DNA of 64,000 bases from Flavobacteriales bacterium (GTDB lineage: Bacteria > Bacteroidota > Bacteroidia > Flavobacteriales_C > GCA-002722245): positions 62,001 through 126,000 of the forward strand of contig JAHEZL010000005.1 in the NCBI GenBank assembly GCA_023251095.1, read 5' to 3'. The translations under genes and the position numbers were made by a program. Below the pieces are notes generated by a model that had not been told where the DNA came from, did no database searches, and saw nothing but the letters and a program-made list of their open reading frames with translations. Below, in pieces: positions 1-64,000 of this stretch (positions are counted from its first letter, which is position 1; every line of letters starts with the position of its first letter).

Positions 1-674
1 AAGCGGAAAGGAGCATGCGCCAGTTTTTTTGAAAAAGCCAGCTGAATATCCAAAGGCAAGGGCTCGTGGATTCCTTGATAAGTAGTAAACTGAGTTCCTA
101 TATTTCTCAGTACCAAAGAGGCTCCGAAAGCTTTTACAGGATTGTAATACGTTCCGGAAAAATCCATTGCCATCCCAACAGAACTGTATTGAAACAACTG
201 CGAATAAATTAATTTCAGGTTAGATCCTATGGAAAATTTCTCTCCGATTTTATGTCCCCAACCAACATTCAAAGCAGATTCACTTGCCGTGAAGGTTCCC
301 AATATTTTAGCTGTTTCATCGGCCTGAACAAAGGAACCGTAATTGAAATAGTTGATTCCTAAACTAACAGTGCCTTTATTCCCAAAATCCTTGATGTATC
401 CGGTATAGCCATAATTGATGTCACTGATGTAGTTCACATAATTCAACACCAAACGGTTGTCCATTTGTTTGGATAATAAAGACGGATTGGCGTAAACCTG
501 ACTTTCATCATTGTCCATCACCGGCACGAAATACCCTCCGGTTGCCGCGGCACGTGGCGAATTGGCTAAATTTAAAAACTGGTAAGTGGCCTGCCCTCCT
601 ATTTGTGAAAACACAGGATAAGCAGCCAAAGCGAACAAAAGAAAAAAGAAAATGTTTTTTGTAAAAAATCTCAT
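1..674 (-). CDS. porQ: Type IX secretion system protein PorQ (partial, C-terminus off window)
   Basis: The gene starts at ATG 672-674 on the minus strand and runs off the left edge, leaving about 224 residues visible. I translated it by hand. It opens with a signal peptide (FFFLLFALAAYPVFSQ) followed directly by IGGQATYQFLNLANSPRAA, which is the characteristic mature N-terminus of PorQ. The rest is rich in aromatic/Gly beta-strand patterns such as FSIGSNLKLIYSQLF, as expected of an outer-membrane barrel of the PorV/PorQ kind. In the family, PorQ is an outer-membrane component linked to the type IX secretion system used by Bacteroidota. A TATCTTCG box lies a few bases upstream of the ATG and resembles the phylum's -7 element. 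The function is assigned by recognised sequence, not by a search. Confidence 0.85.
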   Translation of the reverse strand, partial: MRFFTKNIFFFLLFALAAYPVFSQIGGQATYQFLNLANSPRAAATGGYFVPVMDNDESQVYANPSLLSKQMDNRLVLNYVNYISDINYGYTGYIKDFGNKGTVSLGINYFNYGSFVQADETAKILGTFTASESALNVGWGHKIGEKFSIGSNLKLIYSQLFQYSSVGMAMDFSGTYYNPVKAFGASLVLRNIGTQFTTYQGIHEPLPLDIQLAFSKKLAHAPFR

Positions 675-772
675 TTGAACGAAGATAAGAATTATGATAG
701 TGTTTAAAAATTGAAAAACGATAGCTCGTGTTTTTTATTTCCCTAAATTCGCGTTCTTAAAATTTTGTTCAC

Positions 773-1246
773 ATGGTCATTAAAACGAAAAAATACCAGC
801 TCACTCACTCTAAATACATTAAGCTGGCTCTTGGAATGTTGTTGCGCAAACAATGGTGGTACGGCTTCGGTCCGCTGGCAATTATATCTTTAGCTTTCAT
901 AACCAATTATTTCTGGACTTTCCTGATCATCGGTTTGTTGATTCCCATCGGATATATTTTGTTTTGGCTCATTCAGTTTGCCGGACTCACCCAGCACGAA
1001 ATGGGGAAAATCATGTTTTACAGCGTGAGCTACGATATCGACAGCAAGCAAATCATCATGAAGTTTGATGCCCAGCGCGGAATGCCAATGCAATGGAACA
1101 CCATTAAAACTGCGGCAAAAACCAAAGAGGCTTTCATCCTTTCATTTTCAAAAGCACAATTCTTCTATTTGCCTTTCGATATTTTCAGATCACAAAACGA
1201 CTTGAAACTCATGGAAACCATCATGAGCAGAAAGAACCTGATTTAG
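773..1246 (+). CDS. YcxB-like small membrane protein
   Basis: A 157-residue protein. After a basic N-terminus it has two adjacent membrane segments (about residues 30-48 and 49-70: FGPLAIISLAFITNYFW, then FLIIGLLIPIGYILFWLI). The cytosolic C-terminal half contains the pattern WNTIKTAAKTKEAFILSFS followed by AQFFYLPFDIF, which matches the C-terminal domain of YcxB-like proteins. The biochemical role of that family is not established. The stop is followed after one base by the TTG start of the DMT transporter, so the two are probably co-transcribed. The gene diverges from porQ across a 98-bp AT-rich gap that must hold both promoters. Confidence 0.7.
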   Translation: MVIKTKKYQLTHSKYIKLALGMLLRKQWWYGFGPLAIISLAFITNYFWTFLIIGLLIPIGYILFWLIQFAGLTQHEMGKIMFYSVSYDIDSKQIIMKFDAQRGMPMQWNTIKTAAKTKEAFILSFSKAQFFYLPFDIFRSQNDLKLMETIMSRKNLI

Positions 1247-1247
1247 T

Positions 1248-2141
1248 TTGAACTCTTTTTTGAAAGAAAAAAAATCGCTCGCTTATTTTCTGGCGCTCAC
1301 TGCTGCCGTATTATTTTCATCCAAAGCAGTATTGATTAAACTGAGCTATGAATATGAGGTTGACCGACTCACCATACTCACCCTTCGCTTAGGTTTTGCT
1401 TTCCCTATTTACCTGCTCATCAATACCTTCCGCTCTAAAAAAGAAGACCAAAAATCTGTTACTTCCAAAGACTGGATGCTGATTATTTTTTTAGGATTCA
1501 TCGGCTACTACATCTCCAGCTACCTTGATTTCTGGGGCTTACAATACATCAGCGCCGGATTGGAAAGACTGATTCTTTTTGTTTACCCCACCATCACTAC
1601 CATTTTAGCTGCGCTGATTTTAAAGAAAAAAATCACCACTAAACAAATCATTGCCATAGCCATCGCCTACTTCGGAATCTTCATTTCTTTTCAGGACAAC
1701 ATGGACGGCAATGAAAACATCTGGATGGGAGGATTGTTGGTTTTTTTAAGCGCGGTGACTTACGCTTTTTACTTAGTTGGCGCCGATAAACTCATTCCGA
1801 AATACGGCGCAACACGCTTTACCTCCTACTGCATGATCGTTTCGTGCTTAGTTGTTTTTATTCATTTTGCTCTTGAACAACCTTCCGATATTTTTAATTT
1901 ATCGTGGGAGGTTTATGGTTTAGGATTTATTCTTTCCATCTTTTGCACCGTGCTACCTACTTATATGATAGGCGAAGCCATTAAAAGAATTGGTGCTTCC
2001 AGCACTTCCATCCTCTCCACAGCCGGACCTGTTTCGGTAATTTTTATAGCGTATGTTGTTTTGGGAGAGCCGATCACTATCATTCAAATTGCGGGAACGG
2101 TAGTAGTTATCGTAGGAATTATTTATTTGATAAGGAAGTGA
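1248..2141 (+). CDS. EamA/DMT family transporter
   Basis: A 297-residue polytopic protein with about ten predicted hydrophobic segments arranged as two EamA repeats (roughly residues 12-145 and 160-295). The repeats carry typical patterns such as AAVLFSSKAVLIKL near the start, LERLILFVYPTITTILAAL in the first half and GPVSVIFIAYVVLGEPIT in the second. Members of this drug/metabolite superfamily export small metabolites or amino acids; the substrate cannot be told from sequence. The start is TTG 1248, because an in-frame stop (TGA 1239-1241) lies just upstream and no early ATG exists. The gene follows the YcxB-like gene with almost no gap. A degraded second copy of its 3' end lies downstream at 2405-2489. 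Confidence 0.85.
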   Translation: MNSFLKEKKSLAYFLALTAAVLFSSKAVLIKLSYEYEVDRLTILTLRLGFAFPIYLLINTFRSKKEDQKSVTSKDWMLIIFLGFIGYYISSYLDFWGLQYISAGLERLILFVYPTITTILAALILKKKITTKQIIAIAIAYFGIFISFQDNMDGNENIWMGGLLVFLSAVTYAFYLVGADKLIPKYGATRFTSYCMIVSCLVVFIHFALEQPSDIFNLSWEVYGLGFILSIFCTVLPTYMIGEAIKRIGASSTSILSTAGPVSVIFIAYVVLGEPITIIQIAGTVVVIVGIIYLIRK

Positions 2142-2156
2142 TTTTCGCGCGCTATC

Positions 2157-2315
2157 CTTGCGCACGCTCCGTTAAGTTTTCAACTTAACGGAATCTTTTC
2201 TTGAAGCTTTCAGCTTCTGTTATTCAATAAATTTTGATTTGAAAAGAAGCTGAAAGCTTCAAGAAAAGATTCCGCGAAGTTACGCTATCGCTAAACTTCG
2301 CGGAGCGAACGCAAG
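2157..2315. repeat. Nested inverted repeat, element E1
   Basis: A perfect 29-bp inverted repeat (2190-2218 with 2245-2273) separated by 26 bases. Each arm contains its own palindrome: GAAGCTTTCAGCTTC at 2203-2217 and GAAGCTGAAAGCTTC at 2246-2260. It is flanked by two smaller palindromes (2170-2190, and 2272-2281 with 2294-2303) and by an imperfect outer pair (2157-2171 with about 2301-2315). It lies just after the DMT transporter and could fold as a long cruciform or RNA hairpin. It has no coding capacity. Confidence 0.85.
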
Positions 2316-2320
2316 AAAGC

Positions 2321-2352
2321 TTAATCCGACAAAACACTCAACCTCAAAAATC
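2321..2352 (-). pseudogene. Relic copy of the 3' end of the FtsX-like permease gene
   Basis: These 32 bases are identical to 4143-4174, the last codons and stop of the permease gene (encoding FLRLSVLSD and TAA on the minus strand). Upstream of the shared stretch the two copies diverge and an in-frame stop appears, so this is a fragment, not a gene. Together with the intact permease end it forms a direct repeat around the gene at 2532-4124 and the relic at 2405-2489. The cause of the duplication is inferred, not seen. Confidence 0.7.
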
Positions 2353-2404
2353 ACCGCCTCTTAGGCTTCTTAAGACCGAAAGTTCCTTTCTCCTCTTAAT
2401 AACC

Positions 2405-2489
2405 CTAGGCGAGGGAACCGATAACAATTCCTCAGATATTAGGGACTGTTGTGGTAATTGGTGGGATTGTGTATTTGATTAGGAAGTGA
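2405..2489 (+). pseudogene. Relic 3' end of a second DMT transporter gene
   Basis: Reading frame 2427-2489 gives IPQILGTVVVIGGIVYLIRK and a TGA stop, which aligns with the end of the intact transporter (IIQIAGTVVVIVGIIYLIRK). Just upstream, codons for LGE and then, after a one-base shift, EPIT continue the match to the LGEPITI motif. The nucleotide sequence differs clearly from the intact gene, so this is the remnant of a diverged paralogue rather than a fresh copy. No other part of such a gene is visible. Confidence 0.65.
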
Positions 2490-2502
2490 TTTTTGTCTTG
2501 TA

Positions 2503-2524
2503 GAGACGCAAGATTTTACGTCTC
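2503..2524. repeat. Single short palindrome next to a gene end
   Basis: GAGACG and CGTCTC flank a ten-base centre. The sequence sits 8 bases beyond the stop of the minus-strand gene at 2532 and could form a hairpin in its transcript. It resembles half of the nested elements elsewhere in the window but is unpaired. Confidence 0.45.
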
Positions 2525-2531
2525 ACTCCGC

Positions 2532-4124
2532 CTACTTTACAATTATTTGCCCTAACCTAACATCTCCTTCCATAGTATCGTCATAATCAACAATAAAAGG
2601 GTTAAAACATACCGGTGCATTAGCTATAAGGGCTAAGAAAAATGTTGCCGTATAAGTGATTTTCTGTGTCATAAAATAATATCCTCCATCGCTGGAATTT
2701 TCATATTCGCTTTGGTACAAAGACGGCATCCTGATAGAGAGCAAGTCATCAATTCCCTTACTTCTCAAATCGATTTCCTGTCCGTCATAAGTACCATCTT
2801 TTTCTATTTTCAAACAAACGATCTTCCTAGGAAAAGTGATAGCTCCATTCGGCCCCATCCATTTTAAGGCATCAAAAATAAAAACCGAAAATCCGCTGGT
2901 GTTTTTTTTCACAAACATACTATTTCCCATTTTCGAACCATATGATCTCAGATCGATTTGCCTTGACCACAACAAATATCCTTGAGCATCTGTTTTTGCC
3001 ATCAACAAAAATGAATTCCCTGAGCCAAGCAGACCTAAATCTTTAAAGGAAATAAAAAAAACAACACCCAAATCATCTCCAATAATGGCTTCTTGATTTT
3101 GATACGTAAGTTTAACTTTTTTCTTTCTACCCAAAATATTTAGTGACACAGGAGTGTATTTTATCTCAGTCTCCATAAACAATTTTTTATCTACCGAAAA
3201 AGAATAAAAACTAAGCTCATCACCATTTTCTTCATTCTCCTTTTTGCAAGTTCCAAAAACTTGTATCTGATTGCCTGCCGAATGAATATTCACTGAAGTT
3301 ATTTTTTTATCAGAACTTATCCAATTATGTTCTAAATGCCCGCCATTAAGATCAATTCTTCCATATCCAATAACATCATTCTTCTCATAGGTAAAATATA
3401 GATCTCCATCGTATTTACTTCTTTCAAAAACCGTTCTTTCATATGACATCCCATCTACATCAATCAAGGAAACAGGAAGCTTAAATCTATTTAGAACTTC
3501 AGTCTCCAATGTTTTATGCACCACCACAACGTCAAGATTTTTCAATTTTAGTGACTTATCTCTTAAACCACTCACCAATACCAAATCATCATTCTTCTCA
3601 CTCAAAAAACCCTTAAACGACTTAAATGTAAAACCACCATAAAAAAAATCTTCTTTAGGACGCTCATATACTTTTTTCAACTCCGTATCCGACTTTAAAT
3701 CCTTATTAAAAACCTGCACATAAAATCGCACAACCTTTCCATTCTGCAACGCCCATAAAACATACAAAAAATCTTCTTTCACGTATACATTAATAAGATA
3801 CATGCTCCTCACTTTTTTGTGATCCTCCTTACTCAAACCAAAGCCTTTCAAAATCAGCTCACCTTCTCTCTTCATATTCTTTTTATTGAAAAGAATGACT
3901 TTATATTTCTCACGAACAGCAAACCCTATTTTCTCTTCATAAGAATGATTAAAAAACAAAGCATAGATATGTTTTGAATTATCTCCAACTATCCGTGAAA
4001 AGAAACCATCCGTTCTATTGTTAGTGCAGATTTTATCCGACAATTTAATTTCTGCATCAGAAGTGTTCGAATATGCAGCCGAGATCACACTCGACAGTAA
4101 CATTAATAGTATTATCTTTCTCAT
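2532..4124 (-). CDS. Secreted protein of unknown function, possible beta-propeller
   Basis: A 530-residue protein with a clear signal peptide (KIILLMLLSSVISAAYS). I do not recognise the family. The body consists of alternating beta-strand-like segments with recurring themes (FLYVLWALQNGKVVRFYV, GDLYFTYEKNDVIGYGRID, NQIQVFGTCKKEN, NSFLLMAKTDAQGYLLWSR), compatible with a propeller-like fold that reports named values; this is inference. The gene is visibly AT-rich compared with its neighbours. It lies 18 bases downstream of the permease stop on the same strand. It is bracketed by a 32-bp direct repeat of the permease 3' end (4143-4174 and 2321-2352), which suggests that it arrived or was rearranged as a unit. 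It could be cargo of a lineage-specific island. Confidence 0.75.
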   Translation of the reverse strand: MRKIILLMLLSSVISAAYSNTSDAEIKLSDKICTNNRTDGFFSRIVGDNSKHIYALFFNHSYEEKIGFAVREKYKVILFNKKNMKREGELILKGFGLSKEDHKKVRSMYLINVYVKEDFLYVLWALQNGKVVRFYVQVFNKDLKSDTELKKVYERPKEDFFYGGFTFKSFKGFLSEKNDDLVLVSGLRDKSLKLKNLDVVVVHKTLETEVLNRFKLPVSLIDVDGMSYERTVFERSKYDGDLYFTYEKNDVIGYGRIDLNGGHLEHNWISSDKKITSVNIHSAGNQIQVFGTCKKENEENGDELSFYSFSVDKKLFMETEIKYTPVSLNILGRKKKVKLTYQNQEAIIGDDLGVVFFISFKDLGLLGSGNSFLLMAKTDAQGYLLWSRQIDLRSYGSKMGNSMFVKKNTSGFSVFIFDALKWMGPNGAITFPRKIVCLKIEKDGTYDGQEIDLRSKGIDDLLSIRMPSLYQSEYENSSDGGYYFMTQKITYTATFFLALIANAPVCFNPFIVDYDDTMEGDVRLGQIIVK

Positions 4125-4142
4125 TATTTGTGAATAATTTAT

Positions 4143-5336
4143 TTAATCCGACAAAACACTCAACCTCAAAAATCTCTTTAAGAATAAAGCCATCACCACT
4201 ACCGACAAAACAAAAACACCAATCGGCAATAGCAAAACTTGAGTGGAGGTTTCTAAAATAAAATTAGGCATGAACTCATTCAATCCCGATTGAATTCCCG
4301 AGTTGATAATAGGCAACAACACAAATATTAAAATCAAGGGAAGCAGCTGCATCACTACAAATCCGTAAAACATATAGCCAAACAAAGTGCTAAGGCGATA
4401 ACCCAAACTGAACAACATTTTTAATTCTGCTTTGGCTTTAGAAACCAACAACTGAATATTCATCACCAAAGTATTCAAGGTTAAAATAACGATGAGTCCG
4501 CCTATCAATCCTAACACAGATAAAAACAATTTGATTTTTGTTTTCCCGCTTCCCGACAACAACTGATCTTTGTTGGTCACGTAACCGTTATTTTCTAAAA
4601 ACTGGTTCAGCGCGGGATTAGAAGCATCTTCCACTTCCAGCATCACACGCGAATAAGATCCTGTTTGTCCCTTACCAATATTTGCATTCGCCCAGTTCAA
4701 AAATTCCTGTGGAACGATGAGTGAATTGATTCTGTCGGAATAACCAACAATTTGGGTTTTCATTCTTTTTTCACCTTTCTCTCCACGAATGAACAAATCA
4801 AATTTACGATTCAGCAACAGCGATTTCGGAATTTGCGGAATGCCTTTTTTAGTTGGCGTAAATCCGAAACTCATCAGGTTGTAAAACTCGGTAGACATGA
4901 TGATAGGAACCACCTCTTCACCCTCTTTCCAGGTCCAGGCGGAAGGAACTTTATCAATGTATTTTTTTGAAATCGATTCAAAATAAATTTCCATGCGCAG
5001 GTTGATCGGCTCTCCGGTTTTCAACTCCACATCAAACTGATTGGCTTTAAACCCTTCGGCATCCAGAATAGCAGCATTTGATTTTATCTCTTTAATTTCC
5101 TGATCATCAAAAGTAGTGGAAGAAAATCCAAAAGTATTTAAATAGCCCACCGATTTATTGATCACTAAATAGTTGTTGGAAAAAGCGTCGTTATCGCTCA
5201 GCAATTCCTTGAAATTCAAATAGAGATTAATCGTTACCGCCATCAGAGAAACCCCTATCACCAAAGCAATCATCGTCAGCGCTAACTGAAAAAAGGATTG
5301 CTTTCCCCACAATATTTTAACTAAGAGCTTATTCAA
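4143..5336 (-). CDS. FtsX-like ABC transporter permease
   Basis: A 397-residue permease of the FtsX/MacB/LolE type. It has one N-terminal membrane segment (about residues 16-36), a large extracytoplasmic domain of some 220 residues, and three C-terminal membrane segments (about 270-295, 315-350 and 362-385). This is one module rather than the doubled arrangement of longer relatives. Such permeases pair with an ATPase to do mechanical work in the envelope, for example on lipoproteins, peptides or cell-wall enzymes, rather than classical transport. Its start overlaps the stop of the ATPase gene by four bases (ATGA), a strong sign of translational coupling. The DUF4836 lipoprotein immediately upstream may be a partner; that is inference. 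Confidence 0.85.
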   Translation of the reverse strand: MNKLLVKILWGKQSFFQLALTMIALVIGVSLMAVTINLYLNFKELLSDNDAFSNNYLVINKSVGYLNTFGFSSTTFDDQEIKEIKSNAAILDAEGFKANQFDVELKTGEPINLRMEIYFESISKKYIDKVPSAWTWKEGEEVVPIIMSTEFYNLMSFGFTPTKKGIPQIPKSLLLNRKFDLFIRGEKGEKRMKTQIVGYSDRINSLIVPQEFLNWANANIGKGQTGSYSRVMLEVEDASNPALNQFLENNGYVTNKDQLLSGSGKTKIKLFLSVLGLIGGLIVILTLNTLVMNIQLLVSKAKAELKMLFSLGYRLSTLFGYMFYGFVVMQLLPLILIFVLLPIINSGIQSGLNEFMPNFILETSTQVLLLPIGVFVLSVVVMALFLKRFLRLSVLSD

Positions 5337-5977
5337 AGTTTTAATTTTTTATGGTAATTGAAATGCTGGTCCTCAAACAAATTACAAGAGATCACTCCTG
5401 CCGAATTTTTTTGTGCAATTTCATTGATCAGCGCAATGGCTTTATTGGTATTCCCTTCATCCAAATGACTGAAAGCTTCGTCGAGAATCAGATATTTAAA
5501 AGGCTGACTCAATGCACGCAAAATACAAACGCGCTGGCGCTCCCCTCTCGACATTTGTTTACAAGGTTTTTCCAGCAAGCGCTCAATGCCTAGTTTTTCA
5601 GCATTAGCGATGATTTCCTCCGGAGTAAAAAAAGAAGTGAGTCGGTTTTTAATTTGAATATTTTCAATTCCTGTATATTCTTCCAGCAATTTTAAATCCT
5701 GGTAAATAATGGAAATTTCTGTTTGGCGCAACACACTCCATTGATCAGGAGAAAAACTTTTTGCTTTTTTATCGTCCATCAAAACAGCTCCGTCATAATC
5801 ATGACGCAAGCCGTATAAAATATGCGACAAGGTTGTTTTTCCCGTTCCCGACGGTGCGCAAACGTGGTAATTCAAGCCTTGCTGAAAAGTCACTTCTTTT
5901 CCCCACACGTCGGAATCCGACGAATAAGTTTCCTTAACGGGAAAGGGAATAACCTTATCAAAAACTATTTTATCCAT
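5333..5977 (-). CDS. ABC transporter ATP-binding protein with altered H-loop
   Basis: A 214-residue nucleotide-binding subunit for the neighbouring permease. Walker A is APSGTGKTT (41-49), the Q-loop is YQD (92-94), the signature is SRGERQR (143-149) and Walker B is LILDE (163-167), followed by the D-loop SHLD. The H-loop, normally of the form V-T-H-D, reads VISCNLFED (195-203), so the catalytic His position appears to be Asn. That suggests slow or altered hydrolysis, or a switch role. The signature motif SRGER also departs from LSGGQ. The protein is short, with about 30 residues before Walker A. The gene overlaps the upstream DUF4836 gene by one base and the permease gene by four, so all three form one operon. 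Confidence 0.85.
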   Translation of the reverse strand: MDKIVFDKVIPFPVKETYSSDSDVWGKEVTFQQGLNYHVCAPSGTGKTTLSHILYGLRHDYDGAVLMDDKKAKSFSPDQWSVLRQTEISIIYQDLKLLEEYTGIENIQIKNRLTSFFTPEEIIANAEKLGIERLLEKPCKQMSRGERQRVCILRALSQPFKYLILDEAFSHLDEGNTNKAIALINEIAQKNSAGVISCNLFEDQHFNYHKKLKL

Positions 5978-7521
5978 TATGCTTCAGGCTGAGTATCCAA
6001 AGCCTTCATCAGTTTAAGAATAGAAATTAAAATATTTTCTTCTTTGTTCACCGCATTCAATTCAAATTCAGAATGAGCAGTAGTTCCTTTTACAGGCTTG
6101 CTGATGATCTTGATTCCTTCAATGCTGGCTTCAATTTGTTTGGCTACTTTTTCAGCATCCGGACTGATTTCGGCCAAAGGTAATTTCTTGGTCACGTCTT
6201 TTACATTGATGGTCATCATGGATGAATTGTCATTTAAAATATCATTCGTCGCCATTGCTTTTCCGCTCATTATAGTAGCGATTGCAGCAGAATCAGAAAC
6301 GTAAAACATGTTTTTATCTTTAAAGAAAAGAAAGCCTTTACCCGGACCGAAAGAGTAAACTCCTTCTTTGTTAATTGCCGCAAAGTTGTACAACATTCTG
6401 TTCACCATTTGTTTCATCATGGCGGTGTCGGCCAGGGAAAGTCCAGCCACCACTGTAGGATAATAAGCAGGTTTCATTTCCATTCCCATTTCATATTCAC
6501 CTGATTCCTCATTCATTTCATACGTTTCTTTTTCTTCCATTCGCATTTGCAATCCGTCGAAAGAAACAAAAATATCTCCGTCGAGCATCATTGCCAAAGC
6601 CTCTGTATTCAAGCCTGTAGAAGCCAGCATCATATCGGCCATATCGCTTACTCCTGCCTGTTTCATGTATTCAGCCAAAGCCTTCATGTTGGCAGTTAAA
6701 CCTATTGACACCATTGCTTTGTTTACATCAGCTGCAACAGCTAATTCTTTCAACTTGCTTTCTTTTTGAAATACTTTCAGCAAAGTGCTTTTTTCATCAA
6801 AATACTGATCACAAGCCATAGCCAGCTTTCCGTTTTTGAAATTTGCAGTTCCTGTAAATTCCGATTTTTCAGGTTTTACATCAGGCATCATTTGCGACAT
6901 CATTGGATTGCTCGCCATCAAGCCTTTTTGAATCTCACCTGAATTCACCCACAAAGCAATATGATCTTCTCCGGTTAAAACTGTTTTTCCTTTGAATTCA
7001 GTAGACAACAATCCGCTTTTCTCATTATCAATTAAAGCCGCTACATAAGCCACCGCCTGTTTTATATCTTTTTGTCCGCTCACATAAAAAGCTGTTTTAC
7101 TGTTCCAAACCAATTGAGCATTTAACGAATTGGCTGCCTGAAAATCTCCTTCACCAACAACAGTATCTCCTTTAGTGGTTAAAAATTCAGCAAAAGCATC
7201 GGCATCATTTAAAGGAATAATAGCAACTACTACAGGTGTTGCGGCCGAATCAAAAAACACATAAGTTCTTTCCATGAATTCAACTCCCGTATTGGTTGGA
7301 TCTTCCATCAGCTGCTTTACAAAAGCATCTTTACTCACATTTTTAAATTTGAACAAATCACCGCCAAACAAAATATCCCATTTGATTTCATCAATAATCC
7401 CTTTCATGTTAATGGTCAACACAGCTTTTGCGGATTTAGGAATGTAATTTCCTCTTTCGGGAGCGCTACTGCAGGAATACAACAACACTGCTGCGGAAAG
7501 GATAAAAAGTAATTTTTTCAT
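5977..7521 (-). CDS. DUF4836 family lipoprotein
   Basis: The start is placed at ATG 7519-7521, giving MKKLLFILSAAVLLYSC, a signal peptide with a lipobox (LYSC); a longer reading frame begins 12 residues earlier but would spoil the signal. The mature protein opens with PKSAKAVLTINMKGI, typical of the Bacteroidota DUF4836 family. It continues with repeated blocks of the kind FVSFDGLQMRMEEKE and STMMTINVKDVTKKLP. About 514 residues in all, predicted to be anchored in the envelope. The function of the family is unknown. It is the first gene of a coupled trio with the ATPase and permease, so it may be the lipoprotein that this ABC system handles or is regulated by (inference). Confidence 0.8.
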   Translation of the reverse strand: MKKLLFILSAAVLLYSCSSAPERGNYIPKSAKAVLTINMKGIIDEIKWDILFGGDLFKFKNVSKDAFVKQLMEDPTNTGVEFMERTYVFFDSAATPVVVAIIPLNDADAFAEFLTTKGDTVVGEGDFQAANSLNAQLVWNSKTAFYVSGQKDIKQAVAYVAALIDNEKSGLLSTEFKGKTVLTGEDHIALWVNSGEIQKGLMASNPMMSQMMPDVKPEKSEFTGTANFKNGKLAMACDQYFDEKSTLLKVFQKESKLKELAVAADVNKAMVSIGLTANMKALAEYMKQAGVSDMADMMLASTGLNTEALAMMLDGDIFVSFDGLQMRMEEKETYEMNEESGEYEMGMEMKPAYYPTVVAGLSLADTAMMKQMVNRMLYNFAAINKEGVYSFGPGKGFLFFKDKNMFYVSDSAAIATIMSGKAMATNDILNDNSSMMTINVKDVTKKLPLAEISPDAEKVAKQIEASIEGIKIISKPVKGTTAHSEFELNAVNKEENILISILKLMKALDTQPEA

Positions 7522-7575
7522 TGTATAAATTTTAATGTGTGAGTAGTGAATTTTCAAAAATAATAAAAGCTGTGG

Positions 7576-8475
7576 TTAAAACAATCGCAAAAACTTACGT
7601 GGAATAGGCGTATCAAAACGCATTTCTTTTTTGGTGATTGGATGCGTGAATGCCAATACCCAGGCATGCAATCCCAAACGACCGATAGGATCTTCCTTGG
7701 CTCCATATTTTCTATCGCCTGCCACAGGATGTTTGATGTCCTTCATGTGCACACGCACCTGATTTTTGCGACCGGTTTCCAGATTCACTTTCAATAAAGA
7801 AAAATCTCTGGTGCTTTTCATCACTTCGTAATGCGTGATCGACAATACTCCGTGAGCGGGATTCTGACTGGAATAAACGATTAAAGCCGATGTTTCTTTT
7901 AAATAAGAGGTAATGGTGTCTTTCTGTTTTTCCACACAACCTTCTACAAGGGCGAGGTAAGTTCTTTCTTTAACTGCCGTGTTCCAGCCCTCCTGCAAGG
8001 TGCGTTGAGCAATTACATTTTTAGCATACAACATCAATCCCGAAGTATCCTTATCCAAACGATGCACAACAAATACTTTATTGTCGGCATGCTGAATTTT
8101 AACATGCGTACTCAACATGTTGTAAGCAGTATCTCTTTTTTCGGTAGCGGTTGCAACCGATAAAGTTCCAGCGTGTTTATCTATTACAATGATATCATCA
8201 TCTTCAAACACAATGGAAATTCCTCTGTATTGTTTTGCTTCGGGAACGCGACTCCAGCGCACCTCTACTTGCTGTCCGGGCTCCAGCGGATGATTATATT
8301 TTGTCTCCGCTTTCCCGTCCACTACAATGTGTCGGTCGCGCAATAATGTTTTAACATTGTCTCTGTTTTTACCGGGAAGATTGGCTATTAAAAACTTCAT
8401 CAGCTCGGCTTTCTCTTTCACTATAAAAACCGCGTTGGGTTTTTTAGGAACTCTATTAGTAGGTGTTCTTCTCAT
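7576..8475 (-). CDS. RluA family RNA pseudouridine synthase
   Basis: A 299-residue enzyme that isomerises uridine to pseudouridine in rRNA or tRNA. An S4 RNA-binding region occupies about residues 25-80 (VKTLLRDRHIVVDGKAE). The catalytic domain carries the family motif VHRLDKDTSGLMLYAKN, with the catalytic Asp in RLDKDTSG, followed by a C-terminal RKNQVRVHMKDIKHPVAGD block typical of RluA/RluD. The exact target position cannot be inferred. It sits nine bases downstream of the MsbA-like exporter gene on the same strand, so the two probably share a transcript. Confidence 0.9.
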   Translation of the reverse strand: MRRTPTNRVPKKPNAVFIVKEKAELMKFLIANLPGKNRDNVKTLLRDRHIVVDGKAETKYNHPLEPGQQVEVRWSRVPEAKQYRGISIVFEDDDIIVIDKHAGTLSVATATEKRDTAYNMLSTHVKIQHADNKVFVVHRLDKDTSGLMLYAKNVIAQRTLQEGWNTAVKERTYLALVEGCVEKQKDTITSYLKETSALIVYSSQNPAHGVLSITHYEVMKSTRDFSLLKVNLETGRKNQVRVHMKDIKHPVAGDRKYGAKEDPIGRLGLHAWVLAFTHPITKKEMRFDTPIPRKFLRLF

Positions 8476-8484
8476 AATTTCATT

Positions 8485-10260
8485 TTAAATAATTGGTACC
8501 TGCGACAAATTAACGTCGGCAAACTGATAATCATACAAGCGTTTGTAATAACCCGATTGAGCCAGCAATTCCTGATGGGTTCCGGCTTCTACAATCTCCC
8601 CTTTATCGAGCACAATAATTTTATCGCAGCTTTGAATAGTCGACAAACGGTGGGCGATGATGATAGAAGTTCTTCCTTCAGTTAGTTTCTGAATGGCTTT
8701 CTGAATCAGGATTTCCGATTCGGTATCAATGGAAGAAGTTGCTTCATCCAACACCAGAATTTTAGGATTGTAAACGTAAGCCCTCAGGAAAGCGAGCAAC
8801 TGACGCTGTCCCACCGATAACATCGCACCACGCTCTCTCACCCTGTAATCATAAGCACCCGGAAGTTGCTGAATAAATTCATCCACCCCTATTAGTTTTG
8901 CAGCCTCCATCACCTGCTCACGTGTAATGGAAGGATTTCCCAGAGAAATATTGCCGTAAATACTATCGTCGAACAAAAATACATCTTGCAAAACCACAGC
9001 AACATTTTTGCGCAGCACGTCTAATTTGATGTCGTTAATATCCACTCCATCCACTAAAGCTTGTCCGCTCTCAATTTCATAAAACCTGCTCAGCACATTG
9101 ATGATGGAAGTTTTTCCTGCTCCGGTGGCGCCTACCAAAGCAATGCTCTGACCTTTGTGCGCGCTAAAACTAATTCCTCTCAAAACAGGATGATTTTCTA
9201 CATAAGAAAAATGAACATCTTTAAATTCAATGTTTCCCTCGAAATCCATTTCCTCCACTTTTCCTTCATTGGCAAGGTGTTCCTCAGTATCCAGAATTTT
9301 AAAAACCCTTTCGCTGGCTACCATCCCCATTTGTAAAGTATTGAATCTATCGGCCAACTGGCGGATAGGTCGGTAAATCATATAAGTATACAAAATGAAG
9401 GCTTCTATCGGCACATTGAGATTGTCGTTATCCACTACTTCTTTCACGCCATACCAGATAATCAATGAGAGTGAACACGCCGAAAGCACCTCTACCAAAG
9501 GAAAAAATATGGAGTTGGCCCAAATGGTTTTGATCCAACCCGACATGTGTGCATGATTCACTTCCTTGAATTTTTTCATCTCCACTTCTTCGCGGTTGAA
9601 CATTTGTATGAGCGACATCCCCGTTACATGCTCCTGTATAAAAGTATTGATGCGCGCCACTTCCCCGCGTACTTCCTGAAAAGCTACTTTAATGGAATTT
9701 TTAAAAACATTGGTCGCCCACAACAACAAAGGAACCGGAATCAAGGTAATCAATGCCAGGCCCGGATCCATCCAGAACATAAAAGCAAGCGCTACTATCA
9801 GTTGAATAATATCACTTACAATCAGTAAGATTCCATCGGAAAAAATATCGGAAATCGACTGGATATCTGAAGTTACCCTTGTCACCAAAGCCCCCACAGG
9901 CGTGTTATCGAAATACTTTGTTTTAAAGCTGAGCACCTTTGCAAACAACTCTTTACGGATATCGAGAATAACATGCTGTCCCAGCCAGCTGGTATAATAA
10001 GACTGAAAAAATTGAAATAAAGTGTGGAGCAAAATAACAATGATAGTGTATATCATTAAGGTTTGAAGGCCGCTGGCATCGCGCACTTTCACGTATTCAT
10101 CCAAGCCCTTTTGTATCATGATGATGCGCAAAGGCGCCAGGAAGGCTAAAATAATAGTAACTATCCCTGTGAAAATAAAAACCTTGCGGTACGGTCGGGC
10201 ATAGCGAAGAACCCTCTTCAACAACCTTAAATCAAACGCTTTTCCTGTAACTGCCGACAT
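8485..10260 (-). CDS. MsbA-like ABC transporter (fused permease and ATPase)
   Basis: About 591 residues from the preferred start ATG 10258-10260 (MSAVTGKAFDLRLLKRVL); a frame extension of nine residues upstream looks like 5' leader. The N-terminal half is a six-segment type IV exporter transmembrane domain. The C-terminal half has Walker A VGATGAGKTS, signature LSVGQRQ, Walker B ILVLDEAT and H-loop IIAHRLST. Relatives of this size export lipids, lipid A precursors or drugs as homodimers or heterodimers. No partner gene is adjacent, so a homodimer is likely. It is the first gene of an operon with the pseudouridine synthase and is divergent from mnmA across a nested inverted repeat. Confidence 0.9.
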   Translation of the reverse strand: MSAVTGKAFDLRLLKRVLRYARPYRKVFIFTGIVTIILAFLAPLRIIMIQKGLDEYVKVRDASGLQTLMIYTIIVILLHTLFQFFQSYYTSWLGQHVILDIRKELFAKVLSFKTKYFDNTPVGALVTRVTSDIQSISDIFSDGILLIVSDIIQLIVALAFMFWMDPGLALITLIPVPLLLWATNVFKNSIKVAFQEVRGEVARINTFIQEHVTGMSLIQMFNREEVEMKKFKEVNHAHMSGWIKTIWANSIFFPLVEVLSACSLSLIIWYGVKEVVDNDNLNVPIEAFILYTYMIYRPIRQLADRFNTLQMGMVASERVFKILDTEEHLANEGKVEEMDFEGNIEFKDVHFSYVENHPVLRGISFSAHKGQSIALVGATGAGKTSIINVLSRFYEIESGQALVDGVDINDIKLDVLRKNVAVVLQDVFLFDDSIYGNISLGNPSITREQVMEAAKLIGVDEFIQQLPGAYDYRVRERGAMLSVGQRQLLAFLRAYVYNPKILVLDEATSSIDTESEILIQKAIQKLTEGRTSIIIAHRLSTIQSCDKIIVLDKGEIVEAGTHQELLAQSGYYKRLYDYQFADVNLSQVPII

Positions 10261-10299
10261 GCGGCAAAAATAACGAATAAAGTTCACTTACTTGCCACT

Positions 10300-10394
10300 A
10301 ACCCACCCCTAACCCCTCCAAGGAGGGGAATTAGTTAGCTGGTATTTTTCGAGAATCTACGTATTCCCCTCCTTGGAGGGGTTAGGGGTGGGTT
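10300..10394. repeat. Nested inverted repeat, element E2
   Basis: A perfect 32-bp inverted repeat (10300-10331 with 10363-10394) with a 31-base spacer. Each arm contains its own palindrome: CCCCTCCAAGGAGGGG at 10313-10328 and CCCCTCCTTGGAGGGG at 10366-10381. The element occupies most of the space between the divergent exporter and mnmA genes, so it lies next to or within both promoters. It is G+C-rich compared with the surroundings. Confidence 0.9.
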
Positions 10395-10407
10395 CAATTT
10401 TTCATCT

Positions 10408-10415
10408 TATCTTTG
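10408..10415 (+). promoter_or_regulatory. Candidate -7 box for mnmA
   Basis: TATCTTTG matches the Bacteroidota -7 consensus TAnnTTTG and ends four bases before the mnmA ATG. No good TTTG -33 element is present at the expected distance, because that region is the right arm of element E2. If the box is used, the transcript would begin at or very near the start codon. Confidence 0.4.
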
Positions 10416-10419
10416 CCCC

Positions 10420-11589
10420 ATGGCTCGCATTGTTGTAGGTATGTCAGGAGGTGTAGATTCAAGTGTTGCCGCTTATCTTTTGAAAGCGCAGGGACACGAG
10501 GTGATCGGCATGTTCATGAAAAACTGGCATGACGAGTCGGTGACGATCAGCAATGATTGTCCCTGGCTGGAAGACAGCACCGACGCGCTTTTAGTAGCCA
10601 ACAAACTCAATATTCCCTTTCATACCATAGATTTCAGCAAAGAGTATTTTGAACGTATTGTGGATTATATGTTTGTAGAATATCAGGCCGGAAGAACTCC
10701 CAACCCTGATGTACTCTGCAACAGAGAAATTAAATTCGATTTGTTTTTGAAAAAAGCTTTGGAGCTTAACGCTGATTTTGTAGCAACGGGTCATTATTGC
10801 CAAAGAGAAGAAGTAATTGAAAATGGCGTAACTACATATAAATTACTCGCCGGAGCCGATCCCAACAAAGACCAAAGTTATTTCTTGTGTCAGATCAGCG
10901 AAGAACAATTATCAAAAGCTCTTTTCCCTATAGGACACTTATTAAAACCTGAAGTTCGTAAAATTGCTGAAGAGCAAAATTTAATCACGGCCAATAAAAA
11001 AGATTCGCAAGGCTTGTGTTTTATAGGCAAAGTAAAATTGCCAGAGTTTCTGCAACAGAAGCTCAAACCTAAAAAAGGAAAAGCTTACGAAATACCGGAC
11101 AATCTTCCTCAGTATTCGCAACAACGTGAAACTTTGGAAGAAATATGCGCTCCTTTCCTCTATTCCGAAAAAGATGGTGTGGTTCGTGGCGACCACGACG
11201 GCGCTCACTTTTTCACCATCGGTCAGCGCAAAGGCATCGGCATCGGTGGCAGTCCGCTGCCTTTATTTTGCATCAAAACCGACGTAGAAAAAAACATCGT
11301 TTACCTTGGACAAGGAGAAAATCACCCGGGATTGTTTCGCAAAGGCTTAAGAATAAACAACGGAGATATTCACTGGATCAACGCTTCCACTGAAATGAAA
11401 AACGGTGAACAGCGCGTTTATCAAACCCGAATCCGTTACCGTCAGGAGCTTTCTCCTGCCACTTTACACAAAACTGAAAACGGACTTTACCTTATTTTCG
11501 ATGAGCCTCAAAAAGCCATTGCCGCCGGACAGTTTGCTGCGTGGTATGAAGGAAATGTGTTGATTGGTTCGGGAATAATTTCAGAATAA
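10420..11589 (+). CDS. mnmA: tRNA 2-thiouridine(34) synthase MnmA
   Basis: A 389-residue enzyme that uses ATP and sulfur relayed from a cysteine desulfurase to thiolate U34 of tRNAs for Lys, Glu and Gln. The PP-loop motif GMSGGVDSS is at residues 7-15. The catalytic cysteines lie in [10 protein letters not shown] and [10 protein letters not shown], and ATGHYC and DQSYFLCQ are further conserved blocks. Compared with the shorter enterobacterial form it has an insertion around residues 215-255 ([20 protein letters not shown]) before the [13 protein letters not shown] block. The start ATG 10420 is fixed by the family N-terminus. It is followed by the his promoter and leader, so it is a single-gene transcript or reads into the attenuator. 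Confidence 0.95.
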
Positions 11590-11601
11590 ATAATCAATGG
11601 T

Positions 11602-11632
11602 TTTGTAAAACAAATTTTATCTATTAGCTTTG
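11602..11632 (+). promoter_or_regulatory. his operon promoter (Bacteroidota type)
   Basis: TTTG at 11602-11605 and TAGCTTTG at 11625-11632 are separated by 19 bases, an exact match to the TTTG-N19-TAnnTTTG promoter pattern known from Bacteroides. It would start transcription around 11638-11640, just ahead of the leader peptide at 11651. It lies directly after the mnmA stop. Confidence 0.75.
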
Positions 11633-11650
11633 CTGCAAACAATTACAAAA

Positions 11651-11698
11651 ATGAATTTTTCTATACATCATCATCACGAAAACAACTCTGGCCAATAG
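11651..11698 (+). CDS. hisL: his operon leader peptide
   Basis: A 15-codon open frame encoding MNFSIHHHHENNSGQ and ending with TAG at 11696-11698. The four consecutive His codons (11666-11677) are the hallmark of a leader whose translation senses charged tRNA-His. It lies between a strong promoter and an intrinsic terminator upstream of hisG. The His codons can pair with GTGATG at 11707-11712 (segments 1 and 2). The stop-codon region ATAGGTG (11695-11701) can pair with CGCCTAT (11742-11748), the left arm of the terminator. A ribosome stalled at the His codons would leave the stop region free and favour readthrough; one that reaches the stop would mask it and let the terminator form. The element is seen; regulation is inferred from the E. 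coli his paradigm. Confidence 0.85.
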   Translation: MNFSIHHHHENNSGQ

Positions 11699-11728
11699 GT
11701 GAGAAGGTGATGCTGTATTAAATAATAT

Positions 11729-11768
11729 AAAAGCAAAAACCCGCCTATCACGGCGGGTTTTTGCTTTT
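11729..11768 (+). terminator. his attenuator terminator hairpin
   Basis: A perfect 17-bp stem (11729-11745 with 11752-11768) around a six-base loop TATCAC, with the core ACCCGCC/GGCGGGT flanked by A and T runs. It lies between the leader peptide stop and the hisG start, so it must be bypassed for expression of the operon. Its left arm overlaps the proposed antiterminator pairing segment 11742-11748. Confidence 0.9.
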
Positions 11769-11794
11769 TAAACATTGAACTAATAAAATTGAAC

Positions 11795-12652
11795 ATGGAA
11801 ACACTAAAAATAGCAGTACAAAAATCAGGAAGACTCCTGGACGATTCAATACAATTATTGAAAGAATGCGGAATAAAAGTCGACAATGGCAAAGACCAAC
11901 TCAAAGCCACTGCCACCAACTTTCCTCTGGAAGTTCTTTACTTAAGAAACTCCGATATCCCTCAATATTTAGCCGATGGCGTTGCCGATATTTCCATTCT
12001 CGGTGAAAATACTTTGATTGAAAAAGAAAAGGAATTGCTCAACTTAAGAAAACTCGGCTTCTCTAAATGCCGATTATCACTAGCTGTTCCTAAAGAAGTA
12101 AACTACACTGACCTATCTTTCTTCAACGGAAAAAAAATCGCTACCTCCTACCCTAATACAGTAAATGCTTTCTTAAAAGAAAAAAATATCAAAGCTGATA
12201 TTCACGTGATTTCAGGATCAGTGGAAATTGCGCCAAACATCGGATTGGCTGATGCCATCGCTGATTTAGTAAGTAGCGGAAGTACCTTATTTAAAAACGG
12301 ATTGAAAGAAGTTGAAGTGATGCTGAAAAGCGAAGCTGTACTGACTTCCAACAAGAATTTAAACGCTGAGAAAAAAGCAATTCTGGAAAAATTATTATTC
12401 AGAATCGACGCCGTTTTAACTGCAAAAAATAACAAATATGTTTTGCTGAATGCTCCAAACGACAAGCTACAAAACATCATAAAAATACTGCCGGGAATGA
12501 AAAGTCCGACCGTGATGCCTTTGGCTACTTCCGGCTGGAGTTCAGTACACACTGTAATTACCGAAAACGACTTTTGGAACGTCATCGACCAACTGAAAGC
12601 CAATGGGGCACAAGGGATTTTAATTGTACCGATAGAAAAAATGGTGATTTAA
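11795..12652 (+). CDS. hisG: ATP phosphoribosyltransferase, long form
   Basis: A 285-residue enzyme for the first step of histidine synthesis (ATP plus PRPP to phosphoribosyl-ATP). The start is ATG 11795 (METLKIAVQKSGRL); an upstream in-frame TTG adds only two residues. The catalytic domain shows ADGVADISILGENTL and the PRPP-binding region around IADLVSSGSTL (residues 150-160). The C-terminal domain (about 215-285, GMKSPTVMPLATSGW and ending in GILIVPIEKM) is the regulatory domain of the long, hexameric form, which is inhibited by histidine and needs no HisZ. It is the first structural gene of the operon, right after the attenuator. Confidence 0.95.
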   Translation: METLKIAVQKSGRLLDDSIQLLKECGIKVDNGKDQLKATATNFPLEVLYLRNSDIPQYLADGVADISILGENTLIEKEKELLNLRKLGFSKCRLSLAVPKEVNYTDLSFFNGKKIATSYPNTVNAFLKEKNIKADIHVISGSVEIAPNIGLADAIADLVSSGSTLFKNGLKEVEVMLKSEAVLTSNKNLNAEKKAILEKLLFRIDAVLTAKNNKYVLLNAPNDKLQNIIKILPGMKSPTVMPLATSGWSSVHTVITENDFWNVIDQLKANGAQGILIVPIEKMVI

Positions 12653-12660
12653 TAAGCGAT

Positions 12661-13965
12661 ATGGAAATTTTAAAAACATATAAATATCAAGAAGAACTAA
12701 ATGCCTTAAATCAAGCACTTACTAGGCCTTTTAAAGATGCTAAAACAATTAATGATTTAGTCTGTCAAATATTCATCAATGTAAGAGACAATAAAGACAA
12801 AGCATTAAAGGAGTACGCTAAAACCTTTGATAAAACTGACTTAAAAGAAATAAAAGTAACTACAGAGGAAATCACCGAAGCCATTAGTAGCATTGATCAA
12901 AATCTTAAAAATGCCATTACAACTGCTTACGAGAATATTAGGAAATTTCATATAAATCAATATAATGTAGAAAAGGTGGTTAATATTTCAGAAGGGATTC
13001 AATGCTGGAGAAAAAATGCTCCAATTGAAAAAGTTGGTTTATATATTCCTGGCGGATCAGCACCTCTCTTTTCAACGGTATTAATGCTTTCTATCCCTGC
13101 AAATATTGCTGGTTGCAAAGATGTATCATTATGCACACCTCCAAATAAAGAAGGGAAAATTCATCCTGCTATTTTGTTTGCAGCTAATCTATGCGGCGTA
13201 AAAAATATATACAAGGTCGGAGGAGCTCAAGCCATTGCAGCTATGGCATTTGGAACCGAATCTATCAATAAGGTTTACAAAATTTTTGGACCAGGAAATC
13301 AATATGTTACTGCCGCTAAGCAACTTGCTATCGATCCCATATGGAACTTAGGTTTAGCTATTGATATGCCTGCGGGACCTTCAGAAGTTTTAGTTTATAT
13401 AGACTCCTCTGGAGTTGCTGCCTATGCTGCTGCTGATCTTTTATCTCAAGCAGAACATGGAGCCGATAGTCAAGTAGTTCTTGTTAGTAGTAATGAAAAT
13501 ATATTAAACGAAGTAAGAGATGAAGTCAAAAAACAACTAGAACTATTGCCAAGAAAAAACATAGCAGAAGCTGCCTTAAACTATTCTGTTTCTGTACTTG
13601 TAAAAGACAAAGAAGAGGCGATACAAATGATCAACGACTACGCTCCAGAGCACCTGATTTTACAAACAAAAGAAGAAGACTTCTTCATAGAAAGAATTGT
13701 CAATGCAGGTTCTGTTTTCATTGGGAATTTCACACCTGAAAGTGCGGGTGATTATGCTTCCGGAACAAACCATACTTTACCTACTAATGGCTATGCACGT
13801 TCACACAGTGGTGTATCAGTGGATTCATTTATCAAAAAAATCACCTTCCAGAAAATCTCTGAAGAAGGATTGAAAGAACTCGGACCAACCATTGAAATCA
13901 TGGCGGAAGCCGAAGAATTGATGGCCCACAAAAATGCAGTAAGTATCAGATTGAAAAAAAAGTAA
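12661..13965 (+). CDS. hisD: Histidinol dehydrogenase
   Basis: A 434-residue zinc enzyme that oxidises L-histidinol to histidine with two NAD. The start is ATG 12661, eight bases after hisG; a longer open frame begins inside hisG and is not real. Motifs: PGGSAPLFSTVLM, VGGAQAIAAMAFGT, the signature GPGNQYVTAAKQL, DMPAGPSEVLV, LLSQAEHGADSQ with the zinc/catalytic His, and GDYASGTNHTLPTNGYAR near the end. The first two thirds are more AT-rich and use AAT/AAA/ATA-type codons more than the flanking his genes, while the last third looks like its neighbours. That mosaic suggests recombination with a foreign allele. Function is not in doubt. Confidence 0.95.
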   Translation: MEILKTYKYQEELNALNQALTRPFKDAKTINDLVCQIFINVRDNKDKALKEYAKTFDKTDLKEIKVTTEEITEAISSIDQNLKNAITTAYENIRKFHINQYNVEKVVNISEGIQCWRKNAPIEKVGLYIPGGSAPLFSTVLMLSIPANIAGCKDVSLCTPPNKEGKIHPAILFAANLCGVKNIYKVGGAQAIAAMAFGTESINKVYKIFGPGNQYVTAAKQLAIDPIWNLGLAIDMPAGPSEVLVYIDSSGVAAYAAADLLSQAEHGADSQVVLVSSNENILNEVRDEVKKQLELLPRKNIAEAALNYSVSVLVKDKEEAIQMINDYAPEHLILQTKEEDFFIERIVNAGSVFIGNFTPESAGDYASGTNHTLPTNGYARSHSGVSVDSFIKKITFQKISEEGLKELGPTIEIMAEAEELMAHKNAVSIRLKKK

Positions 13966-13970
13966 AAACT

Positions 13971-15005
13971 ATGTTCGACTTAAATAAAATAATCCGTTCC
14001 AACATTAAGGCTTTAACTCCTTATTCCTCGGCTCGCGACGAGTTTTCCGGACAGGCAAGCATTTATCTGGATGCCAACGAAAATCCTTTCAACACAGGAT
14101 TTAACCGCTATCCAGATCCGATGCAATGGACAGTAAAAGAAAAAATTGCAGCCATTAAAAAAGTAAAAAAAGAAAATATCCTTTTGGGAAATGGAAGCGA
14201 TGAAGTCATTGATTTATTGCTGCGTGCTTTCTGCGAACCAAAAGAAAACAACATCATCACCTTCCCGCCTACTTACGGGATGTATGAAGTATATGGCAAT
14301 ATCAACAACGTTGAAATTCAAAAAGTATCACTCACTCCTGATTTTCAAATTGACGTTGCTGCTACTTTAAAAGCGATCAATCCGCAAACGAAATTGATTT
14401 TTGTTTGTTCGCCCAACAATCCAACAGGTGGTTCCATCAATCCTGAAGCAGTAAAACAACTATTGAAAAGCTTTGAAGGCATCATAGTAATTGATGAAGC
14501 TTATGCTGATTTTTCTCAACAAGAAAGCTGGATCGGCTATTTAGATATTTATCCGAATTTATTTGTGATGCAAACTTTCTCCAAAGCTTGGGGATTGGCT
14601 GCTTTACGCATGGGTGTTGGTTATGCTAGTCCGGAAATAATTAAGGTTCTCAACAAAATAAAACCTCCTTACAACATCAATGAGTTAACGCAACAAGCGG
14701 TTTTGAAAAAACTGGAAAGCTATGCCGATGTTCAAAAGGAAATTGAAATTTTAAATAAAGAAAGAGAAGATTTAGCCAAACAACTGACTGATCTTCCCAT
14801 CGTTCAAAAAGTATATCCAAGCGATGCCAACTTCGTTTTAGCAAAAGTGAATGATGCCAATAAAACCTACAATTATCTGGTTGATAAAGGCATCATCGTA
14901 AGAAACCGAAACACTGTTACGCTCTGCGAAGGCTGCATCAGAATTACAGTTGGAACCACCGAAGAAAATAAAGAAGTAATTAACGCATTAAAAGCGCTGA
15001 AATGA
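13971..15005 (+). CDS. hisC: Histidinol-phosphate aminotransferase
   Basis: A 344-residue class I/II PLP enzyme that transfers an amino group from glutamate to imidazole acetol phosphate. Typical features are [10 protein letters not shown] at the N-terminus, [29 protein letters not shown], the DEAYADFS block and the PLP lysine in [15 protein letters not shown]. The end ([20 protein letters not shown]) is the usual family ending. It begins five bases after hisD and overlaps hisB by four bases (ATGA). Confidence 0.95.
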
Positions 15006-16132
15006 AAAAAGTATTATTTATCGACCGCGACGGAGTACTCGTAAAAGAGCCGGGAGACTATCAGGTAGACGATTTGAACAAACTGGAATTCTATCCAGGA
15101 GTGTTTCAAAATCTCGCTAAAATTGCAGAAAAACTGGATTTTGTTTTGGTGATGGTGACCAATCAGGATGGACTCGGAACTGCATCTTTTCCTGAAGATT
15201 CTTTCTGGCCTTGTCAGAACATGATCATCAATTCACTAAAAAGCGAAGGCATTGAATTCACCGATATTTTTGTTGACAAAACTTTCGCTAAAGACAACGC
15301 TCCAACCCGTAAACCGGGAACAGGAATGTTGACGAAATATTTGACAGGCTATGATTTAGCCAACTCTTTTGTCATTGGCGATCGCATCACCGATATGCAA
15401 CTCGCAGCCAATTTAGGTGCAAAAGGAATCTGGCTCAACAACAATCCTGATTTAGGCGCATCTGAAATTTCTGCTAAAGAAACCGACCTCGCTTCTACTA
15501 TCGCCATCAAAACCACTTCCTGGAAAAACATCTGGGAGTTTTTGCGTAGAGTTGACAGAACAGCTGTTGTACAAAGAAATACCAAAGAAACACAAATCAC
15601 CATTGAAGTAGATTTGGATGGAACAGGAAAAACAAATATTTCTACCGGGTTACATTTCTTTGATCACATGCTAGATCAAATCGGTCGTCACTCGGGAATG
15701 GATTTAACCATCCTTACCAAAGGCGATTTGGAAATCGACGAACACCATACTATTGAAGATACTGCTTTAGCTTTAGGCGAAGCGATCAACAAAGCATTGG
15801 GTAATAAACTTGGCGTTGAACGCTATGGCTATTGCTTACCTATGGACGATTGTTTAGCGCAAGTAGCTATTGATTTTGGTGGCCGTCCGTGGATTGAATG
15901 GAAAGCTGAATTCAAACGTGAAAAAGTGGGTGAAATGCCAACAGAAATGTTTTACCATTTCTTTAAATCGTTTAGTGATACTGCTCGCTGCAACCTCAAC
16001 ATTCAAGCGGAAGGCACTAACGAGCACCACAAAATAGAAGGTATTTTTAAAGCTTTGGCAAAGGCAATAAAAATGGCCATTAAAAGAGACCCGGACAATA
16101 TGAGTTTGCCATCAACGAAAGGAACATTATAA
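15002..16132 (+). CDS. hisB: Bifunctional histidinol-phosphatase / imidazoleglycerol-phosphate dehydratase
   Basis: A 376-residue two-domain enzyme. Residues 1-165 are a HAD-type phosphatase (FIDRDGVLV with the nucleophilic Asp, VTNQDGLGT, and KPGTGML followed by [12 protein letters not shown]). Residues 180-376 are the IGP dehydratase ([30 protein letters not shown] and the second metal site in [17 protein letters not shown]). The fused form matches the enterobacterial arrangement, covering steps six and eight of the pathway. It is coupled to hisC by a four-base overlap and to hisH by a one-base overlap. Confidence 0.95.
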
Positions 16133-16710
16133 TGAAATTAGTTATTATAAATTACGGCGCAGGAAATACTCAATCGGTGAAATATGCATTTCAGCGACTG
16201 GGCGTAAATCCTGTGTTGTCTAACGATGTGAATGAAATTTTCTCCGCTGATAAAGTGATATTTCCCGGAGTGGGTCACGCTCAGGCGGCGATGAACGAGT
16301 TGAAAGCTCAAGGTTTGGAGAAATTCATTCCTCAATTGACTCAACCTGTATTAGGTATTTGTTTAGGCATGCAATTGCTTTGTCAATTCTCTGAAGAAGG
16401 AAATACAGAGTGTTTGGGCATCATTAACGAAACGGTGAAAAAGTTTGAACCGACTTTGAAAGTGCCGCACATGGGCTGGAACGGAACTAAAGCTGAACAA
16501 AAAAACAAGGTGTTCAACAACAAAAACGAACAGTTGTATTTTGTGCACAGCTACTATGTTCCGGTAAATCAATTCACTACTGAAGTTTGTGATTACATTA
16601 CTCCTTTCAGCGCATCGATTCAAAAAGATAATTTTTACGCTTGTCAGTATCACCCTGAGAAATCAGGGAAAGTCGGCGAGCAAATTTTGAAAAACTTTTT
16701 AGCCTTATAA
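16132..16710 (+). CDS. hisH: Imidazole glycerol phosphate synthase, glutaminase subunit
   Basis: A 192-residue class I glutamine amidotransferase that supplies ammonia to HisF. The nucleophile Cys is in [11 protein letters not shown] and the His/Glu pair is in YHPEKSG near the end; VIFPGVGHA and HMGWNGTKA are further family motifs. Its start overlaps the hisB stop by one base and its stop is two bases from hisA. Subunit of the HisHF heterodimer, with hisF two genes downstream. Confidence 0.95.
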
Positions 16711-16712
16711 AA

Positions 16713-17423
16713 ATGTACATTATTCCGGCGATTGATATTATAGATGGTAAGTGTGTTCGACTCACACAAGGCGACTACGCGCAAAAAAAAGTGTACAATG
16801 AAAATCCGCTGGAAGTAGCAAAAGAGTTTGAAGCCGCGGGATTGAAACGTTTACACTTAGTTGATTTAGATGGCGCCAAAAGCGGACATATCGTGAATTA
16901 CAAAGTATTGGAAAGCATAGCAAAAAACACTTCTCTTACCATTGATTTCGGTGGCGGAGTGAAAACCGACGAAGACATTCAACTCGCTTTTAACAGTGGC
17001 GCAGCGCAAATTACCGGTGGAAGCATTGCTGTAAAAAATCCACAGATCTTTGAATCGTGGATCAAAAAACATGGCGATAAAATCATTCTCGGTGCCGATG
17101 TAAAAGATGAAAAAATTGCGACCAACGGCTGGCTGGAAAATTCAGGAATTGATCTTTGGGAATTCCTGAATGACTATGTTGCAAAAGGAGTTAAATACAC
17201 CGTGTGTACTGATATTTCTAAAGATGGAGCTCTACAAGGAACCGCTACTGAATTGTACAAAAAAATGATTTTGAAGTTTCCTTCATTGCATGTAATTGCT
17301 TCGGGCGGCGTAACTACTTTACAGGATTTAAAAGACCTGAAAATAGCCGGTTGCTACGGAGCAATTGTAGGCAAAGCCATTTATGAAGGCCGTATCAAAT
17401 TAGAAGAATTAAAGAATTTATAA
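16713..17423 (+). CDS. hisA: ProFAR isomerase (HisA)
   Basis: A 236-residue (beta/alpha)8 barrel enzyme that opens the ribose of ProFAR by an Amadori rearrangement. The catalytic Asp is in [19 protein letters not shown]. The phosphate-binding half-barrel motifs are [32 protein letters not shown] and IASGGVTT. It is slightly shorter than the usual 245 residues. It overlaps hisF by one base. Confidence 0.95.
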
Positions 17424-18181
17424 TGTTATCAAAACGAATTATACCCTGCCTCGACATTAAAGACGGTCGCACTGTAAAAGGTGTAAATTTCGTTGGTTTG
17501 CGCGATGCAGGCGATCCTGTTGAACTGGCTAAACTATACGCAGAAGAAGGCGCTGATGAATTGGTTTTACTAGATATCACTGCCACTCACGAAAAAAGAA
17601 AAACCGTAGTGGAGCTCGCCACCAAAGTGGCCGAACAACTCAATATTCCCTTTACCATTGGCGGTGGAATTTCTTCAGTTGAAGATGCCCATGCCGTATT
17701 GAATGCTGGTGCAGATAAAATCAGTATTAATTCGGCTGCAGTGAAAAATCCTCAGCTGATCAACGAACTTTCCGAAAAATTCGGGAGTCAGTGTGTTGTT
17801 GTTGCTGTTGATGCCAAAAAAATAAACGGACAATGGTTTGTGCATTTGAATGGCGGCAGAATCAAAACCGATCTGGAATTGTTTGCCTGGGTTCAGGAAG
17901 CCGAAAAACGTGGTGCAGGAGAAATTTTATTCACTTCCATGGATCACGACGGAACCAAAGCAGGATTTGCTGATGAAGCTTTGGCGAAGATGAACAGCTT
18001 GCTAAATATTCCCATCATCGCATCAGGCGGAGCGGGAAACATGGAACACATCCGTAACACCTTCATCAACGGAAAATCCGATGCAGCTTTGGCAGCCAGC
18101 ATCTTCCACTTTAAAGAAATAAGCATTCCCGATTTGAAGAAGTATTTGAAAGACGAAGGGGTTAACGTTAGAATTGTATAA
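17423..18181 (+). CDS. hisF: Imidazole glycerol phosphate synthase, cyclase subunit
   Basis: A 252-residue barrel enzyme that forms IGP and AICAR with ammonia delivered by HisH. The motifs are [17 protein letters not shown] (catalytic Asp near residue 11), [37 protein letters not shown] (second catalytic Asp) and [16 protein letters not shown] links the pathway to purine synthesis. A 59-base gap with a small imperfect hairpin (about 18190-18216) separates it from hisIE. Confidence 0.95.
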
Positions 18182-18240
18182 TTTTGCGCTATGGAAATGC
18201 TGAAGCATTCCCATATACCTTAAAAGTAAAGATGTTTCAT

Positions 18241-18831
18241 ATGGAAATCGACTTTAATAAATCACAAGGATTAGTTCCTGCCATCATACAAGACGCTAAA
18301 ACAGCCGTGGTTCTAATGCTGGGCTACATGAACGAAGAAGCTTTTGCTAAAACCAAAGAAAGCGGAAAAGTGACTTTTTTCAGCAGAACTAAAAACCGCA
18401 TCTGGACCAAAGGCGAGGAAAGCGGAAATTTTTTAAATGTTATTGACATCAAAATTGATTGCGATAACGACACTCTATTAATTAAAGCCAATCCCGTTGG
18501 ACCAACCTGTCACACAGGAGCCGACACCTGCTGGAGCGAAAAAAACATTCCTAGTGATTTTTTATCCCACCTGGAATCCACCATTCAAAACCGCAGAGAT
18601 AATCCATCATCTGTATCCTACACTTCAAAACTCCTCAAAAGAGGCATCAATAAAGTAGCCCAAAAAGTGGGTGAAGAGGCCGTGGAGCTGGTGATTGAAG
18701 CCAAAGACAACGACAAGGAATTGTTCATGAACGAAGCAGCCGATCTGATGTATCACTACTTAGTATTGCTGGCCGCCAAGAACTATACTTTGAACGAAGT
18801 GATAGATATCTTGAAAGAGAGGCATAAATAA
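18241..18831 (+). CDS. hisIE: Bifunctional phosphoribosyl-AMP cyclohydrolase / phosphoribosyl-ATP pyrophosphatase
   Basis: A 196-residue fusion enzyme for steps two and three of the pathway. I place the start at ATG 18241 (MEIDFNKSQGLVPAIIQD), which matches the family N-terminus; an ATG nine bases earlier and a TTG at 18184 are less likely. The HisI domain (1-110) has YMNEEAF, SGNFLNV and the zinc motif CHTGADTCW. The HisE domain (115-196) has KRGINKVAQKVGEEAVELVIEA and the metal-binding NEAADLMYHYLVLLA. It is the last gene of the his operon. Confidence 0.95.
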   Translation: MEIDFNKSQGLVPAIIQDAKTAVVLMLGYMNEEAFAKTKESGKVTFFSRTKNRIWTKGEESGNFLNVIDIKIDCDNDTLLIKANPVGPTCHTGADTCWSEKNIPSDFLSHLESTIQNRRDNPSSVSYTSKLLKRGINKVAQKVGEEAVELVIEAKDNDKELFMNEAADLMYHYLVLLAAKNYTLNEVIDILKERHK

Positions 18832-18884
18832 TAAGTACGGCAATAAGTTTTTTTACTATTTTCGTATTCCTAAAATTAAAATCA

Positions 18885-19613
18885 ATGTCGAATAAAGATA
18901 TTCAAACAGACGAACCAATAGTTGACGTTAGCTCTGCTATCAGCAAATCAGAAGATTTTTTCATCAGATATAAAAAACAAATATCAACAGTTGGTATTGC
19001 CATCCTTGCTTTAGTAGCTATCTATGTTTTCTGGAAAAATGTAATTTTTTCAAAACAAGCTGAAGAATCCAATCTGAATGTTTGGAAAACGGAAGAATTA
19101 ATGAGCAAAGACTCTTTGAAATTGGCTTTAAACGGCAATAACAAAGACATCGTAGGCTTTGAAGAAATTGCTGCACAATACGGAGGCAAAATCGGAGGCA
19201 CCGATGCAGGAAACCTTGCGCATTACTACTCTGCAGTATTATTGATCAAAGAAAAAAAATACGAGGATGCTATTGATCAACTGGAAGATTTTGATGCCGA
19301 CGGTAAAATGATGCCGCATTTAAAAAACGGATTGTTGGGCGATTGCTACAGCGAATTAAACGACTCTGAAAAAGCCATCAAAAAATATGTTGCTGCGGCA
19401 AAAGGTGCAGGAAATGTTTTGGTATCTCCTTACTACTTAACAAAAGCAGCTATTCTTTCTGAGCAAAGCGGAGATTTTGAATCGGCTGTAAGTTATTACG
19501 AAGAAATCAATTCTCAGTATTATACTGATCCCGCAAAATATGCTGCTGAAAAGCAAAAGGTTGAAAAAGCTTTGGGATTTGTAAAAGCAAAAGCTGCATT
19601 AAAAGCAAAATAG
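18885..19613 (+). CDS. Membrane-anchored tetratricopeptide repeat protein
   Basis: A 242-residue protein with a hydrophilic N-terminus, one membrane segment at about residues 33-50 (STVGIAILALVAIYVFW) and a C-terminal domain containing TPR-like helices (LIKEKKYEDAIDQLEDF, SELNDSEKAIKKYVAAAKG, EQSGDFESAVSYYEEI). This layout resembles YfgM-type proteins that sit in the inner membrane with the TPR domain outside, acting with chaperones; the equivalence is inferred. The Lys/Ala-rich end (KAKAALKAK) is unremarkable. It directly precedes ribH, whose GTG start is three bases after its stop. Confidence 0.8.
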   Translation: MSNKDIQTDEPIVDVSSAISKSEDFFIRYKKQISTVGIAILALVAIYVFWKNVIFSKQAEESNLNVWKTEELMSKDSLKLALNGNNKDIVGFEEIAAQYGGKIGGTDAGNLAHYYSAVLLIKEKKYEDAIDQLEDFDADGKMMPHLKNGLLGDCYSELNDSEKAIKKYVAAAKGAGNVLVSPYYLTKAAILSEQSGDFESAVSYYEEINSQYYTDPAKYAAEKQKVEKALGFVKAKAALKAK

Positions 19614-19616
19614 GAA

Positions 19617-20099
19617 GTGGCTACTTCTCAGAAAAACTTATCCAAACACAACAACACTGCTTCTGCCGAAGGGATGAAGATAGCGATTGTGGTGGCCGAA
19701 TGGAACACAGAAATCACAGAAGGTTTAAAAAAAGGAGCCCACGAAACCCTTATCCAACAAGGCATTTACGAAAGAAATTTAAGTGTTCACTATGTTCCTG
19801 GCTGTTTTGAATTGCCCCTGGCCGCTCAAACATTGCTGGAAAAAGGAAACATCGATGCTGTAATATGCATCGGCTGCGTGATTCGCGGCGAAACGAGTCA
19901 CTTCGATTATGTTTGTCAGGGCACCACCTTCGGCATTCAAACTGTTTCTCTCAAATACAATAAGCCTGTTGTATTCTGTGTGCTCACCGATGACAACATT
20001 GATCAGTCTCGTGACCGCTCAGGCGGAAAACACGGTAACAAAGGTGTTGAAGCCGCAGTAACCGCCATTAAAATGATCGCTCTTCAAAAAGAGATATAA
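19617..20099 (+). CDS. ribH: 6,7-dimethyl-8-ribityllumazine synthase
   Basis: A 160-residue enzyme for the penultimate step of riboflavin synthesis. The start is GTG 19617 with AGGA overlapping the upstream stop. Motifs: VVAEWNTEITEGL (substrate-binding Trp), VPGCFELPLAAQ, CVIRGETSHFDYVC with the catalytic His, and DNIDQSRDRSGGKHGNKG at the end. The N-terminal 20 residues are a variable Ser/Asn-rich extension. Other rib genes are not in the window. Confidence 0.93.
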   Translation: MATSQKNLSKHNNTASAEGMKIAIVVAEWNTEITEGLKKGAHETLIQQGIYERNLSVHYVPGCFELPLAAQTLLEKGNIDAVICIGCVIRGETSHFDYVCQGTTFGIQTVSLKYNKPVVFCVLTDDNIDQSRDRSGGKHGNKGVEAAVTAIKMIALQKEI

Positions 20100-20107
20100 T
20101 CCATCCC

Positions 20108-20593
20108 ATGAAGTACCGCATTCTATCCGACATAGAACTGAAAGAACTTGAAAAAGAGTTCATCCAGTTTTTAGTAGCCAACGGAATTGACGATGCCGAA
20201 TGGAAAAAAATCAACAATACCAATTCCGACAGGGCCATTGAACTCGTTGAGCTTTTCAGCGATGTTGTTTTTGAAAAAGCATTTATCAAAGTTCAGTTTT
20301 TAGAGCATCTGGAACCTGCTTCTATCAAGGTTTTTATGTTCACTTCAGATAAAATATATCTGATAGGCATTGACTCTGCACATCCTGAAATCGACTTCCG
20401 TGATAAAGATGTAATGACGGCTTTGGCTACTAATTTCCTGGAATACAAAGACAAGCTGCACATCTACAAAACCAACAAACCTATCGCTGAAAACAGAGAA
20501 GCTGAAATTTTTAAAATGCTGAAAGACGGGTGTTTGGTGATTGATGAAGATAGGTTTAAAGCCTTTGCGAATTTGTATCAGGCTTCGTTGTAA
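20108..20593 (+). CDS. DUF6495 family protein
   Basis: A 161-residue soluble protein starting MKYRILSDIELKELEKEF, a pattern I recognise from the DUF6495 proteins of Bacteroidota. It has no signal peptide or membrane segment. A central block KVFMFTSDKIYLIGID is followed by an acidic stretch and MLKDGCLVIDEDRFKAF. The role is unknown. It follows ribH by eight bases and ends a three-gene transcription unit that converges on bioD. Confidence 0.7.
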   Translation: MKYRILSDIELKELEKEFIQFLVANGIDDAEWKKINNTNSDRAIELVELFSDVVFEKAFIKVQFLEHLEPASIKVFMFTSDKIYLIGIDSAHPEIDFRDKDVMTALATNFLEYKDKLHIYKTNKPIAENREAEIFKMLKDGCLVIDEDRFKAFANLYQASL

Positions 20594-20621
20594 TCTCCCA
20601 AAATCTAGTTTAGCCCCGGTA

Positions 20622-20738
20622 GTCATTGCGAAATTTTTGTACTCAAAAATGAAGCAACCGCATTACACTTTCTAATTTAAAGATTACTGAACCATTATGA
20701 GTTTGCTTCATTTTTGAGTACAAAAATTTCGCAATGAC
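20622..20738. repeat. Nested inverted repeat, element E3 (gene-less relative of the GIY-YIG cassette)
   Basis: A perfect 36-bp inverted repeat (20622-20657 with 20703-20738) around a 45-base AT-rich centre. The arms are identical over 36 bases to those that flank the GIY-YIG gene at 51095-51518. Each arm contains the palindrome ATTTTTG-N4-CAAAAAT (20633-20650 and 20710-20727). Just outside the right end is a short echo of the terminus (GCAATGACGTAGA, about 20748-20760). It lies between two convergent genes and may also stop transcription from both sides. Confidence 0.9.
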
Positions 20739-20780
20739 GTAGAAGAGGCAATGACGTAGATGTTATAATGATAAGTGGGA

Positions 20781-21392
20781 TTATATAAAAACATAATCAC
20801 TCGCATACTCCTTCACCAGCGCTTTCGTAAAAACTTCCTCTTTTTTAATCCTCCCCAAACATCTCACACCTGTAGTTTCTAAAATAACTTTTTCCGACTG
20901 CGGATTGGATTCGCCATTAAAAAAGATCCCGAGAATATTAAGCTCCTTAGCTTTCAAAGCATTTATAGATAGCAAAGTATGATTGATACTTCCCAGATAA
21001 TTAGAGCAAACCAACACCACTTCCGCGTCGTAATATTTCATTAAATCCAGCATGGTATCGCCCTTGTAATTGATGGGAACCATTACTCCTCCTGCTCCTT
21101 CTATAATTAGATTGTTGTTAACGCTGGGTAATTTCAGTCGGCTCAAACGCAATTCAATTCCTTCAAGTTCCGCCGCAGCATGTGGCGACATAGGATTTTT
21201 AAGCAAAAATTTTTCTTTGTGAAACTTAACGCGTTTGGCGCTCACTAAACTCTTAACGGTCATTCTATCGTGACTTTCCTCTCCCGCCTGAACAGGCTTG
21301 AAATAGTCGGCCTGTAAAGCTTCCACCAATATTGCCGAAACAATTGTTTTCCCAACATCGGTACCTATTCCTGTGACAAATATTTTGCGCAT
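20781..21392 (-). CDS. bioD: Dethiobiotin synthetase
   Basis: A 203-residue ATP-dependent carboxylase that closes the ureido ring of dethiobiotin from DAPA and CO2. The P-loop is GIGTDVGKTIVSA at the N-terminus, followed by YFKPVQAG. EGAGGVMVPINYKG is the second family motif, and VCSNYLGSINHTLLSINAL resembles the usual nucleotide-specificity region. The other bio genes are absent from the window. It lies 48 bases downstream of the Gly-rich membrane protein, so it may be co-transcribed with the LemA/TPM cluster. Confidence 0.93.
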   Translation of the reverse strand: MRKIFVTGIGTDVGKTIVSAILVEALQADYFKPVQAGEESHDRMTVKSLVSAKRVKFHKEKFLLKNPMSPHAAAELEGIELRLSRLKLPSVNNNLIIEGAGGVMVPINYKGDTMLDLMKYYDAEVVLVCSNYLGSINHTLLSINALKAKELNILGIFFNGESNPQSEKVILETTGVRCLGRIKKEEVFTKALVKEYASDYVFI

Positions 21393-21440
21393 TCGCTAAA
21401 AGTAAAAAGTTAAAGGTCAAAAGCCAAACGCTTTGCACTT

Positions 21441-22208
21441 TTACCAGCTTCCTCCCGCTCCACCACCACCAAATCCACCGCCGCCAAAGCCACCACCCGA
21501 AGAAAATCCGCCAAAACCGCCTCCGCCACTACCACCTCCTGAACTAAAAACACCATAAGTAACGCCATCATTGAGTCGGTACCAATACCTATCCTTCCAA
21601 AACCATCCGGCGGTAACACCCCACATTAAAACCATTGTTTCGGCAATAGCTTCAGGGCCTCCTCTTTTCTCATAGCTACTCTCCTCAAAGAAAAGCAAAA
21701 CATTATTGATCAACTTGTGAATAATAGCAGTGATGACTAGTGAAATGAAAAAACCTATTGCGCTTAAGAGAAAATTAAATTCAAGATAAAACCCATCTGC
21801 AAATGAATTTGCAACAATGACAATGGCTATAGGTATCATTAATTCCCATAAAACTAAAATCCGGGTAAAATTATGCATGTGGTACCAGGAATAAACCATC
21901 ATTTTATTTTCAGGAAAAATACTTTCCCTGCAGGCATATTCTATCGGTTTGAGATAAGCACTGAAATTTTTCTTTTTTTGCCGACAAAAACGAAAATAAA
22001 AATTAGTTGTTTTGCGGGCTTTATTGACATTGCCACCACCGGCCTTTTCAATATCGGCCAAGCGTTGCCATACTTTATAATAAGTAAACTTACCTTCATT
22101 AAAATAAATACTCATGTAAGGATGGTAGGTTCTGTTCCAAACCCAGATAAGATAGAAAATGAAATAACAGAAAAAACCTGCTATGAAAAAAAGTGCGGCA
22201 ACTATCAT
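21441..22208 (-). CDS. Membrane protein with Gly-rich C-terminal tail
   Basis: A 255-residue protein of no family I recognise. One N-terminal membrane segment (residues 3-24) is followed by a basic soluble stretch and two to three more hydrophobic segments (about 115-135, 145-170 and 185-200). The last 35 residues are almost only Gly, Phe and Ser and end GGGGFGGGGAGGSW. The neighbouring TPM protein ends GGGGFGGGGAGGDW. The shared tail and adjacency suggest that both proteins are handled by, or bind to, the same partner. The gene is last in the lemA-TPM-TPM series. Confidence 0.7.
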   Translation of the reverse strand: MIVAALFFIAGFFCYFIFYLIWVWNRTYHPYMSIYFNEGKFTYYKVWQRLADIEKAGGGNVNKARKTTNFYFRFCRQKKKNFSAYLKPIEYACRESIFPENKMMVYSWYHMHNFTRILVLWELMIPIAIVIVANSFADGFYLEFNFLLSAIGFFISLVITAIIHKLINNVLLFFEESSYEKRGGPEAIAETMVLMWGVTAGWFWKDRYWYRLNDGVTYGVFSSGGGSGGGGFGGFSSGGGFGGGGFGGGGAGGSW

Positions 22209-22232
22209 CTCTTATTAAAATAGTAATACTTT

Positions 22233-23081
22233 TTACCAATCGCCTCCTGCACCGCCACCACCAAATCCACCACCGCCAAATCCACCAAAATCGCTGCCTC
22301 CCGATTTAAAATTCCCCCAGCTTCCACTTCCGCCTGAGCGGCCCATCATGGAAGAAAGCCATAAGGCCGTCCAAAAACTCGTGCCGTTCATTCGTGAATA
22401 TGATCTCGCAGAAAAAACTTTAAACAGAATAAAAAACAACACTGCTAAAACAATCAGGAAAATAACACCCGCAGTACCCATAGCCGATTTATCGCGGTAT
22501 TCTTTTTCATTAAACTCGCCTTTCGCCAATGGCATCAATACATTAAGCGCATTGACAATTCCATTGTAAATATCCCCTTGTTTAAACGAAGGAAGCATTT
22601 CATTCTCCACTATCATTTTCGCTGTAGCGTCGGGAATCACCGCTTCCAGTCCGTAACCCACAGCAATAAACACTTTGCGTTCTCCTTTACCTCCGGTAGG
22701 TTTTATTAAAATAACAATACCATTGTCGGTTTTTTCCTGTCCAACACCCCACGCCTGCCCCAACTGTGTTGCAAACTCCTGAGGTTCATCACCACACAAA
22801 TCATTAACAATAACTACTGCAATCTGGTTGGATGTAGAATCATCAAAAAGCTGAAGTTGTTGTTCCAGATACAAAACCTGATCCGACGATAAAACATTGG
22901 ATTCATCGTGAACATAAAAGGGTCGCTGTGTTGGTTTTTCGGGAATGCAGGAACTTTGCGCAAAAGAAGAAAATGCCGCAATAAAAAAAGCAAAAAACAA
23001 AAAGCATTGAGCTGATCTTCCTTTGAAATGCTTGGCACCATTGGAAGAAATACGAGGCCTTTCAACCAAAGGTAATTTCAT
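22233..23081 (-). CDS. TPM domain protein, YgcG-like
   Basis: A 282-residue protein with a signal segment at about residues 24-42 (AQCFLFFAFFIAAFSSFA). The TPM domain spans about 50-195 (VHDESNVLSSDQVLYLEQQL, NQIAVVIVNDL, VFIAVGYGLEAVIPDATA). One membrane segment lies at about 205-225, and the tail is Gly-rich, ending FGGGGFGGGGAGGDW. Relatives with this layout are found next to LemA and have been linked to photosystem repair in plants (TLP18.3) and to envelope stress elsewhere; the bacterial role is unclear. It overlaps the upstream TPM gene by 20 bases, so the first residues may be leader and a later start is possible. Confidence 0.85.
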   Translation of the reverse strand: MKLPLVERPRISSNGAKHFKGRSAQCFLFFAFFIAAFSSFAQSSCIPEKPTQRPFYVHDESNVLSSDQVLYLEQQLQLFDDSTSNQIAVVIVNDLCGDEPQEFATQLGQAWGVGQEKTDNGIVILIKPTGGKGERKVFIAVGYGLEAVIPDATAKMIVENEMLPSFKQGDIYNGIVNALNVLMPLAKGEFNEKEYRDKSAMGTAGVIFLIVLAVLFFILFKVFSARSYSRMNGTSFWTALWLSSMMGRSGGSGSWGNFKSGGSDFGGFGGGGFGGGGAGGDW

Positions 23082-23496
23082 TACTCAGTTCGTTTTTATC
23101 ATCGGTTTGAAAAGGAAAATGTTCTTTCAATTTACTTCCGGCCATATGAATGCCTTTGGATAATCCTTCGGGAAACTTGCTTTCTTTGAAATGACTGAGG
23201 ACTTCGTTTTTCACCTCATCCCAAAAATCGGCAGGAACTTTAGCGTTAATACCAGCATCACCGAGGATAGCAAATTTTCTGTCTTGTACCGACAAATAAA
23301 ACAGCACTCCGTTGCGGAGTGCTGTTTTGTGCATTTTCAAATGTTTAAAAACAAAGGCCGCACGATCCAAAACATCGCCTTTACAGCTGTCTTCAATGTG
23401 AACCCTGATTTCACCTGAAGTATTTAATTCGGCAGCCTCAATGGCCTGTTCCAGACTTTGATGTTCTTCAGCCGATAAAAAATCTTCTTTCTTCAT
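23062..23496 (-). CDS. Soluble TPM domain protein
   Basis: A 144-residue protein that is essentially a single TPM domain without signal peptide or membrane anchor (LEQAIEAAELNTSGEIRVHI, AVFK-type helix, GVLFYLSVQDRKFAILGDAG). It overlaps lemA by one base and the YgcG-like gene by 20, so the three are one translation-coupled unit. The coding sequence contains a perfect 14-bp hairpin with a three-base loop at 23298-23328, with T runs on both sides; see findings. Confidence 0.85.
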   Translation of the reverse strand: MKKEDFLSAEEHQSLEQAIEAAELNTSGEIRVHIEDSCKGDVLDRAAFVFKHLKMHKTALRNGVLFYLSVQDRKFAILGDAGINAKVPADFWDEVKNEVLSHFKESKFPEGLSKGIHMAGSKLKEHFPFQTDDKNELSNEITFG

Positions 23497-24101
23497 TATT
23501 TAGAAAAGTCAACTGTTGGTGCTACATCCGCTCCCGGTTTAGATGCGAAATAAGGTTTCTCTTCAAAACCCGCAATCATATTGAATAATTTGCCGGGGAT
23601 TTTTTGTACTCTTTTATTGTACTCACCCGCAAATTCGTTGAAACGATTTCTTTCGGTATTGATTCTGTTTTCAGTTCCTTCCAATTGTGCTTGTAAAGCA
23701 AGGAAATTCTGATCGGCTTTTAAATCGGGATATTGCTCCATTACCACCATTAATTTTCCAAGAGAAGCAGATAAAGCACTTTGATTTTGTTCAAAGCTTT
23801 GCAATGCTTCGGGCGTTAATTTTGAAGGATCGATGTTCATTTGTCCTACACGTGAACGGGCTTCCGTTACTGCTATTAAAACTGAGCTTTCGTGTTTGGC
23901 ATAACCTTTCACGGTGCTTACCAAAGCAGGGATAAGGTCGGCGCGACGTTGATAGGCACTTTCCACTTTACCCCATTGACTTTTCACGTCGTTATCGGCA
24001 TCCACGGTTCCGTTGTTCCACACTACACCCCACAAAACGATGATTCCTAAAACTACCCCGATGATTAAACCGGTACTGATTTCTCTACCTGCTATTTTCA
24101 T
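23496..24101 (-). CDS. lemA: LemA family protein
   Basis: A 201-residue protein with one N-terminal membrane segment (GLIIGVVLGIIVLWGVVW, residues 10-28) and a long helical domain. The family patterns are QWGKVESAYQRRADLIPALV near the N-terminus, then VSTVKGYAKHES and YNKRVQKIPGKLF near the C-terminus. LemA proteins are membrane-bound with the N-terminus outside; their exact role is unknown. The gene leads the TPM cluster, a pairing common in bacteria. It lies 36 bases downstream of htpG on the same strand. Confidence 0.9.
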   Translation of the reverse strand: MKIAGREISTGLIIGVVLGIIVLWGVVWNNGTVDADNDVKSQWGKVESAYQRRADLIPALVSTVKGYAKHESSVLIAVTEARSRVGQMNIDPSKLTPEALQSFEQNQSALSASLGKLMVVMEQYPDLKADQNFLALQAQLEGTENRINTERNRFNEFAGEYNKRVQKIPGKLFNMIAGFEEKPYFASKPGADVAPTVDFSK

Positions 24102-24137
24102 TTCTGATTTTTTAAATTTTTATAAATATCTGATTTT

Positions 24138-25985
24138 CTATTGCATTAAACTAACACTGCGATTGATAAACTCTGTTAAATCTTTTCCTTTCAGCAAGCC
24201 TTGAGAAAGCAGCGCTAAATCGGCAGCTTGTTTGGCCAAAGTTTTTTGAGCAGTTTCATCCGTCTCCGACAAAATTTTAGAAATTAAAGGATGATTAGAA
24301 TTGACTACTAAGTTGTAGGTTTCGGGCATATTACCAAACATACTCATTCCGCCACCGCCCGCAGCCTGCATCTCTTTCATACGGCGCATGAATTCACTTT
24401 GTGTAACAAACATCGGTTTGTCTTTTTCGCTTAAGCTTTCAAAAACAACAGTGAATTTTCCTGCTTCCACTTGTGAAGAAATTACCGGTTTTAATTTTTC
24501 TTCTTCCTCTTTTGTGAGTTTTGAAATTTGCGCTTCTTCTTTAGAAATCAACTTATCCAGAGTATCGGCGTCAATTCTTTTGAAAGAAATATCGGGAGTG
24601 CTTTGCTCTAATTTATTTAGTAAATGTGATGTTAACGGACTGTCCATAATCAACACATCATAACCTTTAGCCTTCGCATCTTCAATATAGGCGTGGTGCT
24701 CCACTTCGCTATGCGTATACAAAATCACCGTTTTATTGTCTTTATCGGTTTGAGTCGCTTTGATTTTTTCAAGGTATTCATCCAATAGGAAATATTGTCC
24801 GTCGATGTTTTTGAACAACATAAATTTAGAAGAACGCTCTCCGAATTTTTCTTCGCTCAAAGAACCAAAATCAATGAAAACCTTGATGTCGTCCCATTTT
24901 TTAGCGTAATCCTCACGGTTGTTTTTACATAAATCTTCCAGTTTATCGGCTACTTTTTTAGAGATGTGGTTAGAGATTTTCTTTACGTTTTGATCGCTTT
25001 GTAAATAAGAACGAGATACGTTCAAAGGTATATCCGGAGAATCCAAAACACCATGCAACAACATCAAAAACTCAGGAACGATGCCTTCTACAGAGTCGGT
25101 TACAAAAACCTGATTGCTGTATAATTGAATTTTATTGCGTTGAATTTCTAAGTTCTTTTTCAGTTTAGGGAAATACAAAACTCCCGTTAAATTGAAAGGA
25201 TAATCCACGTTCAAATGAATGTTGAACAAAGGATCTTCAAATGTCATTGGATACAACTCACGGTAAAAATCATTGTAGTCGGCTTCAATTAAATCGGCAG
25301 GACCTTTTTTCCATAGCGGATTCGGGTTGTTCACGATGTTATCCACCTGAACTTTTTCTTCACCTTCTTCACGCATTCCAAACTTAATTGGCATTGGCAG
25401 GAAGCGACAGTATTTATTGAGCAGCTCATTAATTTTAGATTCTTCCAGATATTCTTTTGCTTCCTCTGTCAAATGCAAAATGATATCGGTACCTCTTGTT
25501 TCTTTAGTTTCGGGTTGAAGATCATAATCGGTTGAACCTTCGCAGATCCAGCGTGCGCCTTCTGTTCCTTCTTTAAATGATTTTGAATACACCTCCACTT
25601 TTGAGGAAACCATGAAAGCCGAGAAAAATCCCAATCCGAAATGACCGATGATTCCTTCTGCTTTGTCCTTGTATTTATTGACAAATTCTTCAGCGCCTGA
25701 AAACGCAATTTGCGCAATGTATTTTTCAATTTCTTCACCCGTCATCCCGATACCATTATCGCGAACGGTGAGTGTTTTAGCTTCTTTATCTATAATTACC
25801 TCCACTTGTAAAGAACCAACATCACCTTTGGCTTCACCAATGGAAGACAAGGTTTTCAGTTTCTGACAAGCGTCAACTGCGTTGGAGACTAATTCTCTTA
25901 AAAAGATTTCCTGATCGGAATAGAGAAAGCGTTTGATAATAGGGAAGATGTTTTCTGCCTGAACTTTAATATTTCCTTTTGACAT
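24138..25985 (-). CDS. htpG: Molecular chaperone HtpG (Hsp90)
   Basis: A 615-residue ATP-dependent chaperone. The N-terminal GHKL domain has FLRELVSNAVDACQKL (catalytic Glu and Mg-binding Asn), DNGIGM and GHFGLGFFSAFMVS. The middle domain includes SRSYLQSDQNVKKIS with the catalytic Arg, and the C-terminal dimerisation region ends ALLSQGLLKGKDLTEFINRS. It has the normal length for bacterial HtpG. It is followed by lemA, so the chaperone may share a transcript with the LemA/TPM genes, consistent with a stress role for them (inference). Confidence 0.95.
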   Translation of the reverse strand: MSKGNIKVQAENIFPIIKRFLYSDQEIFLRELVSNAVDACQKLKTLSSIGEAKGDVGSLQVEVIIDKEAKTLTVRDNGIGMTGEEIEKYIAQIAFSGAEEFVNKYKDKAEGIIGHFGLGFFSAFMVSSKVEVYSKSFKEGTEGARWICEGSTDYDLQPETKETRGTDIILHLTEEAKEYLEESKINELLNKYCRFLPMPIKFGMREEGEEKVQVDNIVNNPNPLWKKGPADLIEADYNDFYRELYPMTFEDPLFNIHLNVDYPFNLTGVLYFPKLKKNLEIQRNKIQLYSNQVFVTDSVEGIVPEFLMLLHGVLDSPDIPLNVSRSYLQSDQNVKKISNHISKKVADKLEDLCKNNREDYAKKWDDIKVFIDFGSLSEEKFGERSSKFMLFKNIDGQYFLLDEYLEKIKATQTDKDNKTVILYTHSEVEHHAYIEDAKAKGYDVLIMDSPLTSHLLNKLEQSTPDISFKRIDADTLDKLISKEEAQISKLTKEEEEKLKPVISSQVEAGKFTVVFESLSEKDKPMFVTQSEFMRRMKEMQAAGGGGMSMFGNMPETYNLVVNSNHPLISKILSETDETAQKTLAKQAADLALLSQGLLKGKDLTEFINRSVSLMQ

Positions 25986-26103
25986 AGCTATTTATTTTTT
26001 TGTTGCAGGCAGATTGCAATAGCGGTGCCATCGGGAAATTAGTGACAGAATGACTTCAAAACGAATTTTTCCAAAAACAAACAGGAAGAGTTGTCAGTGA
26101 ATT

Positions 26104-26817
26104 TTATTGAACAGTGAACTTTCTTTCAGCACCCATGATTTCATTTTCGAGCAACAAAACATAGCTTCCTTTTTTCAAACCCAGCTCAGAAACAAACAAT
26201 TCATATTCACTGTTTTTAGATTCCTGAAGCAACATAGTAGCATACACCAATTCTCCTTTTTCATTATAAATACCGGCCTTTACAGCGCCTTTCCATTCTT
26301 TGGATAAACCCAGTAAAAGAGAAGCTTTGTCTTTTTGACTTTTAGATTTAACCTGTACCGTTCCGTTGTATTCTCTTTGCATAACGATGGAAGGAGAATA
26401 AACAAAATCGCCGCTGATACCCACTTGTTTTAAACGATAATAAAAAACCTGTCCGTAAGGCGAAGCATCCAAAAAGCTGTACTCCGTTAAAGAAGAACTA
26501 TTTTCTTTTGCATCAATACTTCCTATCCATTCATAATTAACGCCATCTGTAGAGCGTTCCACTGCAAAAAAGTTATTGTTGGTTTCTTCCATCGTCGACC
26601 AGGTCAACACCACATTAGGATGATGATCCTCGGCCACAATGCTTACCAGATCTACGTATAATAAAGTCGGATTTTCCTCCATCACTATCGCCGGTTCCGT
26701 CAGCCAGTACTCCTTATAAGAACTTTCCTGTTTTGAATTGAAAGCCAATTCATTTTGAGCTTTCACCGGTTGAGAGCTTAAAACTCCCACTGCAATTAAT
26801 CCAAATACTACTTTCAT
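26104..26817 (-). CDS. Secreted protein with T9SS-cargo-like C-terminus
   Basis: A 237-residue protein with a signal peptide (VVFGLIAVGVLSSQPVKAQ). The segment VVLTWSTMEETNNNFFAVE, then RSTDGVNYEWIG and FYYRLKQVGISGDFVYSP, is a module very common in secreted Bacteroidota proteins just before a sorting domain. The last 75 residues (GAVKAGIYNEKGELVYAT, LKKGSYVLLLENE, ending RKFTVQ) resemble the type A T9SS sorting domain. The whole protein is therefore little more than the carrier part of a T9SS cargo, and its ligand or partner is unknown. No neighbour explains it. Confidence 0.65.
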   Translation of the reverse strand: MKVVFGLIAVGVLSSQPVKAQNELAFNSKQESSYKEYWLTEPAIVMEENPTLLYVDLVSIVAEDHHPNVVLTWSTMEETNNNFFAVERSTDGVNYEWIGSIDAKENSSSLTEYSFLDASPYGQVFYYRLKQVGISGDFVYSPSIVMQREYNGTVQVKSKSQKDKASLLLGLSKEWKGAVKAGIYNEKGELVYATMLLQESKNSEYELFVSELGLKKGSYVLLLENEIMGAERKFTVQ

Positions 26818-27228
26818 ATCCTTCTGTTTTATTTTTTATTGCGATATGTTATGCCGTCATCTTCTTTTTTATTCTCTTATTGAATGACAGGCATTTCATA
26901 TCCTTTGAGTTTTAGCTATTGTACCGCTTATGACCATCCGGGGATATAGGCTTTCGCTTCCTTTTATTCAAAATGAATTGTTCATAACCCCGTCGAAATG
27001 TTAATAAAATCGAACAAGAAAAGGCATAACAGTAGATCCTGAAACAAGTTCAGGATGACAGTACTGAACCACTCATAAAACACAATGGGCCGCTTTTGTC
27101 ATCCTGAACTTGTTTCAGGATCTATTATCGCCAACGCAATATTTCTTCGATAAAATCTCAAGAAAATTTTCATTCGCTCACTTTTCTTAATACTTTTAGA
27201 GAACTGTATAAAATAAAGAGAGCGAAAG
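26818..27228. other. Non-coding gap between divergent genes
   Basis: A stretch of 411 bases with no credible gene. It must carry the promoters of the secreted protein (minus) and ilvE (plus). It contains the nested repeat E4 at 27033-27124. I see no clear RNA structure or operator in the remaining 26818-27030 part. Confidence 0.6.
27033..27124. repeat. Nested inverted repeat, element E4
   Basis: A perfect 28-bp inverted repeat (27033-27060 with 27097-27124) with a 36-base centre. Each arm holds its own palindrome, TCCTGAA-N5-TTCAGGA, at 27037-27055 and 27102-27120. It lies about 105 bases upstream of the ilvE start. Confidence 0.9.
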
Positions 27229-28287
27229 ATGAGTACTATTAAGATTGAGTTGACCAAACAATCAAAACTTCAGGATTTAGATTTAGAAAACATTGTTTTT
27301 GGAAGAGAGTTTTCTGATCACATGTTTGTAATGGACTACTACGACGGACAATGGCGAGATGCGCGCATTGAGCCTTTCCAAAATATTTCAGTGAGTCCGG
27401 CTTTCCTCTCCCTGCATTATGCACAATCCATTTTTGAAGGTCTGAAAGCCTTTTATACTCAAAACGATGAAATCGTTTTATTTCGTCCGCAAGCCAACTT
27501 TTCACGATTAAACAAATCGGCTGAAAGAATGTGCATTCCCGCTTTCGACGAGGCTTTTGCTTTGGAGGCATTGAAAAAATTAGTTGATATTGATAAAGCC
27601 TGGGTTCCTAAAGTAAAAGGAGCTTCTTTGTATATCCGTCCGTTGATATTCGCTACAGATGAGTTTGTTGGAGTAAAACCTTCAGATTCTTACCGTTTTG
27701 TAATTTTCACCTGTCCGGTTAACAAATACTATGATGCTCCTGTTAAGGTAAAAATTGAAGAAAGCTTTACCCGCGCATGTTCCGGAGGAGTTGGTTATTC
27801 AAAAACCGCAGGGAATTATGCTTCTTCTTTGTACCCGACAAAACTGGCGCAAAAAGAAGGATTTGATCAGTTGATATGGACCGACGGGAAAGAACACAAA
27901 TACATCGAAGAATCAGGAACAATGAACCTGATGGTTAAAATTGGCGATACTTTAATCACCCCTAAAGCAGGAGATACGATCTTGGCCGGAATTACCCGCG
28001 ACAGTGTTTTGAAAATCGCACGCGACTGGGGAATGAAGGTAGAAGAAAGAAATCTGGCCGTTCAGGAAGTACTGGATGCACATGCCAACGGAACTCTTTT
28101 AGAAGTTTTTGGTACCGGAACTGCGGTTACCATCTGCCATATAATTGCCATCGGTTACCGTGGTAAAATGCTTGAATTGCCTCCTATTGCAGGAAGAGAA
28201 TTCAGCAACAAGGTAAATGAACAACTGGCGAAAATCCGTTTGGGCTCTGAGAAAGACAAGTTCGGCTGGATTGAGAAGGTAAGCTAG
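27229..28287 (+). CDS. ilvE: Branched-chain amino acid aminotransferase
   Basis: A 352-residue PLP fold-type IV aminotransferase that makes or degrades Leu, Ile and Val with glutamate/2-oxoglutarate. Its length and motifs match the mammalian-like group: LHYAQSIFEGLKAF, PQANFSRLNKSAERM, LYIRPLIFATD, the PLP lysine at about residue 192 in YSKTAGNYASS, ESGTMNLMVKIG and ITRDSVLKIARDWG. The end matches the usual GEFGKIA-like region only loosely. The GNAT gene begins three bases after its stop, so the pair are co-transcribed. Confidence 0.93.
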   Translation: MSTIKIELTKQSKLQDLDLENIVFGREFSDHMFVMDYYDGQWRDARIEPFQNISVSPAFLSLHYAQSIFEGLKAFYTQNDEIVLFRPQANFSRLNKSAERMCIPAFDEAFALEALKKLVDIDKAWVPKVKGASLYIRPLIFATDEFVGVKPSDSYRFVIFTCPVNKYYDAPVKVKIEESFTRACSGGVGYSKTAGNYASSLYPTKLAQKEGFDQLIWTDGKEHKYIEESGTMNLMVKIGDTLITPKAGDTILAGITRDSVLKIARDWGMKVEERNLAVQEVLDAHANGTLLEVFGTGTAVTICHIIAIGYRGKMLELPPIAGREFSNKVNEQLAKIRLGSEKDKFGWIEKVS

Positions 28288-28290
28288 TTT

Positions 28291-28776
28291 ATGGATATCA
28301 CTATCCATGAAGCAAACTTACACGATCCTCTTCACATAAAAGATATTCTTGATTTACTCAATGTTTACGCCAATGATGTCATGGGCGGCGGAAAGGATTT
28401 GTCGCAAAATGTTCAGCGAAATTTAATCCCCGAACTTCAAAAAAGAAGTAACACCTTAATTCTTTTGGCTTACGATAATAATGTAGCTGTAGGATTAGCC
28501 GTTTGCTTTGAAGGATTCTCTACTTTTTACGCAAAGCCATTGCTGAACATCCACGACTTTGTTGTTTCAGGAAGTCACAGAGGAAAAGGAATAGCGAAAC
28601 TTCTATTGGAAAAACTCGAAGAAATAGCTGTGGAAAGAGCTTGCTGCAAACTGACTTTAGAAGTGCTGGAAGGCAACAAAAGAGCGCAACAGGTTTACAA
28701 TGCTTTTGGCTTTGACGGATATGAACTGGATGAAAAAACAGGAAAGGCTTTGTTTTGGGAGAAGAAGTTGGGGTAA
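28291..28776 (+). CDS. GNAT family N-acetyltransferase
   Basis: A 161-residue acetyl-CoA-dependent acetyltransferase. Motif A, which binds the pyrophosphate of CoA, is VSGSHRGKGIAKLLLEKLEE (R-G-K-G-I-A). The preceding strand is LNIHDFVV, and motif B is KLTLEVLEGNKRAQQVYNAF, a hallmark of GNAT enzymes acting on amines. The substrate cannot be told. The stop codon lies inside the left arm of the repeat E5, which separates it from the convergent SPOR-repeat gene. Confidence 0.88.
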   Translation: MDITIHEANLHDPLHIKDILDLLNVYANDVMGGGKDLSQNVQRNLIPELQKRSNTLILLAYDNNVAVGLAVCFEGFSTFYAKPLLNIHDFVVSGSHRGKGIAKLLLEKLEEIAVERACCKLTLEVLEGNKRAQQVYNAFGFDGYELDEKTGKALFWEKKLG

Positions 28777-28862
28777 AATTGTCTGAACCTTGATTCACTT
28801 GATTAAAGGATCTGCAATCATGATAATCTTTTAATCAAGTGAATCAAGGTTCAGACAATTTT
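28775..28862. repeat. Nested inverted repeat, element E5, likely bidirectional terminator
   Basis: A perfect 33-bp inverted repeat (28775-28807 with 28830-28862) with a 22-base centre, filling the whole space between two convergent genes and overlapping the stop codon of the acetyltransferase gene. Each arm has an internal imperfect palindrome (TGAACC/GATTCA at 28784-28797 and TGAATC/GGTTCA at 28840-28853). T runs at the outer ends make it a plausible terminator in both directions. Confidence 0.88.
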
Positions 28863-28865
28863 TAA

Positions 28866-31800
28866 CTACTTCCTCTTCTCGTAATAATTCATGGCAGAAG
28901 CCAGATTAATTTTAATTCCTTTATAGTATGCAATAAGGAATGCATCTTTCAATCCTTTCGCTTTCAAGCTCTCTTTATAAGCCGCAGCTTCAGCAGGATT
29001 TTTAAAATCACCTGTCGTATAGCGTTTCAATCCTTGCGGCGTAGTTTCAATTTTTATATCAGAAATTCCTTCGAAAATTGCTTTTACTTCTGCAGGAATC
29101 TCACCGGAAAACAAACCAACCTGAACCTGAATTTTTAAAGTACTGATATCTACTTTAGAGGTATCGGCGGCTTTGGTGTTTTCGATTTCACTGTCGTGAA
29201 TCATATTTTCATCTCGCGACGGACTCACAGCAACTCTTTTGTCGTTTTGATAAGAAACCACATAAGCTCCGGGATATCCCGCTTTAGCCATTTCCTCTTT
29301 GCGTTTTACGGCATCAGTAAAGTTGGTGAAGTTACCCGACAAATATCTTCTGTAATTATTCGCCAATTCAATTTGCAGCTCAGGAACTTTTTTAATCTCC
29401 TCCGACTGGGTTGAAGTAACTGCCACTGCAGCCAGCTGAACTTTGTAAATCACTTTTCCTGAATCAACTTTAGGCTGTACTTTTTCTATTACTTTTTTAG
29501 TTACGATTTCTTTCTCAACTTCTGTTTTAGGAACAACTACTTTTTCAGGAGCGGTTTCTCTTTTGTCTTCAACGAATTCATCAGGTTTTACCAAATCGGT
29601 AATCTGCACTCTGTCGCCATCTTTATAAGCAGCAACGAAAGCATCGGTAAAACCCTGACTGCGCATTTTTGCTTTGTGCTCCTGCGCCTGTTTGTACCCG
29701 GCGAAAGAACCCGTTGCATAACGGAATAATTTATCTTTTCCTTCAAACGAAACAACATTATTTCCTTTAAAAGCAGCAGTGGATACCTTGTTGCGGAAAG
29801 CACCCAACTGAACCCTGTAAACCACAGCCTGAGTATTTACACTAGCCTGCTTGGCCTCCCCTTTGCTGTTTGGCATATTTTTAATGGTTTTTCCATCATC
29901 ACCAAATTTCACGATTTCAGTAGCAATTCCCTGTTCGTTTAATTGAGCGGCTCTTTTTTTAGCTTCTGCCTCACTATCATATTTTCCTGCGGTAACAACT
30001 GTTTTGTTCGGATTAACGGTATTTGTGGTTTGAATGTCGGAAATACTCAACAACTTATTCATCTCCTCACCACTTGCACCTTTTTCAAACTCCCCTACTT
30101 TAACCGCATACTTATTACCCAAATCATTTTTAACAGTATCAACAGGAGTTTCTTTTACAGGCTCTTTTTTCTCTTCCACATTGGCTGTTCCGCTTGCATT
30201 TTTCAACTTACCGTTTTCAACTTTCACCAATTCAGGAGCCACAAATCCTTTCTTTTTAAAATCTCCTAAAGTTTTGGTAGCAAGCTCAACATCTTTATAG
30301 GTACCAACTACTACATCTTTAGTTCCATCAGCATTTTCAACCTGAATTGAATTAGGTATGGATTCCAGTTTCTTTTTTTCTTCGACCGTTGTTGTTGCAT
30401 CAATTTTACCAACCTTTACGGCATATTCTCCTTCTTTCAATTCAGGAGTTATTTTTTTGAGTTTTCCGTTTTCTACTTTCAACAATTCTGATTTTTCCAA
30501 TCCATTTGCTTTCATCTCTGTCAGAGATTTTTCTCCTGCATTGATATTGTTATATGAACCCACCACTACATCTTTACTTCCATCGGAATTTTGTATTTGA
30601 ATAGAATTAGGAATAGCTTCCAGTTTCTTTTTTTCTTCTGCTGTTGTTGTGCCATCAATTTTTCCAACCTTAACAGCATACTCCCCTTCTTTCAACTCAG
30701 GAGAAGGTTTTTTCAATTGTCCGTTCTCCACTTTCAGCAATTCAGATTTTGCCAGTCCTTTGGTTTTCATCTCCGTCAGAGATTTTTTACCGAGTTCAGA
30801 ATTATCAAACTTACCTACCAAAACATCTTTCGATCCATCGCTGTTTTGAACAATCACCGAGTTAGGCAAAGACTCCAGTTTCTTTTTTTCTTCAGCAGTA
30901 GTTTTGTCGGTAATTTTTCCTGCTTTAACCACATACTTTCCTTCTAAATCTTGTAGAGGATTGATTTCTTTTGGTTTTGTTTTTTCAAAGAAAGCAGAAT
31001 CATTTTCAGTGATGACTTTACCATCTTTCACTTTCACCACTTTAGCATTAGGAAAAAGCTTAGGATCAACATCTTTGAGTCCGCGATTGGCTTCTGTTAA
31101 ATCTTTAAATGAACCTTCTACATAATCCGTTGAATTTTTATCAGCTTTCAGAGTTTTAACTTCTGCCTTGCCTTTAAAGAATTTTGATTTTTCTTCTAAA
31201 TTGGCATCAACAGCGGTATTCCCTAGTTTTATGGCATACTGACCTTCTACATCTTTAATTTTTTCATTTTGTTTTTGCTCCGTTTGTTTTTCAAATTCTT
31301 CCAAAGGAATAAATTCACTTCCCTGTTGCACCACTATTTTAGCGATAGGGAACCACTTATCGAGCAAGAGTTTTTGTCGGGCTTTGGCCTGATCTAAATC
31401 GCCGTATTTACCTACCAGATAAAGTGTTTTATTTTCTTTATCCAAAGCACTGATGATATCGGGCTGAGCTAAAAATCTTTCCACTAAACTGTCGGGGATT
31501 TTAGAAAACTCTCCTACAAAAATTCTATAGGTTGCACCTTTAGTGGTGTTTGAGGCCGTCATTTTTCTCTTAACATCAATAGGAATGTCAACAGAATCGA
31601 TAAAACGACGGTACCAGTTAAAGTAATCAGCATCGGTCATCTCCACTCCGTTGGAATCCACAAAAGCACTATCCGCGGAAACTTGTTTGTCTTTAAAATC
31701 ACCTATTCCGTCGCGGTCGATGTCTACCGGACAACCATTGCTGTCTACAGCCACACCTTTTGGAGTTCCCAAACAATGGTCGTACCAATCAATAATTCCA

Positions 31801-32672
31801 TCGTTGTCATTATCGGCAGTATTTAAAGCGAAATAATCCACAAACTTGAACTTTGCTTTTTCGGAAGGACCGCTTCCAATCCAATCATAATGAAGAGATA
31901 CTGAATTAAAGAAATAATAATCATTGCCTGCACTTCCTTTTCTTACACCTGTTCCGGCCGGAGAAACATTGTCAATCAAGTCGGTAAAAGTATAATGAAA
32001 CGTAGATCCCATTCGTAAATGAAATCTGTCGGAAATGTTAAACAATAAACCAAACCCTATAGGAACTGCAAAACTAACCTGGGAATATTCGCCCAAACCA
32101 TCGAGATTGGCCTTCCTTAAATCGGTTTCATAAAAATAATCTCTGTGCAATACAATTGCATCGGCAGCATTGGGAGCACTTTGAGGCAAATTTTTGACGG
32201 ATCCGTCGTTCCAATAGTAATAAGGATTTCCGCTGGCATCCACCATATCTCCTTTAGAATTGAATTCAAAAGTTTCTAAACCTATAGAAGTGTAGGGCTG
32301 CACGATTTTATTTGGAAAAAAATGATTCCAATTGTAAAAACCATACACTGATATTGAATTAAGGGAAGTTTGAAAATTAAGATGGTTAACCGGATTATTT
32401 CCGGTAATTACTCCGTTCATAAAAGTAAATCCTACATCTAAAAAAGAGTACAATTTACGGGAAGCATCAAAGGTAATCCCCATTTGTCCGACAAAAGGAG
32501 AACTTGCATTTGAATTATTAATTTCTCCCTGATAGTTAAATACACCGGTTCCTAGTCCGATTTGCAAAGGCGATTCCTTAATGATACCATCCTGTGCAGA
32601 AACGCCAAAACCCGGCACTATTAAGAGCAGGCCTAAAATTAAATTTTTAATTTTCGATCGTTTCAAAAACAC
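28866..32672 (-). CDS. Outer-membrane barrel fused to TSP3 and about nine SPOR-like repeats
   Basis: A 1268-residue protein starting at GTG 32672 with a signal peptide (ILGLLLIVPGFGVSAQ). Residues 27-275 look like an outer-membrane beta-barrel (IGLGTGVFNYQGEIN, YSFLDVGFTFMNGVI, FGLLFNISDRFHLRMG). Residues about 285-330 hold calcium-binding TSP type 3 repeats (DNDNDGIIDWYDHC, DIDRDGIGDFKD). From about 375 to the end follow some nine modules of the SPOR type (TYRIFVGEF, EYAVKVGK, VYRVQLGAF, IYKVQLAAV, KIQVQVGLF), the last ones ending in GAYVVSY- or AFLIAYYK-like strands. SPOR domains bind denuded glycan strands, so the protein may tie the outer membrane to peptidoglycan, in the manner of OmpA-like proteins. 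Modules three to five are near-identical tandem copies. I know of no named family with this full layout. Confidence 0.8.
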   Translation of the reverse strand: MFLKRSKIKNLILGLLLIVPGFGVSAQDGIIKESPLQIGLGTGVFNYQGEINNSNASSPFVGQMGITFDASRKLYSFLDVGFTFMNGVITGNNPVNHLNFQTSLNSISVYGFYNWNHFFPNKIVQPYTSIGLETFEFNSKGDMVDASGNPYYYWNDGSVKNLPQSAPNAADAIVLHRDYFYETDLRKANLDGLGEYSQVSFAVPIGFGLLFNISDRFHLRMGSTFHYTFTDLIDNVSPAGTGVRKGSAGNDYYFFNSVSLHYDWIGSGPSEKAKFKFVDYFALNTADNDNDGIIDWYDHCLGTPKGVAVDSNGCPVDIDRDGIGDFKDKQVSADSAFVDSNGVEMTDADYFNWYRRFIDSVDIPIDVKRKMTASNTTKGATYRIFVGEFSKIPDSLVERFLAQPDIISALDKENKTLYLVGKYGDLDQAKARQKLLLDKWFPIAKIVVQQGSEFIPLEEFEKQTEQKQNEKIKDVEGQYAIKLGNTAVDANLEEKSKFFKGKAEVKTLKADKNSTDYVEGSFKDLTEANRGLKDVDPKLFPNAKVVKVKDGKVITENDSAFFEKTKPKEINPLQDLEGKYVVKAGKITDKTTAEEKKKLESLPNSVIVQNSDGSKDVLVGKFDNSELGKKSLTEMKTKGLAKSELLKVENGQLKKPSPELKEGEYAVKVGKIDGTTTAEEKKKLEAIPNSIQIQNSDGSKDVVVGSYNNINAGEKSLTEMKANGLEKSELLKVENGKLKKITPELKEGEYAVKVGKIDATTTVEEKKKLESIPNSIQVENADGTKDVVVGTYKDVELATKTLGDFKKKGFVAPELVKVENGKLKNASGTANVEEKKEPVKETPVDTVKNDLGNKYAVKVGEFEKGASGEEMNKLLSISDIQTTNTVNPNKTVVTAGKYDSEAEAKKRAAQLNEQGIATEIVKFGDDGKTIKNMPNSKGEAKQASVNTQAVVYRVQLGAFRNKVSTAAFKGNNVVSFEGKDKLFRYATGSFAGYKQAQEHKAKMRSQGFTDAFVAAYKDGDRVQITDLVKPDEFVEDKRETAPEKVVVPKTEVEKEIVTKKVIEKVQPKVDSGKVIYKVQLAAVAVTSTQSEEIKKVPELQIELANNYRRYLSGNFTNFTDAVKRKEEMAKAGYPGAYVVSYQNDKRVAVSPSRDENMIHDSEIENTKAADTSKVDISTLKIQVQVGLFSGEIPAEVKAIFEGISDIKIETTPQGLKRYTTGDFKNPAEAAAYKESLKAKGLKDAFLIAYYKGIKINLASAMNYYEKRK
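30180..30960 (-). repeat. Tandem coding repeats of about 258 bp
   Basis: Three consecutive modules in the SPOR-repeat gene (about residues 573-830) share the pattern of a YAVKVGK strand, then TTAEEKKKLE, IPNSIQ, DGSKDVVVG, KSLTEMK, KSELLKVENG and LKK. The units are about 86 codons apart (markers near 30944, 30696 and 30437). The high similarity points to recent internal duplication, so copy number may vary between strains. Confidence 0.8.
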
Positions 32673-32824
32673 AACAGGTTAAATTACAAGCATGTATATT
32701 AGATTTTAAGCTTTTTACGCTTCGACCCTAATTTGGTTCTAATTTATAGAAATTCAACACTAGGAGATAATTTTTTAAAATCAAGAGTTCACAATCGATA
32801 GTTAGTAACTGGGGGGTTAAAACA

Positions 32825-32857
32825 AAAAAGTCTCCGTCGGGCGGACGGAGACTTTTT
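32825..32857 (-). terminator. Intrinsic terminator after the lpxK-pnp-nif3-zinc ribbon operon
   Basis: A perfect 14-bp stem (32825-32838 with 32844-32857) around GGGCG. The GTCTCCGTC/GACGGAGAC core is flanked by A and T runs. It lies 19 bases beyond the stop of the zinc-ribbon gene. Confidence 0.9.
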
Positions 32858-32875
32858 ATATTTTTCGGCTCAGTA

Positions 32876-33676
32876 TTAATCCTGATCCACTTCCTCAACA
32901 GCTACTTTTTCTTCTTTGATACCGGCCAATTCCTGGTCGATTAAGATTCTGCCGCAGTGCTCACAAACGATGATTTTTTTTCTAACGCGGATATCCATTT
33001 GTCTTTGTGGCGGGATTTTATTGAAACATCCACCGCAAGCATCTCTTTCCACAGAAACCACAACCAATCCGTTTCTTGAATTGCTTCTGATTCTTTTGTA
33101 AGCGATCAATAATCTTTCTTCAATTAAAGCTTCAGCTTTTTTAGAAGCCTTAATTAAATCCTGCTCTTCTTTTTGAGTTTCTCCAACGATTTCATCCAAC
33201 TCTTTTTGTTTTCTTTTCAAATCGTCTTTTCTCATATCGAGAACTTTCTTTGCTTCAACGATCACTTCTTTTTTAGTGTCGATAGTAGCTGCAAATTCTT
33301 TAATTCTTTTTTGAGACAATTGGATCTCCAGATTCTGGAATTCAATTTCTTTAGATAAAGAATCGTACTCTCTGTTGTTTCTTACTTTGGCTTGCTGATC
33401 TGTGTATTTTTTTATTAAAGCCTCAGCGTCTTTAATAGTGTTTTTCTTCGCTGCGATTTCTTTGTCCATGGTTTTAGCCTCTTCTGTCAAATTAACCACT
33501 CTTGTTTCCAAGCCGATCAACTCATCTTCAAGGTCTCTCACTTCCAATGGAAGCTCACCGCGAACAATTTGAATTTTATCAATTTTTGAATCAATTTGTT
33601 GAAGATTGAAAAGTGCCGTAAGCTTCTTTTCTACTGTAACTTCTTTACCTGCTGCTGGTGCTGTTGCCTTTGCCAT
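32876..33676 (-). CDS. Coiled-coil protein with C4 zinc ribbon
   Basis: A 266-residue protein. Residues about 35-190 are almost continuous coiled coil (LEDELIGLETRVVNLTEEAK, KRKQKELDEIVGETQKEEQD). The C-terminus has a four-cysteine zinc ribbon: DACGGC, then 18 residues later VCEHCGRIL. This layout belongs to the CT398/zf-RING_7 type family, whose members are thought to bind nucleic acids or act as adaptors in secretion or flagellar systems; the role here is unknown. It is the last gene of the operon lpxK-pnp-nif3, one base after nif3. Confidence 0.85.
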   Translation of the reverse strand: MAKATAPAAGKEVTVEKKLTALFNLQQIDSKIDKIQIVRGELPLEVRDLEDELIGLETRVVNLTEEAKTMDKEIAAKKNTIKDAEALIKKYTDQQAKVRNNREYDSLSKEIEFQNLEIQLSQKRIKEFAATIDTKKEVIVEAKKVLDMRKDDLKRKQKELDEIVGETQKEEQDLIKASKKAEALIEERLLIAYKRIRSNSRNGLVVVSVERDACGGCFNKIPPQRQMDIRVRKKIIVCEHCGRILIDQELAGIKEEKVAVEEVDQD

Positions 33677-33677
33677 A

Positions 33678-34460
33678 TTATAAATAGTTTACCGGATTTG
33701 TATTTATTTTCGATAAATGGAGAGCAAAAGTAGGGAATTTTTCCCTAAGAAACTCACAAATCAGTTCTTTGGTAAATTTTTCTGCTTCATAATGTCCGAT
33801 ATCCGCAATAACAATGCGGTTTTCCGAATCAAAAAACTGATGATATTTAAAATCGGAAGTAATAAAAACATCAGCTCCTTGCGCTATGGCGTCTTTCAAC
33901 AAAAAACTTCCCGATCCGCCGCAAACGGCGATTTTCAGTACTTTATCTTTTAATACAGCGGTATGGCGAAGAGATCCGGCAGCAAAAGTGCTTTTAACCG
34001 CTTGCAAAAATGAATGGGTTTCTGCGGGTGCTTTCAACTCCCCAATCATTCCGGAGCCCACGTTTCCCAGGCCTTTTTTACTTTGCAGTATTCTTTTGTT
34101 TTGAAGGTTTAGTAAATCGCATATTTTGGAGTTTACGCCATGTAACACATTATCGAGATTGGTATGCAAGGCATAAATAGCAATGTCATTTTTAATGGCT
34201 TTGATAATTGTACGCTCTATATAAGTAGCCCCTGTTATCTTTTTCAATCCTGAAAAAACAATGGGGTGATGCGCTATAATCATGTTGGCACCCAAAGCAA
34301 TTGCTTCTTCCACCACTTCTTCAGTGCAATCTAAGCTTAGTAAAACCCCTTTTACTTCATGGGTACTGTCTCCTGTTAAGAGTCCGCAATTGTCATAACT
34401 TTCCTGATAGGCCAACGGAGCCCACTCTTCTATAGCCTTAGTGATTTGTTGAATGATCAT
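33678..34460 (-). CDS. Nif3-like dinuclear metal centre protein
   Basis: A 260-residue short-form member of the NIF3/YbgI/YqfO family. The metal ligands appear in MIIAHHPIVFSG (two His), AIYALHTNLDNV and VIADIGHYEAEKF near the end (His and Glu). Relatives form toroidal hexamers and have GTP cyclohydrolase I-like folds; the substrate is uncertain. Many Bacteroidota relatives carry a central PII-like insertion, which is missing here. It overlaps pnp by four bases and abuts the zinc-ribbon gene, an association often seen in this phylum. Confidence 0.88.
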   Translation of the reverse strand: MIIQQITKAIEEWAPLAYQESYDNCGLLTGDSTHEVKGVLLSLDCTEEVVEEAIALGANMIIAHHPIVFSGLKKITGATYIERTIIKAIKNDIAIYALHTNLDNVLHGVNSKICDLLNLQNKRILQSKKGLGNVGSGMIGELKAPAETHSFLQAVKSTFAAGSLRHTAVLKDKVLKIAVCGGSGSFLLKDAIAQGADVFITSDFKYHQFFDSENRIVIADIGHYEAEKFTKELICEFLREKFPTFALHLSKINTNPVNYL

Positions 34461-35281
34461 TGTAAAGAGATTAAGTTTTTAATCAATGTAGTCAGTTTAG
34501 GTTCTGCCTTTACTGCAATGGCAATGATTTCCTGCAAAGAAACCGGTTCAATTTCGCCATAGCAAATATCAGTGATGATGGAACAGGCAAAACAAGGAAG
34601 CCCCATATGCCGGGCTGCAATGATTTCGGGGATAGTAGACATCCCCACCACATCGGCACCAATGATGCGCAGGTATTTGTATTCGGCCGGGGTTTCCAAC
34701 ATAGGGCCGGTCACTCCTGCATACACTCCGTTGCGGGTAAGTATGCCTGCATCGTGTGCCACTGCATTGGCCTGCGCTATCATTTTTTTATCGTAGGGCG
34801 CGCTCATATCGGGAAACTTCGGTCCGAGTTCATCTATATTTTTACCTATTAAAGGATTGCCCGGGAACAAATTAATGTGATCATTGATAATGAATAAATC
34901 ACCTTTATTGAATGCCGGATTAAGTCCGCCGCAAGCATTGGAAACAAAGAGTTTTTTGATGCCCAGTAACTTCATTACCCTTACGGGGAAAACAATTTCT
35001 TCCATGGAATATCCTTCGTAATAATGAAAGCGACCTTGCATGGCCACCACTTTTTTTCCGTTAAGGCTACCAAAAATCAATTTTCCTGAATGACTTTCTA
35101 CCGTTGATACAGGGAAATTGGGAAGATCTTCATAAGAAAAGGTATTCGTGATTTTAATTTCATTTACCAAGCCGCCCAAACCGGTACCGAGGATGATCCC
35201 GAATTCGGGAGCACTAGTTATTTTCGACTGGAGGAATTGTGCTGTTGCTTGTATGTTTGATAAAGGTGAGGACTTGCTCAT
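34457..35281 (-). CDS. Purine-nucleoside phosphorylase (trimeric type)
   Basis: An enzyme of about 274 residues that cleaves inosine and guanosine with phosphate. The family motifs are FGIILGTGLGGLV (phosphate loop), VESHSGKLIFG, MQGRFHYYEGY, FVSNACGGLNPAF (phosphate and purine site) and VVGMSTIPEIIAARH. I place the start at ATG 35281 (MSKSSPLSNIQATAQFL), although one seven residues earlier is possible. Either choice overlaps the 3' end of lpxK by 68 or more bases in another frame, which is unusually long. The stop overlaps nif3 by four bases. Confidence 0.9.
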   Translation of the reverse strand: MSKSSPLSNIQATAQFLQSKITSAPEFGIILGTGLGGLVNEIKITNTFSYEDLPNFPVSTVESHSGKLIFGSLNGKKVVAMQGRFHYYEGYSMEEIVFPVRVMKLLGIKKLFVSNACGGLNPAFNKGDLFIINDHINLFPGNPLIGKNIDELGPKFPDMSAPYDKKMIAQANAVAHDAGILTRNGVYAGVTGPMLETPAEYKYLRIIGADVVGMSTIPEIIAARHMGLPCFACSIITDICYGEIEPVSLQEIIAIAVKAEPKLTTLIKNLISLQ

Positions 35282-36308
35282 CGAAGGAGTTTGGTTCTTC
35301 ATGGAATTTTATTTCAATTGGAATATAAAACAAAGGTAAAGTCGAGAGTCCGCCAAAAGCAGGATTTTCCATCAAGCGCACTGCATCTTTTTCTGTAGTG
35401 ATGATGAGCTTTTTATTCGACAACAGATTTCTGAAAGTCACAGAAATCTGATTCAAATCTTCGGCGTTAAAATTATAATGATCAGGAAATTTTATTTCCT
35501 GCACCTCTCTGCATCGATCGGAAAGATGCGCCAGCAAAGGTGCCGAATTAGCGATTCCGGTAAAAAGCAAAATCTTATAATCCGATAATTTGATTTCACT
35601 TTCCAGTAAGTTTCGGGCAGCAGATGTAATGGGTTTTAGCGGCTGATAGTGAATGTAGGAGAAATACAAAATTTGATGCGGCATGGGAGCCACCACCTCT
35701 ATAAAGCGCCTTTTCTCCATAGGAGATAAAATTTTGGGCGACTTGGTGAGAATGATAATATCGGCTCTGGATTGTCCGGCCTTCCATTCCCGTAAGGTTC
35801 CCGAAGGAAGCATGAAATCAGGCTCCTGCAAATAATTATAGTCGATTAATAAAACATTTAATCCAGGCTTCACCCATCGGTGCTGGTAAGCATCATCCAA
35901 TAAAATTACCTCGGGAGCATCAGTCTTCTTCAGCAATTCCTCTATCGCCTCCACCCTCTTTTCTGCCACACACACCATCGCATCAGGGAAATTCATTTTA
36001 AAATCCTTAGGCTCATCACCCACTTCATCTACCGTTGAAGAAGCCGTGAGTTCAATAAATCCTTTTGTTTTTCTTTTATAACCCCTACTCACCGTTGCTA
36101 CTTTATAATGATGACGCAGCAGTGCTATTAAATATTGAACATGAGGAGATTTTCCTGTACCACCTACTGTTAAATTTCCCACCGAAATCACAGGAACGTT
36201 AAAGCGCTTCGAGGAAAGAATTTTCCAGTCGAATAATTTATTTCTGAGTGCTACTATACATCCATACAGAAAAGACACCGGCAATAAAAGAATACGAATT
36301 AAAAGCAT
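35214..36308 (-). CDS. lpxK: Tetraacyldisaccharide 4'-kinase
   Basis: A 364-residue membrane-associated kinase of lipid A synthesis that phosphorylates the 4' position of the disaccharide. A short hydrophobic N-terminus (LLIRILLLPVSFLYGCIVAL) is followed by the P-loop region SVGNLTVGGTGKSPHVQYL, RGYKRKTKGF, and LDDAYQHRWVKPGLNVLLID, the conserved D-D-x-x-Q-H block. LpxK is an essential enzyme of lipopolysaccharide synthesis. The C-terminal 20 residues (HTSNSTIPPVENN) have no family counterpart that I recognise and correspond to the stretch overlapping pnp. Confidence 0.92.
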   Translation of the reverse strand: MLLIRILLLPVSFLYGCIVALRNKLFDWKILSSKRFNVPVISVGNLTVGGTGKSPHVQYLIALLRHHYKVATVSRGYKRKTKGFIELTASSTVDEVGDEPKDFKMNFPDAMVCVAEKRVEAIEELLKKTDAPEVILLDDAYQHRWVKPGLNVLLIDYNYLQEPDFMLPSGTLREWKAGQSRADIIILTKSPKILSPMEKRRFIEVVAPMPHQILYFSYIHYQPLKPITSAARNLLESEIKLSDYKILLFTGIANSAPLLAHLSDRCREVQEIKFPDHYNFNAEDLNQISVTFRNLLSNKKLIITTEKDAVRLMENPAFGGLSTLPLFYIPIEIKFHEEPNSFDEQVLTFIKHTSNSTIPPVENN

Positions 36309-36368
36309 GCATTAAAGGTAAGAATTTTAGGGATGCCGACACAGGATTGTTCAACTCTCAAATAATTA

Positions 36369-36376
36369 TAAATTTG
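36369..36376 (+). promoter_or_regulatory. Candidate -7 box for the C1 peptidase gene
   Basis: TAAATTTG fits TAnnTTTG and ends three bases before the ATG at 36380. ATTG at 36346-36349 sits 19 bases upstream, where the -33 TTTG is expected. The arrangement suggests a transcript that begins at or close to the start codon. Confidence 0.45.
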
Positions 36377-36379
36377 CGC

Positions 36380-37681
36380 ATGAAAAAAACCGGACTGATT
36401 CTCCTCAATTTATTTTTTTTCATTTCTGTTTTTTCTCAAAAAACAGAAATAGAAAATGTACCCAGGGTAATTGACTTAAAAGACTCGATGACCGCTATTA
36501 AAGACCAGGATTACAGAAGCTCTTGCTCCTATTTCGCAGTGCTGGCAATTCTTGAAACAGAAATCAAAAGAGTATATCATAAGGAAGTAAACCTGTCGGA
36601 ACAATTTGTGATTTACAACTCCAAACACGATAGAAAATGCGAGTATCCCAACACCGAATGCTCCGGTCCGAATGAAAATTTCACTATGATTAAAAAATAC
36701 GGACTCGTTTACGAACAAAGCTGGCCCTATCAACCTTCCTACTTTTTAAAAGGATATCCCTGCGGTGATATAAAAGAAGGTGACCCCAAAGCAAAAGAGT
36801 TGTGTTTTTCTCAGCAAAAACCACCGCATGAAGTTTCAAAGCAAGCCTTTAATATTGATTTTAACGTCAACATGATTGAAAATAATATGGATTCGGTTTT
36901 GATGTTTTTAGCCAATAAAAAAAAGCCGTTTACTTTCCGCTTTCCCCTGGATGATTACAATTGGAGCGATTCGGGTTTGGTGTATTGGAATGATTCCATA
37001 ATGGCAATAGAAGAGGCAGCCGGCGACCGACACCATATTTGTGTGATCAGCGGCTATGATTTAAACAAACAGGTTTTTTTCATTCATAACAGCTACGGCA
37101 AAGCATGGGGGAAAGAAGGCTACGGTACTTTGTCCTTTGAATATTTTAAAAAATATGCCGGTGAATATTTATATTATGTAACGATCTCTAATCCCGACAA
37201 AAATATTTTACCGCCACCTCCCGAAGCACCAAAATTTGAATACAAAAACATTGAAATCAAACATCAGAAAAATACCGATCAATCCATCGATATTACTTTT
37301 ACAGGCGAAATGCAAAACATAGGCTGGCACAGCATTATCGCCCGAAGTATTCTGGTAACCATACCCAACGACGGAGCTACCGAAATGATGGAAGATTCCG
37401 CTCAATACATTGATCTATCCGATGAAGAAAAGGCCTTATATAAAGATGAATACCCGAGAGTTGTTTTTGTAAAGCTGCCTTCTTCCTTTTTAAAAACATT
37501 CATCTGGCCACATAATGATCCGCTAAAACTCACCCTTCCAAAAGAACTGTTGCAGTACGAAAGCGTTAAAAACAGTATCAAAGACGGAAAAAGAAGACTC
37601 GCCATCATCTCCTCTGTTTATTATTTCGACGAGGTGGATAATTTCAAAAAACTCAAAAGAGATTTTTACATTTTGAAATAA
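36380..37681 (+). CDS. Secreted C1 (papain-like) family peptidase
   Basis: A 433-residue protein from ATG 36380, chosen because it gives a signal peptide (LILLNLFFFISVFSQ); the longer frame would overlap lpxK. The catalytic Gln and Cys lie in IKDQDYRSSCSYFAVLAI, which replaces the usual QGxCGSCWAF. LSEQFVIY is the papain LSEQ block. The His and Asn follow in HHICVISGYD and IHNSYGKAWGKEGYGTLSF. The C-terminal 120 residues form a separate beta-rich domain (VTIPNDGATEMMEDSA, LKLTLPKELLQYES). The substrate is unknown. Expected outside the cytoplasm. It faces away from lpxK. Confidence 0.85.
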   Translation: MKKTGLILLNLFFFISVFSQKTEIENVPRVIDLKDSMTAIKDQDYRSSCSYFAVLAILETEIKRVYHKEVNLSEQFVIYNSKHDRKCEYPNTECSGPNENFTMIKKYGLVYEQSWPYQPSYFLKGYPCGDIKEGDPKAKELCFSQQKPPHEVSKQAFNIDFNVNMIENNMDSVLMFLANKKKPFTFRFPLDDYNWSDSGLVYWNDSIMAIEEAAGDRHHICVISGYDLNKQVFFIHNSYGKAWGKEGYGTLSFEYFKKYAGEYLYYVTISNPDKNILPPPPEAPKFEYKNIEIKHQKNTDQSIDITFTGEMQNIGWHSIIARSILVTIPNDGATEMMEDSAQYIDLSDEEKALYKDEYPRVVFVKLPSSFLKTFIWPHNDPLKLTLPKELLQYESVKNSIKDGKRRLAIISSVYYFDEVDNFKKLKRDFYILK

Positions 37682-37775
37682 AACCTTGCTTTATTAAATT
37701 TGTTATTGTAACTTTTACACGAAGTTAATTGTTAGTGCTTCGATAACTTTTGTAAAATTTTCAAAAACAAGGAAA

Positions 37776-40700
37776 ATGAAACTATCATTACACCTTACCT
37801 ATCTGTTTGTAATTTTGGTGTTGATACTGATTTTATTGGACTTTCCCTTAAGCGCACAAAGAGTAGGAAACGATGCTTACATAAAAGGAACAAACATTGA
37901 AATCGGATTGGATGGCGCAGGCGGATTTGAAGGCTGCGACATCAATACATCTCCTCCTCCTGCAGGAATGCATTTCCGATCGAACACCTTCTATTTCGGA
38001 TTTGTAGCCAATCCGCAAAGAGACGGCTGGGTAAACTACGACGGCGATTTTTTTACTCCCGGTACTCCCCGCAACGGCTGGGGAATTGAAGTTCCTTCCA
38101 TGGCACTTTCCAGAGGAAACAACCGGGCTTACAATCCTATAGATATTCCCGGCAGCTTAACCGAATGGTCGCATACCTACGATTGTTACTCTTCCACATG
38201 GGAAAGTGATGTTTCGGGAATACATATTTCTATCAATTATTTTTTACAGGAAACCGATTTGTTTTATACCACCACCATTAAAATAACCAACAACACCGGC
38301 GCATTAATACCTGAGCTGTTTTATTACCGCAGCTTAGATCCCGACAATAATATTCAAATCAACGGTAACGATTATGCCACCACTAATAAAATTGAAGATC
38401 AGCCCGGAAGCGGCAGCTGCAATGTAGCTTTGGTAAGCGCGAGTCAGAGCGTACCCTGGTCGTCGTACTTAGGATTAGCCGCCATCGGCACCAACTGGAG
38501 AGCGGGCTACGGAGGAATTACAAACATCGACGGATCTGATTTATGGAATGGCATCGGACATATTCAAACGGTTGGTTCAAGTGATTTTATCGACGAAGAA
38601 ATTTATCTCGCCAACCGCATTCAGAATTTAGCGCCGGGCACAACAGAAACCATAAAATTTGTGGTGATCCTTGATAGAAATGATGCTTCACGAGCCATTA
38701 ATAATTTGGTAAAATTGGCTTATCCCGGATCGGGAAGCACTTTACCTTCGGCTTGTACTCCTTACACCGACACGGTGAAAGCTTGTCAGGATGTACTCAC
38801 TCCTATTCAAATACAAGGTGCCATTATCAATAATTTCAACTGGGTTTGGAGTCCGATGACCGATCTTACTTCTATTCGTCCCGACAGTGTCAATCTCAAT
38901 CCCACCAGCAACATCACTTATACCGTAACAGGAACTCCTATAAATTCCTGCTTCCTCCCTATCAGCATGTCGTTTGTGCTAAAAGTTTTGCCTTCAACCA
39001 GCACTGCAGTTCCCGACAGTGTTGTGGTTTGCAGCGGAGACAATGTGCCCATCACCAATTTTATTAGTACTCCTGCAGGCGCACCTTTCACCTGGACCAA
39101 TTCAAACACCGCCATCGGATTGGCGGCAAGCGGCAATGGAAATGTACCTTCTTTTACGGCAAGCAATTCCACAGCAAATGCAATTAGCGCAACCATTACA
39201 GTTTATACAGGAGCTCTTGCAGGAACCTGTAGTGCCGGAGTAAAAACATATAAGATCACCGTAAATCCTAAACCGTCATTAACTATCACTGATCCCGCAG
39301 CGCTGTGTTCGCCGGCAACAGCGGATATTACATTAGCGAATTCTCCTTCCGGTATTTTCTCTTACTGGAATGATTCTCTTGCAAGCAATCCGATAACAAA
39401 TCCAACAACAATTGCCGTGAGCGGAAAATATTTCATTAAGATCGTCAACAATAAAAATTGCTCCAACACACAAGCAGTCAACGTAAAAATAAATCCTTCT
39501 CCTTCTCTCACCATTAATCATCCTCTTGCAGTGTGCGCACCGTTCAACATCGACCTCACCTCTCCTGCCATTACCGCAGGAAGTGACAATGCAAGTAATT
39601 TAACTTACTGGAGCGATGAAGCAGCAAGCTCTGCTTTAACTTCATCAAATGCTATCGCAACAAGCGGAACTTATTTTATTAAAGCAAGTTCGGGAGCATG
39701 CGCCTCAGTAAAAGCAGTCATTGTAAAAATCAATGCTTTTCCCTTGCTCACTATCACTAATCCTGCGGGAATGTGTGAGCCTGCAATCATTGATTTTACA
39801 GCGCCTGCAATTACGGCAGGAAGCACAGCCGGATTGTTTTTTTCTTACTGGAACGACAATGCCGCAACCGATCCGCTATTATCGCCCAACAACATAACAA
39901 GCAATGGAAATTACTACATCAAAGCCACCACAACAGAAGGTTGCTCAGATATAAAAACAGTAACCAGCACGGTTTTTCCAATGCCGAATATTGCCTTTTT
40001 GCTGATTGAAAGTTTAGGATGCTCACCACTTTGCATCAATTTCCCCAACATACAAGTGGTACCCGAAAACAAAGCAACGATTGCACGCTGGAAATGGAAA
40101 TTCGGCGACGGACAAACAGACACGGGAATTGCTCCCACACATTGTTTTACTGCCTCAGGACAATATGATATTTCAGCGCAGGCCACTTCCAATGAAGGCT
40201 GCAGCACTCCCGAACTGGGTTTTGCAAACATGGTAACAGTGAGTGAAAATCCTTCTGCCGATTTCACAGCGCCTTCGACAAGCATTAGCAATCCTGATGT
40301 TCAATTCACTAACAATTCTCAAAATGCAAGTGTTCATTTATGGGATTTTGGCGATCTCTCTTCTTCAACAAATAGCAGTAATGAAATTCATCCACATCAC
40401 ATTTACGCCGATACCGGTTATTACTGCGTTACTTTAAAAGTGAGCTCCGACCTTGGTTGTAAAGACAGCGCAGAACATTGCCTGATTGTTTTTCCTGAAA
40501 CAAAATTTTTTATCCCCAATTCTTTTTCACCCAATGCCGATGGCGTAAATGATTTTTTCTTTGCGAAAGGTTCATATGTTTCAGATTTTGAAATGATGAT
40601 TTTCAATCGTTGGGGAAGTCAGATTTTTCACTGCAACGACATCAACACCGCCTGGAACGGACGGGTGAACAACAGCGGTGAAATCGTTCAGGAAGATGTG

Positions 40701-40778
40701 TATGTTTATTTTGTGAAATTAAAAGATGCCGATCACCAGCACAAAAGTTTTACGGGATCGGTGACGGTGATAAAATAA
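37776..40778 (+). CDS. Large secreted T9SS type B cargo with PKD-like domains
   Basis: A 1000-residue protein. After a signal peptide ending FPLSAQ comes a domain of about 300 residues with no family I know (DAYIKGTNIEIGLDGAGG, FVANPQRDGWVNYDGDFF, YYRSLDPDNN). Three repeats of about 80 residues follow (from about 500, 575 and 657: SLTITDPAALC, SLTINHPLAVC, LLTITNPAGMC, each with a YWND/YWSD core). Two PKD domains come next (about 735 and 826: WKWKFGDGQTDTG, HLWDFGDLSS). The last 95 residues are a typical gliding-motility-associated C-terminal domain (NSFSPNADGVNDFFF, FNRWGSQIF, FTGSVTVIK), the type B T9SS sorting signal. Probably surface-displayed or released; binding partner unknown. Confidence 0.88.
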   Translation: MKLSLHLTYLFVILVLILILLDFPLSAQRVGNDAYIKGTNIEIGLDGAGGFEGCDINTSPPPAGMHFRSNTFYFGFVANPQRDGWVNYDGDFFTPGTPRNGWGIEVPSMALSRGNNRAYNPIDIPGSLTEWSHTYDCYSSTWESDVSGIHISINYFLQETDLFYTTTIKITNNTGALIPELFYYRSLDPDNNIQINGNDYATTNKIEDQPGSGSCNVALVSASQSVPWSSYLGLAAIGTNWRAGYGGITNIDGSDLWNGIGHIQTVGSSDFIDEEIYLANRIQNLAPGTTETIKFVVILDRNDASRAINNLVKLAYPGSGSTLPSACTPYTDTVKACQDVLTPIQIQGAIINNFNWVWSPMTDLTSIRPDSVNLNPTSNITYTVTGTPINSCFLPISMSFVLKVLPSTSTAVPDSVVVCSGDNVPITNFISTPAGAPFTWTNSNTAIGLAASGNGNVPSFTASNSTANAISATITVYTGALAGTCSAGVKTYKITVNPKPSLTITDPAALCSPATADITLANSPSGIFSYWNDSLASNPITNPTTIAVSGKYFIKIVNNKNCSNTQAVNVKINPSPSLTINHPLAVCAPFNIDLTSPAITAGSDNASNLTYWSDEAASSALTSSNAIATSGTYFIKASSGACASVKAVIVKINAFPLLTITNPAGMCEPAIIDFTAPAITAGSTAGLFFSYWNDNAATDPLLSPNNITSNGNYYIKATTTEGCSDIKTVTSTVFPMPNIAFLLIESLGCSPLCINFPNIQVVPENKATIARWKWKFGDGQTDTGIAPTHCFTASGQYDISAQATSNEGCSTPELGFANMVTVSENPSADFTAPSTSISNPDVQFTNNSQNASVHLWDFGDLSSSTNSSNEIHPHHIYADTGYYCVTLKVSSDLGCKDSAEHCLIVFPETKFFIPNSFSPNADGVNDFFFAKGSYVSDFEMMIFNRWGSQIFHCNDINTAWNGRVNNSGEIVQEDVYVYFVKLKDADHQHKSFTGSVTVIK

Positions 40779-40779
40779 A

Positions 40780-41226
40780 TTAAACTCTGATTTTCACCAC
40801 TACTTTCAGCATGTCTTCCACACCAATTAAAGGCGCGTGCGCATCGGCGGGATAAAAAATGACGAAGGATTTTTCGCCAACAGTAAATTTCGTACTCAGC
40901 GCATCGGAAAACAAAACGTAATCGTCCTTTTCATTGTAAGCCGTATTCAATTCCACACAGTCGTTTAAATATCGGTAGCCCATTAAATCCGAACCTTTGA
41001 ACACATATTGTATGTCGATGTATTTGCGATGTGCCTCCAAAACAATTTTTTCGGAACCTTTGCCTTCTCCCTTAAAAAACAAAGCAAAACAATTTTCACC
41101 GTCGAGTTCAACCCTCGTATTTTCGAAATCATTTTCGCTCACTGTTTTTAAAAACTCAAATGCTTTTGCAAATAAGGAATGCTGCTTATAATAAAACTCA
41201 CAATTGCTTAAATTATCCAGTACCAT
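40780..41226 (-). CDS. YhcH/YjgK/YiaL family protein
   Basis: A 148-residue cupin-like protein from ATG 41224-41226 (MVLDNLSNCEFY); a longer open frame upstream has no family support. The conserved blocks are EAHRKYIDIQYVFKGSDLMGY (a slightly shorter quote is HRKYIDIQ), FVIFYPADAHAPLIG and VKVVVKIRV at the end, with the metal-binding His/Glu pattern of the family. One E. coli relative, NanQ, is a sialic-acid anomerase, and others are sugar-binding or catabolic. No sugar gene is adjacent. It converges on the T9SS cargo gene with one base between the stops and ends without a visible terminator. Confidence 0.85.
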   Translation of the reverse strand: MVLDNLSNCEFYYKQHSLFAKAFEFLKTVSENDFENTRVELDGENCFALFFKGEGKGSEKIVLEAHRKYIDIQYVFKGSDLMGYRYLNDCVELNTAYNEKDDYVLFSDALSTKFTVGEKSFVIFYPADAHAPLIGVEDMLKVVVKIRV

Positions 41227-41286
41227 AATTTTTTTTTTGAAAGTAATAAAAATCAAAGAAAACATATGGACTCTGATAAAATAAAA

Positions 41287-41315
41287 AACGGGGGATGGTA
41301 GGCTCATCCCCCGTT
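41287..41315 (-). terminator. Intrinsic terminator after the SIMPL gene
   Basis: An 11-bp stem AACGGGGGATG/CATCCCCCGTT (41287-41297 with 41305-41315) followed on the minus strand by a T run. It lies four bases past the stop of the SIMPL gene, between it and the YhcH gene start. Confidence 0.9.
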
Positions 41316-41319
41316 ACCT

Positions 41320-42294
41320 CTACTTACCCATCTCCACTTTTTTCAATTCCCCGTTCTTATCCAGAATAAAAAATGTTTTTTGTTTGCTGTGTTCTTCCTT
41401 CTCTCTTTCCTTGTCTTCTTTTTCTTTTTCACGATCGCGTTTCACATAGCCGTAAATAATCTGGTAGCGAAACTGAATCACAGGATTGGCCTCTTTGGCA
41501 TTGAAAACAAAGTCGGCATCTTTTAAATTTAAATTGAAATGCTTGTCGGTATTAACCACCCGGGAATAAGTGATAGACGAATTTTCAGCCAGATGATTTT
41601 TATACATACTTTGATTATTGATGTACGCTTTTAAATACCTGTCGGAAGGATAAAACACTTCCGATTGCTTGGTGAAACTCGGTTTCCCGTCACCAAACAC
41701 CCAGCCGATATCGGTGCACAATTTTTTCTTTTTATTTAAAAACTCCAGTGCTTTAACCGACAAGCTATCGTAAACCGGAGTGGAATTATTGAGAAAAGCA
41801 TCCACCGAAACCATGTCGTAAATATTATGCTCCAAACATTTTTTGGCCAGCTCCCTCACCTGCGCAATCTTTTTAATATTGAAAGTGATGTTCTCTGTAA
41901 TCTTGTATCCAAGCGGTTTTTGAGAAATCGTATCACTTAAATTAAAATCGAAAATCGGATCAAGTGCAATAATATCTACCAAAGCATTTTCATTGATAAT
42001 GCCCGCTTTCTTTACATCGGCCACCAGTTTATCGGTTTCCACATTCATTTGTTTTTCCACTTCTTCCACCGTTTTACTGATGAACGATTTGGTGTAGGTA
42101 ATGTGATAACCATCGGGAATGGCATTGTAAATAACGGTTGTAGTGATGGTCACGCTATTGCTCCCTGCATCAGCAACAATCCCCGAATTTTCATTGTTGT
42201 TGATTTTCCCGAAGGTGTTCATTTGAACGTTGCTTTTTTGCGCTGCCAGTGAACAGCCGATAAAGCTTAAGATTAGTAGTGTTTTTATTTTCAT
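41320..42294 (-). CDS. SIMPL (DUF541) domain protein
   Basis: A 324-residue exported protein from ATG 42294 (MKIKTLLILSFIGCSLAAQ), the start that gives a clean signal peptide. The body fits the SIMPL family: a paired-strand domain with IYNAIPDGYHITYTKSFIS, a helix VEEVEKQMNVETDKLVADVK, GYKITENITFNIKKIAQV and a closing SEVFYPSDRYLKAYI-like block. The C-terminal 40 residues are charged (DREKEKEDKEREKEEHSK). SIMPL proteins are of uncertain function and are linked to envelope or oxidative stress. It is divergent from the OmpA-like gene. Confidence 0.75.
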   Translation of the reverse strand: MKIKTLLILSFIGCSLAAQKSNVQMNTFGKINNNENSGIVADAGSNSVTITTTVIYNAIPDGYHITYTKSFISKTVEEVEKQMNVETDKLVADVKKAGIINENALVDIIALDPIFDFNLSDTISQKPLGYKITENITFNIKKIAQVRELAKKCLEHNIYDMVSVDAFLNNSTPVYDSLSVKALEFLNKKKKLCTDIGWVFGDGKPSFTKQSEVFYPSDRYLKAYINNQSMYKNHLAENSSITYSRVVNTDKHFNLNLKDADFVFNAKEANPVIQFRYQIIYGYVKRDREKEKEDKEREKEEHSKQKTFFILDKNGELKKVEMGK

Positions 42295-42440
42295 ATGCAT
42301 AGGTTTTGATGATATAATGGAAGTTGTTTTCATTCGTTACATTTTTTGAGTTAATGTTGGATAAATGAAAAAGTAACCGCTAAAATAAATTTGGACTCTA
42401 TTTTAAATCTTAGTTATTTCGCTGTACCTAAATTCCGGAT

Positions 42441-43685
42441 ATGAAAATTTTCTTTGCTTTTCTTTTATTTATCGCTACTTCATTGGTTGTAAACGCACAA
42501 AAAAAAACAGACTCGCTGGCGGTGTTTTTTAAAACCAACAATTATTCTTTAGAAGGAAAACACAAACAACTAATTCATCATCATCTGGATAGTTTAAGGA
42601 AATACAAATGGGATACGCTTTACGTTAAAATCACTGGCTTTGCCGATGTTTCCGCTTCCGATAAATACAATTTAAAGCTGTCGGAAAAAAGAGCGAAATC
42701 AGTAAAAACTTATTTAAAAGCGGATACTTTAATTGATACTTATACTTTAAAAGCGCTCGGGGAAAAGGGTGCTAAAATTTCCGACAAAGCCTTTAGCCGG
42801 CGGGTAGAAGTTTGTTTTTACGGAAAAAGACATTCGAAAATGATAGCTACTGATTCCTTAACAACTGACACTATTGCGAAAACTTTAAAACCGAAAAAAA
42901 AGATTTATAAAGATTCAATAATCGTTGACAACGGAGTGAATATCACTATTCCGAAAGAACTTGTTCAAAAACTGGATGAAGATAAAAAGATGTCCATAAC
43001 AGTAAAAAACATGAGTATCAGAACCGATTCTGTTAATGGATTATTAACACAAGATGAATTTGGAAATCCGCTTTCAAGCGGAGGAATGTTTTCTTTGGAT
43101 TTTAAATCGTCTAATCCTAAAGACACTGTGTTAAGTACTCCTGTAATTTTCAGGTTCCCAATTCCCGATGGGCCATGCATGGATGATACTGCCAGCATGT
43201 CACCCTGGACTTTTGTTCCCGGAAAAGGTTGGACAGAATCTAAAACTCCTGCTATAAAAATTGTTACTATAGAAGGCAAAAAATATTATGAAGTAGCTGC
43301 AATAAGACCAGGTTTATGCAATCTTGACAAAAGAAGAATATATTATAAAACAAAATTCAAAATAAAAAATAGCAAATCATATGCAATGGATTCAGTTGTA
43401 GTTTTTGATGATTGCAATACTGTACTATTAAAACGTGTCGCCAAAAACAAAAAGAAAACTACAGTAAAAATGAGAATTCCAATAAGGGATGAAAAATTAA
43501 AAGTTAAATATTACGTAACGAATCGTGAGACAGGAAAAAGTTTAGTGTCTGACGCAATACCTCTGGTAACATTGAAAAAAGGAGGTCTGTTTAGTTTTGT
43601 CTGGGAACGCATAAGAGGCAAAAAGAAATCAAAAATATTACTTTATTTAGGTTTAAAAAGATCCAGAAAATACTATATGCATTAA
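42441..43685 (+). CDS. OmpA-like protein with N-terminal OmpA domain
   Basis: A 414-residue exported protein (signal FFAFLLFIATSLVVNAQ). An OmpA-type peptidoglycan-binding domain comes first, about residues 25-130 (VKITGFADVSASDKYNLKLS with the conserved Asp, EKRAKSVKTYLKA, RRVEVCFYG with the conserved Arg). It is followed by a domain of about 280 residues that I do not recognise, containing PDGPCMDDTASMSPWTFVPG and VVVFDDCNTVLLKRV. OmpA domains normally sit at the C-terminus, so the order is reversed. Base composition falls in the C-terminal half. The stop touches that of the convergent lipoprotein gene with no gap. Confidence 0.8.
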   Translation: MKIFFAFLLFIATSLVVNAQKKTDSLAVFFKTNNYSLEGKHKQLIHHHLDSLRKYKWDTLYVKITGFADVSASDKYNLKLSEKRAKSVKTYLKADTLIDTYTLKALGEKGAKISDKAFSRRVEVCFYGKRHSKMIATDSLTTDTIAKTLKPKKKIYKDSIIVDNGVNITIPKELVQKLDEDKKMSITVKNMSIRTDSVNGLLTQDEFGNPLSSGGMFSLDFKSSNPKDTVLSTPVIFRFPIPDGPCMDDTASMSPWTFVPGKGWTESKTPAIKIVTIEGKKYYEVAAIRPGLCNLDKRRIYYKTKFKIKNSKSYAMDSVVVFDDCNTVLLKRVAKNKKKTTVKMRIPIRDEKLKVKYYVTNRETGKSLVSDAIPLVTLKKGGLFSFVWERIRGKKKSKILLYLGLKRSRKYYMH

Positions 43686-44399
43686 CTATATCTTTCTCAT
43701 CTTTTCTTTCACCTGATAAAATGCACCATCCCTGTATTCAAACTTTCCAATGATTTCATAGTAAGTAAAACCTTCTTCTTCATTCACAAAATCACGATTG
43801 GTTTCTTTGTACAAAAATGATTTTTCATCGGGATTGTAGTTCAGATAATGACTTCCCGCTTCTTCAGAATCCATATATTGATCTTCTTCATTTTCCCAGA
43901 AATTATTTAAAAAGGATACTGAGTACGAAGCTGAACTATCGTATTTGGATTGGGCCTCATCGGCATACACTTTCATAGGAATTAACTGCAGGGTAGTATC
44001 TACCAGCTTGCAATGGTAAGCCTTTGTAAACTTCATTTCCTCATCGCCTTTACCGGTGAAAGAATCATCGGTCAACACCAAATACTCATCTTCATTCACC
44101 AGCTGACAGTTCACTACCGGCGCAGAAAACTCAAAATCTCTTTTAACTTCCTTTTCACCGACAAACATTTTCCCGCTCTTTTTTTCCACTTTCAGTTTAC
44201 CGTCGGAAGAAATGGTCAATTGTGCTTTCTCTTTCGATACAACAGGAAGCGGAGCAACAACAACCATTTCCGCTTTTTTCGGATTCTCTACCGAACAACC
44301 GAAAACCCGGTCGCCCAGAGATCTGTTGTCATCTTTATTTTCTTTTGAATTACAAGCTGTAAGAGCGATTAAAGCGAAGAGAGCAATTTGTGTTTTCAT
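43686..44399 (-). CDS. Small lipoprotein of unknown function
   Basis: A 237-residue lipoprotein with lipobox LTAC at residues 13-16 of MKTQIALFALIALTAC. The body is acidic and beta-rich (LTISSDGKLKVEKKSGKMFV, EDEYLVLTDDSFTG, GFTYYEIIGKFEYRDGAFY). No family is recognised. The promoter is the interesting part: its half-sites, spacing and distances match those of the alpha-2-macroglobulin gene at 57236, which suggests common regulation. The gene's stop abuts that of the convergent OmpA-like gene. Confidence 0.75.
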   Translation of the reverse strand: MKTQIALFALIALTACNSKENKDDNRSLGDRVFGCSVENPKKAEMVVVAPLPVVSKEKAQLTISSDGKLKVEKKSGKMFVGEKEVKRDFEFSAPVVNCQLVNEDEYLVLTDDSFTGKGDEEMKFTKAYHCKLVDTTLQLIPMKVYADEAQSKYDSSASYSVSFLNNFWENEEDQYMDSEEAGSHYLNYNPDEKSFLYKETNRDFVNEEEGFTYYEIIGKFEYRDGAFYQVKEKMRKI

Positions 44400-44419
44400 G
44401 GTTTATATATTTTATACAC

Positions 44420-44489
44420 CAAAGATGAGGTGAATTTGAACCGCGGAAGGTGAGGTTTTAGGGAACGGTGGAGATGCTTTATTAAGCGT
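44420..44489 (-). promoter_or_regulatory. Candidate LytTR-type operator and promoter of the lipoprotein gene
   Basis: On the minus strand, reading toward the gene: half-site CCAACGCTTAAT (core ACGCTTAAT, 44481-44489), a second half-site CCACCGTTCCCT (core 44460-44468) 21 bp downstream, then 32 bases to a CATCTTTG box (44420-44427), then 20 bases to the ATG. The same elements with identical spacing precede the alpha-2-macroglobulin gene. Paired half-sites of about 9 bp with a 12-bp gap are the usual form of LytTR binding sites, and a LytTR regulator gene lies at 50272-51015. Confidence 0.55.
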
Positions 44490-44528
44490 TGGTAATTTGT
44501 GATTATTTGATTTTTTCTCGCGGAAGCC

Positions 44529-44677
44529 GGGTATGGGATTCCCTCTCGGAGGAGAGGGGTGTGAAAGCCTTTTCGCGGGAAGGAGGGAGATGGAATAAAA
44601 AGAAATTTAATTAATCCATCTCCCTCCCTTCGCACTTTCCAACACACCCCTCTCCTCCGAGAGGGAATCCCATACCC
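44529..44677. repeat. Nested inverted repeat, element E6
   Basis: A perfect 35-bp inverted repeat (44529-44563 with 44643-44677), with a second, imperfect inverted pair inside it (about 44578-44593 with 44615-44630). Each arm holds the palindrome CCCTCT-N6-AGAGGG (44541-44558 and 44648-44665). It lies between the lipoprotein promoter and the pbpC stop, both minus-strand genes. Confidence 0.88.
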
Positions 44678-44698
44678 TGAAAACCATTATGTGAAAAA

Positions 44699-47047
44699 TT
44701 ATTCAACCTCAAACTTCACACTACTCGAAATCCCATTCTCATCCACCAACGTCAGCACATGCTTCCCCTTCGCCGGATTCAACGAAAACTGATGAATCTC
44801 CTTCGTCTCCCCAATATAATCCTCATCCAAATGCCAAAACAATCTGGTATTAATATTCCGATGCGTAGCTTCAAAAATCGCGCGTCCGATTTTACCATCA
44901 ATTTCCACCGGCACATAAATTTTACTATTCGGTTTGGGGTATTGAATGATAAAAGCCCTGTCGGAAATTTTTGATAAGCATTCCGCTTTAAAATCGGGCA
45001 ATACTTTATAATTGGGATGATTGAATTTGTAAAATTTTTCAATGAAAGGCGGCAACACAAACCAGGTGACGTGCTTCATGTTGTACACTTCCTCGCAATC
45101 GCTATCCACTCTACTCTTCCCGTCTTTAGTGAGATGTACAATTTGGTGATAAGGGCACGATGCCGAACGCAAACAGGTAGAAGGCATCCACAGCTCATCG
45201 GTTTTTTCACACAAGGGCGAAGCGCGGTGACCGCTTTCGTGACAAACACTCACCTTGCTCATTTGTTTCACAGGTTGCGTAAACCAACCCACACTTTTTG
45301 GCAATTGCGCAAAAACATCAAAGAGCAAAGGCGCGGCGGCTTTCACACCGGTTAATCCCGGACGGCCCTCACCATCGGCATTGCCCATCCACACCGAAAC
45401 CACAAAATCAGGAGTAACACCAATCGCCCATGCATCTCGGAAACCAAAGCTGGTCCCAGTTTTCCAGGCTATCTTTTGCGAAGAAGAAAAAAAGCGCCAG
45501 TTGCCTTCTTCATCCGGACGGTTCACATCCACCATCGCTTCAAAGGTTTGATAAATGCAGCCTCTGTCGGTAATTGGTTTTGAATTCATTTTTTTTCTTC
45601 CCTCCTTCACCAGCAAAAGAGATTGGGCCTTGCCAAATTTTAGCTCCTGCGCCATTTGTGTGTACGCCCTGTTGAGTTCAAACAACTTCGCCTCTCCGCC
45701 GCCTAAAATGAGCGACAAACCATAGTACATCGCCGGTTTACGAAAAGTAGTGAAACCGTAATTATTTAAATCACTGTGGAATTTTGATAAGCCGTAATCG
45801 TTCAACAAGCGAACCATCGGAATATTTAAACTGCGCGATAAGGCTTTATTGGCGGGAATAGCGCCATCAAAAGAAGAAGAGAAATTTTTGGGAGAAAAAG
45901 TTCCGAAACGCGACGGAACATCCATCAGTAACATAGACGGCGTGAGGAGTCCGTCCTCCATCGCTTTGGCATACAACAAGGGTTTTAAAATACTTCCCGT
46001 GCTGCGCGGCGCATCAATACAATCCACATCACAGCTGTATTCCGCTTCGGGAGAAGAAGTATTGCCCACGTAAGCCAATACTTTTCCGGTGCTCACAGAA
46101 GTAATCATGATGGCTCCGTTGTAAATTTTATTGTCTTTTAAAATATTGTAATGCTTTTGCAAAAGCTGCATGGCTTTTTGCTGCAAATTTTTATCGAGGG
46201 TACTTTGAATGGTTTTTCCTTTGTAGCCATCTTTGATGAATTTACTTAGCAAGTGTGGCGCCAGTTGCGGGATACGCACAGGCTTATCGGGCAAAGGTTC
46301 GGTAAGCGACAAGCGGTAAGTGGTAGAATCCAAAACAGCAACATCCAGCAAACGCTTGAGCAAACGATTTCTTTTTTTGAGTAGTAAATCGTGATTTTTT
46401 CCCGGATAAATCAGTGATGGCGCATTGGGCAAAACTGCCAGTGTAGCACTTTCGGCCCAGCTTAGATGTTCTACTCCCCTTCCGTAATAGCGCCACGACG
46501 CGGCTTCCAATCCTACTACATTATTTCCGAAAGGAGCATGCGCCGAATAAAAAGCTAAAATTTCTTCTTTGCTGTAGCGAATCTCCATGCGCGTAGCCAA
46601 AAACATTTCAATTATTTTTTCGGTGAAAGTGCGGGGCGGATTTTTGCGCATCATTCTCGCCAGCTGCATCGTGATGGTACTTCCACCGCTTACTACTTTT
46701 CCTTTATTGAAATTTTGAACAATGGCTCTTCCAACGCCTTTAACGCTAATACCGTAGTGCGAATGAAAATCGCGGTCTTCAAACTGCAGCAAACAAACTT
46801 CAAATTTTTCGGGCACTTTTTCTCCCGGATTAAAACGCCATTGTCCGTCATCGGCAATTTTCGCACCCAGCATCACCCCGTCGCTATCCAGCAAAACAGT
46901 AGAAGTACTGTCGTTAAATAATTGAGCGGGCAAACAGAAAATATACCAAAAGAGGAAAGCAACAAAAGCTGCCATCATCAACCAACGGGAGGTTTTTTTG
47001 ATAGCAGCTTTATTGCTTTTGTAAGTGAAAACTAATCTTCTGAACAT
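44699..47047 (-). CDS. pbpC: Penicillin-binding protein 1C
   Basis: A 782-residue bifunctional peptidoglycan synthase. One membrane anchor lies at residues 23-42. The GT51 glycosyltransferase domain (about 60-230) shows CLLQFEDRDFHSHYGI with the catalytic Glu, VVSGGSTITMQLARMM and RMEIRYSKEEILAFYSAHAPFGNN. The transpeptidase domain has the active Ser in RSTGSILKPLLY, SLN in LSRSLNIPM and the KTG triad in WKTGTSFGFRDA. The C-terminal extension (about 660-782, with PDFKAECLSK and GKHVLTLVDENG) is the BiPBP_C domain specific to PBP1C. In many bacteria pbpC is adjacent to an alpha-2-macroglobulin gene; here about 4.6 kb (a two-component pair and a GIY-YIG cassette) separates them. Confidence 0.93.
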   Translation of the reverse strand: MFRRLVFTYKSNKAAIKKTSRWLMMAAFVAFLFWYIFCLPAQLFNDSTSTVLLDSDGVMLGAKIADDGQWRFNPGEKVPEKFEVCLLQFEDRDFHSHYGISVKGVGRAIVQNFNKGKVVSGGSTITMQLARMMRKNPPRTFTEKIIEMFLATRMEIRYSKEEILAFYSAHAPFGNNVVGLEAASWRYYGRGVEHLSWAESATLAVLPNAPSLIYPGKNHDLLLKKRNRLLKRLLDVAVLDSTTYRLSLTEPLPDKPVRIPQLAPHLLSKFIKDGYKGKTIQSTLDKNLQQKAMQLLQKHYNILKDNKIYNGAIMITSVSTGKVLAYVGNTSSPEAEYSCDVDCIDAPRSTGSILKPLLYAKAMEDGLLTPSMLLMDVPSRFGTFSPKNFSSSFDGAIPANKALSRSLNIPMVRLLNDYGLSKFHSDLNNYGFTTFRKPAMYYGLSLILGGGEAKLFELNRAYTQMAQELKFGKAQSLLLVKEGRKKMNSKPITDRGCIYQTFEAMVDVNRPDEEGNWRFFSSSQKIAWKTGTSFGFRDAWAIGVTPDFVVSVWMGNADGEGRPGLTGVKAAAPLLFDVFAQLPKSVGWFTQPVKQMSKVSVCHESGHRASPLCEKTDELWMPSTCLRSASCPYHQIVHLTKDGKSRVDSDCEEVYNMKHVTWFVLPPFIEKFYKFNHPNYKVLPDFKAECLSKISDRAFIIQYPKPNSKIYVPVEIDGKIGRAIFEATHRNINTRLFWHLDEDYIGETKEIHQFSLNPAKGKHVLTLVDENGISSSVKFEVE

Positions 47048-47136
47048 GAACCAAAAATAAGAGCTCTTTTAGTTTATTGACCCGCGCTTTTATTATTCGT
47101 AGCTTTTTCGTGTGGAAGTGTTTTTTATCTTTGATT

Positions 47137-50100
47137 ATGTTGAAGAGAATAGTAAAGGAAAGCATACATAAAGTACGTCATTGCGAGGAACGAAGCAATC
47201 GTATCGTGGTTGATACGATTGCTTCGTTCCTCGCAATGACGTTCAGGGTAGTTCTCACTCTAATGCTGTTCACTCAACTCTCCTATTCTCAGGCATACAA
47301 CTTTCGCAATTATTCGGTTAAAGACGGCGTTGCACAATCGCAGGTATACAGCTTGCTGCAGGATTCCCGCGGTTTTTTGTGGATGGGCACCCGCGGCGGC
47401 GGGATCACGCGCTTTGATGGCGTAAATTTTAAAACCTATAGCGTTCGCGACGGACTCATCAACAACTACATTTTCAATATTAAGGAAGATGCCGAGCATA
47501 ATTTGTGGATAGGCACCAACGACGGCTTATCGAAGTACAATGGTATCCGCTTCGAAAATTTTAAACCCAAAGGAAGTTCCTCTCAACTGTGGGTGCAGGA
47601 AATTGCTATTGATGCTCACGGCGGAAAATGGCTGGCCACCAATGAAGGTGTGTTTCTTTTTAACAACAATAAATTCATCAACGTCAGCGAAAAACTTAAA
47701 CAAAAAAAAACGGTAATCAACGCCATTCATGTGGATAAAAGTGGCGCTGTATGGTATGGCACCTCGGAAGGATTGTATAAAATAGTTGTGAAAAACGGAA
47801 GCTATTCCCTCGCTAAAAAAGGAAAATCGGCTCGATTTATTTTCAATTCCATAACCGCAGTTAAAGAAGACAACAAAGGAAATATTTATATCGGAACCTA
47901 CGGAAATGGCGCTTACCGCTATAATGGAAAAGAATTTTCACGCATCGATTCCAATGAAATTTTAAACAAACAAACCATTCTAGATATTTATTTCGACAAG
48001 CACGACAATATCTGGATGACCACTTTAGGCAAAGGCGTTGCGCAATACAACACCGTTGCTAAATCACTCACCTGGCTCACTGAAAACGAAGGATTGAGCA
48101 ACAACCATGTGCGCACCATCACACAAGACAACAGCGGAAATTTTTGGTTTGGTACTTCGGGCGGCGGCGTGTGCAACTACTTTGGAAAACAGTTTACCAA
48201 CTACGATAAAACTTCGGGGCTCGCAGGAAATTTTATTTACAGTATTTTTCGCGACAGTAAAAACCGCTTGTGGATAGGCGCTTCTGATAAAGGCGTAAGT
48301 ATTTTGGACAGCGCAGGCTTCACTTCCTTCAACGCACAAAACGGATTTGCGGATGTGAAAGTAAAAGCCATAGCAGAAGATGATTTTGGAAATATTTATA
48401 TCGGCACCGACGGGCAGGGAATTTATAAATACGACTCTACAGGTTTTCATTCTTTGGACGGACTCACAAAAAAATACATCCGCGCCATTGTAAAAGATCA
48501 GGACAGCAATTTATGGATAGCTACCGCCGGCACCGGATTGTACAAGCTTTCTGTTAAAACAGGTTCCAGCACTTATAAAAATTTTACCATTCGCGACGGA
48601 CTTCTCCATAACCGACTCACCACTTTACATCTCGACAAAAAAAATCGTTTGTGGTATGGTACCGAAAGCGATGGCATCGGTTGTATCGTTAACGATTCGG
48701 TGCAAAAAACACAATGGAGCGTTCGCGACGGATTGCGCTCCAATTCCATCCGCTGCTTCGTTGAAGATCAAAACGGTTATTTGTGGATAGGCACCGCCGG
48801 ATCAGGGATTTCATCGGTTCCGCTGTATGAAGGCGATTATAAAATTTCGTCTTACAATCATTCCAACGGACTCACTTCTTCCAACGTTTATTTGTTGTGC
48901 GTGGATCAACTCAACAATTTATTTGTAGGTACCGAAACCGGATTGGATTACATCTATCTGGATAAAATGCGCAAGCCTCTTCAAATAAAACATTACAGCA
49001 AAGGCGAAGGTTTTACGGGAATAGAAACCTGTCAGAATGCAGTGTGGAACGACAACAACGGCACCATTTGGTTTGGCACCATCAACTGCTTATCCAAATA
49101 CAATGCGGCCAACAAAGTGAAAAATGAATATGCTCCCATCATCAGCATCAGCGACGTGAAATTATTTTATGAAAGTATTTCTAAAACAGCTTTCAAAAAA
49201 TTTGCAGGCGACTGGAATGCTGTTAAACATTTGGAATTGCCCTATGATCAAAACCATTTGAGTTTTGATTTCATGGCCATAAATTTCAGCAATCCCGATG
49301 CCGTGAAATACCAATGGAAGCTGGAAGGCTTTGATGACAACTGGTCGCCGGCGAGCAGTGAACATAGTATTTTATATTCCAACTTAAGTGCGGGTTCCTA
49401 CAAATTTATGGTGAAAGCCTGTAACGAAGATGGTGTGTGGAACGCTGAACCTGTAGTGATTTCTTTTACCATTCATCCTCCGTTTTGGATGCGCTGGTGG
49501 TTTATTGCTTTGGTAATTACGGTGGTTGGAGGAAGTATTTTCTTTTTATTCAAGTGGCGCGTAAACAGCATTGAGGCCAAGGCTGCTGCGGAAAACAAAA
49601 AGATTCAAATGGAAAAAGACATCGTGGAGCTCGAACAAAAAGCTTTGCGTTTACAAATGAATCCGCATTTTATTTTCAACGCTTTAAATTCCATTCAATC
49701 GCAAATTGGAACCAACAACGATCAGGCGGCGCGTTATTATCTCGCAAAGTTTTCGCGCTTGATGCGACAAATTTTAGATAATTCCCGCAACACTTTTATC
49801 ACCCTGGAAGAAGAAGCGCACACCATTGAAAATTATTTGCTGATAGAGAAATTTTGTAACGGTGATCGCTTTGATTACACCGTGACTATTCAGGATACTA
49901 TTGAAAAAGATTATGTAAAAATTCCGCCCATGCTCTTGCAGCCTTTTGTAGAAAATGCCATCAAACACGGACTCAAACACATCAACAACAAACGCGGAAA
50001 AATTGATGTGGAGTTCATTGAAAAAAATAATTTACTGGAATGCTCGGTGACGGATAACGGCATCGGACGCGTGAAAGCGGGCGAACTGATTGAAGTGAGC

Positions 50101-50262
50101 AAAGAGACCTATCATAAATCTACTGCCCTTCTGGTAACACAAGAACGTTTGGATTTAATGCAGGAAGATAAAAATGTAAAATCGCTGGAAATTATAGATT
50201 TGTATGACAACGAAGGAAATGCCGGCGGAACTAAAGTGATTGTAAGAATACCGATTTCATAA
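47137..50262 (+). CDS. Propeller-sensor histidine kinase, LytS type
   Basis: About 1041 residues. Reg_prop propeller blades extend from about residue 55 to 660 (repeated motifs DSRGFLWMGTRGGGITRFDG, NLWIGTNDGLSKYN, GNIYIGTYGNGAYRY). A Y_Y_Y domain (FKWKLEGFDDNW-like YQWKLEGFDDNWSPASSE) and one membrane segment (WWFIALVITVVGGSIFFLF) follow. The C-terminal kinase has the H-box LQMNPHFIFNALNS, LLQPFVENAIKHGL and DNGIGR. Partner regulator gene starts nine bases downstream. Start choice: ATG 47137 gives a basic n-region (MLKRIVKESIHK) but a 66-bp in-frame nested palindrome (47176-47241) separates it from the hydrophobic core VVLTLMLFTQLSYSQ. ATG 47236, supplied by the right arm of that palindrome, would give a short clean signal peptide. 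A TATCTTTG box ends at 47133. Confidence 0.88.
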   Translation: MLKRIVKESIHKVRHCEERSNRIVVDTIASFLAMTFRVVLTLMLFTQLSYSQAYNFRNYSVKDGVAQSQVYSLLQDSRGFLWMGTRGGGITRFDGVNFKTYSVRDGLINNYIFNIKEDAEHNLWIGTNDGLSKYNGIRFENFKPKGSSSQLWVQEIAIDAHGGKWLATNEGVFLFNNNKFINVSEKLKQKKTVINAIHVDKSGAVWYGTSEGLYKIVVKNGSYSLAKKGKSARFIFNSITAVKEDNKGNIYIGTYGNGAYRYNGKEFSRIDSNEILNKQTILDIYFDKHDNIWMTTLGKGVAQYNTVAKSLTWLTENEGLSNNHVRTITQDNSGNFWFGTSGGGVCNYFGKQFTNYDKTSGLAGNFIYSIFRDSKNRLWIGASDKGVSILDSAGFTSFNAQNGFADVKVKAIAEDDFGNIYIGTDGQGIYKYDSTGFHSLDGLTKKYIRAIVKDQDSNLWIATAGTGLYKLSVKTGSSTYKNFTIRDGLLHNRLTTLHLDKKNRLWYGTESDGIGCIVNDSVQKTQWSVRDGLRSNSIRCFVEDQNGYLWIGTAGSGISSVPLYEGDYKISSYNHSNGLTSSNVYLLCVDQLNNLFVGTETGLDYIYLDKMRKPLQIKHYSKGEGFTGIETCQNAVWNDNNGTIWFGTINCLSKYNAANKVKNEYAPIISISDVKLFYESISKTAFKKFAGDWNAVKHLELPYDQNHLSFDFMAINFSNPDAVKYQWKLEGFDDNWSPASSEHSILYSNLSAGSYKFMVKACNEDGVWNAEPVVISFTIHPPFWMRWWFIALVITVVGGSIFFLFKWRVNSIEAKAAAENKKIQMEKDIVELEQKALRLQMNPHFIFNALNSIQSQIGTNNDQAARYYLAKFSRLMRQILDNSRNTFITLEEEAHTIENYLLIEKFCNGDRFDYTVTIQDTIEKDYVKIPPMLLQPFVENAIKHGLKHINNKRGKIDVEFIEKNNLLECSVTDNGIGRVKAGELIEVSKETYHKSTALLVTQERLDLMQEDKNVKSLEIIDLYDNEGNAGGTKVIVRIPIS
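47175..47242. repeat. Nested inverted repeat, element E7, inside the kinase gene 5' end
   Basis: A perfect 31-bp inverted repeat (47175-47205 with 47212-47242) with a six-base loop. Each arm contains ATTGC-N10-GCAAT (47180-47199 and 47218-47237). The termini ACGTCATTGCGA match those of E3 and the GIY-YIG cassette, so they belong to one superfamily. It is read through in frame as part of the kinase and encodes RHCEERSNRIVVDTIASFLA, and it holds an ATG at 47236. Confidence 0.9.
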
Positions 50263-50271
50263 AATAAAACT

Positions 50272-51015
50272 ATGATAAAAGCCATCATCATCGACGACAT
50301 TGAACAAGCGAGAATAACGCTTAAAAAAGATTTGGAAACTTACGCCGGCGATGTGCAAATAATCGGCGAAGCAGGCGGTGTAATTGAAGGAGCCAAACTT
50401 CTGAAAACCATTCAACCCGACATTTTATTTCTCGATATTCAAATGCAGGATGGCAGCGGATTTGATTTACTGGATATCCTGAAAGACATTCCGTTTAAAA
50501 TTATTTTCATCACCGCTTCTGATGCGCATGCCATCAAAGCTTTTCGTTATGCGGCGATTGATTACCTTATGAAACCTGTTGATCCTGATGAACTGACTGC
50601 TGCACTCAACAAATACCGGGATCAAAAACTCAATGAAAATGAGAAATATAAATTGCTCAACGACTCTTTAAAAAATCACCACAAACCCAATGAGCGACTG
50701 GCTTTACACACACAAGACAAAATTCACATCGTTAACATCAACGATATTTTGCGTTGCGAAAGCTCTGTCAATTACACCGAATTTCATTTCAACGGCGGCA
50801 AGAAATTACTGGTAACAAAAACCTTAAAAGATTTTGAAGATTTGCTCTCCGATCAAGGTTTTTACCGCGTGCATCAATCGCATTTAGTGAACACCAAGTT
50901 CATCAAAGAATATGTAAAAACAGATGGAGGTTATTTACTGATGGCCGATGGATTTAACGTTCCTGTTTCGGTGCGCAAGCGTCCGGAGGTGATGAAAATG
51001 CTGGAAGAGTTGTAG
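50272..51015 (+). CDS. LytTR family response regulator
   Basis: A 247-residue regulator. The receiver domain (1-120) has the acidic pocket IIIDDIEQA, phosphoacceptor Asp55 in PDILFLDIQM, FITASDAHAIKAF (Thr81) and DYLMKPVD (Lys101). The LytTR DNA-binding domain (about 145-245) has DKIHIVNINDILRCESSVNY, RVHQSHLVNTKFIKEY and NVPVSVRKRPEVMK. It pairs with the LytS-type kinase nine bases upstream. LytTR domains bind direct repeats of about 9 bp spaced about 12 bp. Two such repeat pairs are found upstream of the lipoprotein gene (44399) and the alpha-2-macroglobulin gene (57236), on either side of this locus, making them candidate targets. Confidence 0.92.
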   Translation: MIKAIIIDDIEQARITLKKDLETYAGDVQIIGEAGGVIEGAKLLKTIQPDILFLDIQMQDGSGFDLLDILKDIPFKIIFITASDAHAIKAFRYAAIDYLMKPVDPDELTAALNKYRDQKLNENEKYKLLNDSLKNHHKPNERLALHTQDKIHIVNINDILRCESSVNYTEFHFNGGKKLLVTKTLKDFEDLLSDQGFYRVHQSHLVNTKFIKEYVKTDGGYLLMADGFNVPVSVRKRPEVMKMLEEL

Positions 51016-51034
51016 GATTATCCTACAACTTTTC
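51008..51034 (+). terminator. Intrinsic terminator after the LytTR gene
   Basis: AGTTGTAGGA and TCCTACAACT (51008-51017 with 51021-51030) form a 10-bp stem with a three-base loop, followed by a short T run. The stem includes the TAG stop codon of the regulator gene. Confidence 0.75.
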
Positions 51035-51094
51035 ACAAGAGCTTACTACATAGCGCTTCATTAATACTTCACACCTAATACGTCACCCACAGTT

Positions 51095-51518
51095 CGTCAT
51101 TGCGAAATTTTTGTACTCAAAAATGAAGCAACCTCATCATCATTTTTTTAATTTCGCAGCAACTAAACAAAATTTTATGGAAAGAGGTGGCTGGGTGTAT
51201 ATCCTAACCAATAAGTACAATAATGTATTGTATACTGGTGTTACGTCTGATTTAAAAAGCAGAGTATACGAACACAAAAACAAAGTAAATCCAAATTCAT
51301 TTACTTCAAAATACAATGTAGACAAGTTGGTTTATTACAAAGCCTTTAATCGCATTGAAGCAGCGATTGATTATGAAAAAAAGATAAAAGGAGGTTCCCG
51401 ACAAAAGAAAATAAAGCTAATTGAAAGTTTGAATAAACAATGGCATGAAATATCTACCGAAGAGATTTAGTTATGATGAGGTTGCTTCATTTTTGAGTAC
51501 AAAAATTTCGCAATGACG
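51095..51518. mobile_element. GIY-YIG cassette bounded by REPIN-like arms, element E8
   Basis: A 424-bp unit bounded by a perfect 46-bp inverted repeat (51095-51140 with 51473-51518). It encloses a single gene, the GIY-YIG protein, whose stop lies two bases before the right arm. Each arm has the internal palindrome ATTTTTG-N4-CAAAAAT (51107-51124 and 51489-51506) inside a TTGC/GCAA outer pair. The arms are identical over 36 bases to element E3 at 20622-20738, which lacks the gene. The flanks CAGTT (left, 51090-51094) and TTGGT (right, 51519-51523) give no obvious target duplication. The layout resembles RAYT/REPIN elements, with a nuclease in place of the Y1 transposase. Mobility is inferred. 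Confidence 0.7.
51177..51470 (+). CDS. Small GIY-YIG nuclease domain protein
   Basis: A 97-residue protein from ATG 51177 (MERGGWVYILTNKYNN), which fits relatives; the longer open frame starts inside the left repeat arm. The GIY and YIG segments are WVYIL and LYTGV (residues 6-22). The catalytic Arg29 lies in LKSRVYEH and the catalytic Glu67 in IDYEKKIKGGSRQKK. Small stand-alone proteins of this type (YhbQ/URI group) are frequent and multi-copy in Bacteroidota, usually of unknown function. Here the gene is exactly enclosed by inverted arms that recur elsewhere in the window, so a role in spreading the repeat is plausible. It lies between the LytTR terminator and the terminator of the alpha-2-macroglobulin gene. 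Confidence 0.88.
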   Translation: MERGGWVYILTNKYNNVLYTGVTSDLKSRVYEHKNKVNPNSFTSKYNVDKLVYYKAFNRIEAAIDYEKKIKGGSRQKKIKLIESLNKQWHEISTEEI

Positions 51519-51542
51519 TTGGTGGCGTAACAAAACCCAATG

Positions 51543-51574
51543 AAAAAAACGCCCCGGAAGTTTTTTCCGGGGCG
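51543..51574 (-). terminator. Intrinsic terminator of the alpha-2-macroglobulin gene
   Basis: CGCCCCGGAA and TTCCGGGGCG (51550-51559 with 51565-51574) form a 10-bp GC-rich stem with a five-base loop and a seven-base T run on the minus strand. A second small hairpin (about 51577-51598) lies between it and the gene's stop. Confidence 0.9.
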
Positions 51575-51611
51575 CAGTTTAGTTTGGGAGACTAAACTTA
51601 TCCAACCATCA

Positions 51612-54600
51612 CTATTCTTTTACAACTTCCACCCAGCGACCCGGAACACGAGCGTTGATCATATTGTCGTACATCGCTTCGGAATAAACCGTAGGCAGAT
51701 AGAATTTACCGAGATAGGTAGCATTCAATTGAATAGTGAAAACCTTATTTTGTTTTGGCGACAGCTCATAATAACTGTAAACCCTGTCGTCGCGAATGTC
51801 TTGGTAACGCGCAGCATTGGATGTGCTTCCGCCAAACAAGCGCGCATTGTGTATTTCCCATCCGCTCGGGAAAATCTGGTTGAGCGCCATTTCATAATAA
51901 TATCCTTTCATGCCGGGATTGGTGATGATCACTTCCGCAAGGAAATCTGTTCCCTGAATAATTTTATCGGGTTGAATTTCATTGCCTTGCATGTCTTTGT
52001 ATTTCACCTCCATTTTCAGGTCTCTGCTGCTCGAAGATTTATCTCCTGTTAAAGGAATCCCTTCCACAATAACTTTCACGAAGAGCGTTGTTTTTCCTGT
52101 GTTTTTCAACACTACAGCAGCTTTTTTAGAAAAATCCTTGTCGTTGAATTTCACCTGATACAAACATTTCTGAGTGCTTTCATTTTTCACTTCTCCTTTG
52201 TTCAGCTGATGTGAAAAAGTTAAATCAGACTTTTCTCCGCTGGCTCCGGTAAATACCGCCATTGCTAACAATCCGTAAGCAGTCTCCTGAGTGCTCAACC
52301 ATTCGTTGGATCCTAAAATCTTCGCTACTTGTTTAGCCAGAATAAATGCTTGAGCCTTTTCACCCAGCAAACTCAGGGTTTCCAGAATCATTGCCTGATC
52401 ACGATTATGTGATCCGTAACTGTGCGACAATTCTTTGTAAGGAATAATAATTACAGGCAAAGATCTGGCGATGGAAAGAGCAGCTTCTTTTTGTCCGACT
52501 AAAACATACGCGGCGGCCAATCTCCATTGCGCGGCAACACATAAATTTTTCTCTTCGCGCAAACGGTTCATTGCACCCGGCTCGGCATTTCCGCTCAAAG
52601 CCAGAACATACAAACGATAAGCCTGAATCATCTGCTCACTTTCATTGCCGTGAGGATGATTGTAAGTACCGCTGTTGCTATACCAGTTGCGCGCTTGTTG
52701 CTGTTGATATTTCACCCATTTATCTTTCATATTTACCGGCAAACTATAACCTTGTTTTTCCGCTTCCAGGATGAAGTGACCGCCATAATTGCTTCCCCAC
52801 ACACTGCTGTACGATTCACCCGGCCAGTAAGAAAATCCTCCGTCATTGGTTTGAAACAACTGCAAGCGTTTCAATCCGGCTTTGATGTTATCGGCAATTG
52901 CTTTTTTACGCGTGTCTTTTAAATCCATTAAAGAACTTAAAAACAATTGCGGAAACACCGATGAAGTAGTTTGTTCAATACAGCCGTGAGGATATTGAAT
53001 CAAATAATCCAATCGTTTTTCAAGCGCCATCGGAGGAACAGTACTCACCTCAATGGTTGCTTTATTGGTTCCTTCAATTCCAATGAAATTTAAATTGGCA
53101 ACGTATTCTTTCCCCGGTTCCACAGCCACTTCCGTACCATCGGTCACTTTAGGATTAGGCGTACGAACGTCGAGTTCAATTTCCTGAGTAGTGATTTCTT
53201 TTCCCGATGTAGCCGTAATTTTCACACGGGCAATTCCCACTTTTGCAGCAACATTCAATTTAAAATTGAGCACCTCATCTCCTACTCTGTCGAAATGAAT
53301 AGTTTGTGTTTTATTGCCATCGATGCTCAGTAAATCATTTACTTCAATATCCACTTTTACATCTTTGATATTGGTTTCCATGGCGAAAACATCCACAGGC
53401 AAATACACCTGTTCAGCCGGTCCGAGCACACGTGGCAAGGTCGCCAACACCATCAAAGGTTTTTTCACCGCCACCGCTTTATCGCTATTTCCGTAAGCAC
53501 CTTCATAAGCAGCAACCACCATGATGCGCACCGAACCCACATAGTTTGGCATTTTCAGCGCATGATTTTTTTCCTGTCCGGCTTCCAAAGTAAAGGGGCC
53601 GATAAATTTCACCACCGGTTTAAAACGATTGGCTTTGGCATCTTTTCCGGCACCGGCATCACCGTCGCCACCAACGCTCAGGAGCTTATCCAGTTTACCT
53701 GCATAGGCACCAATCACGGCATCGTACATGTCCCATGTTTTAACACCCAGCGCTTCTTTGGCGTAAAAGGTAGTCCAGGGCTGCGGCGTTTTATAGTGCG
53801 TTAAATCCAGTAAACCTTCATCCACCATCATTAAAGTGTAGGTCATTTTTCTACCGTCTTTTTCCTTCACTTTTATATTCACTGTAGATTCAGGTTTAAA
53901 AGATTCGGCACAAATAATTTCGGGATGAAGATGCGTCAGCGGATCATCCACCGTGATAGGCACCACGCCATACATACGAATTGGCAAATCGTTTTTTGTG
54001 CTGGCGTGTGGCTGTATCAAAGTAACGTGAACATAAGCATTGGGCGACATTTGTGCTGTCGACGGAAACTCATAAACCGTTTCACCTCTTTTGGTGTGTA
54101 TCCAGAATTTCTCCACCACTTTGGTTCTGGTTTCAACGCTCACCAGCGCCATGCCTTCATCGGAAGAAGGGAAAGTGAGTTTTATTTTTTCACCCTTTAC
54201 ATATTTTTCTTTGTCGCAAGTGAAATTCAGCATCGTAGCATTTTCATTATCGCTGCGGTTTCCTCTTCTCCAATAAGGCCAATCGATGTACACCATTTTA
54301 CCGGTTTGGTGTTTTCCTTGCATGTCGGTTACGGTAATTAAATAGCGACCGTAATCGGGATATTTAGTTTGAAAAGTGAAAGAGCCCATTCCGTTTTTTG
54401 TAGTGATGACAGTATCTTTCATCGCGATGGAACCGTGACGCGATACGTAACTCGTTAAATCACTTTCATTGTGTTCATACCACCATCTCCATTGAATTTT
54501 ATACACTTTCACTTGTAGTTTTTCGGTGTTCACGAGCTGACCTTTTTCGGTTAAAGTCACCACATCGAATTTGTAATTATTTCCGGTTTCAAGCGACTGA

Positions 54601-57236
54601 TCGTAGTTGTCGGATTCGGGCGCGTGCAAGCCCACATAAGTGGCGAAAGGAGAATAAGTGCTGCTGCTTTTGTCGATACTGAAATCGCCGCCCTCTTCAA
54701 AAACTTTGGTGAGATAAGAAGTGTGCAACATACCCGGCGCCGTTTGTCCGATATTCATTTTTGTTTTAATTAAAGCCTCGCCATTTTCATCCAGGTTACC
54801 ATCAAAAATGGCTTCCGATTCGGCATAATAACTACGGATAGGAGAATCGAAAACATAGTTTTTAAATTTATCTCCGAAGGACGTGGTGGTTTGATTTACC
54901 GTAACATTTACCGTGGCCCGTAAATTTTTAGCCACTGCACCATGCAGCCATTTTACACTTAATTTGGTAGTGCTGTCGTTGGCTTTTTGCTGATCGTTAT
55001 CCAGGTAAATTTTGAGTCGGTTGGGCTTAATAGTCTCCACTTTCAAACCATAAGAAAAAGTACGGTTCCCTACTTTCACCACTGCCAAGTAATTTCCGGT
55101 AATTGCTTCAACACCTGTGTGAGCACGGAAATCATACATTCCATTTACGTTTTTAGTTTTGGTAGTGTGGTAAATCACCTGATCGTTAGGATCACGTAAT
55201 TCAAATTTCACAGGATGGTTGGGAGGTAATTTTTTCATTTTATCTTCCAGGATAAAAGTGAGGTACAAAGAATCGCCGGGGCGCCATACACCGCGCTCAC
55301 CATATAAAAATCCTTTGATACCTTTTTGTACTTTTTCTCCTTCCACATCAAACTTACTTAGAGATAAAGCATGGCCGTCGCCCAGCTTCATATAACCGCG
55401 TTGTTTGCCCCATTTGGCCAACATTAAAAATGGTTTTTCTTTTAATTTAATATCCAGCATTCCCGCAGTATCGGTAACACCGCTAGCAATGATTTGTTTC
55501 ACGTAATCATAATATTCCACTGTAGCTCCGGCGAGTGGTTTTGCAGTAATCATGTTGGTTAAAAAGGCATGCGACAAACGGTTTTCATCCAGCTTGTAAA
55601 TCATACCGATATCGGAAGCAAGGATATTTCTGCAAACGGCAACACCTGAATAATAATCGTTGGAGCACGGACTGTAAGATTCGTAATAATCGTTCCACGA
55701 TTGATACCCACTGAAGGCATAGCTGTTCCAGGAATATTCATTCCATGTGGAATCCCAATCGTGATGATATTCTTCATAATCGTAATACTCTTCATCGCTT
55801 CCTTCTTCTGAATTTTGAGTGGTATTTTTAGCAGCACAAGCGTACAAAGAATAGTCTCTTGAAAATTTAATACACACTCTGTAAATAGCGCCAGGCTCAG
55901 GAGTGATCCATTTGGTTAAATCAATGACGTGTTTGTTCCATTGTTTCAAATTCATGGCTTTATCGTATTGCAGTGATAATTTTTTTTCGGCAACAATTTT
56001 TCCTGCACGTGATAAATCATCTTCACCATCCAGGTTGTTGGTTTGTAAAAACTGGTGCACATTGGTTTCATAAATTTTGATGATGCGCACATCCACCGCA
56101 TTTAAATTAATAGCTTCGAAAGGAAAGATCAATCCGTTGGAATTGGGCAGTATACAACCCTTTCCTTTGAGTCGCACCTTTGGTTTGGCCTCATCAAAAA
56201 ACAAGTTTTTAATGTAGGCTATATTCATTTTGTGGCCTTTAAAATTTTTAATTCCGGTAGTAACGTGCAACACTTTATCACCTTCAAAACGATTGGGTAA
56301 AAACACCGTCACTACATTTCCGTCGATTTCATAAGTCAGATTTTCAATACCATCCAGCGTAACAATTCCCTTTAAATTTTGTCCGTAAGCAATAGGATCG
56401 CTAAAGCTCAGCACCACACTTTGTTCATCCTCATCGTTCACAGAAACATTGTTCACATTGAAATCGCCGAGAGCCGGAACGATCCATTCCGACTGGCCAT
56501 TGCTCAATGATTTAATGGGTTCACCATTCCAGCTCACCAGCAATTTTCCTTTTTGTTCGCGGCGCGGAATACTGTCGACATAAAAATATTGTTGATAGGA
56601 ATTTCCATTAGATTCAAAATGTATGGCCAATTCTTGTCCATCCAAAGTAACCTTCAGCACTTTGCGCAACAAGGCCGTATCCTCATAATCGGCAGTATGA
56701 ATACGGCCTGTCAGCTTTTGCCATTCCACATCATAATCATCGTAAGTTCTCAGGCCATTCACTTCCACATTTACAGTTTGCGGATAAGTGGCAAACTGAA
56801 ACTCAAACTCTTTGAACTCACTTTTCACTTTCATTACTTGTCCGAGCTTAAACTCCACATCATAAAACTGATTCACCGGCATTACTTCCGACGGAACAAA
56901 CTCAATCACCCGGTCGCTTATCCAATGCGCCTTTCCTTTAATTTCAGGTTCAAAAGAAAAAGCATCGTCGAGTAAAGCCGAATCGGGCAAAGTGTAATTC
57001 CACACTACAGAATCTTTCCCAGAAGCATCTTTAACGATGGATTTTTTGTTGATGCCGTGCGCCAGCTCAATGCGGATATGACTGGTACGCGAGACCATTC
57101 CCGACGTGTAGCCGGAAATAAACTGCAAAAAAGCCGGATTGATGGCTTTGATTTTTGGTTTGTTGTGAAAACAGGAATTAAGGAAGAGCACTGCGCATCC
57201 TAATAAGAAAAATTTGCTGAGGGTTTTGAGTTTCAT
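51612..57236 (-). CDS. Alpha-2-macroglobulin family lipoprotein with intact thioester motif
   Basis: An 1874-residue lipoprotein (lipobox LNSC in FFLLGCAVLFLNSC). MG-type domains run through the first two thirds. The MG2-like region is GVWRPGDSLYLTFILEDKM and GRYLITVTDMQGKHQTGKM lies further on. An A2M block begins near residue 1090 (MTYTLMMVDEGLLDLTHYK). The thioester motif CIEQ occurs in YPHGCIEQTTSSVFPQLF at about residue 1415, followed by the all-helical thioester domain (GLKRLQLFQTNDGGFSYWPG). Bacterial relatives such as YfhM trap proteases covalently and pair with PBP1C to guard and repair the cell wall. Here pbpC lies on the same strand 4.6 kb downstream. The promoter carries two direct half-sites described separately. 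An Asp/Tyr/Trp-rich insert near residues 480-530 is unusual. Confidence 0.9.
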   Translation of the reverse strand: MKLKTLSKFFLLGCAVLFLNSCFHNKPKIKAINPAFLQFISGYTSGMVSRTSHIRIELAHGINKKSIVKDASGKDSVVWNYTLPDSALLDDAFSFEPEIKGKAHWISDRVIEFVPSEVMPVNQFYDVEFKLGQVMKVKSEFKEFEFQFATYPQTVNVEVNGLRTYDDYDVEWQKLTGRIHTADYEDTALLRKVLKVTLDGQELAIHFESNGNSYQQYFYVDSIPRREQKGKLLVSWNGEPIKSLSNGQSEWIVPALGDFNVNNVSVNDEDEQSVVLSFSDPIAYGQNLKGIVTLDGIENLTYEIDGNVVTVFLPNRFEGDKVLHVTTGIKNFKGHKMNIAYIKNLFFDEAKPKVRLKGKGCILPNSNGLIFPFEAINLNAVDVRIIKIYETNVHQFLQTNNLDGEDDLSRAGKIVAEKKLSLQYDKAMNLKQWNKHVIDLTKWITPEPGAIYRVCIKFSRDYSLYACAAKNTTQNSEEGSDEEYYDYEEYHHDWDSTWNEYSWNSYAFSGYQSWNDYYESYSPCSNDYYSGVAVCRNILASDIGMIYKLDENRLSHAFLTNMITAKPLAGATVEYYDYVKQIIASGVTDTAGMLDIKLKEKPFLMLAKWGKQRGYMKLGDGHALSLSKFDVEGEKVQKGIKGFLYGERGVWRPGDSLYLTFILEDKMKKLPPNHPVKFELRDPNDQVIYHTTKTKNVNGMYDFRAHTGVEAITGNYLAVVKVGNRTFSYGLKVETIKPNRLKIYLDNDQQKANDSTTKLSVKWLHGAVAKNLRATVNVTVNQTTTSFGDKFKNYVFDSPIRSYYAESEAIFDGNLDENGEALIKTKMNIGQTAPGMLHTSYLTKVFEEGGDFSIDKSSSTYSPFATYVGLHAPESDNYDQSLETGNNYKFDVVTLTEKGQLVNTEKLQVKVYKIQWRWWYEHNESDLTSYVSRHGSIAMKDTVITTKNGMGSFTFQTKYPDYGRYLITVTDMQGKHQTGKMVYIDWPYWRRGNRSDNENATMLNFTCDKEKYVKGEKIKLTFPSSDEGMALVSVETRTKVVEKFWIHTKRGETVYEFPSTAQMSPNAYVHVTLIQPHASTKNDLPIRMYGVVPITVDDPLTHLHPEIICAESFKPESTVNIKVKEKDGRKMTYTLMMVDEGLLDLTHYKTPQPWTTFYAKEALGVKTWDMYDAVIGAYAGKLDKLLSVGGDGDAGAGKDAKANRFKPVVKFIGPFTLEAGQEKNHALKMPNYVGSVRIMVVAAYEGAYGNSDKAVAVKKPLMVLATLPRVLGPAEQVYLPVDVFAMETNIKDVKVDIEVNDLLSIDGNKTQTIHFDRVGDEVLNFKLNVAAKVGIARVKITATSGKEITTQEIELDVRTPNPKVTDGTEVAVEPGKEYVANLNFIGIEGTNKATIEVSTVPPMALEKRLDYLIQYPHGCIEQTTSSVFPQLFLSSLMDLKDTRKKAIADNIKAGLKRLQLFQTNDGGFSYWPGESYSSVWGSNYGGHFILEAEKQGYSLPVNMKDKWVKYQQQQARNWYSNSGTYNHPHGNESEQMIQAYRLYVLALSGNAEPGAMNRLREEKNLCVAAQWRLAAAYVLVGQKEAALSIARSLPVIIIPYKELSHSYGSHNRDQAMILETLSLLGEKAQAFILAKQVAKILGSNEWLSTQETAYGLLAMAVFTGASGEKSDLTFSHQLNKGEVKNESTQKCLYQVKFNDKDFSKKAAVVLKNTGKTTLFVKVIVEGIPLTGDKSSSSRDLKMEVKYKDMQGNEIQPDKIIQGTDFLAEVIITNPGMKGYYYEMALNQIFPSGWEIHNARLFGGSTSNAARYQDIRDDRVYSYYELSPKQNKVFTIQLNATYLGKFYLPTVYSEAMYDNMINARVPGRWVEVVKE

Positions 57237-57256
57237 GGAGTATAAAATTTATACCC

Positions 57257-57326
57257 CAAAGGTGGAGAGCTTCCCCCTCTATATTAAAGACACTTTATAA
57301 AGCGTTGGTACTTTTTTATTAAGCGT
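57257..57326 (-). promoter_or_regulatory. Candidate LytTR-type operator and promoter of the alpha-2-macroglobulin gene
   Basis: Minus-strand order toward the gene: half-site CCTACGCTTAAT (core ACGCTTAAT, 57318-57326), 12 bases, half-site CCAACGCTTTAT (core ACGCTTTAT, 57297-57305), 32 bases, box CACCTTTG (57257-57264), 20 bases, ATG. The 21-bp centre-to-centre spacing and the distances are the same as for the lipoprotein gene at 44399. One half-site with flanks (TACCAACGCTTWATAAAG) is identical in 17 of 18 positions between the two promoters. Confidence 0.6.
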
Positions 57327-57362
57327 AGGGAAAAAATGGGTTTTTGATTTTAACCAAAAATC

Positions 57363-57525
57363 CCTCTTGCCATCGCACATTAATCCCTCGCACTCTCCCT
57401 TTTTCAAAGGGAGAAGCCCACTCTCATCCATTTTCACAACACGATTTAGGAAATGCCAGCTAACTAACTTCCTCCTTTGGAAAAGGAGGAGTGCGAGGGA
57501 TTAATGTGCGAGGGCAAGGAGGATT
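57363..57525. repeat. Nested inverted repeat, element E9
   Basis: An imperfect inverted repeat of about 50 bp with a perfect 22-bp core (57373-57394 with 57490-57511). Each arm contains a palindrome (CTCCCTTT-N3-AAAGGGAG at 57395-57413 and CCTCCTTT-N3-AAAGGAGG at 57471-57489). The two palindromes differ from each other in a compensating way, as expected if each hairpin is conserved as a structure. It lies between two minus-strand genes. Confidence 0.85.
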
Positions 57526-58236
57526 TTACTTATTACACAAGTTTGATTTCTCCAAATACTCGGCAGTAGGATAATACATAAAAAAGCAGGTACCGTCTTT
57601 CAGGATATCAATAATAGGCACACACAATTCGGGAGAAACGGCAGGACAACCCAAACTTCTTCCCAGTCGCCCATTTTGCTGAATGAATTTTTCACACACA
57701 TAATCGGCACCGTGAATCACAATAGCTCTTTCTTCGGCCAAATCATTGATGCTAGGTTCCATTCCCAACAAGCGCAACGACAAACCGTGCTTTCCCTGGT
57801 AGGTAGAACCGGTGGTATAAAACCCTAAACTGGATTGATAAGAGCTTGCAGTATTGGAAAAAGATTTGGCATATTCCTCACCCGAATTCCTACCGTGCGC
57901 AACATAAGTTTGTAACAACAGCGTGCTTTTTTCTAAATCGAGAATATACAAACGTTTGGCATTTGCCGATTGGGATAAATCGGCAATGGCTAGAATATGG
58001 TTTTTGTTTAATTTGTTTTGCGCATTCAACTTTGTCCAGCCCAACATTGCTTTTTCAAAAGCAACATAACTTAAGCCCACTTTAGAAAGCTCCATTTTTT
58101 TGTATAGAGAATCGCTGGTAGCAACAGAAGAATCAACCAATGACGGCAACTGCGGATTGGCAAAATCTATAGCAGGAGTCAATAGTACAAAGCTCAACAG
58201 CATTGTAATTTTAAACAGCACTTTTTTTGGTGTCAT
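57526..58236 (-). CDS. Murein L,D-transpeptidase catalytic domain protein
   Basis: A 236-residue exported protein (N-terminal hydrophobic segment ITMLLSFVLLTPAIDFA). The catalytic region is AIVIHGADYV followed by LGRSLGCPAVSPE, which carries the Cys of the L,D-transpeptidase family (SLGCPAV). The N-terminal half has VAHGRNSGEEYAKSFSN, typical of the YkuD_2-type relatives. Such enzymes make 3-3 cross-links or attach proteins to peptidoglycan. It lies 61 bases downstream of a second L,D-transpeptidase gene on the same strand, giving two different enzymes of this type in a row. Confidence 0.85.
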   Translation of the reverse strand: MTPKKVLFKITMLLSFVLLTPAIDFANPQLPSLVDSSVATSDSLYKKMELSKVGLSYVAFEKAMLGWTKLNAQNKLNKNHILAIADLSQSANAKRLYILDLEKSTLLLQTYVAHGRNSGEEYAKSFSNTASSYQSSLGFYTTGSTYQGKHGLSLRLLGMEPSINDLAEERAIVIHGADYVCEKFIQQNGRLGRSLGCPAVSPELCVPIIDILKDGTCFFMYYPTAEYLEKSNLCNK

Positions 58237-58297
58237 CTTATTAAGATACGTAATTTTAAAGGAGAATAAAAGAACTTATGTTATTTTAACACAACGA

Positions 58298-59938
58298 CTA
58301 CAACAACAGTAACGCCTTCATTTTGGCATCATGGCCATAAATATCTTCTCTAAATTGAATGACACCGTAAGTATCCACCCATGCAGTGAAATAAACAATG
58401 TATACCGGGGTTTTTGTTTTGAGTTTTACATACTTCTCTTCCCCTAAATTCATTGCTTCTAAAATCTTATCATCGGTCCAGGCGGTATCACTTTGCAATA
58501 AATGCCGGGCCAGATCAAAGGGTTTTTCTATGCGGATACATCCGTGACTAAAAGTGCGGGTAGTTTTATCAAACAAGCCTTTGGCTGATGTATCGTGCAA
58601 ATAAATATTGTAAGAATTGGGGAACAAAAATTTCACTCCTCCCAAAGGATTCTCTGCACCCGGTCGTTGACGGATCGTGTAAGGAAATTTTTCCGATTCA
58701 TATTTTCGCCATTTAATGGACGAAGGATCTATGATGGTCACATTGTCCTGCGCCACTATCTCCATATTGTGCTCCACAAAATAATTGTCGTTTTCTTCAA
58801 TCTCAGGCAACATTTCATTCTGGATGATGCTTGGAGGAACATTCCAGTACGGACTGAAAACAACGTATTCCAGCTCATCATTAAAAATAACAGTACTTGT
58901 AGATTGCTTTCCAAGCACCACTTTACAAGTCCAATCCACTTTATCATTATTGTATACCGACAATTTATAATCGGGAATATTCACCATCAGGTAATCGCCT
59001 TTAAAATCTTTAGGCACCCATCGGCATCTTTCCATATTGATTAAAATTTGTTCAATGCGTTGGTGTACCGAAACATTCATTTCCTTTATGGTACGCGGAC
59101 CCAGCACCGAATCGGGTTTTAATCCATGTTGCTCCTGAAAAAGTTTAATTGCGTAGCCTAAATCTTCAGTAAACAAAGGCGAGAAGTCCTTACATTCCAA
59201 CTCTTTTGTGATGAACAATCGTTTTTTTACATCGACTAACAACGGAGATGAATCGCCTACTTTTAGTTTCCCGCTATTATTATCAATCAAAGGCCAACCG
59301 CCATTTTTTTCCATCTCCACATATTTTGCCAACTGCTTTTTTAACAAGGCATATTGCCGGTAAACAGGTTCGTTGTCATCAAAAGCCGATTGGTTGGTGA
59401 GCAGCGTATCGAGCAAAGCTTCATAATCCAGTTTTTTTCTGTCGACAAACCAACCCAGCTCCATCGATTTAGTTTCAGAAACCCCTTTCCAGTTGCGGTG
59501 TGCATAATTAAAAAAATGAGCGCTAAGCAAGAGTTCCAGTTCAATAAATAAACTATCGGTATTGTTTCTGATGCAATCGCCCGAAGACAGAAGTGTGTAT
59601 AAAGAATGGAGGTCGTCCTTCACCGCGCCTTCTTTAAATTCAGTATCGAGCAGATGCATAAACTTAGCGGCCGATTCATCCAATCCTTTCTCATTCATCC
59701 ATGCGTAAGCGTACAACCTTTTTTTGTAGAACGAGGAAAGTCGACTTTTCCAGAAAGTACTTTCGGAATGGCGAGCGATAAAATCATTAATTTTTGTTGA
59801 ATCCAACACCAGCAATTCACCATTGCGAACAGGCCCTTGCACACATTCTTCCACAGCAATTGTGTTCACCTCTTTTGAATCACAGGTAAAAGCCAGCAAT
59901 AAAATGAGTCCGCTAATAATTTGTAAGATTTTAATCAT
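58298..59938 (-). CDS. L,D-transpeptidase of the YcbB type, lipoprotein
   Basis: A 546-residue protein with lipobox AFTC in LLLAFTCDSKE. A scaffold domain of about 200 residues comes first, then a peptidoglycan-binding region (LGYAIKLFQEQHGLKPDSVL, GPRTIKEMNVS). The YkuD catalytic domain follows (MVNIPDYKLSVYNNDK, FSPYWNVPPSIIQNEMLPEI), with the active site YLHDTSAKGLFDKTTR and SHGCIRIEKPFDLARHLL containing the catalytic His/Cys. This layout matches YcbB (LdtD)-like enzymes that form 3-3 cross-links. It overlaps the LysM/DUF1571 gene by four bases. Together with pbpC and the alpha-2-macroglobulin gene it makes the region rich in cell-wall genes. Confidence 0.88.
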   Translation of the reverse strand: MIKILQIISGLILLLAFTCDSKEVNTIAVEECVQGPVRNGELLVLDSTKINDFIARHSESTFWKSRLSSFYKKRLYAYAWMNEKGLDESAAKFMHLLDTEFKEGAVKDDLHSLYTLLSSGDCIRNNTDSLFIELELLLSAHFFNYAHRNWKGVSETKSMELGWFVDRKKLDYEALLDTLLTNQSAFDDNEPVYRQYALLKKQLAKYVEMEKNGGWPLIDNNSGKLKVGDSSPLLVDVKKRLFITKELECKDFSPLFTEDLGYAIKLFQEQHGLKPDSVLGPRTIKEMNVSVHQRIEQILINMERCRWVPKDFKGDYLMVNIPDYKLSVYNNDKVDWTCKVVLGKQSTSTVIFNDELEYVVFSPYWNVPPSIIQNEMLPEIEENDNYFVEHNMEIVAQDNVTIIDPSSIKWRKYESEKFPYTIRQRPGAENPLGGVKFLFPNSYNIYLHDTSAKGLFDKTTRTFSHGCIRIEKPFDLARHLLQSDTAWTDDKILEAMNLGEEKYVKLKTKTPVYIVYFTAWVDTYGVIQFREDIYGHDAKMKALLLL

Positions 59939-60750
59939 CCGTTGTTCACGTTTAAATAATGGTATTCTTCAAACAAACCCAGGTCGTCGTAAATCAATTG
60001 TCGAATGGGAAGGAAATTTTCTTTGTCGATATAAAAAGTAATTTTTTTACAATATAAATTGGGAATTAAAATCGCTTCTCCTTCATCCAAATCATCATAA
60101 TCGTCCACTGTTTCGCTGTTTTTTTCAAGCATCATATAATCGCTTAAATTCAAACGGGCTGCAATGGATGTAAGCGTTTCATTTTTCTTAACAATGTAAG
60201 TAACGTAGGCAAACTGAGGGTAATTACAGGTGACCGAAATACATTTTCTTCCGTTCCATAATACTTCCCCGTCTACGGTGCAAAAATCCTTGTATTTATA
60301 ATTGATGGTGCGGGAAAAAGAAGTCATGATTTTCCCAAAATAAGTGAAGCCGATTTCAAATATAGTATGGTGCTGTTTATCTCTCAGCAAGGAACTAAAA
60401 GGATCGATGCGCAGTGTTACATAGGGAAAAGCATTGGGTTCCACTACAGCCTTTCCGCCACTACTCACACCATACAAAAGTTCCTTTCCGCCGCCGGGCC
60501 CCAAAGTTTTGAGGTACAATTTAAAGGGAGTTGTTTCTAATTTGATCTGACTCGAACCACTTTCCATCTTTCCTTTAAATCTTTCAAAGCGTGTAAAAGT
60601 AAAGGAAAGCACAGTATTGGATTGCACGGCAGCCATTGTTTTTTCAATTAACTCCTTCACCTTTAAAGGTTCCTCGTCACTTGAAAAATGAAATGACACT
60701 GTGGTGATGCTCACAACAATAAAACACAATAGTATGCCTGTTATTTTCAT
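59935..60750 (-). CDS. DUF1571 protein with a LysM-like insert
   Basis: A 271-residue exported protein (signal ILLCFIVVSITTVSF). The DUF1571 fold spans about residues 30-185 (SFTFTRFERFKGKMESGSSQ, ILGPGGG-like LGPGGGKELLYGVS, GFTYFGKIMTSFSRTINY) and resumes at about 245 (KKITFYIDKENFLPIRQLIY, LGLFEEYHYLNVN). Between the two parts is a LysM-like stretch, YVTYIVKKNETLTSIAARLN to EGEAILIPN (about 190-240), which would add peptidoglycan binding. DUF1571 proteins are lipid-carrier-like (LolA-type) in outline; the substrate is unknown. It is coupled to the L,D-transpeptidase gene and lies two bases after the glycogen gene. Confidence 0.75.
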   Translation of the reverse strand: MKITGILLCFIVVSITTVSFHFSSDEEPLKVKELIEKTMAAVQSNTVLSFTFTRFERFKGKMESGSSQIKLETTPFKLYLKTLGPGGGKELLYGVSSGGKAVVEPNAFPYVTLRIDPFSSLLRDKQHHTIFEIGFTYFGKIMTSFSRTINYKYKDFCTVDGEVLWNGRKCISVTCNYPQFAYVTYIVKKNETLTSIAARLNLSDYMMLEKNSETVDDYDDLDEGEAILIPNLYCKKITFYIDKENFLPIRQLIYDDLGLFEEYHYLNVNNG

Positions 60751-60752
60751 TG

Positions 60753-63700
60753 TTAATTTTTCGGGTTAACTGATTTCTCTTTGTGCGGAACCTTGTTCAG
60801 CATTTTGCTTTTTTCACAAAGCGGTTGATAATATTTACTTATATATTCTTTCATCATCCGTTGTGTAGTAAATTGAGGAACTATCTGAGCGATGCAGCTT
60901 TTAATTTTCGATATCCATTTCAGGGGAAGATTCTTTTTATTTCTTTCGAAATAAAGAGGAATAATTTCCTTTTCCAGCAATTGGTATAGACACTCGGCAT
61001 CAATAGCATTTTTATTTTGTCCGGAAGAAGCCGGGATGGTCCAACCTACTTCGTTATTTGCCGCTTCGGCCCACCAGCCATCCGCCACACTGCAATTCAA
61101 CACTCCGTTTAATGCAGCTTTCATACCGCTGGTACCCGAGGCTTCCATACCCGGTTCAGGCGTATTGAGCCACACATCTACGCCTTGAGTTAAATATTTT
61201 GCCAGATCGATATCGTAATCCTGCAGAAAAATAATGTGCCCGATAAATGCATCCTGAACAGAAATATCCATGATGCGTTTAATCAATTGCTGACCTTCAT
61301 AATCCTGGGGATGCGCCTTGCCTGCAAACAAAAACACCACCGGACGATTGGTGTTGGCAACAATGGCTTCTAATCTTTTTAAATCACTGAATAACAAATG
61401 CGCACGCTTGTAGCCTGTAAATCTTCTGGCAAAACCGATGAAGAGCGTTCTGTCGTCCCAGGAAGAAATATTGGCCAAAAAGTCTTTTTTGTTTTTCAAT
61501 TTTTCAAGAAAAAAATCGTTGCGACAAAGTACATTCATCAATTCAACCAGGTTCTTTTTAAGCTGCAATCGGATATCCCATATTTTTTGATCGGAGACAG
61601 AAGAGAATTTTTTCCAGACTTCTTTATCCGAAATATTTTGTGGAAAATCTTTTCCTAAAACCTCTTTACATAATGTTTGCCATTCTTCTGCAGCCCATGT
61701 AAAATAATGCACCCCGTTGGTGACGTGACCAATATTTAAAGATCCGTTTTGTAAATTTTTGAACATGTTTTTTGAAACTGTTTCATGAATAGCACTCACT
61801 CCGTTCATTTCCTGAGAGAGGCGCGCGGCGAGGTTACTCATTGAAAAACTTTCCCCCGAATCCTCAGCATTCACCCTACCTAAAGCCATTATATTTTTCC
61901 AGGGAATATTTAATAATTGAGGTGCATAAGAAAGATAATTCCTCAGTAAATCCTCGCCAAATCTGTCGTGACCGGCAGGTACAGGCGTGTGGGTAGTAAA
62001 CAACGACGATGATCGTACTATTTGTAAAGCAGCATCAAAAGACAGTTTTTTCTCCTGAGCCAGAAAAAACAAACGTTCTAATCCTGCAAACGCAGCGTGC
62101 CCTTCATTGTAATGAAACACATCCGGGTGAACCTCCAAAGCATTCAGCAAACGCACACCGCCTATGCCTAAAACCAGTTCCTGCTTGATCCGGTTTTCTA
62201 AATCACCACCATACAATCGAGCGGTAACAGATCTGTCGGCTTCACTATTTTCTTTAATATCACTATCCAGCAAATACAAGATAGTTTTTCCTACTTCAGC
62301 TTTCCATACTTTAACGTACAAGGTTCTTCCGGGAAAAGGAATGCCGACTTTAAGTGCTTTTCCATTTTTGTCGCGAAGAACAATTAAAGGCAATTTTGAA
62401 AATTTTTGAAAATCGTCAATCACCACCTGCTCCCCTTGCCCTGATATTTTTTGTTTAAAATATCCATGGTGGTAAAGCAAGCCCACAGCCACCATATTCA
62501 TCCCGCTGTCGCTCGACTCCTTTAAATAATCGCCTGCGAGAATTCCCAATCCGCCCGAATATATTTTGAACGAAGAAGAAACACCATACTCCATGCAGAA
62601 ATAGGCAATTTTAGGAGAAGGATAAAGCGCAACAGCACCATTGTAATCATAAATATTTTTGCGCTTTGCTGCCTTTTTCAAGGCCAGCGCATAAGCCTGA
62701 TGATAAAATTCTATGTAGTTTTTCCATTGTGTTGTTTTCAGGCATTTAAAAGCTGCATCGCGACAAGTCTTTATTTCAATGGGAGTTTTTAAAGTGAATT
62801 TTTGGAGAAGGGAAGAAATATTTTTCGCTACTTCCTTTTCATTCGTGTCGTTTCTTTCCAGCACGGCGATGCCATCTTCTATTCGCATGGATTGCTCTTC
62901 TATCATTTTGCCAAAACCGGAAAGATCGGTGGTCACCGACGGTATGTGAAACGCCAGACTTTCCAAAGGTGTATAGCCCCAGGGCTCATAATAAGAAGGG
63001 AAGACAGAAAGATCAAAACCGATGAGCAAATCGTAATAGCTTAAGTTAAAAACACCATCGCTTCCATTCATATACTCGGGCACAAAAATCACTTTCACTT
63101 TTTTATCATCACTATTGTCGAGTTGATTTTGGTTGATCCTATTTAATATTTTGTCGGATACTTCATCTTGCAAACCGTGGGTTAATATTTTATTTTCTGA
63201 AGATGGTCCGGTATGAGAAGCAGGAACAAAAATAAAGGCAAGTATATTTTTTTTCAGTTGCGTATTGTTGTTCAAATCTCCCAAAGCATCAATAAAAACA
63301 TCGGTTCCTTTATTGTGAAATTCATAGCGCCCGCTATGCATAACCAACAAAGTATCTTCGGGTAAAATTGAATTCAAAAGAGATTGAGCCACTGAAAAAA
63401 GTTTTGCGCGGGCAAGTTCTCTTTTCTTTGCATACACCAATTTAGTGGGAAGTATCAAGGCCTCAAAACCATTTGGCGTAATCACATCAGGTTTTTTCTG
63501 AAGAAACTGAACACATTCTTTTTCTGTGTTTTCGCTAACGGAAGTAAAGGCATCGGCATTAAATGCCGCTTGTTTTTCCAAGGAATGTTTAGAAACACAA
63601 TTGAACCGCTGTGCAATTTCATCACCGTTGTACGAATCAAAACCAGTGTACAAAGGCATTCCACTTCCGGCAATCAACCGGCCAACAGTGGTGGCGTGTG

Positions 63701-64000
63701 TGGTAAACACAGTACCAATTTGCGGAATATTTTCATTCACATATAACAGTCCGGCCCCTGTGAGCCATTCATGAAACTGCGCAATAATTTTATCCTTCAG
63801 AGTAAGATGAAAATCATAAAAACTTTCTATCACTTTTCCGGCTGCATAACCAAATACGGCCGGCTCTATATAATCCCAGCCACCGGTGAGTGAATCCACC
63901 TTGTATTGCGCCCACAAATCTCCAAACAACTCGTTTTTGTTTTTAAAAAAAGGTGAGAAATCTACCAGAAAAACAATAGGATTCCCCTCTCTTTTCCATC
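60753..64000 (-). CDS. GT3 glycogen synthase fused to alpha-glucan phosphorylase (partial, N-terminus off window)
   Basis: The frame is open to the right edge (I read IVFLVDFSPFFKNKNELFGD upstream of the apparent TTG start at 63929), so the true start lies outside and at least 1082 residues are visible. The first part is a GT3 glycogen synthase of the animal/fungal UDP-glucose type (IFTTHATTVGRLIAG-like VFTTHATTVGR, FTSVSENTEKEC, FPSYYEPWGYTPLESLA). From about residue 470 follows a GT35 alpha-glucan phosphorylase (IAYFCMEYGVSSSFKIYSGG, TTHTPVPAGHDRF, GHVTNGVHYFTWA, and the PLP lysine in EASGTSGMKAALNGV). One polypeptide therefore carries both the synthesis and the breakdown enzyme of glycogen. 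It is followed by the DUF1571 gene after two bases. Confidence 0.88.
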   Translation of the reverse strand, partial: WKREGNPIVFLVDFSPFFKNKNELFGDLWAQYKVDSLTGGWDYIEPAVFGYAAGKVIESFYDFHLTLKDKIIAQFHEWLTGAGLLYVNENIPQIGTVFTTHATTVGRLIAGSGMPLYTGFDSYNGDEIAQRFNCVSKHSLEKQAAFNADAFTSVSENTEKECVQFLQKKPDVITPNGFEALILPTKLVYAKKRELARAKLFSVAQSLLNSILPEDTLLVMHSGRYEFHNKGTDVFIDALGDLNNNTQLKKNILAFIFVPASHTGPSSENKILTHGLQDEVSDKILNRINQNQLDNSDDKKVKVIFVPEYMNGSDGVFNLSYYDLLIGFDLSVFPSYYEPWGYTPLESLAFHIPSVTTDLSGFGKMIEEQSMRIEDGIAVLERNDTNEKEVAKNISSLLQKFTLKTPIEIKTCRDAAFKCLKTTQWKNYIEFYHQAYALALKKAAKRKNIYDYNGAVALYPSPKIAYFCMEYGVSSSFKIYSGGLGILAGDYLKESSDSGMNMVAVGLLYHHGYFKQKISGQGEQVVIDDFQKFSKLPLIVLRDKNGKALKVGIPFPGRTLYVKVWKAEVGKTILYLLDSDIKENSEADRSVTARLYGGDLENRIKQELVLGIGGVRLLNALEVHPDVFHYNEGHAAFAGLERLFFLAQEKKLSFDAALQIVRSSSLFTTHTPVPAGHDRFGEDLLRNYLSYAPQLLNIPWKNIMALGRVNAEDSGESFSMSNLAARLSQEMNGVSAIHETVSKNMFKNLQNGSLNIGHVTNGVHYFTWAAEEWQTLCKEVLGKDFPQNISDKEVWKKFSSVSDQKIWDIRLQLKKNLVELMNVLCRNDFFLEKLKNKKDFLANISSWDDRTLFIGFARRFTGYKRAHLLFSDLKRLEAIVANTNRPVVFLFAGKAHPQDYEGQQLIKRIMDISVQDAFIGHIIFLQDYDIDLAKYLTQGVDVWLNTPEPGMEASGTSGMKAALNGVLNCSVADGWWAEAANNEVGWTIPASSGQNKNAIDAECLYQLLEKEIIPLYFERNKKNLPLKWISKIKSCIAQIVPQFTTQRMMKEYISKYYQPLCEKSKMLNKVPHKEKSVNPKN

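Follow-up and report, generated by a model that had tools for sequence, protein, structure and literature searches.

REPs rank among the most frequent repeats on bacterial chromosomes, and the class marked by a GTAG tag has its transposase. In the RAYT/REPIN systems (REPtrons), tagged REPs enclose one gene, inverted pairs without the gene are dispersed in large numbers, and the stem families are particular to the enzyme, RAYT, an HUH Y1 tyrosine transposase. MITEs and insertion sequences with DDE transposases likewise have terminal inverted repeats around one gene as well as short non-autonomous copies. A different link between a protein and dispersed repeats was reportedly described by Chenal and colleagues in Nature Communications in 2025: Ssn proteins, GIY-YIG site-specific single-strand nucleases with thousands of homologues, are said to cut dispersed target repeats (NTS) as single strands in Neisseria, with a link to natural transformation.

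Another class of REPs, which includes dRS3 of Neisseria and RPE-4/6 of Rickettsia, carries a CGTC or TGTC tag, unpaired 5' of a palindrome starting with AT (Di Nocera, De Gregorio, and Rocco, 2013; PMC3733652). These repeats occur in many phyla, including Bacteroidetes, and form inverted dimers 20–100 bp apart, some of which are inserted within outer palindromes (PMC3733652, section 7). Their discoverers found no transposase gene flanked by CGTC repeats and judged a dedicated transposase to be apparently absent (PMC3733652).

Here we analyze a stretch of 64,000 nucleotides from a Flavobacteriales bacterium (assembly GCA_023251095.1, contig JAHEZL010000005.1, positions 62,001 to 126,000; hereafter, the window), in which a GIY-YIG gene is enclosed by arms that share the tag, the palindrome start and the dimer arrangement of the CGTC class. 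We consider it probable that this arm-gene-arm unit is a minimal mobile element and that its product is a dedicated nuclease of CGTC-tagged REP palindromes. By analogy, the unit may be a functional counterpart of RAYT and the GTAG REPs that is built on another nuclease fold; like those systems, it combines a single gene with dispersed inverted pairs that lack the gene and match its arms in sequence. It is not itself a member of the RAYT/REPIN group, because it encodes a GIY-YIG nuclease rather than an HUH enzyme and has a GTC rather than a GTAG tag. It also differs from DDE elements in that there is no DDE enzyme and each end is itself palindromic.

The GIY-YIG unit of the window

The features discussed below are as follows (window coordinates).

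51095–51140, plus strand: left arm, a CGTC-headed palindrome whose head points outward; the tag is GTC, the outer stem is ATTGC/GCAA., and the inner stem is AATTTTTG/CAAAAATG
51141–51176, plus strand: non-coding leader; together with the arm end (CCTCATCATCATTTTTTTAATTT from 51132), its first ~20 nt are similar to spacers found in several gene-less pairs
51177–51470, plus strand: gene for a 97-aa GIY-YIG nuclease that consists of the bare catalytic domain
51473–51518, minus strand: right arm, identical to the left arm in inverted orientation
20622–20738, unstranded: gene-less REPIN-like pair of the window arm family, arms 20622–20657 (plus) and 20703–20738 (minus), 45-nt spacer
20739–20758, unstranded: outer flank of the gene-less pair; it carries another inverted head (..ggcaatgacg), as outer palindromes of such pairs typically do
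47175–47242, unstranded: short-loop pair of the GTCATTGCGAGGAACGAAGCAA family, 20-nt spacer

The two arms are perfect inverted copies of 46 bp, with identity ending at both borders, and the gene (ATG at 51177, TAG at 51468–51470) stops 2 bases from the right one, exactly as a sequence-only reading of this DNA had described them. Within each arm, for which an inner palindrome had been claimed, an unpaired CGTC tag is followed by an outer stem (TTGC/GCAA) and then by a 7-bp inner stem; as single-stranded DNA, the arm is predicted to fold with z = -2.8. The flank-to-flank inverted-repeat score at the gene is 92, versus at most 26 in offset windows. Both repeat pairs that the reading had placed elsewhere in the window are also present, and the one at 20622–20738 has 36 bp per arm in common with the gene-bearing arms; no Rfam family matched at this pair. 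PADLOC, which covers anti-phage defence, returned no match. If translation began at the TTG at 47077, a long ORF (47077–50262) for a propeller-type sensor kinase would read through the short-loop pair; the start actually used probably lies downstream.

PF01541 is the sole domain match of the encoded protein (56.5 bits, E 3.6e-15), and its AlphaFold2 model is a single confident domain (pLDDT 94.5). Residues Y8, Y19, G21, R29, E67, and N86 are invariant across 50 relatives. The best solved-structure matches of the model are Slx1, HIGLE, UPF0213, UvrC, and I-TevI, with Z up to 7.5 (Slx1), a value that is modest alone but agrees with the sequence family. The fold and catalytic residues are shared with UPF0213/COG2827 (1zg2, 1ywl), Slx1, the UvrC N-domain, and I-TevI, whereas the window protein differs from all of these in being a bare 97-aa domain within a repeat-bounded unit. 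Given that Slx1 is a nuclease that cuts branched DNA, a structure-specific role on hairpins is plausible by analogy for the window protein.

Recurrence across bacteria and relationship to known repeats

Homologues of the gene in 60 related genomes are bounded by inverted arms that differ in sequence but share one design, the stem types after GTC being ATTGC..GCAAT, ATTCT..AGAAT, ATCCT..AGGAT, ATGCT..AGCAT, and ATCCC..GGGAT. Matches with arms in a plasmid collection come from Sphingobium, Shinella, and Rhizobium, and also from the Neisseria gonorrhoeae chromosome, which is filed there as a plasmid. In a survey with 106 further genome and viral-contig loci, an inverted-repeat score of at least 32 was reached in 62% of the loci versus 0.36% of 1120 offset windows. 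We then applied a strict test that calls for GTC followed by a 5-nt stem whose complement lies no more than 45 nt away, with an identical stem on either side of the gene and heads pointing outward. Among loci picked by similarity to the window protein's group, 62 of 141 pass, compared with 1 of 1051 offset windows (Fisher p 1e-62); some of the 79 that fail have diverged arms or lie at contig ends. When all 64 head trinucleotides were tried, GTC scored 62 and the next best 15, so that the tag is recovered without being presupposed; with heads pointing inward, the count falls to 17, versus 62 for heads outward. A 6-nt stem version, which is blind to the ATTGC family with its 5-bp outer stem, gave 9 loci versus 1 and was dropped in favor of the 5-nt test. 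The length of the unit is conserved, with a median of 413 bp. The sequence-only reading had named as support several GIY-YIG copies, each with its own arm family, and it is these that recur widely.

Two further settings were noted. Among contigs classed as viral (L152–L181), arm-bounded GIY-YIG genes are present in 23 of the 27 with enough flank; a search of phage records for relatives of the window protein found none. On a Planktothrix plasmid (L064), a GIY-YIG gene of the window family has an MmeI-type restriction gene on one side and drmA, a DISARM gene, on the other.

The type of stem follows the type of protein. On a tree of 81 proteins, drawn from the loci picked by similarity, built from few columns and leaving many forks unresolved, labelling each protein as ATTGC or non-ATTGC takes 9 changes, against a shuffled mean of 27 and a minimum of 17, whereas phylum labels change 20 times among the 44 rows of known phylum; the ATTGC stem type was found in 14 phyla. 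Hence the arm type is tied to the protein type and not to the host, a coupling that, as far as these comparisons go, would be expected of a unit that travels whole.

The gonococcal homologue, at 43% identity, has arms GTCATTCCC..GGGAATC and is ringed by dRS3 repeats (GTCATTCCCGCG..CGGGAATC); we take this gene to be ssn. The Ssn/NTS system shares with the window unit a small GIY-YIG protein and dispersed dRS3-type repeats around its gene. The work on Ssn reportedly dealt with nuclease specificity and transformation, to which the present comparison adds the arm-to-arm unit, the gene-less pairs and the phylum-wide coupling. If that account is right, the enzymatic half, i.e., the link between nuclease and repeats, is partly known already, while to our knowledge the arm-to-arm mobile unit, the gene-less pairs, and the arm-protein coupling across phyla are new. 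A literature search with the arm sequence gave no relevant match. The earlier suggestion that the whole arrangement was undescribed has to be withdrawn: the arms belong to the CGTC-tagged REPs (PMC3733652). In addition, a GIY-YIG nuclease of Neisseria that acts on dRS3-type repeats has reportedly been published. The account of 2013 has no dedicated mobility gene, whereas here same-stem arms bound GIY-YIG genes, which revises that statement and not the CGTC REP class.

Arm repeats and gene-less pairs in the host genome

The host genome (3.59 Mb in 43 contigs) has 100 exact sites of GTCATTGCGA..GAAGCAA versus 0 for the reversed control pattern. These ~100 arm copies are mostly arranged as head-out pairs without a gene. 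Apart from a 599-codon GIY-YIG frame, which we take to be UvrC, there is one stand-alone GIY-YIG gene. In the genome stretches fetched, 32 distinct pairs could be delimited, including the gene-bearing one; in all 32, the GTC heads point outward, and the spacers between the arms are mostly 19–50 nt long.

No consistent direct target duplication was found at the borders of the 32 pairs, the exact ancestral site not being among the sequences compared. The 12-nt outer flanks are inverse to each other at 7.53 of 12 positions, versus 5.97 when re-paired randomly (2000 shuffles, maximum 6.88), so that many pairs are enclosed by the two halves of an outer palindrome. These outer palindromes are often themselves headed GTCAT. 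Around many pairs, and at 20739–20758 of the window, they take the form GTCATTRCCCxxxTAC / GTAxxxGGGYAATGAC, which suggests insertion into the middle of an older palindrome.

The leader of the GIY-YIG gene has some likeness to the spacers of gene-less pairs: with the inner repeat included, 9 of 26 spacers lie above the 99th percentile of shuffles, while with the inner repeat removed, the likeness over the 26 spacers is not significant. We therefore rejected the notion that gene-less pairs arose from the GIY-YIG unit by simple deletion, given that only the first ~20 nt are common and the core is not significant.

Window-type arms also surround an unrelated 223-aa ORF of unknown family, with its stop near the right arm, in genome G000 (C20:212126–212894, L187), which is possible cargo. 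Other ORFs are similarly enclosed by arms in G003 (L341, L342).

Copies at unrelated sites and sites with and without the unit

Genome G416 has two GIY-YIG units at a distance of 26 kb, with 77% identity over the stretch that runs from TGTCATTTCG to CGAAATGACA; the alignment extends only a few letters past the arm ends, and the flanks are unrelated. The neighbourhood of one of these units was located in 120 of the 121 genomes of the genus that were searched. At 12 aligned orthologous sites, the unit is present in G416, G526, and G501; among the non-carriers, the site holds a solo palindrome of that family, in fused form, in G314, an ATTGC pair in G551, and one ATTGC repeat in G558, and 6 sites have neither unit nor repeat. 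Both units at unrelated sites and relatives without the gene do occur, the latter having been named as support by the sequence-only reading. The pattern is one of presence and absence of whole units, and by itself does not tell insertion from loss; insertion is favored because only a small number of species in the genus carry the unit. G526 and G501, the carriers of the ATTTC-arm unit, have 129 and 76 dispersed ATTTC repeats, respectively. ATTTC repeats number 39 and 19 in G540 and G519, which may or may not carry the gene. In G526 (C9:166391–167397), many ATTTC repeats are clustered within 1 kb, in alternating orientation and with short and long loops.

Plasmids of Sphingobium and Shinella show a similar pattern with and without the unit; we rejected these as clean ancestral sites and regard them as with/without sites only. 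At three loci (L202, L204, L328), fused solo palindromes with a GTC head at both ends (e.g., TGTCATTTCGAACGAGGTACGAGGAGAAATGACA) lie where relatives carry the whole unit. One suggested reading of these is as footprints or precursors.

Repeats without the gene

Had arm-like repeats been equally common in genomes that lack the gene, the link between the two would have been in doubt. Among 395 genomes of the phylum, tallied by hand from lists, a related gene is present in 37 of the 42 with at least 10 ATTGC-type repeats versus 202 of the 353 others (p 8e-5, uncorrected for kinship), so that for the most part the link stands; one genome is a real exception. G048, a complete genome (C1, L245–L274), carries CGTC repeats of the ATTGC type (416) and the ATNCT type (228), which are often clustered in tandem. 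Its GIY-YIG proteins are UvrC-like or 460 residues long, and a stand-alone gene was not found. Either the gene was lost from G048, or such repeats can persist or spread by other means. Besides G048, four of the 42 repeat-rich genomes are without a related gene.

How the unit might move

The partnership of gene and arms is well supported, and the nuclease likely drives the movement. That it copies the non-autonomous elements, as the sequence-only reading had proposed, we infer, the alternatives being a homing-like route and internal deletion between arms. We hypothesize that the nuclease would recognize the tag and hairpin when single-stranded, e.g., on the lagging strand, and would nick at the tag, such that a strand is freed or opened. 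Repair or annealing could then copy this strand to a new place, with a preference for the middle of an existing palindrome, and the same nuclease would act in trans on gene-less pairs. What counts against the scheme is that GIY-YIG enzymes only hydrolyse DNA, so that the joining must come from another source. Extended across bacteria, this scheme amounts to a mobile class with a GIY-YIG nuclease as its sole protein, which recognizes its own ends of tag and hairpin as single strands, copies itself, serves hundreds of gene-less CGTC pairs in trans, and is an independently evolved counterpart of RAYT/REPIN; this broad version we offer tentatively, with rather more doubt than belief.

The main rival is a homing-like route through pre-existing arms, in which the nuclease makes a cut in a gene-less pair or solo palindrome and recombination between the homologous arms copies the gene into it, the REPs themselves spreading otherwise. 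I-TevI-type GIY-YIG enzymes do home, the window protein matches the fold of I-TevI and shares its catalytic domain, and in relatives a solo palindrome of the same family occupies the site of the gene (G314 versus G416, and Sphingobium TYG64/74 versus TYG46). However, the solo palindromes are equally explained by deletion between arms, the host genome offers ~45 potential recipient pairs and has only one gene, and the spread of the arms themselves is left unexplained. Furthermore, I-TevI has a separate DNA-binding domain and an intron location or fixed homing site, whereas the window protein is single-domain and the units are intergenic at many unrelated sites. We consider homing unlikely.

It is also improbable that the gene is an immobile resident ringed by its targets, with enzyme and repeats serving DNA uptake or genome upkeep in the mode of Ssn/NTS. 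The dRS3 repeats around the gonococcal homologue, and the role in natural transformation that Ssn is reported to have (Chenal and colleagues, 2025), are in line with such a function. Arm-to-arm duplication at unrelated sites and presence or absence at orthologous ones are not, and neither are the frequent changes of phylum on the tree or the copies on plasmids and viral contigs.

Far less credible is the possibility that the palindromes owe their movement to a Y1 transposase (IS200/IS605 or RAYT) or to some other transposase of the host, with the GIY-YIG gene as a passenger. Y1 transposases are encoded in G000 and are common in these genomes, and the arms do enclose other ORFs. Nevertheless, GTC-headed arms were near none of the 20 Y1 loci examined, and no Y1 match was found in G018 (67 ATTGC repeats) or in G048 despite its 416. 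Nor does this scenario predict that stem types go with GIY-YIG types, and no transposase gene is flanked by CGTC repeats according to Di Nocera et al. (PMC3733652).

Finally, accidental flanking of small genes by dense repeats, conceivable where genomes have hundreds of repeats and unrelated ORFs are occasionally enclosed, is refuted as a general explanation by the single positive among the offset windows in the same loci, and we give it practically no credence.

Implications

The mover of the CGTC class was an explicit question left in 2013, and the coupling of arms and gene names a candidate in many phyla. The stem families predict a matching of enzyme and hairpin, which, together with the natural sites with and without the unit, makes the question directly testable. 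If the proposed role of the nuclease is correct, it would put a repair and homing nuclease family at the center of a transposon-like system and would provide many nucleases that are specific for single strands and whose target sequences can be read off.
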